The translations under genes and the position numbers were made by a program. DNA of 64,000 nt from Phascolomyces articulosus (Eukaryota > Mucoromycota > Mucoromycetes > Mucorales > Lichtheimiaceae): contig JAIXMP010000002.1 of NCBI GenBank assembly GCA_025677815.1, forward strand, positions 1,984,001-2,048,000, written 5' to 3'. Positions within the stretch are counted from its first letter, which is position 1. Each line of letters begins with the position of its first letter. The notes under the pieces were generated by a model that had not been told where the DNA came from, did not search any database, and saw only the letters and a program-made list of their open reading frames with translations. Shown here in pieces: positions 1-64,000 of the stretch.

Positions 1-8
1 AATCTCGC

Positions 9-3000
9 ATGGCGTTCGCGCTTGTGGGTTATCCGGTGGTCTCTGCTAATTACCTTCATCAGAATGATCCATTCGATCAACCTCCACATCCATTATTAGC
101 ACAAATGTTGCAAATTGTTGCATCATCTCAACATCATGCACAAATCGCTACGTTTATGGCGAACATGACCGCCGATAATCAAATCAATTATTTTAATCAT
201 TCCTTCCTGAATGGTGCAGTCGATAGAGATATCATGGAAGCAGCAGAAAAACAAGCTGCTAATATCATGAAAGAAGCTGTCGAAAATACATTAAAGACAA
301 ATCATACTGCATTTATCACAACATCTTCCCCACCATCCTCATCCTACATATCAGCACCTCGCGACCCATACATGTCGTTTGGTTATTTAGACGAGAAACA
401 TCATCAACCACAACAAACACAAACGATGAACGACCATGATGATACTCATATTATAACAGACCCAACGCAGATTGAAAAATATGGCTATATTCCATACTTG
501 AACTATTATTACTATCACAACGATAGTGATCAGCAAGACAACCACGATATGATGGGCGTTGAAGACGAAGATTGTCTCTCCGACCCAGCCAAAGCTGTAC
601 AACATCAAATAGATGAGCTCGAAACCGTTTGTTCATCTTCATCATATAATCCAACATCACCCGCTATTCAAGTAGATAATAATGTTCCTGAAAATGATCA
701 TCATTATTATTATTATCATAACGAAAATAACAGAATGAACAGCAACACGAACAAAAGTTTATTTTCTGGAATAAACCGAGAAAGACATGGGCATTATTAT
801 TATGATCTTTTTTCCGATATGCCAGACTACACAAGACATGCAAATGAGGTTGCACAAGAAGAGCGTGGCCGGATATGGTGAGAAAGCACTTTTTTCTTTT
901 GCTTCATGTCGATGATTGACATATTAATGCGTCAATTTGTATAATTTGTATAATTCACACACCTTTTTTTCTTTTCATTGTGAAAATAAATATCATATAT
1001 AATTTATATATTTTTAGGGACCCATATTATGCTCAGCATAACGGAGATATTCCAGAACCATATTCCAATAATGGTTCAACAAACCGCTATAGGTATGTAG
1101 CAGTCAGTATTTTACTGATCAAACATAGTAAAAGAAAAAAAAAGACTAATATTCTTCATTATTATCATTTTCAGTCATGTTAGTAGTCATAGTGGTAAAG
1201 ATTCACTATTGACGTTTCATGATGAATTTCCAGAATTACCAAAACGTGAAATTCAAGAACAACAGCAACCAACTCCTCCATCCACTAATACAGAAACAAT
1301 CAACAAATTACAAAAACCTTCCATTGATTATGCTTCCGTTGTAAAACGAAATATGATGACAACAAAAAGCACATCCTCTCTACAAAAAACCAAAGTACCT
1401 AATAACAATAATCATTCAGACACTCCTTTTGCTTCTTTTAAAAAACCAAATAATCATAATCAAACGCACCCAACACAGTCATTTAATTCAGACGCAGTAT
1501 CTTCGTGTCAACAACAAAATGAAAACATATGTTATGAAACAATTATGCATAATAATAACGACAACAACAGCACCGATGCTTCGCCTATTCAAGAAATCAC
1601 GAATAATAATAAAAACATTCATATATGCCAACAACAGCAATATATGCAGCAACATATGATCAATAACAATAATAATAAAAATGGTTCTGTTGGTGTGCTT
1701 CGTAATGATGACGATGAGGATCATGGCGCTACTCATAATTCTACGAAGGAAATGATAAAAAATCAAACAATTACGCCACATGCACAGAACGCCGCATCCA
1801 CCTTATTAACAAAACCAAAACAAGTAAACAATAATAATAATAATAATGCTACGCATGTGCTGAATTATGCAGCTATCGTTAAACGTAATGCAGATGTGAT
1901 CAAGCGAAAAGCCAGTAGTTCACCTCAATGTGCACCTAGTAAAAAGATCCAAAAGCAGAATAACGACGTGGCGCGCTTATCAACCACAATGACAACAACG
2001 ACAATTGGTCTACCGCCCATGCATGAAAATCAGGCACACTCAACAACATTAATAAATAGTTGTAGCACTAATATAAACAATAACAGTGCAGTAGTAGTAG
2101 AAGAACCTGATGAAATAGAACATACTTTTGAAAAACAACAAAGTCCAATAACAACAGCCACTGGTTTAAAAAAGGTAAGACTTGACATATATATCCATAT
2201 AAAGAAAGTTTTTAACCTCAGTATATATGTATATTATATGCACCGTGTAAAATATAGGCCCCGGAAGACGCGCCACAATTGATCCCGTCACCTCAACAAC
2301 AGGAGGATCAACTAACTCCCCACATTTCGGGCGCTAATAATAAGAATGAAATTACGGTGGTACCTGATTCGTAAGTGTGATACTTGATGTATATGCTGTG
2401 TCTCATTTCCTTTTCTCTATTATTAACACACATACATTGTACCACTCGAATTTTTTACAGATGGAATAGTACTCATAAAAATGTTGGTCATGTAACGCAA
2501 AACGAACAAGGAGACGACGACGACTCAGATATCAAGGCCGCTCATAGTAGTAGCAGTACGATTGTTACTCCCTATGCTGAAATTGCAAGACGAAGTACTG
2601 CCAAGAAACACCCTTCTTTTTTGAATGGAGGGACCGCCTCGATGAGATTCAGATCCAGTATTCTTTCAAAATACGATCGACTTGAACAGCAATTAGTAAG
2701 ACCTGCTGTGATTCCTTGGGTGGAAACAGGTGATCCATTAACCCATCTCTACCAAAAAGAGGTAAATAGATCCAGTATATTCTAAGGGGGATAAAAAAGG
2801 GGGGAGGATGAAGGAGATCAAATGCCAAACATAGTTGCCTAATATCTTTCCCCCATTTTTCATATTAACCATATGTATGAATTATGTTACTTTTACAGAG
2901 AAAACAAGCAAAAGAATTTGGCGTTCAAATGGATCGATATTTTCAACTTTCACAAAAATACTATCATCAGAGAGATTGGGACAATGCGAAATATTATTCA

Positions 3001-3531
3001 GACAAAGGTCAATATCTTCGACGACGTATGCATGAACTTCATACACGAGCCAGTCAACGGATCTTTGAACAACGGAATCAACAAGACGCACTGTTCATTG
3101 ATCTGCATGGGATGCATGTAGAAGAAGCCAAAGCAAATATTATTAGCTGGTTTCATGAATTAAAACATTATCGGGGCATTGTCTATATTGTTACTGGCAC
3201 AGGGCATCATTCACGTCGTCGAAGAAGTACCAGCAGTAGTATTCATAGTACCTCCACGACGTTGCTTTTAAATAGTAATGGTAAAAAAGAAAAAAAGCTA
3301 AGGCCAGTGATGCGTGACTTTTTAAGTGGACTTTATCGATGTGAAGAAACAAGTGTTCATGGAGATGATAAAGGAGGTGTTTTTGCAGTTTATTTATGCC
3401 CTCATTTGTATATCCCAAACTATACCTCATCAGCTTGTGTTTATTGTAAATTTAAAAATGATAATACGACTAATAGTTTAAACAAGCATCATCAAAATTC
3501 TAACAATGAAGAAGATAACGAAGTAGATTAA
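9..3531 (+). CDS. DUF1771 + Smr domain protein (paralogue A), 5' end may be incomplete
   Basis: Predicted 996-residue protein from six exons: 9-877, 1018-1092, 1175-2174, 2258-2370, 2461-2761, 2899-3531; phases agree at every junction. The first 780 residues are low-complexity (N, Q, H, S rich) with repeated YA-x-V-V-K-R-like motifs. After a PWVETGDPL stretch come a helical DUF1771 domain (about residues 787-846) and an Smr domain with the DLHG and TGTGHHS motifs. An additional C-x-H-x10-C-x2-C motif follows. Known of the family: Smr domains bind or cleave RNA or DNA, for example in no-go mRNA decay (Cue2, N4BP2). Role here is inferred. The reading frame is open upstream of the first ATG to the window edge, so the true start could lie outside. 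A close paralogue lies immediately downstream in the same orientation. An AATAAA signal overlaps the region just after the stop (3536). Confidence 0.8.
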
Positions 3532-3724
3532 ATTCAATAAAATAAATAAATATGCAAGTTCATCAAGAATGTTAAATCATCCCCAAAAGAAACCCTATTT
3601 TAGGAGTACTATTATTCTTCTTTTTGATCGTGTGACCAAAGTGGCGCATCATATATAAGAGTAAAACCCGCGCGGCTCGGCTTATAACGACGATTACACA
3701 GTAATCTTGGCTTAACTCTCTCTC

Positions 3725-3761
<37 letters not shown>

Positions 3762-3985
3762 AGGGTGCGTAGATATTTACCATATAAAAAGAACGCATTG
3801 TTGTTGTTGCTATGAATTGAGTTTGGTACTTTTTTTTCAGACAAATATTTTTCCGTGAGAGCGTTTTTTCTTTTCTTTTTCTTCTTCTTCTTCTTCTCTT
3901 TTAATACTACTATTACTACTATTTGCCAACACTTCCTATTTTTTTTATATCCACGTCATCTTATATATATACTATGATATAAGAA

Positions 3986-6900
3986 ATGGAACAACCATCC
4001 TCCAAAATTGTTATTTATTGTCAAACACTTACGAACACATCCATGATGGTGGATCCAGTGTATATACCAAACCCTGATGTCATGTCAACTTTTCAAAAAC
4101 AACTACGCGACTTGCTTGTGTCTGTCATCCAAGAGAATAAAAACAGCCTTTCTCACTCTTCTCATCATTTGACTGCAAAAGAACAAGATACAAATTTATT
4201 TTTTCAAAACCAATATTTACCCATCTTGCCCGTGTATCCAAAAGAGACGTTTTCTAATAGCAACTTGTATTTTTACAACCACCATCATCATCCTCATCAT
4301 CCTACCCATCATTCCCATATCATACCCACGGGAAAAAGTGGTGCCCTTTTATTGGAGCAAATAAGCTCGTTGCAACAAGATGCTTTGACAATTTATTTTG
4401 GATTCAGTTTGATTTATGGTTTACTTGCACCGGAATGGATTATAGAGACAATTCATGCAGAAGTCATCAAACGGTCGCGTCAGCCAGAAGATAGTATTAA
4501 TTATAAAGATTGGAAATACGCAGTTGAAATCAGTCAAGCCATCCTGCAGCAACATGGCGTCTCCATTATCACACAGCGATTACCTTACTCCGCTCAGTTG
4601 GAGTCATTGACCTTGTACTACTATTATACCTTGATCAAGGGACCTTTGGATGATGAAGCAGTGAAATTGGCAAAGAAGAATGCGTTTGCGTTGCATTATG
4701 AAGATCGTCTAGTTCCTTATGCTTCATCTGAAACGACGATTACGAGTGATACTAATAATTATATAACAGTGGATAAAAAAATGGCAGCGGCAGATTCTGG
4801 TGTTGATGGTGATGATGATCATGTCAAAAAAGATATTAAAAACGACAATGACAGCAATAGCAACAATGATCATAATAATAGTGAAGAAAGGAATAGTAAC
4901 AACAATATCAATGATAAGGATGAAGAAGATAAAAATAATTTGTCGTTAAAGAGAAATAGTAACGGAGGTATTAGTAGTGAAGATACACAGAGTATTAATT
5001 CAGCAACCAATTCCATCACGTCACAATCAACACTATCGTCCTCATTGTCTTTATTAATAGAACCAAAAGAAGCACCAAAACATACAACAAATGAACCTGA
5101 AGTCAAAAAAATGTCATGGGCAACAGTAGCTGAGAAAAATAAAAGTGCACCAGTCAAAAATTTGGTTGTCAACAAGCTGTCAGATCATGTGGCCAACAAA
5201 AATGAAAAAGTAAGACTATACTTCTTTAACTCTCCCTTACTTAGCAATTATTTTTTATCCGCATCTCCTTTCTTTCCTTTTTTCTCTCTTTTTTTTTAAA
5301 AAAAAAATTCATAATGACGCGTCGACAGCCACCCATACTAAGTCATCATCATCAAAAAAAAAATATGTTACAGGCTTCATCCGATGGAGATGATATCAAA
5401 AGAACCCTATTATGTCTCTATTATCGAAAGGGAGGTTGTTTTCATCGTGATACTTGTACCTTTGCTCATGATGATACAAGTCGCGTACCAGTTTGTCGAG
5501 AATGGTAAGTCTATCTTTATTTTAGTTTTTCAAAACAAAAACCCCTTTTTTTACTATTTTTGGGATGATATACGGCTGGATCAAGCAAGTAGAATGATTT
5601 ATAGGCTGACTGATACAATCATAGGAAAAAAGGGCCTAATGCATGCAAAAATGGAGAAGATTGTCAATATCTACATTGTGAAAAAGTAAGCAGTATACCA
5701 AAAATGATAGAAAAGGGAGATGGTAATAATACTTATATAAAATTCTTATCTAACTAAAAAAAACTCTATTATGTATTGTTTGGAAAAAGCCAAAGACGAA
5801 TGATCATAAAAGTGGAAGTAATAACAGTGATAACAGTAATACGAAATTTGACCTTTCATTGAGAAAAACAAGATTGTGTTTACATTATAAAGCCAAAATT
5901 TGTCCACGATCCGAAAAAGAATGCCATTTTGCTCATGAACAAGTTGATAAAGTACCTATATGTGAAACTTGGTATGCTAGTTCCATCGTTTTCTTAATTA
6001 TTTGATAAAATACTAACAGGATGAAAATATTTTTTATGTAGGGACGGGAATGATTGTTGTAATGGTGATGAATGTACTTTACTTCATCCAAAAAATATCA
6101 GAAAACTACAAGAAGAAATTGTACCAGTAGTTAAAAAGCCAAAGAAAATATATAAACGAGTGGATGTGACAGATCAAGATGCATTTCCTGTTCTTGGTGA
6201 TAAAAGACCACGTACCTGTAGCGTTGTTTCGGATATGGATGGTAATGATGGGCCAGGGAGTAGCTATGCTACGGCTGCTGCTTCGAAACGTCAACCTGTT
6301 ATTAGGGAGTTACCTACAATTGATCATATGGTATGATGTTTATTATGATATTTTCTATTGGTTGTTTGGGGAAATAATACTAAAAAATAAGAATATATTA
6401 TTCTGATGTATTGTTTATTATTATTATTTTTAGGAAATTCAGCATGAGGATGATAAAATATCATGCAGCTATTCTTTCTATTCTCATGAAGATGATTTAT
6501 CTAATAATGGTAGCAATGTCAAGACGAAAAGATGTGAATTTTATCGTAAAGGCATCTGCTCATATGATGAAGAAACTTGTCATTATGCACATGAAGATCT
6601 AAGTCGAGTGCGTCCTTGTTTTGCTTACATGTGAGTTTATATATATATACTTTTATTCATCCTACTTTTTTGTGTATCCATTTTTTTTAAAAAAAAATAT
6701 GGCTGAGCCATGCTATCTATAACAACTGTATAGGAACACTAAAAAATGTGATGATGAGTGGTGTCCTTACATTCACGAACGAAGTAAAAATGATAATAAT
6801 ATGATTTATTCTATGGTAAACTTGAAATCAACATTAGTAAACGATCCACAAACCTCGCAACTAATATAAAGTATACACCTCTATAGTCTCCATCCACACG

Positions 6901-9244
6901 AAAAACCATGTTATGTTTAGATTATTTGGAAAATAAATGTCCACATAAAAATGAACAAGATTGTGATTATGCACATGCAGATACACAAAAGGTCCCAGTT
7001 TGTAGATATTGGTAAAGTGGATTTATTGGATGTGGATGAGAGGGAAAGAATAGGAGTCTATACATATTGAAAATGTCAAAAATAATGGCTCATTCATATA
7101 TTTTCTTGATATATAATGTAAACCTGTTTAGGCGTTCGAATGGACTCTGTGTCAAAGACAAAATGTGTCCCTATTTACATGAAGAGCCAGCGAATCAAAA
7201 GATAGATGACTATTCTCTTGCCATGGCATTAGATAAAAAAGGATATCCGGTATTGGATGAACGTATCGAAGAATTACTTGTCAAAAGTGTGATACGATCC
7301 GATTACAATTATGCAACAGTTGCACGTCGAGAACCACCTCCTACTACTACTATTACCTCTTGTCCACCATCCAAAAAAGAAGATTGTCATCCTAATCCAT
7401 CATTATTATGTGTGGATGAAATTGGGCGTGCACCTAAAGGTGGAGTCATTTATAAACAAAGAGTAAGATACTCACCCTCCTCAAAAAATCATAATAATAG
7501 TATTAGAAAATTGCTGAACTTTGTATATATCGTATAACAGGATAGTAGCGCTAGTAACGAATATGATGAGGATGAAGATGATGAGTATAGCTATCGTGGT
7601 GAATTCATATCAGATGCAAAGGAACTACGTCATACAAAGAAGTGTCGATTATGGTGGGATGAAAATGAAACATGTCATCGTCACGATTGTTGGTTTGCTC
7701 ATGATAATACTGATAAAGTCTTACCGTGTTATTTTTGGTAAGAGAAATAACTTTATCTATTGGCAGAGATAGAAAGAGTGTTTGAAACGAAAAAATGGAC
7801 ATTTCTTTATTAGCATCTTTTGCTTGTATTTTAAAACATTATATATATATATATATCCCTTCATCGATCTTGTTAATAATGGTGAACTCTTTATAGGACA
7901 CATGGATATTGTTTCAATGGTGACGCCTGCTTATATATGCATGAAGACCGAGACAGTGCCGTTGAACAAGTTGCCAATGAGCAACAAGAATTTAATGATG
8001 AAGATGACGATAATGTTTCCATGGCATCGTATGAGGATGAATCAAATATATTCACAGCCGAGGTAAAATTATATAGAAATTATGCAATAGTGACATCATC
8101 GTAAAATAATGTCGATCACTAACTTTTAACTCTTGTTTATATTATTACATCATTCTTTTTTACTTATAGACAAAACGAACACGGAAATGTATGCATTTTT
8201 GGTTTGGTGAAGGATGTACAAGAGAAAGTGATAAATGTCGTTACGCCCATGAAGATTTGAGATATGTCAGCACGTGTTATTATTGGTAAATGCCATCTTT
8301 TACGTAGCAACAAATATTTATGCTAATATACAATGTAAATGATGTAGGCAGAATAATAAGAAATGTCCATCCGAATCCACATGTGCTTATAAACATGATG
8401 AAAAACCTCGAGAAAAAGTATGGGATGATAAAGCACGCAAGGATATTTATGTCAAGTCACCTCCGACTCAATTTTTACATCAAACGACTTCAAGTCAGTT
8501 GGCTATGTGGAGAAAAAAATTATTAACACCACCGTCACCCGAGACTTTACCTCGAATTACATCTGGTAATGAAAGGAATGAACGCCGATATACATCTTTG
8601 GTACGTCAACTTGCATTAGTCAATAGGTTTATTTATTTTACGTAATTAACAAACAAATCATCATTCATTATGACATGATGTTTTATTTATCTAAACATAA
8701 AACAATATAATAGAGATCACATGCCATCAAATGGGGTAAAAAGATGAATGAAGAAACAGAACGTGCTTCCAAGGCCAAGCAAGAAGGAAGACTGGAAGAT
8801 GCAGAAAGCCATGAAAAACGTGCTTATGAATACTCTGGGCGGATGAGGCGTGAGAATGCTAAAGCAAGTCAGGCGATTTTCAACGAATGTAATAACCCGA
8901 AGAATCGGAACCGATTTATCGATTTGCATGGTCAACATATTGCCGAAGCCAAGCAACATATTAAACGGTGGTTTGATGATTTTCAGACCCAGCGTGATGT
9001 GGTGTATATTGTGACGGGAGCAGGAAGACATTCGCGTAACAAAAATAACAACACCACCACCAAAAAAGGTCAACTCAAAGAAGCCATTCAAGATTATCTC
9101 AAACGTTTGTATCAATACAATGAAACCAATGTTTATGGTGATGATATGGGTGGTGTCTTTGCCGTCCTCTTTTGTATTCATGAATACCCTTCCAAACATA
9201 GTCGAAAATGTCACAAGTGTGAATATGTAAAGCAAACTGAATAA
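3986..9244 (+). CDS. 12x CCCH zinc finger + DUF1771 + Smr domain protein (paralogue B)
   Basis: Predicted 1294-residue protein from 14 exons: 3986-5209, 5374-5504, 5625-5685, 5790-5971, 6042-6330, 6434-6630, 6734-6815, 6887-7011, 7132-7462, 7541-7737, 7897-8062, 8170-8285, 8348-8600, 8714-9244. Residues 1-408 are low-complexity, with a helical patch near residues 145-240. Twelve CCCH fingers (C-x7-9-C-x4-7-C-x3-H) then lie as six pairs, one pair per two exons; examples are CLYYRKGGCFHRDTCTFAH and CRYWRSNGLCVKDKMCPYLH. DUF1771 starts near residue 1119 and Smr (DLHG, TGAGRHS) near 1180. The tail carries C-x-H-x9-C-x2-C. CCCH fingers typically bind RNA, so an RNA-targeted nuclease or decay factor is a reasonable inference. 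Exon 4 uses an A-rich acceptor (5789 or 5795, both in frame). No finger lacks a ligand. Confidence 0.85.
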
Positions 9245-10324
9245 TAATAAAAATAATAATATGTAAATAAATATTTATAAAAAAACAAAGTTTTCAATAA
9301 TTTTGTTGCACGTACATATAAACTGCTGGCGCGCCGTTATGATATGGTGATAAGCCCATCATCCGTAGTTATATTAGTTATATTATAAAAACTGTAATGA
9401 AATTATAAAAATAGTAAAGATAAAAAAGATTTATTTTTAAACCGTAACTGGTAGCCAAAATACATATTATTGGATCAAGGTTACAATTATACAATAAGTG
9501 ATCAACGATCTGATCCATCATCTAGTAATAATACGATAACATCCTCTTTAAAAGAATAAATGGGGATACATATTAAGTTACGAAAATATTGCATTATATT
9601 AGTTACATAATTATATAATAATCACTCATTATATTACTTTATATTATTATTACGATAACCTTGTACAATATTGGATATCATTATTATTCTTTCTTGTAAT
9701 ATAAAAGCTAAGCCAAGAAACAAGGCACTAGTTAGTAACCAAATCTTGTTTCTTTGTTTGTATCATTCACTGACCTATTACCCGAGGTATTATTAAAAAT
9801 AAATTATGAAAAAAACCTATTATTAAACATAATTCTCATTCTTTGAGTAACAATGGTGACAACATCTTGCTCTTATTGTAATACTCTGATAGAACATAAA
9901 CTTGGCGGGATTACTTAGGTCCCGTCATCGTTGCTCATCTTCTTCTTTCTTGGTAGTGTATAATACGTTATCCAACCTTAAAGCGGGAAATAGATATATA
10001 TATATCAATCAATCAAGAGTAGAAATAGATTATGTATAAAAAAACGCCTCATTGTTCTTGAAGACGTAATAGCCAAACGTAGCACAAAGAATAAAAAAGG
10101 TGTGTAAAGTGTTTTTCTGAAAGAGTGAAGGGGGCGCAGCTTTTTTGTGCAACAAACAGGAACAGCTTTACTGGGCTCATCTTTTCCCTTTCTAATTAAT
10201 AGAGTGTAAAAAAAAATCATAGTTTTTTTGGAATCCTTTTTTTTTATTTTTGTTATACATAAACTATAGAATACAACTTATATACACTCACACACCAACA
10301 ACACAACCGATATCCCCCACTCAC
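9245..10324. other. A+T-rich spacer with no gene seen
   Basis: Downstream of the CCCH-Smr gene (several AATAAA-like words) and upstream of the next plus-strand gene. I see no ORF with coding character and no tRNA-like boxes. The last 70 bases before the next ATG are C/A-rich, as in an mRNA leader. Confidence 0.6.
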
Positions 10325-12351
10325 ATGGTATCCTCGTCCACGCCCTTTTCCATCAAAAACTATTTTAAGGGCAGCAACCCTGCTCGTACCTCAAACGTTT
10401 CGTTGAACTCGGAACCAACACCATCTTCTTCTGGTTCTAATCGACGTCCACCTAGCATTAGTACATCTTCCCATCACAATAAAAGTAGTAGTCATCAAAG
10501 TCTTTACAACTATAGTACGAATCAACAGCAACAACAGCAGCAGCAACAACAAGTGTATCCTTCAAGTCAATCGGAACCTCCATTACTCAATCGTCCTTTA
10601 CCTCCATCACCTACTCAAGCACGGTCATCATCACGACCTTCTGTCAGTAAGCATAATAAGCGGAAAGAAACCACCTCAACTCCGTTCTTTAACCTGAAAA
10701 GATTTTCGCTGGCACCTAATTCAATGGACGAAGAAATTAAACAAGATTATACCGCCTATACTTCAATCATGGATACCACTTCAGCAAGTAACGAAAGTGC
10801 AACCAGTTCTCATCACCATCATAATCAACGTGCGAGTGTTATTGGGGGTGGTGGTGGTGGTGCTAGTAACGCCCATCAACATCATCAACAGAAACACAAA
10901 CAACAAAAACCACCAAAACAACAGCCAGTAACAATACAACAAACTGCTTTGCCACCGATGCCACCTACTCATTCTAAAGCGGATTCTGCATCTGAACATA
11001 GTGGTAGTTCTGGAAACAATAATAGCAGTAGTAGTAGTGTAGGGGGTGATAGTACGACGCAACTTTCATCAAAAAATCCAAAAGAATATCATCAACAACT
11101 GCAACATCGTCCACGACAGCAAGACGTACCATCAAAGGAAATGCAGCAACGTCAACGACAACAGGAAAAACATGAAGCACCATCACAAATGATCCCTAAA
11201 TCTGCTGTTAAAAATCATCGAATGAAAAAATTATTGGATGAAAACGAGGAGCTCAAAAAAAGTAAAGCGCATGATGTGCAAGAATATGAACGACGTTGTA
11301 GCAAGTTACAACATTCATTAGACGCAAAAGAAGCTGAATTAAGTCGTCTCTCTGTTAACTTTCATAACCATGTCAAGGTATATAAAAATATTTCTATACG
11401 ATCAATGAGAGGGAAGGGACTGGGAGGATTACATCACTCTACATTTTTCTATTGTGTAGTAATGAAAGGCTTATACAAATAATCACGAATTACTTTATAT
11501 GGAACTGCAAACTTACACATACACAATTACAATGTTACTCTATTCTCTATCTATACCTATATCTGCAATCATCCCCATTGATATTATTTTAGACGATACG
11601 TGCAACCGACGATGATTTTAGTACGATTCAAGTAAAATTAACCACGTTACAATCCAAGATCACTGCCTTACCGCTGACGCTTAAAAAATACGCTGTGGAC
11701 AAAGCCGTTATGACGCGTTATTTCATTCAATGTTGGCCCGATTTAACAGCTGCGATCGAACAACTTGCCAAAAAGAAAGGCGCTTTGGATTATAATGTCA
11801 TTTGTTTATTCGTCGAAAAATTGGTCACCGAAGAATTGGTCGCGAATATCTATCGTACACCCATCATGATCGGTTTACCCACCAACGAAGCATATATGCA
11901 AATTTCAGAGTACATGGCAACACATGACAAAGACTGGGCGCTTCGACTGCGCCAACAAATGTGTAAGCTGGCTGTAAAATCATTGACCAGTAACAACGAT
12001 CCTTCAGCCAAGCCCATTGCCACTGCCAAGAAACAAGTCGTCGATCGCATTGTTGCCAAGTTGGCGAATATTTATACAACCGAAAGTCATGAAGCCATTA
12101 TATCCAAGGTTGGAAAGTTTGTAGATCTTGCTTGTGAATTGAGTGTAGCGATGCATAGTCAAGATATTCCGGTGGATGCAGCAGAATTGGTAGAAGGAAA
12201 GGATATATTTAAGGACGAATTGGTGATGCCTCAAAATGGATCTGTGGATAATGCAACAGTAATACGTGTTGTGATATGTCCTCCATTCACTGCTAATGAA
12301 AAACAAATGAATGATGTTGTTTTAATGAAAGGAAAAGTCATCTGTTTGTAG
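10325..12351 (+). CDS. Poly-Q / coiled-coil protein with conserved C-terminal helical domain, function unknown
   Basis: Two exons, 10325-11377 and 11593-12351 (phase 0 junction), give 603 residues. The ATG at 10325 is preferred to the one at 10250, whose extra 25 codons translate a C/A-rich leader. Residues 1-295 are disordered (S, Q, H, P rich with poly-Q and poly-G). A coiled coil follows (about 295-350, KKLLDENEELKK). The C-terminal 250 residues are ordinary, well-structured-looking sequence (RATDDDFSTIQVKL, then AIEQLAKKKGALDYNVICL, then WALRLRQQMCKLAVKSL). I have the impression that this architecture occurs in other fungi as an uncharacterised family, but I cannot name it. No membrane segment or signal peptide. 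Two ORFs on the minus strand are shadows. Confidence 0.8.
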
Positions 12352-13522
12352 AAAGAGATTTGATTTTCACACTCCATAAGCAAATGCATGTCTTTTTCTT
12401 ATCTTATGTAATCCTTTTGTGAAAAAAAAATGAAGAAATGATTTCCCTCTTTTCCTTTATCCAACCAACCTTTTTGTGATTTTCTTATTATTATTATTCT
12501 ATTCATCTATTATTTATCCCCTCTCACGCAGCCAAAGCTGTGTGTGTGTTTTTTCTCACTCAAATACCAACGCCACAACACGTTTCCATTTTCCTTTTTC
12601 TTCCTCTTTACCGCCTGCGCAGTTTTATTGTAGATTTTTTTTCCTTCTCTCAAATTATATTTGTACCCTTATTTTTTTTTGTTGTTGTAATATTTATTTA
12701 ACAGTGCCAAAAAAGAAGAACTATACTCTATTTCATTTTTTTTGTATAATGTTTGTAATGCTATATTTATATATAATGAAACAAAATTACCAGAACTATG
12801 GAATGTTATTATTCCTATATTTATTGACTACATTTACAATTGCATGAATGGTGGCACAGGTGCACGTTGATCAGGGGGAAATGGGAAAGATGTTTCATTG
12901 AATTATGTCGATCTATCATTCACTATTATTACCAGCCCACTTGTAAAAAAAATAGGAGAATAGTCGAATTCCTTATACGACACTACAACTTTTTCATAAA
13001 ATAAACTATTTGCGACTTTCTCACTTATAATTTAAACCCTTTTAATTATTATATTAATTAAAATAAAAAACATTATAAACTTTATATAATGAAAAGCACG
13101 AGGTTCAAATGTACCACGGAATACAAAAAAGGTATGTTTGTTTATAAACTTTAAACAAGTTCTACCAATATTGTTCTTGGCAGTATGAATTTTCTGATTG
13201 TAAATATTGTTATTACATAGATGGACATAATCCACATATTTATTTTAATTCTATATATTAATTAATAATAATTATTTGAAGGGTTAGTAGTAGTTACTTA
13301 CGTAACTAGTTCCAAGTAATAAGTTACTGCTATGGCGACGTTGTCAAAACCACAAGTGTAGCCAAGTAACATATAAAAAAGGTTTAAAAATTATACATCC
13401 AATAACTTGCAGTGTAAAAGGAGGATAAACAAGACTTTTTTTGTATTTATATCAATAGAATGAAGAGCATATATATATAAGAATCAAAATGTATATATTT
13501 ATATATAATAGGATCATATAGC
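12352..13522. other. Convergent intergenic region
   Basis: Lies between two genes that end toward each other, so it should hold both 3' UTRs. The sequence is A+T-rich; the longest ORF (12476-12847) is T-rich and low-complexity. No RNA gene or repeat recognised. Confidence 0.55.
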
Positions 13523-16301
13523 TTATTCGGTGTCGGTGAGTGGCTTAATGTATTTGCCGTGGTAAGATGGCACGCCAATACTGTTCTTGGACATAAGTAA
13601 TGTTTCAAAGTAGGCTATATAATGAAGAACACAAAAAGGATCAGTATAAAAATATAATCGGATGTTGATTTTTTTTTTCATTCTTCAAACTTACGTTCAT
13701 AGATATCACCATCATACTTTCCAATGGGTGCCTTCAATACAAAGTCAGGATAACCCCATGCATCGGTCAACCCGATAAGTTGTTTTCGAAGACCCTTTGT
13801 AGTCTATATATCATCCAAAAAAAAATCATAATAAATCAATAAGACTGAGAACAAGATATTTGTAGAGAAGATAATTCTAAGTAATGGATATATATATTTA
13901 CCGCCAAATAAAACTTTTCTACTTGTTTGACTTGTTGAGGTGTAAGGAAACCTTCCTTGAAACCTTGATCACTATAAGTATGCAAAGAATGTAAACCCCA
14001 TAAACCTGTCAAACGACGCATAATTTTGGCAACACCAGGATCAACCGATGAATCAGCCTTGCTATACTTTCCAACAGCATCGGAATACAAGAATGCAGCA
14101 GCATGCATTTCGGCAGCACGTACCGAATCCAACAACAAGTCATTGTGTGTTGCACCTGCCTTTAATTCTTCACGGATAGTGTTAAGCTATTATATCATAA
14201 TAAACCAAATCAATATGTCACATGGGTCCATTAATCATTTCTCCTTGTGAAAAAAAACATTGTGTGTTTCTTCCACCCCACTCAAAAATATCAAAAAATA
14301 GAGAATACATACTCTCTTGACCAAGATGGCATGCAATGCTTCTTCGATCAAGGACAAATCATCAAGACAAGTAGTAACATCCGTGACGTGCCATTGAGGA
14401 ATAGCAAGGTATTCCTTGGCGCGAATAAAGTAATGAGTAGAACTCTTAAACTTAAGCGTAGGATATACATCAAATTCCAATTTTTGTGTCAACAAATGAA
14501 GTAAAATCTTTGCTGTTTGCTGTAACATGACCACATTATCACCACCGCCAGTGGTCAAGACACCCCAATCATCAATGATTTGACCAATGTTATTGTAAGC
14601 AGAATAAGCATGACCACCACAAGCACGTCGACAAGTTTCCAAGATATCGGAACCGTACCAACCGGTAAGACCCTTCATACAAGCAGAGATAGCATGCATA
14701 TCACCCATATGATACATGTACACTTCAGGATCCATATTGCCTCCAGCCGTCAAGATTTTGAATTGTTCATCCAAAGTGTTGGCAGCCGAACGAACCATGT
14801 AAACAAATGAAATGGCAGGTGCAAATTTACCATAATGAGACAAATAATCCATGATTTGTTGGTTTTGATTACCTTGACGACGGACTACACCATAGCGTGT
14901 AGCAATGGTAACAGCATGAGAGACCATCAACATACTGTTCAAAACCAACATGACACGTTCTGGAATCAAGGTAGCATACATTACAACGGGGGAGGGAGCG
15001 GGGGTATAATTGCCTTGACGATCCAAATCGACCCATCGATTCAACATTTGAGTACGTGGAATACGGGTATGATGGAATTGGATCCATCCATTATCTAAAC
15101 CGGACCGACCAACCTTGTGTCCGATATCACCGGCAATAACGTTGGGCATCAATTCACCCGTGCTACGATCACGTAATTGAACAATAAACCAATTGTGTCC
15201 CACATGTTTTCCACCAATATATGTTTGGGCAATCACCATGGTATGAGTAGCGGTTTTACCAGCCATACCAATCCACCATTTCGTGGCAGTAATAGTAGGT
15301 GAGTTGATAATAAATTCATCCATATTGGGATCATAAGTAGCAGTGGTTTCAATATCTCGAAGGGCTGAACTATGACCTAATTCAGTCTATATGCATCACT
15401 GTTAGCAAAAAAATGGAAAAAAAAGTAATGTCGTTGGGAGGGGGGAGTGGCAAGTGTATTGGTAGTTTTTTTTATTACCATAGCAAAACAACCAAAGATT
15501 CTATAATTATCAACGGCATCAAGCCATTCATCACGTTGTTTATCACTACCCAACATAAGAAGCACATTACGGAAAAGCGCTCTATGGACACCAATACGCA
15601 TGGAAAAACTTTCGGAGTAATTCACCAATGCTTGGAAAATTGCTTCTCCAAATTCAGGTCCCTGGCTACGAATCACAGGGTCTTGCAACAGTTTGACAAG
15701 ACGATGGATTTGACCCATTGTGCTGTTCATGAAATAGAAAGTAATGTTTCAATGAGTTTATATATATATATATATATCTTCATTTTATATATGGATAGAT
15801 GTATATAGACGTAAACAGAAAAAAAATATCTCAAAAAATAAGCTTGCTTACAATTCACGCGATTCATCTTTTGTTAATTCTACGAAGTTTCGTGGTGGCT
15901 GTACGACAAGTTCTGGATCGCTCTTGATGAGGCTAAATGCTTTTTGCTAATAACAAATAAAAAAAACGACATATGAATGACAAGTTAATGTTATTAATTC
16001 AGAAGAGAGTGGATAGACAAGATGAGATGAAAGATTGGTTATTTTTTTAAAGATATATATTTTTTACTATTATTCATCCTTATGATTTTACCATGATGAT
16101 ATAATTATTACGACCCCCATGCCAATGATGAGCAAGCGCTTCAATATCAAACTCTGCAGCTACACGTTCAGCAGCCATATCCTTGGGTGCTTGTTGTGAC
16201 ATGGAGGATGGAGTCAAGTTGAGTTGTTGTTTCAACTGAGCTAAACGAGCTACAGCAGCTCTAGCATGAGCATCTGTTGATTGTTGAATAGGAATGGTCA
16301 T
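13523..16301 (-). CDS. Peroxisomal acyl-CoA oxidase (PTS2-bearing)
   Basis: Seven exons on the minus strand: 16092-16301, 15852-15946, 15479-15722, 14313-15386, 13902-14186, 13695-13803, 13523-13614; total 702 residues, the usual length for acyl-CoA oxidases. The family catalyses the first, H2O2-producing step of peroxisomal fatty-acid beta-oxidation with FAD. Visible hallmarks: FGCFAMTELGHSS (flavin/substrate loop), the KWWIGMAG region, ACGGHAYSAYN, and the GDNVVMLQQTAK helix. Residues 19-27 (RLAQLKQQL) fit the PTS2 peroxisomal signal exactly. The C-terminus PLTDTE is not a PTS1. The segment that carries the catalytic Glu in well-studied enzymes (F/W-E-G-D/E-N) reads TTGGGDN here. The exon 3 start (acceptor at 15723-15725) is the least certain junction. 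Confidence 0.92.
16019..16027 (-). other. No separate feature; acyl-CoA oxidase intron 1 interior
   Basis: Marker for intron 1 (15947-16091) of the acyl-CoA oxidase gene. It begins GTAAAATC on the minus strand and ends ATTAG. Nothing else is seen in it. Confidence 0.3.
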
Positions 16302-16720
16302 GGTAATAATATAATGATATGGTTTTTTAAAAAAAAAATATAAAAAAGAAAGCTAAAGAAGAAGAGAAAACCGTTTATGTAAGAAAAGAAAAAAGGAGAA
16401 AGTAAAAAAAAAAAAGGTGGAAACTTTCACCCCCACATTTTATGATGAAGAAAAAAGTGTGGAAAGTATTTCGCGTAAAAGAAATCTGTGGGGTATGAAC
16501 CATGTGAAAAAAAATATATCTGGGAAATGACATGACCTATTTTTTTAATGCAAAAGAAATAAAGTCTGACATAAAGTTTTTGCTTGTGTGATCGTTTTAA
16601 TAATATTATAAAAGTAATATGCAAAATGGACGGGGTATATAATATTTATATTTTTATAGTAGTGGTGATTTGGGGTAGAAGTAAGGAGGAGCAGACAATG
16701 ATACAAATTGGATACTATAT
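16302..16720. other. Acyl-CoA oxidase promoter region / 3' UTR of the Cut8-like gene
   Basis: Spacer between the start of the acyl-CoA oxidase gene and the stop of the next minus-strand gene upstream of it. It is A-rich with several poly-A/T runs near the oxidase ATG. No specific regulatory site can be supported. Confidence 0.45.
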
Positions 16721-17508
16721 TTATTTTTGTTGTTGGTGATGATGATGCTGTTGATAAGATGCTTGATGATGTTGATGAGGAGGAAAAGAAGTAGGTGGTT
16801 GATAGGGTTGTTGTAATAATTGAGGTTGTGATAGTGATGAAGATGATGATGGTGGTGGTTGGATCATCTCATGAATTTCAGGTTGTAAACGTGGATTTGC
16901 TTCGACCAATTCACTGATTAACTCAATAAGTTTTCCCTTGTCCAATGGTGCTAAAGAAATAAGTAAATAGTGTGAGAAATTTTAAACTGAACACAGACTT
17001 GCCTTCCGTTCATTTTTCCGTTCCCAAAAAATATATACAAGAGACTGCACGCACGCTTTTTCCTCTCTCTTATCCGCTCCCATAAATACACTTTCTATTA
17101 TTTACCTAATAGTTTATCTAATGGAAATTGAGGTTGTTGCTTCTCAATGCCAGTGCGATTGCGCTTGATTGTATGTAACATTTTATCATGTTTATTACTC
17201 CTTGGCGATGTCATTACTTCTAATCGTTCACTAGGATCTACTGAAGTCGTTTCTTCCATCAATTCATCTTCAGATGCTCTTCGTTTACGACCTTTATATA
17301 TAAATATATATTTTTCGAGAGAAGAAGCATGAGTATCAAAGTAGTTATTTACAACACAATTCACTTTATTACCTTTGGATGGAAGATCTTCTTGATGGGA
17401 TGGTGAGATGGGTGTCGAATAAAATGAAGGACTTTTTGGTTTTCCAAAATAATGAGATGATTTATATAATTGTTGTCCTTGTCGAAATATAGTATTTTGA
17501 CTCGTCAT
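16721..17508 (-). CDS. Short Cut8/Sts1-like protein (nuclear proteasome tether family)
   Basis: Three exons: 17373-17508, 17106-17291, 16721-16950; 183 residues. A basic GRKRRASEDE cluster at the exon 1/2 junction looks like a nuclear localisation signal. Residues about 100-140 (FPLDKLLAPLDKGKLIELIS, then a P-x-LQPEI-H-E-M-I-Q-P-P-P motif) resemble the start of the Cut8/Sts1 domain, in which hydrophobic Leu/Ile repeats precede 'HPxLxxEIxxxxPxPT'. Cut8/Sts1 tethers the 26S proteasome to the nucleus and is itself short-lived. Unlike the full family (about 250 or more residues with a six-helix bundle), this protein ends in a poly-P/S/Q/H tail, so the helical bundle seems absent. Family call is by eye and moderate. 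Confidence 0.6.
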
Positions 17509-18780
17509 TTTTTTTTTATTTTGATATGTGATATGGAGAGAGTATACGTAATATATGAAAAAAATAAAAAGAAGAAAAGGGTTCTAAAAAGAATTGAGCT
17601 GACTTCTGATTATAGAAAACCGCAGTATACGTTTAGCTCTGAGTTTACTAATGCATGAAAGTAGCAGGCTTTACTCTTTTGTTTGCTTTTGTTATCATAT
17701 TTCAGAGCTAGTGATTGTCAATGATTATTTATTTACATAACAACCGTGATGTTGTTCCTGGACAGAACATAATAAGCAGTTCAATTTTCACTATATATAA
17801 TGAATTGTTGTACAGTAATGATAGGATTTAGCATCCTTTATGTTTTAAACTGTTGTTCCCGATAAGACAGGGTCTTGACACGTTTCCATATCGAAAAAAA
17901 AGCTTTTTGGCATTCCATTCCCCCAAAAGCTTGCAACTTTAACCCTTAGGTATTACTTATCACTATCGTTTTTTTAGCAAAATGACAGCAGTAAACAGTG
18001 TGATATCGTAATATTAATGTCACATCCTCTTCCTCGAACTAAAATTCCGTATTAAAGACGATCTATACTTGGACACTCCTTAGTATCACAAAAGTCTATG
18101 AAACACTTTAAATCGACAGTAGTTAAACCCTCCCTATCATTACCCTAGTACTACATTTCTGCATTTTACCATCATCCAATAAACCTGCTCACTCTTTACG
18201 TATAAAGGAATTCAATAATAATATATATAAACAATGAAGAATAAAGTCGTCTATAATTTATATTTACTGCTAACTACAGTATTTATTTAAAGTTTTTGTG
18301 TAATATTCGGGATAAAAATATTATTATATGGGGTGAAAAAAAAAGATGAAGAACGTAAGGGCGCCTGTAAATCACTATTTATATACATTAATTAGTATAA
18401 TAGGTAGCTAGAAACTCTCAATGAAGAAAATGTACGGTACCTAACTATATCACAAACTAGGATTTACCATTGAGTACTAATGTTGATGAGGATGACAGAG
18501 TGCCATGGCTCATTGCTAACAGGTTACAGAACAATAGTAAATAGTATTTCGTTTACTCGTAATTATATAATAACAACTGCTTCTTATGTATTATTGCTAT
18601 ATCTCATAGCCTGGCCGAAACTAGCGTTGATACTACAGTGACTTTTTTTTTGCTCCTTTCAATAGCATCTTTCACCATCAAATTGGCTTGGCAAACCTCT
18701 CAAAAGATAATTACTTTGGTTGGATATTCAAAAATAATACATTCATGGTTGTTGTGATTTGCTGTCTTTGTAATATATAA

Positions 18781-19110
18781 TCAAAATGTATAATTGGGCG
18801 AATGAGTTTTTGTTGTCCATATAGACACACACGACATGTATGGAGTAAATGTATTTTTCATTAGTAGTGCAACCAAAACATTCTCTTCATATATTATGTA
18901 TCCTGGGATTGTTTTGAGAAGAAATTTCAGAAAGCATTTGCTGAAGGGTGCAAAGTTCTCCTTTATAAAAGCAATTGAAATATGTGTGTATTCCAACTGA
19001 TAGAATATTATCTATATCCCCAGATATTATATGTGTGTCCAATACCTCATTGCGATAGTTGGTTGCTTCCTCCATTTCGATGCAAGAACGGATGATAATA
19101 GGTAAATAAT
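18781..19110 (-). pseudogene. Possible gene remnant, faint RhoGAP-like signature
   Basis: Read on the minus strand from about 19110, the frame is open for some 75 codons (LPIIIRSCIEMEEA, then NEVLDTHIISGDIDNILS), meets a TGA near 18888, and is open again beyond it in the same frame. The order 'LP-x-I-I-x-x-CIE … LDT … I-SGDID' recalls the start of RhoGAP domains (P-x-I-V-x-x-C-I-E, then LxxEGIFRxSG), with the Arg-finger region apparently lost. It is surrounded by non-coding sequence with no matching exons. The match is weak; chance is possible. Confidence 0.25.
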
Positions 19111-22100
19111 GAATTCAGAGTTTATATTCTTCATAGATTAATTATAATATTTCGAACGGTTTCTTGTTTGACTTATTTTGTTTTGTCCGATAAAAATGAC
19201 GATGATTGGGGCACAGCAGCTTCCTCCTTCTTTTGATTTCTCTATAATTAAAAAGAAATGCACATGTACCTACATGCTTGTCTTTCTCCTTGAAAATTTT
19301 TTCGATGAATTTGTATGATCTTTTGGATTTACCAATACTCCCAATAATTTTTTTTTTTTTTTTTGGTTAGTTTCATTTCTATAAGTACGTAGAAATATGG
19401 AAAGCTGAAAGAAAGATTTTCGAGTTAGAAAACACAGTGAATAAAAATATATAACTGTTACTGTAGAAATATCAAATTGGTTCGAATCATTGAGAGTAGT
19501 CGTATTTTAACAATTTTATAGGTTCTTTGTCAAATAATCAACTTTAAAGAGATTCTCATCCACTCTCGAATAAACCAAGGAGCTAGTTAACTGCTATCCA
19601 CATGGTTGACTCAAAAATAATATTCGAAAAGAAGAGCTGACAGTACGACATTCTTATTTATTATAATGACAAAAAAAATAAATCGTATAGAATTTAACAC
19701 TCATAGAGTTGGGGTAAGAGTATCCCTGCTTTCTATATATTTTATCTTAGTATATGGTACTTGAGATCCAACTTTTAAAAATTTCTTTCTCGCTTCAGTA
19801 GAGCGCAATTTCTATTATTATGGTATGGATGACATGAATCAATGCCCAAACACAATACCTCAATGTTACTTAAAAGGTTCATATTTGGACAAATGATTTA
19901 TTTTCGAGACGATAAGGAATTCTTGTTTTCTGTGGCCAAATACGACATTTTTTTATGCCTTTTATAATAATCCATAACGCTGGGTCATTCTCTCTTTGCT
20001 GGGATAAAAAACGCAGAAATAAAACAAAAGTATACCCTATTGTATTATACTTTTATTACTTTTTTTTTACACGGTGATTATGATACTCTGAAATGAAAAT
20101 AGAAATGGAGCTAAACTTGACAAAGGTAAAAGCACTATATATATAAAAAACTGGGTTATACTATTATATTATATTAGAAAAAATTATGATCACCCTAGAA
20201 ACCTAAGATCTACTTTATAATTAGCCAAGAATGAGAGTTGTCATGATAACATGAAGCCAAATCGGATTATTATTAAGCTTATAATACATTTTTCAATAAT
20301 AGCTCTGATAGATAGAAAAGAAGAACTTTTTCAAATACCAACAACTACTACTAAATAAGATATAGCTTCAAGGTATATGTAATCAAATGCTTATTTTACA
20401 AATATTTAATTATCACGCCTGATGTTTTTTTTACATGTGATGTATATAAGTAATAGTAGTAGACTAGATTCTAAAGTAAATAGGTTTTACATGTACACTT
20501 TAAAGGAGTCCAAGGAAAATGTGCACGGTACTTATTTCTTAATGTGGTTTGTTACATTTACCAAGAAATCTTTCATCTTCCGCTACTTTTTATAATACAT
20601 ATAATTCCCGAAACAATAAAAAGCAATTGTCAAAAAAAAATATGCTTATAGGTTCCCAGGCCTATTTTTTTTGTCGCCTATAGAAATTTCTTTTGCAGGA
20701 TATCTAAGAATGTTCAATTGAGGTAAAGAACAAGATGTTTAAATAAATAAATAAAAAAGACGAATCAGATGAAGTCTTTATATACTCTATTATATAACAC
20801 GATATAATATATATACTATAGCAACATCGATAATTCTTCTATATTACAATTCATGAAGAAGAATAAGGAGAGAATTCTTTCCTTTTTTTTTTTTACAAAT
20901 GTGGATGCAAAATGCAAGGGGCTATATTATGCTCATGCACTGTTCTGCGACTTTAATCATATTTAAAATATAGAAAAATATAGCTAATATATATTAACAA
21001 TGTAAAAAAAAGCACCTGGTAGAATATATATATTATCTATTCGTATTAAGATTGCATCATCAGTTTATTATCTTTATATATTATTAGTAGTGTACACCCC
21101 AAAGTAAAAAATAAAAACGAATGAATTATCTTCATGTTGCCCATGCATATAATATACTTCTTTTAGTCCACCCCAATCTGAAAAAAAAAGTTAAAGCAAC
21201 GCCAAAGGTGGCAAAAAAAAGAAGCGCCAATCAATTCGAAAAATCCAAGAATAAACCACAATTATAATATATATTTTACACAAGGTTACAATACCTTGTT
21301 TAGTAAGTATCTATGTTAATACCATTACGAATAATAAAAAGAAATAGTTGCGTCGATTGTTCATATCGATGATTCCTCCTCTTTTAGATCGATCTTTGAT
21401 TCAACAGTGACGGGTATTAGGAAACTAAAATAAATAAATAAATATTTGTTTTATTTTTGGATTTTTGATCGGCCATTCACCAAATATTTGGTATTTATTG
21501 ATGATATCTTATTATTTAGCAACAAGCAACTTTATTTTGTTATTGCTTGTTAAAAAGAAGTAAATGTTACATGATATCGATTAAAACACAAACAAGAATT
21601 GGTCATTCCATCGATTCTATTATAACTGTAAAATAAAGCTATTTATACAAGTGACAGAGAACCGACTCACATTTGGGTTTGACAAAAAGAAAAAGCCTAC
21701 CATTGTCTTTTGATCTTTTCCACGTGTAATATCTCCTTTTGATCGGCAACTATCGACGAAACAGGTCAATATTGAAATGAAAGAACCTTACACTATTACC
21801 ATTACTACTTGTATTACCTTGTTCAAAAGAAAAAGATCTGACATATGTATATATGCACATTTATTTTTATATTTTGTATTTGTTTTATGCATATGCATTG
21901 ATTATTATTGTTTTGTAGCTGTGACAAAAAAAAAAGGGAGGAAAATAATATTTTTTAATATTAGTAGGCTTTTAAAATGATTGCCTGTGCAGAAACAATT
22001 AGTATACGATTATTACGCCCTATAAATTGATATATTTTGGGGGAAAGAGGGGAAATTATTAGTAAGTTGGATGGTGAAACATGCGCGCGGCACAAATGAT

Positions 22101-22267
22101 CAGTTCATGTTGGGTTTTGAGGGATGAATAGGCAAAAAAAGTTACATTTTGGCTCTGTCCCGGTCCAGATGGTGATGTGCACCATAAACTCGCGTGGTTG
22201 TACAGATTATTTGATTGGTCTGGGTTCCCGACCGAAAAAAAAAAAATTATAAAGGTTGCACCCGCAA

Positions 22268-22300
22268 AAATAATAATTATAATAATAATCATAGTGATAA

Positions 22301-22330
<30 letters not shown>
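22268..22330. repeat. (AAT)n microsatellite
   Basis: Imperfect then perfect AAT/TAA triplets, about 150 bases upstream of the start codon of the following gene, probably within its promoter or 5' UTR. Confidence 0.8.
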
Positions 22331-22333
<3 letters not shown>

Positions 22334-22483
22334 CTGCTATAATAATAAGAAGATCCCTTTTTCACTTCTTCTTCTTCCTTTTTCTTCTTCTTTCTTTCCT
22401 TTTCTCATTCATTTTATTCATTTTACTTTTTATAATATAAATATTTCTATATAAATAACTCACTCTAGTCATACAATAACAAC

Positions 22484-25462
22484 ATGGGTCTACTAAAGAT
22501 AAGTAGCATTTATAAATCGCGTCGGAATAAAGACAATCATGATCCTTATGCGCCACCACCAGCTCCTTCTTCAAGGTCAACTGCTACTCCAGTGATAGGA
22601 TCATCAACTCCCATGTCCAGTGCTTCAAAGCTTGAACCACTGACACTTAGTTTGGATTTCGACACCAACTCTTCATCCGTGCCACTTGCTTCACCCCCTG
22701 TACAAAATAATAATTATTTGATAGCATCATCTTATCAAACCGATACTACTAGTAGAACAATGCCTGTCGTTACAAAAAAAGAACTTCCTTCTACAACAAC
22801 TACTACTACCCCAACATCTTATACAAATACAACAGCTGCGCCCGCTGGTACGGGTGCTAGTCTTTTTGATGATATCTTTGCTGAACTCAAGAAACCTGTA
22901 CAAACCGAGGAACCAACAAGAGGTAATTAATAATGATAGTGGATTAAAACCAGAGAGATTGGAAAGAAGAAAAAGGAAAAAAAAAGAGATACTATATTTT
23001 GATGAAGAGAGAGAGAGAAGCACACAAACACAAAAAGAAAGTTAGGTTGAAAAATATATAACTAACAAGTATAAATTAACCTCTTCTTTTTTTGTTTAAA
23101 TGTGGAACCAGATACTGACTTGCAAAACGACTTGTCAATGTATTTGGCACTCTCCAATCAGTTAGACCATGGTGGTAGCACGACCACAACGAACCAAAAT
23201 GTCACCGCATCCAAATCGGGTAATGGACCGACAGCAACTCCCAAGCCCTCCGACTTGTTCGGTAGTGACAGTATTTACAGTAACTACTTGACGAGTTTAC
23301 GTTTTACTGAAACTAGCAACACCAATAATACAACGACTACCACTCCATCTTATAATGACAGTTCCATGTTTGCTTCTCTTCTTAATCCTAGTGCCAATAC
23401 AAATACAACCATTCAGCAGCAGCAAGAACTAACTCCTCCACCCACAACACAAAAAGTATTAGATTCAGATGTATCAGATGATGATGAAGATGAAGATGAT
23501 AAAAAAGATTCAAGCGAAGAAGAGGAAGAAGAATATGGAAAGGGACCACGCATGACCAAAGGAATGCAACCTATTATGGCTCGAAGAGGACAGGATCATC
23601 GCTTGAATGTGGAACGTAAAGTCAATAACTGGGCAACCCGTGTAGATCCAGAAGCAGAGTTGATCGAAATCAATGAAAACATGATTGAAAGAATGAAGGA
23701 TCGACACCGACAACAATACAGGGTGGCAGCTATGCGTCAGCAACAAATGATGTACAACATGGCTTCTCCTCCTATGCAACCTAACATGTTTCCACCCGGT
23801 GCACCAACTCCTCCCGGTATGGTAGGTGATCCTATGATGTATCCGGCTACTTCTGCTGCTGGTGCAGCACCACCTCATCCTGGTATGGATCCAATGATGT
23901 ATAACCCTCAAATGGATCCTATGATGTATAATCCCAACATGACACCACCTCCACCAGTCAATGGAATGGCTCCTGTTGCTCCTTTACCTCCACCTGTGAT
24001 GCCGCATCACCAACAACAATCACCACAATCGTCCGGAAGCTCTTCGGCTTCTCGTCCACCACGTCGTTCCGAACCTTCTTCTCCTGTTCTTACCTCGTCT
24101 ACTGCAAGTTCAGTTTCATCTTCCAATGTAGAACCTGTTACAACCACAACGTCTCCCTCTCCTGCATCCAAAAAGAAACAACAACAAAGTGGTAGTTCGG
24201 TTTCATCTTCCGCTGAAGTCATTCCTGAAGAGCAGCCTTCTTCAAAGAAATCATCCAAAAAAGGAATCAAGCAACAACACCGTCAACAAAAGCGAACAAG
24301 CTCGGTTACTTCTATTTCTCATGATGTTCCTTCTTCTGATGAACAACCTATTCAAAAGAAGGCAGAGACTTTGCCTGAACAGCAACAAAAGCCTTCGAGT
24401 AAAAAGAAACATCAACAAAAGCAAGAAGTGGTTGTTCCTGCTATGAGTACAAGTACATCCAGAAAGAAACAACATGCCCCTGTTGCTGTATCTTCAGCCA
24501 ATAACTCTTCAGCCACTCTTAATGATCAACAACCAACAGTATCAACCTCCTCCACATCCAAAAAGAAGAAACAACCATCAAGTCCCGCTGTTGCCGCTGC
24601 TCATGATCAATTAGTCGGCAAGAAAAAGAACAAAGAAAAAGAGATCCCCAAAAAAATGAAATCCGCCTCTCAACCAGCCAGTAGACGATGCAGTGCCAGT
24701 AGTGTCGATAGTTCAAGCAGCAGTAGTATTAGCAGCATTGATCGACCCACAAAACAAAAACCTAGAGAAGCAGATATTGATGGTGATGATGAAGATAGTG
24801 ATGAAGGGCATGGTAGTAGCCGAGCCAATAGCGTGAGAGGCAAAAAACACTATAAAAAGAAAGATGAATCAAAATCATCATCGTCGCGAAATTTACGACA
24901 TTCCCGATCTTTGCCGAATATTAAAAAGAAGAAGAAGAAACAGCAACAACGGGAACGAGAACGGGATCAACAATATCAACAAGAAGATCAACAAAGTGTT
25001 TCTTCTCCATTGGTGGTACCTCAACGTAGTTCATCTACCAATACAACACCTCAACGATTAAAACATGCAAAGAGTAATCCTGATATGCAACAACAACAGT
25101 TGCAATTACAACAACCTTATCCTGGTTATTATTATCCTCAACATGAACTTCAACATGAATGGGATCGTATGCAAGCTTATCAACGAGAACAACAATTGAA
25201 GCAACAATACATGCAGCAAATTTATGGTGGTTCAGTAGGTCGTAGTGCTGGTAATGCGGGTGGCCGTAGTGTCAATCCTCACCCACCTTCTATGATGATG
25301 ATGCACGGTGGATCTTCTGCTCATATTCAAGCAGGAGCAGGCGTTGTACCACCCCACATGATGCCATCATCACCACAACAACAACATCAACAAATTCATC
25401 CTCAAGCATATTACAATCCTCATCAACATCCTCATCAACAATCTTATTACCCAATGCGTTAA
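22484..25462 (+). CDS. Large low-complexity protein with a short conserved core, function unknown
   Basis: Two exons, 22484-22922 and 23112-25462 (phase 1 junction), give 929 residues. The acceptor is placed at 23110-23111 because it follows a polypyrimidine run and restores the frame as DTDLQNDLSMYLALSNQ. Most of the protein is disordered: S/T/Q-rich, P/M/N-rich (MMYNP repeats), and K/S-rich with many CK2- and SR-like sites. An ordered-looking core at about residues 270-350 follows an acidic run: KGPRMTKGMQPIMARRGQDH, then an NNWATRVDPEAELIEINENM helix. No domain, membrane segment or signal peptide was recognised. The basic, serine-rich C-terminal half and acidic block would suit a scaffold or nuclear/cortical protein, but that is a guess. 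Confidence 0.85.
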
Positions 25463-25739
25463 AAAAAGAATATACAAATAATATATACATATTATATATA
25501 TATATATATAGTTATCTTGGTTTTTTTATACATTTTGTTCGTTTCATGTTTACATAATAATATATATATAATAATAACAATTAATAATAATAAAGAAAAA
25601 AGATATTTATAAATAAGCATATGAGACACAAAAGAAAATTTAAATAAGGGGAATATATATATGATACGAGAGAGAATGGTATGTGAAGTAAAGATTTATA
25701 CAAATATATATAATAATAATAAGAATGGTAATAAAATAT

Positions 25740-26435
25740 TTAAATCACTTCCCATTCACCTCCTTCGTCGTCCACAAAGATCAGCGGCTTTTTCTTGTTT
25801 GGGCGTCTTTGACGAGTTACACCAACGTCATCGTCGTCATCTTCATTTTCGTCACTACTGCTGCTACTATGACTCTCACACCAATCCCATTCTGATTGTC
25901 GTCTTCGTTTATGTTGAGCGATCACTCGTTTACGAGCTACAATTTCTATTCCCTTTTTTACCATGACATCAGCTTGTTCCAGCTGCTCAGCTTTTCGACG
26001 TAATTCAGCAACTGTCCGCCGAAGAGCATTCACTTGATGGTCATACTCCGCTTTATTACATTCTGCAGATTCCTGCTGCTCCTTTTCATATTCTTGTCCT
26101 TTTGGTTTATGCATTAGCTCTTGTTGTTTCTCTTGTTGACGAGATGCTGTTGATGATGAGGGTATAGTAGTAGTATTAGTAATGGCTGATAGTTTACTAT
26201 TGTTGTTATCGATAGACGATGAATGATATTGATTTGGATCTTGTTCTTTCACCCAAGCTCCAGGCAATGAAGTGTGTGTTGTTTGTAACATGATACCTTC
26301 AGAAGGAAATAAAACAGAAGATACAATAGCGAGTGGTAATGACACCGTATTATTATTCTCCTTATCAGAGGGTCGTCGTTGATAATGGTAAGCTCCTGGA
26401 AGTTGATATTCCATCGTTGTTGTATCGTTGACCAT
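25740..26435 (-). CDS. Hypothetical 231-residue protein with short coiled coil
   Basis: Single uninterrupted ORF. The N-terminal 120 residues are disordered and hydrophilic, containing SLPGAWVKE. Residues about 135-185 form a likely coiled coil (VNALRRTVAELRRKAEQLEQ) followed by a basic stretch (ARKRVIAQHKRRRQ). The tail alternates an acidic patch (DENEDDDDDVG) with a basic one (RQRRPNKKKP) and ends in DDEGGEWEVI. It lies tail-to-tail with the preceding plus-strand gene, only 277 bases away. Not recognised; the basic and acidic patches would fit a nuclear protein, unproven. Confidence 0.7.
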   Translation of the reverse strand: MVNDTTTMEYQLPGAYHYQRRPSDKENNNTVSLPLAIVSSVLFPSEGIMLQTTHTSLPGAWVKEQDPNQYHSSSIDNNNSKLSAITNTTTIPSSSTASRQQEKQQELMHKPKGQEYEKEQQESAECNKAEYDHQVNALRRTVAELRRKAEQLEQADVMVKKGIEIVARKRVIAQHKRRRQSEWDWCESHSSSSSDENEDDDDDVGVTRQRRPNKKKPLIFVDDEGGEWEVI

Positions 26436-26782
26436 GGCTCCTTCAAAAATACCTTTTTAACTTTTTGCTTTCAAAAAAATAATAGTGTGTATTTGAAAAA
26501 AGAAGAAAAAAAAGGAGATGAGTGAAGGAAGAAGAAGATTTAAGAAGAAAAGGAAGAAGAGGAGTGAAAAAGAGAGTTGAGTTGAATTGAGACCATTAAA
26601 AAAAAGAAAAGGAGAATAGTACTTTTATTCTTACTATTACATTATATAATTATTATTTATCACACCAAAAACAAACAACTAAAAAAACACACAACCCCCA
26701 TGAACACATCAGCAGGTCAATACCAATTTAAGTAAAATATACATGAATTTTTTTTTTGGTTTTATTTCATTATGTATAAATT
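26436..26782. other. Spacer: promoter of the hypothetical gene and 3' UTR of RPS3
   Basis: A-rich purine tracts near 26480-26600 lie upstream of the minus-strand hypothetical gene. The rest should be the RPS3 3' UTR. No specific element is recognised. Confidence 0.5.
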
Positions 26783-28205
26783 TTACTGGGCTGCTACAGC
26801 AGGTGCTTCAGCAGCAACGGGCTCAGCAGGTCTACCGAAATCTTGGCTGACAGGTTCGCTAATGTAGGTTTCATCCTAATAGAATTATTACATACATAAA
26901 AAGTGTTAATTGCTATTCCTCATTCCTGCATCTTTCTACCTCCTTTTCTATTTTCTCTCCCCAACAAACAACTCCTTTCAAAAAAAAACTATACATATGT
27001 ATATTATATATATAATTTAATTAATCAACATTGTCATCCCCTTTCTTATTATACCTTAGGTTCAAGGATGGTGATAACATCAGGCAATGGGTTCTTGGGG
27101 CCTTGACGACCAGAAGGATCGCTATCCAACATAATCTTGACCTTGATACCAAGAACACCTTGGCGCAACAAGACGTGACGAACAGCGGTGGTGATAAAGT
27201 CACGAGTAGGTTGACCAGAGTGAATCATGAAACCATCACCAAACTTCATGGCCTTTGCACGAGCAGCACGGAGCTTACCAGAGACAACGACTTCACAACC
27301 CTTGGCACCGGACTCCATAACGAAACGGACGACACCATAACAAGCACGACGAACAGCCAAACCGTTCAACAACTTGTATTTGACAGATTCGGCTTGAGCA
27401 ATGGCGCACAAACCACGGTTTTGGACACGTTCGGCGTACAATTCGACAGTGTTTTCGGCGAAACGGAAACGCTTTTGAACGAGAGTGGTCAATTCACGAA
27501 TACGACGGCCCTTTTCACCAAGAACATTTTGGGTGTGAGTAGCACGGATAATGATTCTATCATGATCATGATGTTTCCATATATAAAGTTAATATACATT
27601 TTCCTATCATCCATCTAATGTATTCTTTTTCTGTTCCTTTTCATGTAGTTTTTTATCGTAGTTGACGTTTGCTGTTGTAGGATAATAGAAAAAAAAAAGA
27701 ATAATAATGAAAAACACGTACTCAGTGCGTGCAGGTGTGTTTCTAACTTCGACACCGGCGTAACCGTCTTCAGCAAGTTCGCGGGTTAAGAATTCGTTCA
27801 ATTCGGCGTAGAAAACACCATCAGCGACCTAAGTCATTTAAAATGCATTTTGAATTTTAGTTTCCATGTAGAATTCCATATTTCACTATTTAATTTTGAA
27901 AAGAAAGGCATAAAGCGCAAAAAAACAAAAGAATGCGTTTGTTGCAAGGCCATTCAAAATAGAATAATTTTTCTGCATTTTGGCGGGTATACTTACGAAC
28001 TATAATAACATTCGGAAAATGGAGAAGAGTGAAAATATCGGTTGAGCATATATATTTATAAATTAGTATATCGTCCATTGATTGCATCCATCCGTTTTCA
28101 ATATCCATCTATTCACTGATTCATCCATCGAATTTTGTTGTTTATCCATCTGCTTATCCCATCTACCTTTCTCTTCTTGGAGATCTGAGCGGCAACGGCA
28201 GCCAT
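26783..28205 (-). CDS. RPS3: 40S ribosomal protein S3 (uS3)
   Basis: Component of the small ribosomal subunit at the mRNA entry channel. Exons on the minus strand: 28167-28205, micro-exon 27997-27999, 27722-27828, 27055-27556, 26783-26875; 247 residues. The N-terminus [13 protein letters not shown], the KH type-2 domain ([20 protein letters not shown]) and the C-terminal S3 domain ([36 protein letters not shown]) are highly conserved. Without the 3-nt exon the protein would read KKRKVADGVF, lacking a Phe present in human uS3 and, as far as I know, in eukaryotic uS3 generally (KKRKFVADG). TTC flanked by TATAG and GTAAGT inside the first intron supplies exactly that residue in frame. The Ala/Glu/Pro-rich C-terminal tail is on its own exon. 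Introns were scanned for C/D snoRNA boxes without success. Confidence 0.95.
27997..27999 (-). other. RPS3: Candidate 3-nt micro-exon of RPS3 (one Phe codon)
   Basis: On the minus strand the sequence reads ATTATAG|TTC|GTAAGTATA. Using both sites inserts one TTC codon between AAG (exon 1) and GTC (next exon), phase 0 on both sides. It restores the conserved KKRK-F-VADG sequence. The flanking introns are 167 nt (28000-28166) and 168 nt (27829-27996). The donor is a near-perfect consensus. Confidence 0.75.
28074..28166 (-). repeat. Five GATGGRT motifs in RPS3 intron 1
   Basis: Within about 90 nt after the exon 1 donor, the minus strand carries GATGGGAT, GATGGATA, GATGGATG, GATGGATA and GATGGATG. 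The series stops about 75 nt before the micro-exon acceptor. It could be a chance repeat or a splicing enhancer. Confidence 0.6.
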
Positions 28206-29035
28206 GTTGTGATGATTGGAAAAGGGGGTTTCCTTATGCTGTCAGTCTATCATTTTGAATACTCCCCCCACCGCACTGAATCAAGTTTGGCAAGCTGATT
28301 TTGAACCGCCGAAAAATCTTGGTTCAGCAAGAATACACTGGATTCTTTTCTGAAAGGTATACTTCAAATTGTCAGTGCACATACTCATTCTCTTAATACA
28401 ATTGCAATAGGATCAAATCTTCTTGATTTAATTTTTTATCTAATGAGAACTGTTGATTGTTTTATGATACATCATGGAAGAAAACCTTTGCTATCATTTA
28501 TTTAATTTGTTTTTTCTGTGTGGAATATCATAAGTATCCACTCACTCATTCTCATAAATATCTACTGTGATGATGAATATATAAACATGTTTCCATGGCT
28601 ATTGTGATGGTGATGGTAGCTAGATTCCCCTATTGTCTCTATATGCTAATAACCTTTAAGTTCATTATAAACAGTTATTATATAATGATATTGTATATAT
28701 ATCAGAATGACCTTACAACGCTTATTCACCAACTCTCGTAATACGCATATATAACGTGGCAAGACTTTTTTAATCATAAATATGTTTATTGTAAATATAT
28801 ATAACATAATGTAAAAACAACAAATAACATGTACATCAATTACCAACCATTTATCATCTTCATCTTTCTATTCTTCCTTTTTCTCTTCTTTCCAATCACT
28901 ATTTTCATAATCACCATCTTTATACTTGTGTTTCTTGTTTCCCTTATTTTTTGCTTTCCAATCATCATCATACTTTTTCTTTTCCTTATCACAATCCTTG
29001 TCATGCTTGCCTTTTTTTTTGATTTCTTCGTTTCT
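28206..29035. other. RPS3 upstream region and low-complexity tract
   Basis: The part next to 28205 should hold the RPS3 promoter. From about 28850 to 29035 the plus strand is pyrimidine-rich; its complement would encode a K/D/E-rich run (GKHDKDCDKEKKKYDDDWKA) ending at a stop, perhaps the out-of-frame tail of the adjacent pseudogene. No RNA gene recognised. Confidence 0.4.
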
Positions 29036-30713
29036 TCTTTTTCATTATCAACATCACCAAGGACAAAGACAAGTACAGGTGTCTCGATGACAATTACTTC
29101 TGTAATAATTACTGAAGCAACAATTCTCGTAACTGTGGTATGTTCAATACTTTTCTCGATATTATCAGATTCAGTAACATAAACAGTACTACGGCAACAG
29201 TATGACCTGAGGCTTTAAGTTATGTTGCAAGCACGGTCGTTGTCGTACCTCCACTCGTTTCTGTCATTGATAAGATCACTGTTGTTGTTTCTATATCTAC
29301 ACATTTATAATCCACGAGGAATCAGCCAAGCCATTCTCCACATCGAAGGGAAGTGTAGCCAATTTTTGCCATTTTATTTTCCAACTTACGTATACGCAAA
29401 GAATTTGGCTGTTATTAAATCCGATACTGAAACAATTACTAAAGTTTTAAATATAATAGATGATGTTCTATTATTTAGAAATTCTTGAATATTTATATTT
29501 ATCATCACGTTCATGTGTAATGTGTATTCTTGCTACATACGTCTTGGAGCAAGGACCAGTCCACTTGTAAAATAAAAATCATAAAAATGAAGTTCTGCTG
29601 TTCATTGCCTTCATAAAAATTGTTTTGAGCATCAACTGGATATACATTGAGAATCGTCGTACAACCTTCAAACTCTTCCTTTAGATAATGATTTGCTATT
29701 CTTAATCAGGTACCAACAATACCATTTATAAAGAGCGACTGGGATGAGAAAAAAGGCTTATATTAATTACAATAGTATATCCTTCGTACATGTCAGGATT
29801 ATTTGATCCAGGCTAATGATTAGGACGAACAAAAAAGTCCTCAGAATCAGTTAAATCATCCCTGAATCAATTAGAACTCATGTTGTACTACCATCTTCAC
29901 TTGCTGGTGGATTGGATGATGTATCACTTTATAGTTTGGATTTGCCTGAGGATGTATTTCTTCTGCATAGTGTATTTCTTCTGGATATAAGCGCACATCG
30001 GGGGATAGGACAGCCAAGTAACGAAATACAGTTTTAAGAGCAGGTTCAACAGTTTTAAACTGAAAAGGATTTTCAGCATAATGATAGACATCACAATTTC
30101 CGTCAGTACTAGCGGTCACAGTGAGTCCATCTGTTGCATCACAAACAAACGCGTTTCCATGAACTTTAACCAACTCGTCTGGAAGGGTGTCATTATAAGT
30201 GCCATCATTCTGAGCAAAAGCATAACTATAAATCCCATTTATGCCAATGGAGCAATCAATAGGCGTAACTCCATTTACATAGCCTTCATAAATACCAGGA
30301 AGAAACTCTACATTGTAACCACCATCAATATTTCCTTTAACAATCATTGATCCAAGGACTGAAGTAACTGGGTTTGTACAATAAAATCGAAATGATTAAA
30401 TTTATATAAAAAAAAGACAGAAAGGATATACTTAATAAACAAGTGTAGTATATATGTACAAAAAAATGGTATATTTAGTAACAAGGTTTGTTATATCTGT
30501 TGGTGGATTAACATCACGTGTTCTATTGAATGGACATAGTGTAATATCTTCATCCGTTTGACGTGACTATATTTCTTGGTGATATGGCATACCATTGTTT
30601 TTCATAAAACCGAGGGCATTGGTGCTACAAACAAGCAGCATTATAACTGAAGTAGCAATAGCTCGCCTCCTATTTTTGTTCTTTTGAACGTACATAGAAT
30701 TGAATCGGATCAT
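29036..30713 (-). pseudogene. Decayed secreted-protein gene
   Basis: On the minus strand an ATG at 30713 opens a signal-peptide-like start (RRRAIATSVIMLLVCSTNAL), but an in-frame TAG sits at 30567-30569. The frame then continues with SRQTDEDITLCPFNRT. A good acceptor (CCCAG, exon from 30367) leads into a 165-residue open stretch (GSMIVKGNIDGGYNVEFLPG … VVQHEF) ending at 29871, but no matching donor remains upstream. Further fragments with coding character follow in shifting frames: NNPDMYEGYTIVINI near 29800, EEFEGCTTILNVYPVDAQNN near 29660, and a V/I/T-rich tract near 29060-29180. The whole looks like a former secreted or cell-wall protein with a Thr-rich tail. Family not recognised. A real gene with odd splicing is less likely. 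Confidence 0.5.
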
Positions 30714-31009
30714 ACAAGTGAAAAGAAAAGCTTAATCTTTTTTATTCACTATATATTTGCGTACTTTTTTATATTTTTATAAGTAGATATACAATTATTG
30801 GAACGATTTTCATTTTCTTTTATTAGATCTGTCTCACTTTTTTTATCAAAACATGTTCTAATTGTTATATGAAGAGGATGAGATGTTTATATAAAAGCAG
30901 CAGGATGTTTAAAATTAAGCTCTAATCTATTGAAATTAATCTGGTTACCTAATAACATATATATATATATATATATGTATATATCGTCTTCTTTTATCAC
31001 AATAATAGT
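30714..31009. other. A+T-rich spacer
   Basis: Region 5' of the decayed gene. It contains a (TA)n tract at about 30957-30977 and nothing else I can support. Confidence 0.4.
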
Positions 31010-31162
31010 ATGTACACTTCAAGCAACAGTCAAAGATTTTACCATCTCGATAAAGAGTGTAACTTCCCGTTAGCAAGTCGTATAGATGGTACCTCTTATA
31101 ACTATGTGCCTGGGGATGAAACTACCGCTAATGGTGGCATCATTTCCAATAAAAAAGAATAA
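31010..31162 (+). pseudogene. Orphan 50-codon exon-like ORF
   Basis: A balanced-composition ORF (YHLDKECNFPLASRIDGTSY, then NYVPGDETTANGG) that stands out from the A+T-rich surroundings. It is preceded directly by an ATAATAG acceptor-like sequence and ends in TAA 50 bases before the transposon. It could be the last exon of a lost gene. No homologue recognised. Confidence 0.3.
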
Positions 31163-31213
31163 TATGGGTCTCACAAAAAAAAAACTATCAGCAAAAACCT
31201 ACTGGTGAATATA

Positions 31214-31238
31214 CAGTACCCGCTCGCTAAACCGGTAC
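31214..31238 (+). repeat. Left terminal inverted repeat of the pogo-like element
   Basis: 25 bp, exact reverse complement of 31817-31841, starts CAGTACCCGC and ends AACCGGTAC; TA immediately outside. Confidence 0.9.
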
Positions 31239-31269
31239 AATCTCTCAATTATTTTTTATATACATAGTA

Positions 31270-31800
31270 AAATACCGGTGATTCGTTAAACCGGTATCCG
31301 GTAGACTGGTCCAAATATTTACTGGTGCTATAATATATATATATATATTATTTTTAAGTATTTTTATGTAGTTAGCAAGTATTCTACGTAACTCTAGAAG
31401 TGCAGGTTTCGAAGCTTTTTAGAATCAAGATTGTGCTCTGCCCTGCCATAAGTTCATTTTTTTTTTCTTCAATATGTCGCTGATAGTCTGCTGACGAGGA
31501 ACCTTTTCCAATTTGAGCTCGTCTTTGGCCCATTTGGCAAGTTCAGATTGAGTAATCTTTGGCTCTTTTTCTTTCTTAATACAAATAGCAAGCTTTTAAC
31601 GTATTGTCAATGCACATTTTTGCCCATATCGACGAAAATAAAAGATAATGAAATAAAATAAGAATATCATCATTTACAATAAGTATTTTCGATTCTTTTA
31701 TATTATGCAACCTAGCTCAATCTTCCAGCATATACTGTCAACAGGGTTTCAAAAGTTAATCGGTATTCGCTAAACCGGTATTTCGCTAAACTGGTACAGT
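31270..31800. repeat. Subterminal copies of the TIR motif
   Basis: Copies of TTCG(C/T)TAAACCGGTA occur near 31282, 31763 and 31777, all in the same orientation as the left TIR, in addition to the two TIRs. They may be extra transposase-binding sites, or traces of nested or rearranged copies. Confidence 0.6.
31425..31619 (-). pseudogene. Transposase remnant: CENP-B/Psq-type N-terminal helix-turn-helix
   Basis: Minus-strand reading with one internal TAA gives LTIR-stop-KLAICIKKEKEP, then KITQSELAKWAKDELKLEKV and PRQQTISDILKK. This is the typical first helix-turn-helix of Tigger/pogo transposases and CENP-B ('ITQxxLAxWAKxxF… xxTISxIL'). It ends at a TGA (31425-31427) long before any DDE domain, so it cannot code for an active transposase. 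Confidence 0.75.
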
Positions 31801-31816
31801 TCCTCACATATTTTGG

Positions 31817-31841
31817 GTACCGGTTTAGCGAGCGGGTACTG
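31817..31841 (-). repeat. Right terminal inverted repeat of the pogo-like element
   Basis: 25 bp, exact reverse complement of 31214-31238; TA immediately outside (31842-31843). Confidence 0.9.
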
Positions 31842-31843
31842 TA

Positions 31844-32357
31844 AGTAAAAAAAAAACTATTTATTAAAAAGAATCGATTGATGCGTTTTACATTTTAGTT
31901 TCAAAGTACCACGAGAAACGAAGCGACTCTATGCCTATTAGACACAGGTCAATATATCACCAACGTAAAGCCAGTTCAAAAATACAGTGCACTGGTTGAC
32001 CAGAGTTGACAGGCCCCAGCCTCTTTGATCTTATTACGAAAGCTAATCTCTCAATCTACTCCTGCATGAATAAGTTTTTTAATCTATAAATTAGTCTTCT
32101 ACTACTTTTAAATAAAAAGTCTTTATATATTGTTTGTTAAATATATATAAAGAAACAATTTTTTTTTGGAAGCATCCTTCGCTATCCTATATATATGTAT
32201 TCTACTTTTGATATTTCTACGTAGATATTTGGTATGTGTTCTTCCTGCCTCTTTTTTTTTTCAGGGCCATTATTCTTGGACGCGAAATCAAAAAAACAGG
32301 AACTTATTTTCGCGTTTCTTTTTCTTTATCAACGACACCTACACCCCACTTTGCATA
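31844..32357. other. Spacer between transposon and Nse3-like gene
   Basis: The last 100 bases before the predicted start codon are T/C-rich and should contain promoter and 5' UTR. No other structure found. Confidence 0.45.
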
Positions 32358-32573
32358 ATGGTAAATTATTCAACATTGTTTTTACCCACTTTCTAATAAC
32401 AATAATAATAATAATGATAGATTCATAATAAAAAATAAATTATTATTATTATATATAGAGTCAAAAACGAGCAAGAAGAATTAGAGATGACAATGACGAT
32501 GAATACAGAGTAGCAAGTTCATCTAGTCAACGTCATGTCAATGCCGATCCAGGTTCAACGAATTGGGATGACG

Positions 32574-32607
<34 letters not shown>

Positions 32608-33840
32608 GATAACCATAGACACATTTCCATGCTTTTTTTATATACTTTACTCTAAAATGGATGAGAACTTCATGTAGTAGGTATTTCAACGAAAAATCAG
32701 AGATACCGTTCGATATGCGCTTGCGTGTGAATGTAAACGACAACCCATTCGACGCGTCGAAATCAATAAAAAGAGTGAGTAGTGTGTTGTTTCCATTGAT
32801 TCCTGAAAAAGTGAATATTATCTATCTCAATTTTCCATGAAAAGACTGTATTTCTATTTGATAAATAAATAACGATTCATGTTTTAGTTTTACAAGAACG
32901 ATCATACGAATTCAATGAGGTTCAACAAGAAGCCAATCGTATACTAAAACATTTATTTGGATTTGAAATGATTGAATTAAAACCCAAAGAAAGGTCTTCC
33001 CTCGATAGTAACAAAGGTTTATATATAAAGTCATTGACTATCATCCTATAGAGGAAGGGAGGTCAATGAAAATGAAATAGACTTACATACTAATGCTGCA
33101 CTGGATTGATGGGGGATGATCATGGTTCATAGGCAAAGCTCCAGCCAAAGCCTCCACTGCTGCCAAAGCTTATATCATCTGCAGCACTCTTGATAACAAA
33201 TATCGAACGCCAGAATTAATTCATCGATCCGAAGAAGAATATTAATTGACAGGTCTTTTATGTCATTTTGTCACTGATATTTACAAATGAACTAATCATG
33301 TCTGAAGGTAATTATAAAGATCAACTACAACAAAATTGCAGGACTCTGTGTGTTATTGATGGATATAAAAAAAGAAACTGTTTCTATTATTATTATTGGG
33401 TCGCATTCATGCATTCATCTATCTGGATTGTATTAGTCGATCTTCTTGAACATTTGGATCGATTGGGTGTAACAGAAGACTGTGATCCTTCTGGAGATCG
33501 TGAAAAATTATTGGATTCCTTTGTCAAACAAAATTACTTAGTACGAGGCAAAACAACCAATGATCCTAATAATGAAAATAGTCGAGAATATTATTGGGGT
33601 ACACGTGCACGAGCAGAAATTACGGATGAAGATATTATGGGATTTATTATTTCAGTATGTAGACCATAGTCTCTAGTTATCAGGGTTTATCCATTCTCAT
33701 TAGTGTTCATCTTCTCTATTATATATATATATATCAACTCAATGGCAATCATTTTTTTGTAGACATTTGGATCTAAGATGGATGAAGAAAAATTGAAAAA
33801 TTACGTTTACAAAGCAGCAGGGTATGATGTACGATCTTAA
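32358..33840 (+). CDS. NSE3: Nse3/MAGE-family SMC5-SMC6 subunit gene, reading frame interrupted (possible pseudogene)
   Basis: Exons: 32358-32360 (ATG only), 32459-32575, 32681-32774, 32888-33016, 33133-about 33307, 33437-33654, 33763-33840. The product starts MSQKRARRIRDD. Recognisable MAGE homology segments: IRDTVRYALACECKRQPIRR, NRILKHLFGFEMIELKP, YRTPELIHRSEEEY, YVILSLIFTNELIMSE, LLEHLDRLGV, SREYYWGTRARAEI and EDIMGFIIS. Nse3 binds Nse1 and Nse4 in the SMC5-SMC6 DNA-repair complex. The frame breaks in the fifth exon: a TAA at 33243-33245 follows EEEY, the next codons (LTGLL) still match the family, and then a shift of two bases near 33260 is needed to continue with YVILSLIF. No alternative GT donor lies between 33133 and 33245. 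The donor at 33017 (GTTTAT) is also poor. Everything after the break is intact. Confidence 0.8.
32577..32604. repeat. (TA)n microsatellite in an Nse3 intron
   Basis: About 14 TA units directly after the donor of the second intron. Confidence 0.85.
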
Positions 33841-35477
<1,637 letters not shown>

Positions 35478-35855
35478 AAAATTCCTTATTCTTTTTTGTT
35501 TATATATATCTTACCTTATCTTCATCCCCCACCCCTCTCCCATACACAAAAAATAAAAAGAGAATAAAAGCATATCTATGTCAAGTTTATATATAATACT
35601 ACAGCAAATTTATAATGAAAGGACGGTTAAATTGTTAGCCCTTCGGTGAAATATTCATTCCGAGACTTAAAACTTTTTCCATTCATTTATTTTTTTTGGC
35701 ATGTGAGCTTAAAGAACAATACAGAAAGCGGATTGTTTTTTTTTTGTTTTTTCTTCTCCTCTTCTTCTATTTTCTGTTTCTTTTTCCCGACATTGCTATC
35801 AACATACACGAGGAAGGAAGAACATATATATACAATTACAGCAAATAACATACCA
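35478..35855. other. Spacer: HEM2 3' UTR and promoter/leader of the phosphodiesterase gene
   Basis: AATAAA-like words lie near 35548 and 35560. The upstream ATG at 35646 is in frame with the next gene, but its codons translate T-rich leader sequence, so a downstream start was chosen. Confidence 0.5.
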
Positions 35856-37346
35856 ATGCCACCACAACGACACGATTATCATGATGAAGAGGAAGAGGAA
35901 GAATTATTGTACGACATGAATAAACTGGACCACCCAGTGGGAGGAGGGATAAGACACCACAGTGAAGATGATGATGAATTTATTTATAATCAAGACGACG
36001 CGCCATTACTAACGGATGACGACCATACTGGTTCAACACGAGCATCCAAACGAGGAGGATGGTTCACCACATTACGTCAAAAGATACCCAATTTTCGCCT
36101 CTCCTCACCCTCCTCTTCCATTCAAAAACAATCTTCATCCAGACAACGACCACCACGAAAATGTTGTTGTTGTCGATTGTCTCTTTGTTTAATCATCACG
36201 GCGCTTATGACCGTCGCCTTCTTTATCTGGAGTTTATTTTACTTTTCACCCGCCACGTTACCCGAACCCACGGTTCCCGATAAATCCACCAATACCGACG
36301 CACGATTCCTTACTCTCAATATATTTATGCGACCACCCGGTGTAAAAAACAACAAATCGGATTACAAGGAACAACGGTTGGATTATATTATCAAGTATAT
36401 TTTACCTCATTATGATGTGATTACGATTCAAGAAGCTTTTGCCTTTGCCAATCGAAGGATTGATACATTGCAAGTCGCCGCACGCGAATTAGGATTCAAT
36501 TATCAAGTCGCTTCTCCACGTCATTACCCCTGGCAATTGGCTGCGGATGGTGGATTATTATTGTTATCGCGTTTCCCTATTGCTACTTCCAATGTATTAG
36601 AGTTCCCACGCGGGCTACATAGCGATTGGCTATCGAAAAAGGGTACATTGCATGCATTGATTGAATTGAACGAGCATCGGTCCGTGCATTTATATACTAC
36701 ACATACGCAAGCATCGTATGATAGCAATGGTCAGTTGAATCAAGATGATACGGATATGCGACTCAGTCAATTTGCTTTGGTACATCAATTTATTTCCGAT
36801 ACAGCAAGAGAAGATGGTTCTCCCATTATGATCATGGGTGATTTGAATGTGGATGCTTCCAAACATGATCTACCGAAAACTGCGCATGCAGTCCATAGTT
36901 CGGATGCTTATATCAAAATGGTGCAGATTTTGAATGGAACTGGATTACCGGATGGAACGTACAAGGATTCTTGGCATATTGATACCATGAAGGATGTCGT
37001 TTATGAACAATTTGGATATCACCCTGTGACCTTTGGTAATATCATTACTACCAATACAACATCATCACAACGAGAAGGAGAAGAAAAGAAGGAAGAAGAG
37101 GAGGAGGAAGGGATTATACCCGCTGAAACTGTATTGACCCATTGGGATCAACAAACTACCGTTCAAAGTATTGATCGTATCTTTTGGGCTGATCGATTCT
37201 CTAAAACTATCACCGTTAATAATATCACGATTGAAAAGTTTTTGATTGCAGACAATGATCAATTAACAGAAGAAGAAAGAAAAGACATTGAGTTTACACA
37301 AATATCAGATCATTATGGTATGAGTTGTCGTGTGGAATTAATCTAG
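35856..37346 (+). CDS. Membrane-anchored neutral sphingomyelinase-like phosphodiesterase (DNase I fold)
   Basis: Single-exon, 496 residues from the ATG at 35856. Residues 1-107 are a hydrophilic, acidic cytosolic-type region. A CCCC cluster (103-106, candidate palmitoylation) precedes one membrane segment (about 108-130, LCLIITALMTVAFFIWSLFY), giving a type II anchor. The rest is an endonuclease/exonuclease/phosphatase domain: LTLNIFMRPPG, the metal-binding Glu in TIQEAFAF, THTQA, GDLNVD, and the catalytic His in SDHYG (His486). These are the marks of Mg-dependent neutral sphingomyelinases, which hydrolyse sphingomyelin or inositol phosphosphingolipids to ceramide. A K/E-rich insert near residue 410 interrupts the domain. 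The substrate cannot be read from sequence; another EEP phosphodiesterase is possible. A ceramide synthase gene lies 13 kb further on. Confidence 0.88.
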   Translation: MPPQRHDYHDEEEEEELLYDMNKLDHPVGGGIRHHSEDDDEFIYNQDDAPLLTDDDHTGSTRASKRGGWFTTLRQKIPNFRLSSPSSSIQKQSSSRQRPPRKCCCCRLSLCLIITALMTVAFFIWSLFYFSPATLPEPTVPDKSTNTDARFLTLNIFMRPPGVKNNKSDYKEQRLDYIIKYILPHYDVITIQEAFAFANRRIDTLQVAARELGFNYQVASPRHYPWQLAADGGLLLLSRFPIATSNVLEFPRGLHSDWLSKKGTLHALIELNEHRSVHLYTTHTQASYDSNGQLNQDDTDMRLSQFALVHQFISDTAREDGSPIMIMGDLNVDASKHDLPKTAHAVHSSDAYIKMVQILNGTGLPDGTYKDSWHIDTMKDVVYEQFGYHPVTFGNIITTNTTSSQREGEEKKEEEEEEGIIPAETVLTHWDQQTTVQSIDRIFWADRFSKTITVNNITIEKFLIADNDQLTEEERKDIEFTQISDHYGMSCRVELI

Positions 37347-37649
37347 TCTAATCTTTTTTTTTCTGTTATTGGTGTTGTTTATGTATTTTTAATAATAATA
37401 AGAATGATATATAAATACTATTGTAATATACTATATAATTTGTAATAATAATAAAGAGAAAAACAAGAGAGGCGTTTTACAAAAAAAAAAAAAAAAGAAA
37501 GAAAGGATGGATCATATAGGGTCATGGTTAAGGTCGAATAGAAATGGATTTAGTAGTTAAGGAAACAAAAAGATAAATAGTAATGGTAGTAGTAACTAGG
37601 GAGGGGGGAATAAATTAATGGAAACAAAAGACAATAAAGAGAAACAGTT
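37347..37649. other. Convergent 3' region
   Basis: Between the stops of the plus-strand phosphodiesterase and the minus-strand coactosin-PH gene. AATAAA-like words on the plus strand (37430-37460) and a poly-A run at 37480-37495. Nothing else seen. Confidence 0.5.
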
Positions 37650-38593
37650 TTAAGATGAAATAACTGTCTGTAACGCAGTAAGAATCGTGGTACATTCATT
37701 CTTATTATCAGCAAAGACTTGATAAGATCCTTCCTTTTGTGTTTCGAGTACAAATGCATTGGGTACAAAAGTTTCACGTTCTTGATCAATGGGACTAAGA
37801 CGAGTTACAGTTCTTAAATCGATGACATGTACTGGGGATGGGTTCTATTATCCGTCATCATTTTTAAAACAAGAATGGATTAGTTTTTATGCTAATCTAT
37901 TTCGCTCTTCCAAAAAAAATAAAATAAAAATAAATTAGTATTTGTAACTTACCAATTCATCACGATAGAAAGCCAAGTTTTTACCACGAATCATGATATA
38001 TCGACGTCTCCAGAACTAAATTACATTTATAATTTATTAGGATTCCATCATGGTGATATAAATATTCATTCAAAAAACAAAAAAACACTTACTGGACTTG
38101 TGCTAGGTTGAACGGAAGCAAACCCACACAACATCACCTAGTAATATCATAAAAACATGTCAATGTTAATAACACTTTCTCTTCTCCTTTTTTTTTGTCT
38201 ATCGAACGAACGATGACAAAAAAAACCCCCCCATTTCTCCCCTTCAAGACAAGTGGTAATATTTACATCTTTATTCTTTTCAGCTTCCTTCATACGTCGT
38301 TCCATGGCCTTTTGTTCCTCCAAACGATGCTTTTCAGCCTCTGCCTTCTTTTTCGCTTCAGCTTCAGCTGCTTTCTTTTGAGCTGCAGCTTCAGCCTCTG
38401 CCTTTTTCTTTGCTTCCAAAGCTTGTTGTTTCTTTACTGCTGCTTCTGCTTGTTGTTGTTTCTTTAAAGCTTCTGCTTCTTCCAATTGTTTTTGTTCCAA
38501 TTCTTTACGTTTCTTTTCAGCTTCTTGACGTTGTTGTTTTTCAATTGCTTTCTTTTCAGCCTCCTTACGTTGTTGCTGTTCCTGTTCTTCTCT

Positions 38594-38624
<31 letters not shown>

Positions 38625-39755
38625 GCAGCAGCGGCAGCTTCTTTTTCTGCAGCTTCCTTTTGTTGTTGTTGTTGTTGTTGTTTTTCAAGAGCAGCGGCTT
38701 CTGCCTTTTTTTTTTTTTCAGCTGCTTCTTTTGCCAATTGTTCCTCTTGTTTTTGACGTTTTAACAAAGCTTCTGAATTATCTTGTTGTGGTGAAGGAGG
38801 AAATTCTTCACTAGCTTCCACAAACGATTCAGGTTCGTCCATGACTTGTTCACTGGAAGGAGGTGGCGTTTGTTGCGATTTACGACGTGCAGCTAATGAA
38901 GAACGTTTACGTTCGGACATGGAAGGAGGTCGAGATCGATTGGGTACTTGGTTTTCATTTAATTTAAGTCGTGTACGGATATTAGCATCACTCACATCAT
39001 TGAGTGAAGACGCCGTGATTTGAGCGTTATGTGATTTTAGTATCGCTGCAACCGATCGACTATGAACGAGTGCTCGTGCTATAATAAAAATTTAATAAAA
39101 TAAAAGTGATAAGTAATTGAATGAATTGATGATAGATAGAAAGAAAAAAAAATTAATTGCATGATAAATTGATCTTGTTACCTCGACGCACGCCACTTTT
39201 TTTGTTCATAGAAAAAATAAAATAAAAAGGTTGGGTCAGTCAATGGTTTTGCATATAAACAATCATGTACGATGATTTGAAATGTCGTTTTATTTACCTA
39301 ACTTGTTCCGATACCCAAGTAATAAGAATAAATCGACCATCCATTCTTACAAAACCATAAAGGACTTCATTGGTAAGATGTTGACGAAATTCACTAGCAA
39401 TATCATTTAATAGATTGATCATTTTGAGTAACAAATAAATAGGACATATACCTCCCTTCCCCAAAAAAATAAATAACACTCCCTCCTTGTATCCCTAACC
39501 ACCTTATAAAATATATGTTACCTTAAGCCACCAGTGCCTTTGGAATAAAGTGAAATGACATCGCGAGTATCATTATAACCGAGAATCAACCTTTTTAAAT
39601 GATTGTTTATGAAACAAAAGACATCAGATGAGTTGAATAAATTTATCTACACATATATACACGAGCGCGCTTTGTATTATTTACCAGTTAGTATCTTCAG
39701 CTTGTTCAATTTCAGTATAAGCTTGAACGATTTTAGGATCAGATAAATCACACAT
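37650..39755 (-). CDS. Coactosin-like ADF-H + coiled coil + PH domain protein
   Basis: Eight exons on the minus strand: 39685-39755, 39522-39590, 39298-39393, 39182-39195 (14 nt), 38267-39078, 38093-38137, 37953-38015, 37650-37844; 454 residues, phases agree throughout. The N-terminal 120 residues are an ADF-homology domain of the coactosin/drebrin type: LILGYNDTRD, GGLSEFRQHLTNEVLYGFVR and ILITWVSEQVSGVRRARA align with human coactosin (ALITWIGENVSGLQRAK). A long A/E/K/Q-rich coiled coil follows (about residues 190-330). A C-terminal PH domain has SPFWRRRYIMIRGKNLAFYR, then VHVIDLRTVTRLSPID and GSYQVFADN. Coactosin-type domains bind F-actin and PH domains often bind phosphoinositides, so an actin-membrane linker is inferred. 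The acceptor of exon 3 was chosen at 39394-39397 because it restores both phase and alignment. Confidence 0.8.
39182..39195 (-). other. 14-nt micro-exon of the coactosin-like gene
   Basis: Minus-strand TGGCGTGCGTCGAG, between an A-rich acceptor (AAAAAAAG) and a GTAAC donor. It joins phase 2 to phase 1 and gives the conserved V-S-G-V-R-R-A. Alternatively an ATG at 39209 just upstream could start a shorter transcript reading MNKKSGVRR. Confidence 0.65.
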
Positions 39756-40386
39756 GATGAAAAAGTGAGATGAAAAAGAATGGAAAGAGAGAGTTAATAA
39801 TAATAAAAATAGTTAAAAAAAGGTACAGAAATAAAAGAAGACTAAAAACTTTAACAAAACAAAAATACGGGTTGGCCAAGTGGTACGACCATTTAGTGGG
39901 TTGTACTACATTGAAAATACGCTTATAACAACAGCACACAATACACAACAATATATATTTATATATTATTTTCTCAGTTATTATTATAGAATATATATAT
40001 ATGTATATAGGAAATCACCAAAGGAAAAAAAAATGGGTTTATTTTAATAATGGATTGATCAAACATAAAAAAAAAAGAAATGATTACAAGAAAAAAAAAC
40101 AAACAAATAAAACGAATAAAAATGAAGGTATATCAAAAGAGAGGTAGATAAGAAAGATAGAGGAATAAAAGGACGGGTGGCAAATGTACAAAGGGAAGTG
40201 TAGAGAGGAAGGGTAATATATAAGATATGTTTTTTTGAAAAGTGAATCCATTGAACAAATCCATCTTTTCCAGGTATCACACAAAAAAAAAAAAAATAGA
40301 AGAGATGAAATTTTACACAAGAGAAATATATATATCAATATATATATATATATATATAAAGAAGGGTTTAGAGGAAGTAATGTTGT
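39756..40386. other. Spacer: promoter of the coactosin-PH gene and 3' UTR of the CLIP gene
   Basis: A+T-rich. A GGTTGGCCAAGTGGTACGA string near 39870 resembles a tRNA A box but lacks a B box and folds poorly by eye. (TA)n tracts at about 39990-40010 and 40327-40358. Confidence 0.5.
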
Positions 40387-43300
40387 TTAAAAGGTTTCGT
40401 TTTGATTCGGACAATGAATGGTAGTATGTAATCCATATTCGTCACAATTTTCACAATACTAAATTTTATAATGCATCATGATGTTAGTATATAATATGGT
40501 GAGAGTCATCTTTTTTTATACAAAAAAAAATAAAATAAAGTACTTACAGGTCGTTCAGTAGCGGTTGTTTCTTTACTGTTTGTATTATTATTAGTAGAAG
40601 TGGGTGGTAATACAGCTTTGCACGTGTAGATCGTATGGCCTGTCACTTCACAAATTTCACAAAAAGGACCATCATCCGTAGGAGGACCATTACTACTACT
40701 GCTACTACTACTCTTACTCAACGTACTACTACCACCATCCTCACTCTGCTGTCGTTGTTGTTGCTGTTTGAGTGTTTGCTTCATATCCGACAATTCATTC
40801 TTGAGACGACTCGCTTGTTTTCGTTCCTTTTCTAAAGCTTCTTCAAGATCAGCTTCCTTAAAAATCTTGGATTCAATCAACGATTCGAGCTCGGCAATAT
40901 CGCGGTTCAAAGTCGCCACTTGACGTTGATGACCACGTTCTTCTTCGGCTTGTTTTTCCTTGCATTGACGTAATTCCGTATTTTGTTTCACCGTCATTAC
41001 TTCCATTTGACGTTGCGCTTCTGTCAATTGTTGTTGTAAGCGTTCAATCCGTTCTTGATCTGTTTGACAATCATCTAAACCTTGAGGCACTCTAGGTTGT
41101 TCTGAATGTAATTTTTCGACTTCGTCCATTAATTTCATGCATTCATTTTGAACTTGTTTGTGAGTGTCATTCAAAGTATCGAATTCTTTGGCAAGACGTT
41201 TGTTTTCGGATTGAAGTGTATCCAATTGTTTCTTGGTATCTTGAGCGTTACCACTATGACCAGAGGCAGAAGATAATAATAATTCAGCTTGTTGTTTTTG
41301 TTTACTCAACATGGCATTTTGAGCTTCCAGTTTTTCAATTTCTTGACGCAACATGACGAGTTCTTTGGTATGTTGTTCTCGTTCCTTGGTCAAAGAATCA
41401 GTATCAGCACCATATTTACGCAAATCAGACAAAGCAGCTTCAGCACGATTCAAACTATCTTGAGTCGTTTGCAAATCACGTTCGGTCTTTTCCTTGGCTT
41501 CTGTCAATCGACGTAATTCACCTTCGGTCTTTTTCTGACTTTCCACAGCCGTACGTACATCTTGCAAGTATTTGGAACTCACATTTCGTTGTTCCTCATA
41601 ATCGCCTTGTAAACGAGTCGCTTGCTCTTGCAATTTTTCATTTTCCTTGGCCAACTTGTCACTTTGTTTGACTTGTTCGCGCAACTTGTCAGTTTCAGCC
41701 TTGAGGGTTTCGTAAAGAGCTTTTTCCTTAACAACGGCTTGAGCATTCATTTCCACGTTATCCATCAATCGCTTTCGTTCACTTTCCCAAACGTCCTTGA
41801 TCTTTTCCACTTCATCGGACGTATCACGCGCGTTCACCAATTGATCCATTTCTTGCTTCAATTTCGTAATGGTGGTATGCAACTCTTGTTTTTCTTGGGT
41901 TTGTTGATCATTGGCATTGGCCATTTCCTTTTTCAATTCTTCCATGGTGGCTTCATACGTTTCAATGGCTTCCACACCAGCTTTACGCAATTCTTCACGT
42001 TCTGCTTCCAACGAAGTGACTTTACGTTGTTCATCCATCAATCGAGCATTGATAGCCTCCATATCGACTCGATGTAATTCGACTGAACTTTCATACAATT
42101 CAATACTTTCCATACCGGCCTTTTTCAATTCTTCCACGGATTGATCCAATTGTTCAATACGTTTACGATAATCTTCCACATTGGCCGTTTCTCGTTTCAA
42201 ATGTTCCTTGGCTTGATTCAGTTCACTCTTGAGTTTATTGTATTCTTCTTGAGAAGCACAATTTTGATGTTGTAACCATTTTTGTTCTAATTCTTGGACT
42301 TCTTCACGTAACCTTTCTTTTTCACGTTGATGACGATCAGCATCCGCTTTAGTTCGACGGACTTCACGTTCCCGTTCTTCCGCCATGTTACGATGCATTT
42401 CGACTTGTTCGGACAAGGTACCCAAAAACATATCCTTGGCACGCATGGATTCCATTAAAGAAGCCATTTTTTCATGAACTTCTTCCATTTCAATTTCCAT
42501 TTGCATTTGTCGTTCACGCATTTCTCCCGGATCATCGGAATAAAAGTTAGAAGTCGTCATGACATTTTTCGATGCTTGAAGTGCAGCAGCATTGGCTTCA
42601 GCCATGGTCACTTGTTGTTCTAATTCTTGAACACGATGTTCCATATGCACTTTTTCTTTACGAATTTGAGTGACTTGTTCTTGTAATTGATCACGTTCCT
42701 TGATCAAATCTTGTTGTTCTTGTTCCAATTCTTGAACCTTGTGTTCCAATTTCTTGATTGAGGATTGAATATGTTCTTTTTCTTGATCCCAGGATTTACG
42801 CTTTTGTTCATGGTCTTGTTTAATTTCTTCCACAATAGCTTTATGACCTTCTAAAGTGAAATATGATTCATCATTCGCATTGTTATTACCGTCAGTGGCA
42901 CCACCACCTTCTTTGCCTTCGGCTGCTGATTTGCGGAGTACGACCGAACGTTCCAAAATTTGTTCAGCCGTTTTATTTTGTGCATTTTCAAGCTTTAAAA
43001 ATTTATTTTCGGCTTCCAAGACTTCAACACGGACTTGAAGCTGTTGTAAACGCATTACAGCTTCATCAGGAGCTTGAGAAATGGCTTCTCCCAACATACG
43101 TTCCAATCGAGCATGAGGATCAATGGGTTCTTCGTGAGTAGAAGGTAAATTAGCAGGAACAGGAGTATCCGTCAACATTTCATGCATGTCATCATCATAT
43201 TCATCATGTAAACTATGATTCGTAGGTGTCATGGCTGGTGATGGAATACCATCTTGTTGTTGAGGTTGTTTAGAGGGCTGTTGTTGTTGAGGGTGACTAT

Positions 43301-44288
43301 TACTTGTACTACGACGAGTCGGGGTTGGTGATTGAACGGATGAAACGACGGAACGTCGAACACCCGCTGTTGTACGAGTTGATGAACCGGAAGAAGATGA
43401 TCGTTTCGAACGAGTGAGTTGAGAAGCTGTCATGCCTACATAACGTGCAGCACGAGATCCAACACGTTGTTGAGGTGGTGAAGGGGATCGAATACCATCA
43501 TTTAATGAAGCTACTTTAGATGCTTGAACGAAGATACCTGTATCGGGTGGACAAGCAAAATATCGTATGCTAAAATAAAAAAAATGTAATATAAAATATT
43601 TCAATTTAATACTCCTTAATTTTATATATATAAAACTCAGGGCAGAAAAAAAAAGAGCACTATTCGTCCGAGACACACTAGTAAAGATACTTTGCCACAC
43701 ACAAAGTAAGGGAAAAAATAAAAAAAAAACTTACTTTCTAACAGATCCATCATTTTTACCAGTACCTACAATATCTAGTTGAATACCAGCCCAAACACCT
43801 TCTTTAAATTGGGTAGTACCTAAAAATTGTAAGGTACCCACAATACCCATTGAATCCACAGCCACACGATCTCCTAAACGAAGTGAACCACCACCACCAC
43901 TATGACTACGTTGAATAGGACTTGTAGGTGTTTGTTTAGATAAAGGACGTTGACGAGCATTCGTTGGTGTAGTCGTGATAACGGTAGGTTTAGGGGAAGT
44001 GGTAAACGAAGTACGAGGAGACGTCATGGCGGTACCAGCAGAACCAAAAGAAGATAAAGAATAACGTGAAATAGCAGAACTAGGTGATTCCACTTCGTCA
44101 TAAGATGAGATGGAGGTACGTGAAAGACGACTTGATTTTGATGATTTTAAAGTAGGTACGGGAGGTGGTGGCGTTTGGTCCGGATGATGCTTTCTCCGTC
44201 TCAAGTCAAGTGATGGTTGTCGTGAAAGTCGTTTCGTATTTGTTGTAGGCGGCTGGATGCCGCTATTGGCACCGGGTATTCTTGACAT
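40387..44288 (-). CDS. CLIP-170-like microtubule plus-end tracking protein (CAP-Gly, coiled coil, two zinc knuckles)
   Basis: Three exons: 43735-44288, 40548-43569, 40387-40458; 1215 residues. The N-terminal 135 residues are S/P/R-rich. One CAP-Gly domain (about 137-210) includes LRLGDRVAVDSMGIVGTLQF, GTTQFKEGVWAGIQLD and the exon-spanning NDGSVRNIRYFACPPDTGIF; the GKNDG groove binds EEY/F tails of tubulin or EB1. A basic serine-rich linker is followed by about 850 residues of heptad-repeat coiled coil (residues 270-1115). Two CCHC knuckles close the protein: CEICEVTGHTIYTC in exon 2 and CENCDEYGLHTTIHC alone in the last, 72-nt exon. This is the layout of CLIP-170, Tip1 and Bik1, which link microtubule ends to dynein/dynactin and the cell cortex. 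Only one CAP-Gly is present, as in fungal members. Confidence 0.93.
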
Positions 44289-46430
44289 TGACTTTATATA
44301 AAGAAGTTGGTTTAATTTTTTTTGATAGTTTTTTTTTGGTGGTTTTTTTTAAAAGAAGAAGAAAAAAAAGAAAAGAAGAAGAAAAAGAGTTTTGGGGGAG
44401 GAGAAAAGAATAAAATAAATAAACCAAAAAAAATGGCTCAGGTCATGCGATAAACTCACTTGTTATAATAAAGTTGTATTTTATAACAAGTACTTATAGT
44501 CAATTATTTTTCATATCGGTAGCTCAAAATGATGTGTAACTTTTGAATACAAAAACGTCACGCGGGTCTTACAACAACATTTATTTCGTTGTTGTCTACT
44601 ATTATAATTTTCAAATGATTCAAATGATTTATATAAAAAGAACCTACATTAATTGATTGTTTATCATTATTATTATTATTTTTAATATTAATATTTATAA
44701 TAACAAAGAGCTCTTAATATTGTCTGTGGTGGATGAATGATATGTACATATGATATTTACTTTACTAACGAAAAACTTATTTTAATGATCAAAACCTTCC
44801 CAAAGGAACTAAACGTACGTAGAGATTAAAACTATTCTGATGTTAATTTTTGTTTATCTATATTTTATATTAAAAAATTTCTTTGTTCTTTATATAAAAA
44901 TAAATAAATAAAAAAAAGACCTGGATCAAAAATGCTATACTTTGACATTCATCACACTTCTCATGGGAAACCATCATACTTATGCACAAAAAAAAACAAC
45001 TAAAACAACAATCTACTAGTTACCATAACCTGCAGTGCAGCGTATGACAGGAAAGGTTTTCCTTTGTTTGTGCTCCGCTTTTCTTTAGAGATGCTACGTT
45101 GGACGATCTGTTAATAATAATAATAATAATAATAATAAAAATGTCGTCATCGAAACTCATTTCGATAATTATGTTATATTATACTATGATTAGAAAAGAA
45201 CAATAAAAAGGAGCTTCTCATAAATAAATACAGAAGCATACTCTCCCTTTTCACTCATTTATTATTATCAAGAAGTATGTATCTCTGTATATTATGTGAG
45301 AGAAAGGAGAAATTCACTTTCTAAATGTTGATAATACGATGATTGATTTTATTAGAAAGGGGTTGTATATAATGTTCAGCAAGTACGTAGAAATGATCTA
45401 CTAAAACTGTATATATATTATTTGTAAAATCCATGGATCTTCCAATGACACTTTTTTTTTCATTGAATCCATGAATAAATGTTATTTACTTACGTACTTA
45501 AAATTTCGTATAACTTTAAAGAATAATTATAGTTGATCAACTAGCATACTCTCTACAAATAATGTCCTTCTTATAATACAAAGGTGGGGGGGGAAGTAAG
45601 AGACTGGAAGAACCAAAAAATCTTGATGCATATAAAAAGAACGTGCTCCCTTTTCTGTCTCTTTCAAGTATTCTTCTCTCTTTCTCTTTCTCTCATTCTC
45701 CTACCTACCTACTTACATGTACTAGATTTCAATTAGTCCTATTCACTGTCAAATTGCATATCTTACTAACACATCATCATCATAACGTGTGTAACAACAA
45801 AACAAGTCTTAAAAATAGAAACACACATTCTAAATAAAAATAAAAAAACAATTGGATAATTCTTGCCAAGTGAATAAACGAGTGGTAAAAGGGCACATTC
45901 TTCTTTTTTTTTTCTCTTTTCTGTGCTTAATTATTATTATTTTTTTAAAAAAAAGAAAGAAAAAAAAGAATCAGTGAAGGGGAAAAAAAACGAATGGATT
46001 GAGTGGAGAAGGGAAAGAAAAACGTGTAAAAATTGTTATGTGTGTTTTGTTATAACTTGAAGGGGGGTAAAAAAGGGGGAAAAAAGAGGTAAGGAGGTTT
46101 GGGATAATCAACTATGATTGTTAAGGGTGTGTGTGTGTGATTGAGATGGTCTGTGATTTTTGATTATTGAGGTATAAAGGAAAAAAAATGAACGCAAATC
46201 GTATCCAAAAACAAAAAGATAAAATATATACAAGTAAAAATAAAAGAAAAAACTAAAGCAAATGGGTAAGGTATATATATATATATATATATCAAAGAAG
46301 TAGAAGGGAGGAGGGAGGGGTATCCATGATTGGGTTATATTTGGTTGTATACAAGAGAACTCATGTTTTTGAAAAGGGTTTGGAACAGTTTGATAATGAA
46401 TAATAGTCAATGATGAAAAGAAAAAGTTCG
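44289..46430. other. 2.1 kb spacer upstream of the CLIP-like gene
   Basis: Holds the CLIP-like promoter and, at the far end, the 3' UTR of the minus-strand PNRC-like gene. A (TAA)n run lies at about 45113-45138, and there are many poly-A/T and pyrimidine tracts. The ORF at 45643-45837 is S/L/H low-complexity and not convincing. Confidence 0.5.
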
Positions 46431-47093
46431 TTAAGGTGAAGCACCTAATTTCAATACTGAACATAAACGTTGTTGTAATTCAATCAAAGTAGGATCTGAT
46501 GATTGTGGTGGATGGGCAGTAGCCATTTTCGTTGGGAAATAAACAGGTCGATGTTCATCTATAGTATGAAATGAAACTGTACGAGGACGTTGTGGAAGTT
46601 GACCTGAATTAGAAGGGGATAAGTAGTGTTGTTGTTGTTGTCGATGATGATGATGTAAAGGATGGGGATGGTGATGTTGAGGTGACAAAAAAGTAGGTAA
46701 AGGTAATGAACTAGGTTCGGGAGCATTATTAAATACAGGTCCCGCATAGTTTGAACGTACTACCGCAGCACTATTTGAACGTCGTCGACGTTGAGGTGTT
46801 CGTAGCATCGTAGATGTAGTTGTTGTACTAGTAGAAAATAGATGTGTGTATTGTTTGTATGGGTATATAAATATTTATATACAAGTTTATTTATAATATT
46901 ACCTTTTACTTAATTCACTATCACTACGGCTCTGCCGTTTAGTAGATACAGACTTGTGATGCTCCGCCAATTTCTTTTTACCAGCTTGTTTCTTTGAAGT
47001 AGGTAAAGAAGCATGGTCATGTAATTGTAACGATTTCGAACGTTGAGGTGAAGGTGAAGTAGTTGATGGTGATTTCGAAATAGTGAGTGTCAT
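46431..47093 (-). CDS. PNRC/Edc1-like short protein, candidate mRNA decapping activator
   Basis: Two exons, 46903-47093 and 46431-46827 (phase 2 junction), give 195 residues. The N-terminal part is basic and disordered (KKQAGKKKLAEHHKS). A conserved-looking motif in exon 2, NYAGPVFNNAPEPSSLPLPT, matches the pattern found in fungal PNRC/Edc1-type proteins ('YAG-x-x-F-x-x-x-P-x-P-x-x-LP-x-P-x-F'), where a proline-rich segment docks on Dcp1 and stimulates Dcp2 decapping. An H/Q-rich stretch and a short C-terminal helix (LIELQQRLCSVLKLG) follow. The identification rests on this single motif. Confidence 0.65.
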
Positions 47094-48071
47094 TGTGTGT
47101 GATAAGGAGTTTGTTATTTTATATTTTTCTTGGAAAGTAACGAAAAGGAATCTTTTTTTAGTTATAATTTAAAAAAAAACGATAAGAAAATATATTTGTA
47201 AAAAAAAAAAATAAAGGAACAATAAAGAAGTATGTATTTTTTTTATAAGGTTTTTTTTAACGATAAGAAGAAAATAAAAGGGTGGTGAAGTTCATATACA
47301 AATTTATATAAAAAAAGGTGTTAAAAAAGAAGAAGAGAAGGAAAGGAAAAACTCAAAGGCAAGTTATTTTTTTTTAAGCTGCATGACCTACGGTTAACTC
47401 CGCGAGTTACCATTCAGCACCTGATGAAAGGTAGCTATTAAGCTCCTCATCATGTATTATTTGGATAAGGGGAAGGAGGATTTATTCATGAAGCTTATCT
47501 TTGTCCTTTTCTTTATCATATGAACAATCACCGTTATTATTCTTGTTATTGACGACAACGATTTCTTAATAATGCAATATTTTTTTATATTTATCAAATA
47601 TGTATTAAAAAAATGAAACATATCAAATTAAAGATGATATTTTTCAGTTTCATATAAACACGGTTTACAATGAACCACTCCCTCCAGCCCATTCACTACT
47701 GGCAACTACGTGTGTACTAGTAAATAATAGTGACGCCAAGCATATATATCTTGAGAAAAAATAGAATAAGCTAATTAAGGTCCCAAAAAAAGATTGTTAT
47801 TATCCAAAACAAGAAATCAATAATTTCCCACCCATATTTCAATTTAAAGGTACTACTTTATGGTGCTCAAGTAGATCTATTACCTTTTGAATGATATGTC
47901 TATTATCTAATGATAATGGATAGTAATAAAAAATACATCCTCTATTTTTGATATATGAAATAAAACCCCATGTTCATTCATTCATTCCTCCTCCCCCTCA
48001 AATTACTGCGACAATGATAATATAACTTATTATGAGTCATTACAAAGAAAAGAAATGATGGGTCATTATTG

Positions 48072-48204
48072 TTAGCGTAGTCTAGTGAACGAATTAAAAT
48101 ATTTATAGACATATACTGCGGAAGAATATTTTATAACCAGCAAACACCATCCACCGACGAAACCTACTGCGACAAGTGTCAGTACCTTATCGTCATTCCT
48201 CTCT
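48072..48204 (-). other. Possible terminal exon of a small membrane protein
   Basis: After a poly-T tract and an ATCCACAG acceptor, the minus strand has an open stretch of 43 codons (RNDDKVLTLVAVGFVGGWCL, then LVIKYSSAVYVYKYF) ending at TAA. It holds one plausible membrane helix. No convincing upstream exon with a donor was found, so it could be chance or a relic. Confidence 0.25.
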
Positions 48205-48969
48205 GTGGATATATGAACATCATGATATATCAAAAAAAAAAAAAAATAGAAAATATGTATGGGAATGAGGCGCAATATTTTATTTTCTAGAATTTAATAG
48301 AAATAATTCATGGGTTCTTGATGATGATCCATAACTCTCCCCCCTTGTCGTATCAATGCTCATCTGTTGCAATAGTACCTGTATTATTATTTATTGATAA
48401 TGAGCCCCATCTTTCACAAGAGGAATGTTTCATTAAAAGAAGGATGTCTCTGGTTGGTTATATTCTGTACTATGACATAAGGAGGTATTAATCATTCTAA
48501 CCAACTCCTATATTTAGATAAGGAATATATGACTCGTATTCTAGTATATTCCATTGTTATCCTGACGTATTTTTTTTTTCCTTATGACAACTGCCATGTA
48601 AAAACGTTGTTGTTACTGTATTCCTTCGTTATTGGCTGGTTGTCATTTTTTTTTATTATACTTTGTGCCCTCACGAATAAAATTCATCACATAGGCTATT
48701 ATCATGTAAAACCTAACCCACAACTCAGTCTTATATCCTGAATAGTCATTCTCGAATTTTTTCCAAATTATGGGATTTCTGACGTGCTCGTTTCCTAATT
48801 TGAAATGTATGATGTTTATTTTGTTTCATTACGCAAAGAGAACTTCTTGTTCTTGGTATCATTGGAAAGGTAAATGAATACCATCATTGTATTTTTTTTT
48901 TCTCAATATTCCTAATACGGTTGGACTGAAGAGGTTTTTTTTACTTTGTAGGGGTGGCATGAAAATCGT

Positions 48970-48991
48970 ATCGGTTAAATATTTAACCGAT
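48970..48991. repeat. Perfect 22-bp palindrome
   Basis: The half-site ATCGGTTAAAT is followed at once by its exact reverse complement, with no spacer. It lies in non-coding sequence and could be a dimeric protein-binding site or an unrelated hairpin. Confidence 0.7.
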
Positions 48992-50582
48992 GTTACACAC
49001 TGTCTTTACTTTCCATAAGCGAGGCCACTACAATTCTCAAGTACTGATTGAAGAGTTGATATAACGAAAGTCTTCTTCCATAGCAAAATGTGATATTAAA
49101 TTATTATTTTTTGCATACCTCAGTTTATTACTATGAGTAAATGACACTGTAATGATGAAACAAATCCACGGGACCCAATGGTTTTTATCACGGATACGTT
49201 TTGTAAACTTATAATCTCAAGACATATTAATGACTCGTGAACTTGTGGGAATGAAGGTGCCAAGTTATATTGGATTAGGATGATTTATCCCAAGTGCAAT
49301 AACAAGATGCTGTATAATATACAGCACGTCAATGAAGATGATCACACGTTGTTTTTTAACCTAAGTACAGATCCATTTTATTCCCCTGTAACCTTCCATA
49401 TATACACGCTGATGATAACGATAACTTGGTGATGACAGCTTTATGAAAGGATAGGATTATAGTTTCTTAATAAAATGTGTCTTATAAATTTGTCCCAAGT
49501 CTCTATTTTCAAGAAAAATCTAGATATTCCAAGGTAAATTTCTCATCCATAAAATAGTAAAAACATTGGATGAGCGGCTCTGCCATTGGAATTGGAGTTA
49601 AAGGGTGATTGTATATAATTACGATGGAGTTATATTTCATATCGTGTGCTATCTATCGATTTATTATCTAGATATTATATATATATATATATATATAATA
49701 GTTGTTTTTACAGAGATTGTATACTAATTGCACTTTTCCTTTTCTGCTGCAAATGTGTAAATTTAATCAATCAAGTTCATATTGTTATTTCCTGATTATT
49801 CTTCCTTTCTTTTATCATCATAATAGACAAGAAGCGAATGAGATAATATAAGTTCAGTAGTGGTACCTGGATTTTTTAGTCTGTGCGAGTTATTTTTAAA
49901 TATGTCAACCCAATCCCAGCCAACCGAAAAACAAAAAAAAAAAAAATGACGATCCGGAGAAAATGATTTTCCGATATAAACTTCTTTTTTCATTGGAGGT
50001 TCCAGTATGATCTAAATTAAGTAAAACAAAAACATTTTTTTTATTTTTCTGTATTTATTTTCGATTTCATACGATATACAAAAAAAAACACTTTTGACTG
50101 ATTAAAAAGAAAAAACGCGGAAAAGTAAAAGGGAAATCAAATAGAAAAATAAACCATGATCTTTGATCTGTGAAATTAGTCAGAGACAGTTTTATCATAT
50201 GAAAAATATATTGAAAAAAGTAACACCAAACAACCAGGATCAACCTTAATTTATTTCAATTCAGAGAAATATTTTTTTTTCCATCATCCTTATTTTATAA
50301 GGTTGTTTTTGGATTCTATAATCGATTCTTTCATAGTTAAAAAAGAAAATAACATTTTTGAACGAACTTTTTTTTTCCAATAATAATATATAAAAATGAC
50401 TGTATTTTTTTTTTACACTAATAAGAATAAACCTATTGAAAAAAAAAAAAAAGAGTTTCAAATCGGTGTCGGATTTTGAAACACTCTTAAGAAGTTGCAG
50501 CCGATTCCGGCTTTTCACCCGCTTTTATTTTCTTTTTCTTTTTGAAAAAAAAAGAAACCAGCTAATAAGCTTTTTGCTGCCA

Positions 50583-51648
50583 ATGACTCCGAGGGCAGTT
50601 CCAGAAGTCATGATGAAGCAAACGCCCAAGGGCAAGTTTGTTAAACCTGTAAAGAAACAACAATGGAATCGAAAAATGTTTATTGATTATCTTGTCAAGC
50701 ATCAAATTGGTAAGAAAAAAAAAACTTGGAACAAACATGAAGAAAAAGCAAATAAAATAACCTTTAAACAAATATATATAACAGAGGCACCTCTTCGAGT
50801 CATTGCCATTATTGTAGCTGGTTACTTTCTTGGTTTGCCACTCTGTGATAAATTTCTCTTTATTGCTAACCAAGGTGACAATGGTTTATATCATAAGAGT
50901 TTTTATGACATTACCTTTTTGTTATTTTATATTTGTGTCTTCACTGCTTTACGTGCTGCCATCATGAATCATGTCCTTATTCCATTGGCTCGATGGAGTG
51001 GAGTGAAGAAGAAAAAGTTTGAACGGTTTGCTGAACAAGGTTATTCATTTATTTATTATTCGATTAGTTCCGCTTGTGGTTTGGTAAGTTTTCAAAACGA
51101 GCTATGAAAAAAGAAAAACTCTTTCATGGTATTAAAAAGTGAAGGAATTGGGGTATTAGATACTAAGTTTTTTGTTTATTTTTTCATTTCAGTATGTCAT
51201 GTATCATTCACCTTGGTGGGATGATACCAGTTATTATTGGCGCGATTATCCAGTGACGGAATATGACAAGTCCTTCAAATATTATTATCTTGTTCAATTT
51301 GCCTTTTGGTTGCAACAAATCTTTGTTTTAGAGATTGAAGAACCAAGAAAAGATTATCGAGAACTTGTATTACATCATATCAACACATTGTTACTTGTTT
51401 CATTAAGTTATTGTTGTAACTTTACTCGTGTTGGTAATGCTGTCTTTGTATATATGGATTTACCGGACGCCATTTTGGCTGTAAGTTTTTTTTTAAAAAA
51501 TATTTGTTTGTTTTGGAAATAAAGAGTTGTGGGGTGGGGTAAGGTGTTTGGGGATACTGATATATAAAAAAAAAGGAGAATTGGGATGGGACGCGCATGA
51601 TTATGGAGAGATTACTAGTTATTATAGAAAAAAAAGAAAAGCCCTAAC

Positions 51649-51684
<36 letters not shown>

Positions 51685-52200
51685 GTTGGCCAAATTGTTA
51701 AATTATTCTGTTCCCGGTATCATTTGCAATACAACATTTGCTATCATGATTGTAGCATGGATGTATACCCGTGTTTATTTGTATGGTGGTATCATTTGGT
51801 CCACTGCCACAGAACCCGATCTTTATGTGAAAGTGTTTAAATTGGCTCCATTGGAAGGTCATTGGTTCCCTTATTTTGTAAAGTATATTATTCTTGGATT
51901 GATGATTGGTTTATACTGTTTGATTTTATTCTGGACTGCCATGATTTTCAAGGTCTTGATTCGTTTAGTCACTACGACAGATGGAAAGGATGTAAGATCG
52001 GATGATGAAGATGAAGGAGAAGAGGATGAAAAACCTTCTGCTCCAGTCACTGCGTCAAGGTAAAAAAAAATATATCAAATGTGTGACATGTGTGATTATG
52101 CAACATGGGGGATTGGGTTAAGCTAAACATACATTTCTAACTATTCAATTATTTTACTTATAGAAATGGACTCAAAAAACGACATAGTAAAAAACAATAA
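50583..52200 (+). CDS. LAG1: Ceramide synthase, TLC domain (Lag1/Lac1 family)
   Basis: N-acylates sphingoid bases with acyl-CoA to make (dihydro)ceramide in the ER membrane. Five exons: 50583-50709, 50785-51083, 51193-51480, 51686-52059, 52164-52200; 374 residues. The ATG at 50583 is chosen because upstream codons of the same frame are A/T-rich leader. Several membrane helices are visible (APLRVIAIIVAGYFLGLPLC, DITFLLFYICVFTALRAAIM, YIILGLMIGLYCLILFWTAM). The Lag1 motif is intact: LVLHHINTLLLVSLSYCCNF, TRVGNAVFVYMDLPDAILAL and AKLLNY, with the catalytic His pair and Asp residues. The C-terminus has an acidic DDEDEGEEDE run suited to CK2 phosphorylation and a basic end (KKRHSKKQ) on a 37-nt last exon. 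Confidence 0.96.
51651..51685. repeat. (ATT)n tract at the end of ceramide synthase intron 3
   Basis: About eleven ATT units run directly into the TATAG acceptor, acting as its polypyrimidine-like region. Length variation here could affect splicing. Confidence 0.8.
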
Positions 52201-55200
52201 TTCTTTTTTTAATATTCCCATACTTTTTTTTTCTTTCTCTCTCTCTCTCTCTTCATTTTGTGTAATTTTCTTGTCTTCTATGTGATTTTATTTATATTTT
52301 TCCTCCCTCCTCTTCTCCCTGCACCAACATCTTTTGTCTTATTTGTTCTTTTCCTTCCCCTCAATATCTATCGATCTGTCTCGTTTTTTTTTCTCTTTTG
52401 TTCTTTTACTTACATCCCACTTAATAATAATAATAATATTAATCATAATAATAATATCTTTTTCATTAATTAAAATAAAAAAGCTTTTTTTTACTTATAC
52501 CAGAAACAAAAGAAACAATTTTCCCATGATATGTTTGTTTTGATATGGGAAAAGTAACAACACGAAAAAAAAAGTCTGATGACTGGTTTATTGTTTGTCA
52601 TTGGTAAAAAGTATAAATATTTACATAATCATCTGCTTTGCTATGGACAAACCTTGAAATATAAATATATTGGTCAGCTTGATGTTGACGAAATAAAACG
52701 ACATTTAACGAAAAAAAAACTTGAATTATCACAAGATCGTGAAGGATACCATGAAGTGGTTAGAAGCACTATACTCTATATAGCAATAAGAGGAATCAAT
52801 ATTGATAGATAAAAATTCTTTTGCTAAACAAGTCGCACAAATGTATAATAATATAGTGGATTGAATTGACATACGCCTAATAGGCATAGGACTTCATCCA
52901 TCGTTAAGCTACTGAGGGATAGAGACAAATATGATATATACTACTGAAATAATTATAAGAATATATGAAACTAATAATAAATGCGTACCATGGAGAAGAG
53001 AATAGTAAGAGTCACTTTTTATTAAGTGTATTCTAGTTAGAGTTGAACTGGAATCTATGATTTATTAGATGAGTATTAAGGTAGCCCTTCAGGAATCTGG
53101 CTCATATCCTCCTTGGGGCATTTTCGGAATGGCTTGTTGTTGGCTCCAATCCTAAAGTACTAACGCAGGTTATAGAAGGACAGTTGTTTATATATATATT
53201 TAATAAGAACCTCTCTTAAAATATGCAAAAAAAAGTCTGTTGATATGTAATTGAATACGATTTTTTGTTATATCTAGTCTCTTTTTTTTAAAAAAAAAAA
53301 GCTACTTTTTGTATAGAGTTATTCCCAATTCTTGAACAGAAGAATTCATCGGTCAAATTTATTCGTATGGACCGTGCGTCTATTCATACGACAGATACTA
53401 CGTATAAAGAATATATTTTCACAATCACCTCATACAATATAATCATTCACCACTTCTTTATAATCCAATAAAATATTTAATGCTTCAATTCTTCTGTAGC
53501 AAGTCGATCCAAGATATAACATCAGAATGCTGCCAAACATTTATCCAACACTCAAAAGAACATATTTTACTCAAACATAGACTCTCTTTCCTCTTTATTA
53601 TTACCCTTACTTGGTTTCTTGCCATTTTATTCTCATCATTACACATCCTTTCATTTAATAATATATCAATAAATAACAGTAATCAGTGTATATTATTATA
53701 TCTTCCTTCAACACTACAATCTAGTTGAATTCAGTTCAAGAAAAAAATTATAGTTATAACTAAAATGAGAAACAGACTATAAAAATATTGATTTATAAAA
53801 AATTACCTGTTATATAATATACGTACAAAAATAACACTATGATGTATGTGTCTTATAAAACTTTTATTTAAAAGGGTAATTATCTATAATTTTTCAACAC
53901 TACCTTTTGAACGTAGCTGAAGTAATTATTGTCCTAGCACTAGTAGATGCTCTTTCATCCCCTTGGATGATCCATGAGATATTATTGTACTCATTCTACA
54001 ATTACTACGACGACACCAGTCGTTGGTGCTTTGGCTAGAAAATAACATTGGCAAAGCAAAACTAATAGATGAGGTCATTCCGATCTTGGTTTATTGCTGA
54101 GGAATATATACTACATTATCATTATGTACTATTCATAATGACATCGTGTTAATATGAGGAATAAATAAAGAAGAGCCTTCGTTATATATCATTCAATTTC
54201 TAATTCAATAGGAACATAAACAACAGTATTCGTTCAATATCCATCACATCGACACTATATACAAGCTCGTCTTTTTTATCTTTCTTTGGTTATTATATAC
54301 AAATAAAACTAAGCAGTAAAAATAAATAAATTAATATAAATGTTACAAATAAATCACTTTCCTCGTTCTTTTTAATTAATTGAGCAAAAAAAAAAAAACA
54401 AAGTTCCAGCGGTGTTTGAGATGTGGGATAAAATGAATCGAACGTTAAGAAGAAATTGGTTCTTTTCACTATCCAAATTCAGATAATTATTACCAACTGT
54501 AAAAAAAAAAGTTGACGTGTCATCCCATAATTCCAGAAAAACATATAGAAATGGATATAGTTTTAAGCTTCTTCCTTTTTTTTCTTATATATTTTTCATA
54601 TAAAATATGAAAGGGAAAGTTTAAATGTGGGGGAAAGGAGGAGAAGGAGGAAATTGAATGGGTCGTGCTATTTGCCCCTGCATGAATTTAAATATAACTC
54701 CATCTAGGTAGAAAAAGATAATGCAAGAGACGTGTGAGTATCACAATGACGCAAGTAACATATAATAATAATAGCTTTAGAAATGCAAGAAGGAATTGAT
54801 AAAATGGATTATTCCTGAAATGGTGAAAAAAAAGAGGGAGAGAAAGAGAGAACGAAATGTTTCCACACCTTTGGGAATTAAATGCCTCTGTTTAGGTAAA
54901 GGGATTTTCATTACAAAAAAAGAAAAAATAAAGACGATAATGGAAGAATTTCTGTATACTTTTTTTTTTTTTAAAAAAAAAAAAGATCTTATGTATGTAG
55001 ATAGTATAATAAAAGGACATTAGGTTAAAGTAGTCTATAGTTTATAGTAACAAGATGTCTTACACAAAAAAGCTATCATGGTATTTTTTTTATTTCTCAT
55101 CATATGAATAGTGGTTTAGTTCACACTGGTGTATTTTACCGGGGTTTTGTTCCTCGATGATTGAAAAGATGGAGTTATATGTATGTATTGTTACAATAAT

Positions 55201-55789
55201 TTTAAATGAAAAAGAATAAAAATAGATCAAGATATTACACAAATTTATATATTCTTTTGAGCTATTGTGTGTGTATGTGAATAAAGAATGAGGTTGAATT
55301 GAAAAGAAGATCTCTTATTCTATATATGTGTAAAATAATCATCTTGGCAAATAGGCATTTAGAAGAAGTAATCAATAACGAGCGGTTAAAAGAAATTGTA
55401 TAAAAAAAAATCACCATATTTAACTTGGTCTCACATGATTGGTTACACGAACCGAATGCTTCCTGATATTCCAGAGCTGGATCCACAGGAAAATTACCAG
55501 TTACGGTCAATATAATAAGAACAGTGACACAAAGAAGATCACCAAAGAAGATAATACTTTTTTTTTTGTGAGTATTTTTATGACTTTTAAGCTAATAATA
55601 ACAACACTATCATTCTCCCCGCATTTTTTGATATTGTATTGTATTTGTTATTTTTTTTGTTAAATTTATTTGTATATATATAGAGAGAGTGTGTATAGAA
55701 GAGAAGAATGCGTAAAAAAAAGGTTGGTTGGTGGATAATAGTATATAAAAAATTACATTATTATATAGTTATAATGATGATGATTATTA
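52201..55789. other. 3.6 kb convergent gene-poor spacer
   Basis: Between the 3' ends of the ceramide synthase and the secreted-protein gene. Pyrimidine-rich just after the synthase stop. ORFs at 52579-52812 and 53480-53728 (plus) and 55262-55510 (minus) are short, without recognisable domains or splice partners. Nothing else supported. Confidence 0.5.
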
Positions 55790-56345
55790 TTAAAACAAGG
55801 TGACAAGAGCTGATAATACAAGACCGGCAATAGCAACAGTAGGACGAGTCATGACACTGCTACTTTCTTTTTCATCGACAGATTGAGCGGATACTTCCTC
55901 ATTACCGTTAGGAACAGAAGAAGAGCTGGCGGATGCTGAAGCAGATTTGGAAGTAGCTGAAGCAGAAGCAGATTTGGAAGCAGCACCTGAAGCAGTAGCA
56001 GAAGCGGCAGCTGAAGAAGAAGAAGCACTACCAGCAGGAGCAACAATACCTTCACCAGAACCGTCCATAGGACCGCTGTAATCACCAGGAATGATATGTG
56101 CACATCCCTTTTCAGAGATACCACGGTTACAATGTTCTTTGCTATGCTGTTTAATTATTATATATATATATATATTATAAATAGATGAGTTAATAAAACA
56201 CGACAAGACGAAAATCTTTTCCGTTTATATATATATAAAACTTACACAGCAACGAAGACAATAAGTACGACCAGCAGGTTCAATGAGATTCACGAAATGT
56301 TTCCAACCTTGACAAACAGCACCTTTAGGCATCACAATGTCATAC

Positions 56346-56376
<31 letters not shown>

Positions 56377-56791
56377 AAGATGTTAATAAGTATTATGTTA
56401 TCAACCTATCCATCCTATTCTTAATAAATATGATATTTACCTGACCACCTTCATCAGTAGCATTCAAATTACCCTTGACGGGATCGATTTGACCAGTGAC
56501 TTGAACATAATCATCAGTAGCAACATAATGCGCTGATTGAATGAAACCATCAGAGATTTGACCTGCTGCCATGGCTTGAGGCGTATTACCAATACAATAA
56601 GCATGAGCAATATATTCAGTCGAAGCAATGTTACGATCTGTTGAATCAGCAGGAGGCAAAAAGGTACAAAAGTTTTGAGCATCTTTGATTTCCAATGTTT
56701 TATATGGATTATCAGGGATGTTTACAGTTTGTGCATGAGTGGAAGAGGTGGCAACAAGAGCAAATGCCACGGCAGCAAGATAAAGACGCAT
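55790..56791 (-). CDS. Secreted, probably GPI-anchored cysteine-containing surface protein
   Basis: Three exons, 56441-56791, 56246-56344, 55790-56146, all phase 0; 268 residues. A clear signal peptide (MRLYLAAVAFALVATSSTHA) is followed by a cysteine-bearing ectodomain: NFCTFLPPADSTDRNIASTE, AYCIGNTPQAM, then YDIVMPKGAVCQGWKHFVNL, TYCLRCC and CNRGISEKGCAHIIPGDYSG. This cysteine pattern recalls fungal extracellular glycoproteins of the macrophage-activating-glycoprotein type, but that link is only by eye. An A/S/K-rich, probably O-glycosylated stalk precedes a hydrophobic C-terminus (PTVAIAGLVLSALVTLF), the usual GPI attachment signal. Likely cell-wall or plasma-membrane surface protein. The stalk also reads open in a second frame, producing L/V-rich shadows. 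Confidence 0.88.
56346..56376. repeat. (TTA)n tract in intron 1 of the secreted-protein gene
   Basis: About ten triplets next to the acceptor of the first intron (minus strand), very similar in placement to the ceramide synthase intron 3 repeat. Confidence 0.8.
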
Positions 56792-57437
56792 TATGGGTTA
56801 TATACTAAATAAATATTAGGGAAGAAAGAAAGGAAGAAAGTAGTATTAGGTATTAAGAGATTATATAAACGAGTGAATGAATGGGAAGGGGTATACAAAA
56901 AAGAAGAACAAGAAAAAAGAAATAAGCTGCTATGATTTTTTATTTTTATTTTAAAGCTTTCTATTTTTCTCTTTTTAACCTTTTTTATTTTGGTACTTTT
57001 TGAGTGACATTGAACCAAAAACGGGCAATTCTTTTTTGCCGTTTCTGATGCTTCACCGCGTGCTATTGTGTTTAACCAACTTTATATATTTTCCATAATT
57101 GAACTATCAAAAGCTTCTTCAAAACAGTACTCCGATTGAAAAGAGGGCCTTTTTCCCGCTCCTCTCAGTATTGTCTGTTTTTTTTAACCCCTCCTTTTCA
57201 AACAGTGATATCTTCTCGTTCCTTGTTTCTTATACCCCCCTTGTAATATACCTTGTATCTACATGATGTTCGTGTCATCAAAGGATAGATATTATAATTG
57301 ACAGGTACCATTTCTTTAATTGTCATTGCTATTATTAGCTATTCAATGAGAAGAGAGAGGTCTATTTTTCCTCGGATTGAAAGAGAAGGTTGGTTACCAA
57401 GCATTAATTCGTGATATAATTATAGATATATTTTTTT

Positions 57438-57438
<1 letters not shown>

Positions 57439-57468
<30 letters not shown>

Positions 57469-57471
57469 TTT
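57439..57471. repeat. (CGT)11 microsatellite
   Basis: Perfect CGT triplets between two poly-T runs, notable as a G+C-richer repeat inside very A+T-rich non-coding sequence. Confidence 0.9.
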
Positions 57472-59699
57472 TTTAATAAACACAGAAGTGAAACCTTTCA
57501 ACTGACTAATAAAAAACAGTGCATGTCAAGTATTATTGCATGAGGAATTATTTATATAAAGCTATTATTGTTTAAACATGAATAGACGATGTACATTACA
57601 CCTCATCCTGAATAGATACTTGTTCTTAATTTAGATATATAATGGTTTTTTTAATATTAAAAATAATTTGTATCAAAAGAACCATAAGAAGAATAATTAT
57701 ATATTTTTGTTTTTGTACCGAAAATAAACCTTCTTTATCATCCATTGTATAACAGTAGCTAGTAAAATGAAGTAGTAGATATATATAATTACCCTCCAAA
57801 TAACAATAATCCCACAATGAAAAGATAATATCTAGATATTTGTCCTTTATGCTCGATTGTTACTCCATTATATAAGATAAACTTCATTCTTACTAACTAT
57901 AACAACTGGACTATACTAAAAACAATAACAACAATCAGTTACCAAGGTTATACATTGATCAAGTGTAGCACAAAAAAAATCGGAGGAGAGCTACTCTATT
58001 AGGGGAAAAGCTCGTGCTGAGTACAATATAAATATATATTTTATCCATAAAAAAAACCAATACATAACATTCATCTGTCAGTTTATTTTGATTAATTAAC
58101 CCAATGAGCGAAATTCAATAAAAATGAAAACATCCTTGTTAGAAAAAGAGAGTTGAGTTGATAAATTTTCAATCAATATCAGTATCCTGATATATAACAG
58201 AGAAGAAAGGGAAAAAAAAGCAGGAAAATCTTGTTATGCAGGGGATAATGTCTTTTCTAATGGTGTGTAAAAAATCAAGCCATTTTTTGTTTTTATTTAT
58301 GAATTGCAGCACGTAAATATAAATAAACATCATCATCCCAACTTTAAAATAAACATGGGACATTCGTTTCAGCTCAACTCTAATTCTATGTAACTAACGT
58401 CAAAGATTATCCATCTAAATTCTTATCATAATATACACGTTATATAAAATATGTAAGAATATTAATATGTATAACCATATATACAGATGAGAATGATTTT
58501 CTCGTCCCTTCAAGGGTGTCGTTTGTTTTATATACCGTTTTTTTAGTCAATCAACGTATATACTTGTCCATGATAAACATCTAGAAATATTACTATCATA
58601 CCGATAAATAAAAGTATTGTTGGTTTCTGTGGAATGCTCCCCAAAGCAAAAAGGAAAATTTAGTGTAAACAAACAAAATTAGGCCACAGATTCTGAAATC
58701 AAGTTTATTCACATAACAAAAACAATGTAGAGGGATGGAATCGATAGATTCATATATTGTTGTCTAGAATCCTTCCCTCTTCGTCCTATTATACTATATA
58801 TAGCTATTGGATAACAAATCGACAAGGTGCAGTACGTATCACAAGTAAAATATCCTTTATTTTAATAAAAAAAATGACGATAGTTATTTATAGGAAATAT
58901 AGAGACAAGAAAGTAATTCCAACACCTTTGGAATAAAGTGACACCGCGTGTGACATTCTCTTTTTGTAAAAAAAAAAAAAAACTATGGCAATCAGTTGTT
59001 GTATGCCACGAGCAACAGAATCTAAATAGATGAGAATCACCATCCATTATTATTATTATTTTTTCGAGTCAAATTGTGAGATATAAGCACATGGTTATAT
59101 AAAAATAAATATATGGTCAAGAAAACCAAACATTTATTATTCTTTTGATAAACAATAACGCTTTATGAGATAATAACGTGTAGAATAAAATATGGTGTCA
59201 TTTGACTCCGTCAAATAAAAGTATAATCTTATCTGTGTAAACAGTCATGAAGATAAAGTATTGGTTAAATATAAGAAAGGAATCAACCCAACTAAATGTA
59301 ATCATGAACGAGTAGTCATAGTTAGTTGAGGAGTCAATCTATCAAAATGAGTCACAGGAACAAGCAACGCATACTAGATGTACTATCTATTTATTCGAGA
59401 TATTGATACTAAAATGGATCTAGTAAGATATAAGTCAGGGTGATGATAATTCTCAATAGCATATATTTTTCGTTATTATGATATTTAAATTATATGTGAT
59501 CTCGCTCAAAGGGTTTTTTTTAAGTTGCCTGTCAAAATTAATTATGTTGCATGAAGGGTAAACTATTTTTATATATCCATTAAAATGAAATTCATGTGAC
59601 ACTACTTCATCCTACTCAATCATCCAATAGTGTATAATACGCTGACAAACTAAAAAGGGAACAATATTTTTTTATATAAAAAAAAGTATATATGTGCAA

Positions 59700-60006
59700 A
59701 AGAGAGAGAGTGTGTGTATGTGTATGGGTTTATATGTGTTGGTGTGTGTGTAGGGGGAGGGGAATATAATAGATCATCCATGTTTATAAGAAAAACAAAA
59801 AAGAAACACAAGAGTTAGAAGGGGAAAAGGGGAAGAAGAGAAAGAAAAAAATAGTATATATAATATATATATGCAAACAATAACAGATCACAAAGTGAGA
59901 AATAAGACAGATAAAATAGAAAAAGAGATAATAGGTTGTTGTTGTTGACATTGTAATAAGTGTGTATAAGGTGGAATCAGTGTGTGTGTGCGTGTGTGTG
60001 TGTATG
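59700..60006. repeat. (GA)/(GT)n-rich stretch downstream of LARP1
   Basis: Several imperfect GT tracts (59705-59750 and 59979-60005) with GA repeats between, in the presumed LARP1 3' flank. Confidence 0.7.
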
Positions 60007-60064
60007 TTATGGCTTTTCTTTATCTCGTAGAAAAAAAAATAGCAAGCAGAATGGAATCCATTTA

Positions 60065-63000
60065 TTAAGCACCATTTTTGCTCTTCTATATAAAAAAATA
60101 AAAATAAATAAAATAACATATATTCATGATGAGTTTATTAGAAAACAATGAATAAGCACGGAAATGAATATACAAAAGAAACTTACATGGTGTGGTACTT
60201 TATAACCCTGATCTGTCGATGATGTCTTGGTACTAGGTTCCTCTGCTTTTCTAAAATCCTCGATCGATTTGAATTTGGAAACAATATCATTCAAACGTTC
60301 GTCTAATTTCAAATCACGTTTATCTTTTCGATAATACAAATAAGCCCAGAACTTCTCCAATCCATACAAATGTCCCTTATCATAATCCTTCAATGTCAGT
60401 TCCTGGAAATCATCAAATACTGCACGACGGAACCGTTTTTCAAGACCATAGGAATAAAATCGGAATAAACATTCTAATCCATATCTATATATATACGCAA
60501 ACAATCCAGTCAGTCCCTTTGTTGTTGCTTTATTTCTCTCCAACTTTTTTTCTCTTTCAAGATATAATGATCCAAATCCCTACTGCTTACCGATAATTTT
60601 GATTCGCATCCTCCACCGCTAACTTTTTAAATTCATTATACATCTTCTTATTAAAATGATCTCTTAAAAAGTGAGACCAGAAACGAAACAAAGTGTTCAT
60701 TTCATGGGAAACACCGACACCTTGTTGTTTACGTTCACGTAAAGCTTTAGCATGATATTTGTAATACTTGTGCTGCACAAACCCATTTTCTCGTAATAGT
60801 TCGTGGCTTGGATGTTGGAAATTCGGAAATGAATGTGCCAACTCGGCCGAGGTAGATAAAATTTCATTGCCTAGGCCAGACGATTTGTAACTTGTGGATA
60901 ATAATTGATGATCGGCTGGATTGTAATGATATGCTTGATCACTGAGCACCCATCCCACATGATTGTTTTTAAAGATAGGAGCCAAGACAACATTATTGGG
61001 AAGTGATTCTGGTCGAATAGGATAGAATCGAGGTGCACTGACGTTGCTATTCACAGGTTTTCTAAGAAAAAAAAGAGTTGTCAGTTTTTTTTCCCATACA
61101 TGTATAGAATTCTTTCATTTTATTCTTGTGATAAATGGATATACTTACGGTTGGGCTTTGGAGGATGATGTTGTAGTTTCCTTCTTTTGATCATTCGCAA
61201 GTCCAGATTCATATTGATATAAACCTTCATTGATCAAAGCAGACATATCATCATTCATTTTAGATCGATCAATATTAGGTTGCTGTTGCTGTTGCTGTTG
61301 TTGTGATCGATCACGTCCATGTTGTGTTACAATCATGATACGTGCAATGGTATCTTCACCAATCACATCATCATCATCATCAAGATCTTCTTCGTCTAAA
61401 TAGTATTTTTTGACAGTTTTACTTCCTCCTCCAAAATCATCATCTTCAAATTCAAAGACATCAAGATCTTCATCATTATTTGAATGGGGTTGAGGAGGCT
61501 GTTGTTGTTGTGGTGATGGTAATACTGTTTCATGACTCTTATGATGTCCATTAGTTTGAGTTGTTGAAGTAGAACTACTGCTGTCACCAGTGGTAGTAGT
61601 AGTCGTAGTAGTAGTACCAACAGTCGCTGATGTTGTTGTAGCAGGCGTAGATGTAGCCTTAGGAACTGTTGGTAATACCCAAGTATCCCAATTCTGTTTC
61701 CTCCTCAGTTTCTTTCCATCACTATTTAATTCAACCACAGTGGAACGCCGTAATGCATCACGAATAAAGTCTTGGTTTTTGGAAAGTGCCTTAACACGAT
61801 TAAAGTTTGCCAATACTTCCAAATCCACAAATCCTTGTGAATCCATCTATTTGGGGTGGGAAAACAAAAAGGGAATGAGTAATCAATACACACACACACA
61901 ACCAAAAGATCTATATTTTTTTTTCTCCCCTCATTTGGTATTTTTTTTTTACCTTGCCACGTAAAAAGAGATCTTTACATAAATTATCAATACTGAAATA
62001 ATATTCACTAGAAAACAAAATCCCCATAAAAAAAATTAGGCATATGAGTAAAAAAAAATTCTTTCCTTTACAATTTGCCAATTCCTCCCATAAAAAAAAA
62101 GCTTACATTTGTTGAAGAATATAAATTTTTAATGTTTCAGCATCTACACTCACAAAAGTAGGAGGTCGTAATCGATTGGCTGGATAATAATTCATCATTG
62201 GATCATTTCGTCTAAAACCACCTCTTGATAACCCACCACGTCCTCGGCCTCCTCGGTTTGCACCACGATATCCTCCACGATGAGTCGAATCATGTTGACG
62301 ATGAGAATGATGGTGTGATTGTTGTTGATGATGATGGATTTGTTTATAATCTATATTATTATTACTTCCTCCTGGTCCTCGTCGTATAGATGGTGGATGT
62401 GGATGGTGATGGTGGTTATTATGATGATGGTAATTAGGATGATGATTATGATGTGATCGTGGTTGATGAGGTCGTTGATGATTGTGATGGTGATATTGTT
62501 GTTGTTGAGTAGAGATTGTTTGAGGTTGAGAGGATGACTTGGGTTGAGATTGTTGTGGAGGTGTCGGTGGTGGAGGGGATGAGGAGGATATGGATTTTTG
62601 CTTTGTTTGAGATTGTCGTTGTTGTTGTGGCTGAGAAGGAGGGGAAGACGTCAAAGTAGGTGGTGGTGGCGGTGATGATGTGGATGGCTTTTGCTGATCC
62701 TGCTGTTTTTGTTGCTGCGATTGTTGTTGCTCTGGCTGCTTCTTGGCGGTGGTCACTGGTGATAATGACCCTTCTTTTTGTGGGGTGGTAGTAGGTTGAA
62801 CAGATGCGTCATTTTTAGGCGTTGATTTTGTTTTTGGCGCATTATTGTTCTCCGCTCTATGATTTGTGTTTATACTCGTTGTTGAGGATGTGGATGGACG
62901 TTGTTGCTGTTGATCTTGCTTTTGATCTTTTGCTTGCTCTTTATTTTGTTGTTGTTGGGGTTGAGGTGCCGCATTGTTACTACTATGACTAGTACGGCGT

Positions 63001-63937
63001 CCACGAGTTTGTTTTTTATCTTTTTTATTATTATCTTTATTATCTTTTGTGTTTTGTTGTTGACGAGATCGTTGTTGTTGCTGCTGTTGTTGCTGTTGTT
63101 GACGATTTCGATTACCAGGTGTAGGTGTTGCATGTGTAATGGTCGGGGTATACCGTTTCCATTGACCCTTTCCTTTACCTATTGTTGTTATTAAAAAAGT
63201 TATATTATTAATATATGAGTTGATTTGAAATTCTGTATAGGATGATCCTTTCTCCTCCCCCCTTTTTTTACTTCTCTTCCCACCCTCACTACATCTTTTT
63301 TTAAATGGTGCCATCAGTGACACATTTTTCTGTCTTCTTCTTTGGAATTATGAATAACGAACTAACCTTTACGCAAAGAAAATTTATCCTTTTTCTCAGT
63401 ATCATCGGTGGTATTCGTTGCTGGTGACTCATTTGGAGCTGGCCATGCACTTGAATCTTGTTTGTCTTGTAAAAATTAAATCATATGAATATTAGTTTAA
63501 GGATACAATCTCATAGATCAAAATAATAATAATAAAATACCTTTTGTTTCAATTTCGGATATTTTATCCGTACCATTATTACCATTAGCTGCTTTTCGAG
63601 CTTGCCAAACATTCACCTGAGGTGCAGGTGCTGGTACAGTAGCTGCTGCTGTTTTGGTGACGCCGCTCGTACTTTGATCTTCGGCAACCTCCTTGGTATT
63701 ATTATTATTACTATTATTATTACTACTTTCATTATTATTGTTGATGTGGCGCTTATTATTATTACTATTAGTAGTAGTAATAGTAGTAGTAGCAGTAGTA
63801 GTAGTGCCATTACTATTGTTTTCCTTTTCTTCTTGTCGCGATGGAGAAGGTGGCTGTTGTTGAATAGACGATGATTGTTGTTCTTGTCCTTGTTGTTGAC
63901 TCTGATGTAAAGTCGATTGAATCGTTGGACTCACCAT
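60065..63937 (-). CDS. LARP1: La-related protein 1 (LARP1), La motif + DM15 repeats
   Basis: RNA-binding regulator of TOP-mRNA translation and stability. Eight exons on the minus strand: 63541-63937, 63367-63465, 62107-63178, 61953-62007, 61149-61846, 60591-61061, 60187-60484, 60065-60085; 1036 residues. The N-terminal half is Q/P/S/H/N-rich with WQARKAAN and [12 protein letters not shown] motifs and an RGG-like stretch ([20 protein letters not shown]). The La motif spans about residues 522-600: [20 protein letters not shown], then [19 protein letters not shown]. An acidic linker follows. The C-terminal DM15 region (about 865-1015) shows three helical-pair repeats, including [52 protein letters not shown] and [14 protein letters not shown], which in human LARP1 bind the mRNA cap. 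The last 21-nt exon (KSKNGA) is predicted from a good acceptor; without it the frame runs to a stop at 60124. Confidence 0.93.
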
Positions 63938-64000
63938 GATGTCTTTTTTTTTTTCAGTGGGTAATAAAAAAAAACTAGAAAAACCGCAAAGATTAAGTTT

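What the first reader, a model, noticed from the sequence alone, without database searches (positions are those of the whole stretch)
27829..28166. A 3-nucleotide micro-exon in the ribosomal protein S3 gene
Direct splicing of exon 1 (…KKRK) to the next exon (VADG…) would delete a Phe present in human uS3 and, as far as I know, in eukaryotic uS3 generally. Inside the intron the minus strand reads ATTATAG|TTC|GTAAGT, an acceptor and a near-perfect donor three bases apart. Their use restores KKRKFVADG exactly in frame. A 3-nt exon is near the lower limit of what the spliceosome is known to handle, and here it would sit in one of the most highly expressed genes of the cell. Alternatives: two-step (recursive) splicing, or real loss of the Phe.
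Basis: partly seen in the sequence, partly recalled or inferred. Interest (0 to 1): 0.87.

Follow-up and report, generated by a model that had tools for sequence, protein, structure and literature searches.

The report
Three-base exon in ribosomal protein gene
A mould's gene for a core ribosomal protein appears to contain an exon only three bases long that supplies one conserved amino acid; the sequence and a second gene copy support it, and gene models of several relatives seem to miss it.

Summary
In the minus-strand uS3 (RPS3) gene, exon 1 (KKRK) and the next exon (VADG) are 338 nt apart; between them lies AG|TTC|GTAAGTAT, TTC at 27999-27997, giving KKRKFVADG. Among the GT/AG two-intron models tried, TTC is the only extra exon that works in both uS3 copies of this genome. 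The second copy (C16) has the same exon; the 14-nt block TAGTTCGTAAGTAT is the longest exact match between the two introns, whose downstream half is otherwise no more alike than shuffles. AG-TTY-GTAAGT arose in 0 of 20,000 shuffles of each intron. Of 215 listed uS3 homologues, 204 have Phe there; 5 lack any residue and 1 is broken there, all six Mucoromycotina. Three contigs too short for introns, in the Endogone clade, carry Phe; one equals an Endogone model at 242/243 residues except the missing Phe and a 12-residue insert. I conclude an included, probably constitutive 3-nt exon, perhaps old in Mucoromycotina and often misannotated. No RNA reads of this organism were available. Ultra-short exons are known (1 nt in Arabidopsis APC11 and Fusarium CYP621A; 3 nt in human RPS24): a new member of a known kind.

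The parts
28167..28205 (-). uS3 exon 1 ([13 protein letters not shown])
   Evidence: aligns to uS3 family
28000..28166 (-). intron 1a, 167 nt, donor GTAGAT, pyrimidine-rich acceptor region (0.69 of 42 nt) ending TTATTATAG
27997..27999 (-). 3-nt micro-exon TTC (Phe14)
   Evidence: same in paralogue G000:C16
27829..27996 (-). intron 1b, 168 nt, donor GTAAGTAT (8 of 8 intronic matches to the U1 complement)
27722..27828 (-). uS3 exon after the micro-exon ([12 protein letters not shown]...ART, ends inside the Glu codon)
27557..27721 (-). next intron, 165 nt
27055..27556 (-). uS3 main coding exon, 502 nt
26876..27054 (-). last intron, 179 nt
26783..26875 (-). last coding exon, 93 nt with stop
28086..28150 (-). 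four GATGGAT motifs in intron 1a; three overlapping or close copies in the paralogue's intron 1a; possible intronic element, role unknown

Best explanation
The uS3 gene has an included, probably constitutive, 3-nt exon, TTC, between two spliceosomal introns of 167 and 168 nt. Shown by sequence: the exon has AG and GT signals on its two sides, keeps the frame, restores the residue usual at this place, and is conserved in the genome's second uS3 copy. Inferred: each intron is recognised as its own unit (intron definition) and the two are removed one after the other, since U1 and U2AF could hardly sit 3 nt apart at once (recalled, not tested). Either order would leave a normal substrate for the second step. 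The donor after TTC matches the U1 complement at all 8 intronic positions, the best of the four donors of each gene by that count, which could make up for an exon too short to offer exonic pairing or enhancers. The intron before Phe looks ancestral (five Glomeromycotina gene models break just before FVADG), so the micro-exon may have arisen when a second intron was gained 3 nt downstream in an ancestor of Mucoromycotina.
For: Exact anatomy. Of 40 (window) and 64 (paralogue) GT/AG two-intron models tried, TTC is the only one that is open and keeps SKKRK...VADG in both copies; the only such direct GT-AG join, of 746 and 697 joins tried, drops the residue. Paralogue with the same 14-nt block, while intron 1b similarity is no better than shuffles (171 of 300 shuffles reach the observed score) and fourfold sites differ at 35 of 110. 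AG-TTY-GTAAGT in 0 of 20,000 shuffles twice. 204 of 215 listed homologues have Phe; the 5 without any residue are Apophysomyces, Umbelopsis, Helicostylum, Endogone and Rhizopus stolonifer, and the 1 broken there is Jimgerdemannia, all Mucoromycotina. Three JGI contigs of 967-1041 nt (P0012, P0014, P0015) group with Endogone and Jimgerdemannia (5 rows, support 100/96) and have Phe; P0012 matches the Endogone model at 242 of 243 aligned residues, apart from the missing Phe and a 12-residue insert. Glomeromycotina boundary: P0034, P0041, P0045, P0050, P0117.
Against: No RNA reads or cDNA of this organism were available. No genomic DNA of another Mucoromycotina could be fetched, so 'same micro-exon elsewhere' rests on protein models and contig lengths; that the short contigs are spliced messages is inferred. 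7 of the 13 Mucoromycotina proteins seen have Phe, and I cannot tell whether they use a micro-exon. The two paralogues are not independent. By total U1 matches (11 positions) the micro-exon donor ties with the exon before the last intron in the C16 copy (8 and 8). In the window alone two long internal exons and two AT-AG joins are also open. A Phe-skipped isoform would stay in frame and is not excluded. Four of nine Glomeromycotina proteins seen are intact and say nothing on the boundary. Branch points were not identified.
Confidence: 0.93

Rival explanations
1. Real loss of the residue: exon 1 is spliced directly to the VADG exon and uS3 in this organism lacks Phe14.
For: The direct GT-AG join is open in both copies, and five database models of relatives are written this way.
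Against: All 209 other listed homologues have a residue there. Three short contigs of the Endogone clade include Phe where two genome models omit it. It leaves the conserved AG|TTC|GTAAGTAT block unexplained.
Confidence: 0.03
2. Regulated alternative splicing: the 3-nt exon is sometimes skipped, giving two uS3 forms, as with the 3-nt exon of human RPS24.
For: Inclusion and skipping are both in frame; the exon 1 donor is weak on its intron side (4 and 3 of 8 U1 matches); RPS24 precedent (PMC11162997, passages).
Against: Phe stands there in 204 of 215 listed homologues, the micro-exon donor has the most intronic U1 matches in each gene, and the three short contigs of the Endogone clade include Phe.
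Confidence: 0.03
3. Recursive (ratchet) splicing at a zero-length site inside a longer intron.
For: An acceptor and a donor lie next to each other near the middle of the intron region in the window.
Against: A zero-length ratchet needs AG|GT; here three bases lie between, and they encode the missing residue. The region is only 338 nt.
Confidence: 0.01

Closest known systems
Single-nucleotide exon of Fusarium CYP621A (Nelson and Syed 2026, PMC12940212; parts 1 and 2 of 3 of the text read)
   Same: Fungal nuclear gene; ultra-short exon inferred because a conserved motif would otherwise be incomplete; missed by gene models; conserved across relatives.
   Different: 1 nt against 3 nt; a rarely expressed P450 with 18 SRA reads as proof; here a ribosomal protein gene, the exon is a whole codon, skipping stays in frame, and there are no reads.
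3-nt exon of human RPS24 (PMC11162997; abstract opening in the listing and passages seen)
   Same: A 3-nt exon in a ribosomal protein gene.
   Different: Alternatively spliced with tissue differences; here apparently constitutive and encoding a strongly conserved residue; unrelated gene and lineage.
Constitutive single-nucleotide exon of Arabidopsis APC11 (PMC4674806; listing and passages seen)
   Same: Constitutive ultra-short exon; its GenBank cDNA was misannotated.
   Different: 1 nt, plant, tested with expression constructs. That paper (2015) gave 6 nt as the smallest constitutive and 3 nt as the smallest alternative exon known before it.
Trichoderma Xlr2 micro-exon (PMC11121469; only the opening of the abstract seen in a search listing)
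   Same: Functional micro-exon in a filamentous fungus.
   Different: Regulated switch changing a DNA-binding protein.
3-nt exons of mouse Ncam and Drosophila troponin T (as cited in PMC8042270; passages seen)
   Same: Same exon length.
   Different: Animal; the troponin T exon is reported there as skipped in a larval muscle system.

Membership tests
ultra-short spliceosomal micro-exon | internal exon of 30 nt or less flanked by AG upstream and GT downstream | tested here: met
   3 nt, ATTATAG|TTC|GTAAGT
ultra-short spliceosomal micro-exon | inclusion keeps frame and restores conserved sequence | tested here: met
   KKRKFVADG; Phe in 204 of 215 listed homologues
ultra-short spliceosomal micro-exon | exon and splice sites conserved | tested here: met
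   identical 14-nt block in the second gene copy of the same genome; DNA of other species not available
ultra-short spliceosomal micro-exon | transcript evidence of inclusion in this organism | not testable with these tools
   no RNA data; indirect support from short contigs of the Endogone clade
recursive-splicing ratchet point | juxtaposed AG|GT with no intervening bases | tested here: not met
   AG|TTC|GT
eukaryotic uS3 (RPS3) | full-length sequence homology to uS3 | tested here: met
   solved 40S uS3 chains; Mucorales uS3 up to 94% identity
regulated (alternative) micro-exon | both inclusion and skipping occur | not testable with these tools
   no RNA data

The most novel reading that the evidence does not exclude
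A constitutive 3-nt exon in a ribosomal protein gene has been kept since the common ancestor of Mucoromycotina (Mucoromycetes, Umbelopsidomycetes, Endogonomycetes). It was created when a second intron landed 3 nt from an older one, is held by a donor that matches U1 at every intronic position, and a strongly conserved ribosomal residue is missing from several annotated proteomes of the group only because gene finders skip it.
Probability: 0.6. Interest if true: 0.65.

Novelty: new member of a known kind. Interest (0 to 1): 0.55.

Why it matters
It offers a natural test of how a spliceosome handles a 3-nt exon in a gene that must be spliced accurately and in bulk, in a fungus with introns of 89 to 188 nt in this gene pair. 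It also flags an annotation error that recurs: uS3 of several Mucoromycotina is recorded without a strongly conserved residue. If the inferred origin is right (an intron gained 3 nt from an older intron), it would be a datable case of micro-exon birth.

Tried and rejected
Relatives' DNA: the uS3 alignment against viral contigs (87 pattern stretches) and genome contigs (306 pattern stretches) gave no relative, as expected for virus and prokaryote collections.

Synteny: of 265 window reading frames, only those over uS3 itself matched the 40 kb around the C16 copy, so the pair is a dispersed duplicate or an old rearranged one.

Intron duplication as the origin of the two halves: introns 1a and 1b are not similar to each other above shuffles in either copy (169 and 157 of 300 shuffles reach the score). 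The near-equal halves in the window (167/168) are not kept in the paralogue (188/117).

Other sources of the residue: no direct GT-AG join supplies one. In the window only, two AT-AG joins (adding VDG or VDGISRW) and two long internal exons (33 and 36 residues) are also open; none of the four is open in the paralogue. A narrower scan, in-frame exons of 3-90 nt, found only TTC in each copy.

The third genome match of the 14-mer (L009) lies antisense within a gene whose exon matches Pfam p450 (E 1.9e-12); I treat it as chance.

Structured RNA: Rfam found 0 matches in the window at gathering thresholds.

First counting scripts: the patterns mis-sorted rows (one search left 9 of 120 unassigned; one search counted the last Lys as part of the residue). 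I use the recount, which places all 215.

Papers: ten searches of the open-access library listed no title or abstract opening about a uS3 or Mucoromycota micro-exon. Most listed papers were not opened; subscription papers are not covered.

Full report
What is there. On the minus strand the window carries a complete uS3 (RPS3) gene: exon 28205-28167, then 338 nt, then exons 27828-27722, 27556-27055 and 26875-26783. Joining exon 1 directly to the VADG exon gives KKRKVADG. Within the 338 nt the minus strand reads TGTTATTATAG|TTC|GTAAGTATACCC, with TTC at 27999-27997. Using it gives KKRKFVADG in frame and a 247-residue protein that is up to 94% identical to uS3 of Mucorales and matches solved 40S uS3 chains.

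More than chance. In 20,000 dinucleotide-preserving shuffles of each copy's intron, AG-TTY-GTAAGT appeared 0 times, AG-TTY-GTRAG 1 and 3 times, the loose AG-TTY-GT 117 (window) and 165 (paralogue) times. The 14-mer TAGTTCGTAAGTAT occurs 3 times in 47.4 Mb, its reversed control 0 times; two are uS3 introns and the third is antisense within a P450 gene. The looser AGTTYGTAAGTA occurs 13 times, its reversed control 39 times, so the word is not enriched in general. I tried direct joins (746 in the window, 697 in the paralogue; GT, GC or AT donors, AG or AC acceptors) and GT/AG two-intron models with an internal exon of 1-120 nt and introns of at least 40 nt (40 and 64). The only two-intron model that is open and keeps SKKRK...VADG in both copies is TTC. 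The window alone also allows two long internal exons and two AT-AG joins.

The second copy. The genome has another uS3 gene at C16:512948-514228 with the same architecture: exon 1, 188-nt intron, TTC, 117-nt intron, VADG exon. The coding sequences are identical at 658 of 741 aligned bases and fourfold-degenerate sites differ at 35 of 110. Intron 1b and the last intron show no similarity above shuffles (171 and 262 of 300 shuffles reach the observed score), intron 2 little (9 of 300), intron 1a clearly some (0 of 300). The longest exact match between the 338- and 308-nt regions is the 14-mer that holds the micro-exon and its splice sites. Its donor, GTAAGTAT, matches the U1 complement (recalled consensus CAG|GTAAGTAT) at 8 of 8 intronic positions in both copies, against 3 to 6 of 8 for the other six donors; over all 11 positions it leads in the window (8 against 6, 6, 5) and ties once in C16 (8 and 8).

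Homologous proteins. Two searches listed 215 different proteins (the best 120 of 6261; the best 120 of 1443, of which 25 were already seen, with the no-Phe model as query so as to favour such proteins). At the position before VADG, 204 have Phe, 3 Leu, 1 Ala, 1 Ser; 5 run KKRK straight into VADG, and 1 (Jimgerdemannia) has a spurious insert ending in Asn. The five are Apophysomyces, Umbelopsis, Helicostylum, Endogone and Rhizopus stolonifer. All six exceptions are Mucoromycotina, in the classes Mucoromycetes, Umbelopsidomycetes and Endogonomycetes. Thirteen Mucoromycotina proteins were seen in all; the other 7 (Dichotomocladium twice, Syncephalastrum, Absidia, Phycomyces, Radiomyces, Bifiguratus) have Phe; of these only Bifiguratus was looked up, the rest are placed by recall and by the tree. 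Whether their genes hold the micro-exon could not be seen.

Spliced sequences. In a tree of 66 rows (64 of the 120 proteins and the two genome copies), three JGI proteins from contigs of 967 to 1041 nt fall in one clade with Endogone and Jimgerdemannia (5 rows, support 100/96): P0012, P0014, P0015. These contigs are too short to hold introns besides a frame of 243-250 codons, and all three have Phe. P0012 equals the Endogone genome model at 242 of 243 aligned residues; the model also lacks Phe and has a 12-residue insert that looks like intron read-through. I read the contigs as assembled messages; that is an inference from length. It is the nearest thing to cDNA evidence here: in this clade the mature message seems to hold the codon that the genome models omit.

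Origin. Five Glomeromycotina models (P0034, P0041, P0045, P0050, P0117) have unrelated residues or nothing up to FVADG, as if an exon starts at Phe; four other Glomeromycotina proteins (P0011, P0024, P0030, P0074) are intact and do not bear on it. The Jimgerdemannia model resumes good alignment at VADG. The genera Paraglomus, Funneliformis and Cetraspora were looked up, the others placed by recall. The simplest reading is an old intron between Lys and Phe and a later intron between Phe and Val in Mucoromycotina, which stranded the Phe codon as an exon. This rests on protein models only.

Mechanism. The signals, the frame and the conservation are shown by sequence. Inclusion in the message, sequential removal of two introns under intron definition, and compensation of the tiny exon by a U1-perfect intronic donor are inferred. 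A ratchet (AG|GT) is not present. Skipping would stay in frame and is not excluded.

What is known. Ultra-short exons are established: 1 nt in Arabidopsis APC11 (PMC4674806, passages), 1 nt in Fusarium CYP621A, described there as the first such exon in a fungal gene (PMC12940212, parts 1 and 2 of 3), 3 nt in human RPS24 (PMC11162997, passages), 3 nt in mouse Ncam and Drosophila troponin T (cited in PMC8042270, passages). Missing annotation of plant micro-exons is described in MEPDB (PMC12409088, abstract). So the kind is known; the gene, the lineage and the apparently constitutive use are what I did not find in ten searches of an open-access library.

Changes made on checking: the last exon ends at 26783 (not 26784), the C16 gene is 512948-514228, the P450 label now rests on Pfam, and the donor tie and the AT-AG joins are stated. 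None of this moved the odds.

Noticed in passing
window 28150-28086 (minus), intron 1a of uS3; G000:C16:514109-514136: GATGGAT clusters lie in intron 1a of both uS3 copies. GATGGATN{0,25}GATGGAT gives 535 matches in the genome (overlapping ones counted apart) against 12 for the reversed pattern. Of 20 open frames from 16 of the 30 fetched cluster loci, 7 had a Pfam match: 3 ribosomal proteins (L23, S12/S23, L7Ae/L30e), NMD3, an alanyl-tRNA synthetase-like frame, She9/MDM33 (at cut-off) and ELMO. Whether these clusters lie in introns was not tested.
   Followed up: partly
G000:C16:512948-514228 (L008): Second uS3 gene copy, no shared neighbours found within the 40 kb compared, protein 98% identical.
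   Followed up: yes
database proteins P0006, P0007, P0009, P0078, P0121, P0102: Public uS3 entries of six Mucoromycotina lack the residue or are broken at this junction; likely annotation errors.
   Followed up: partly
window 14238-15386 (minus) and 35631-37343 (plus): Reading frames match acyl-CoA oxidase domains and an endonuclease/exonuclease/phosphatase domain.
   Followed up: no
window 40509-43730 (minus): A 1074-codon open frame with no Pfam match at E 0.001.
   Followed up: no
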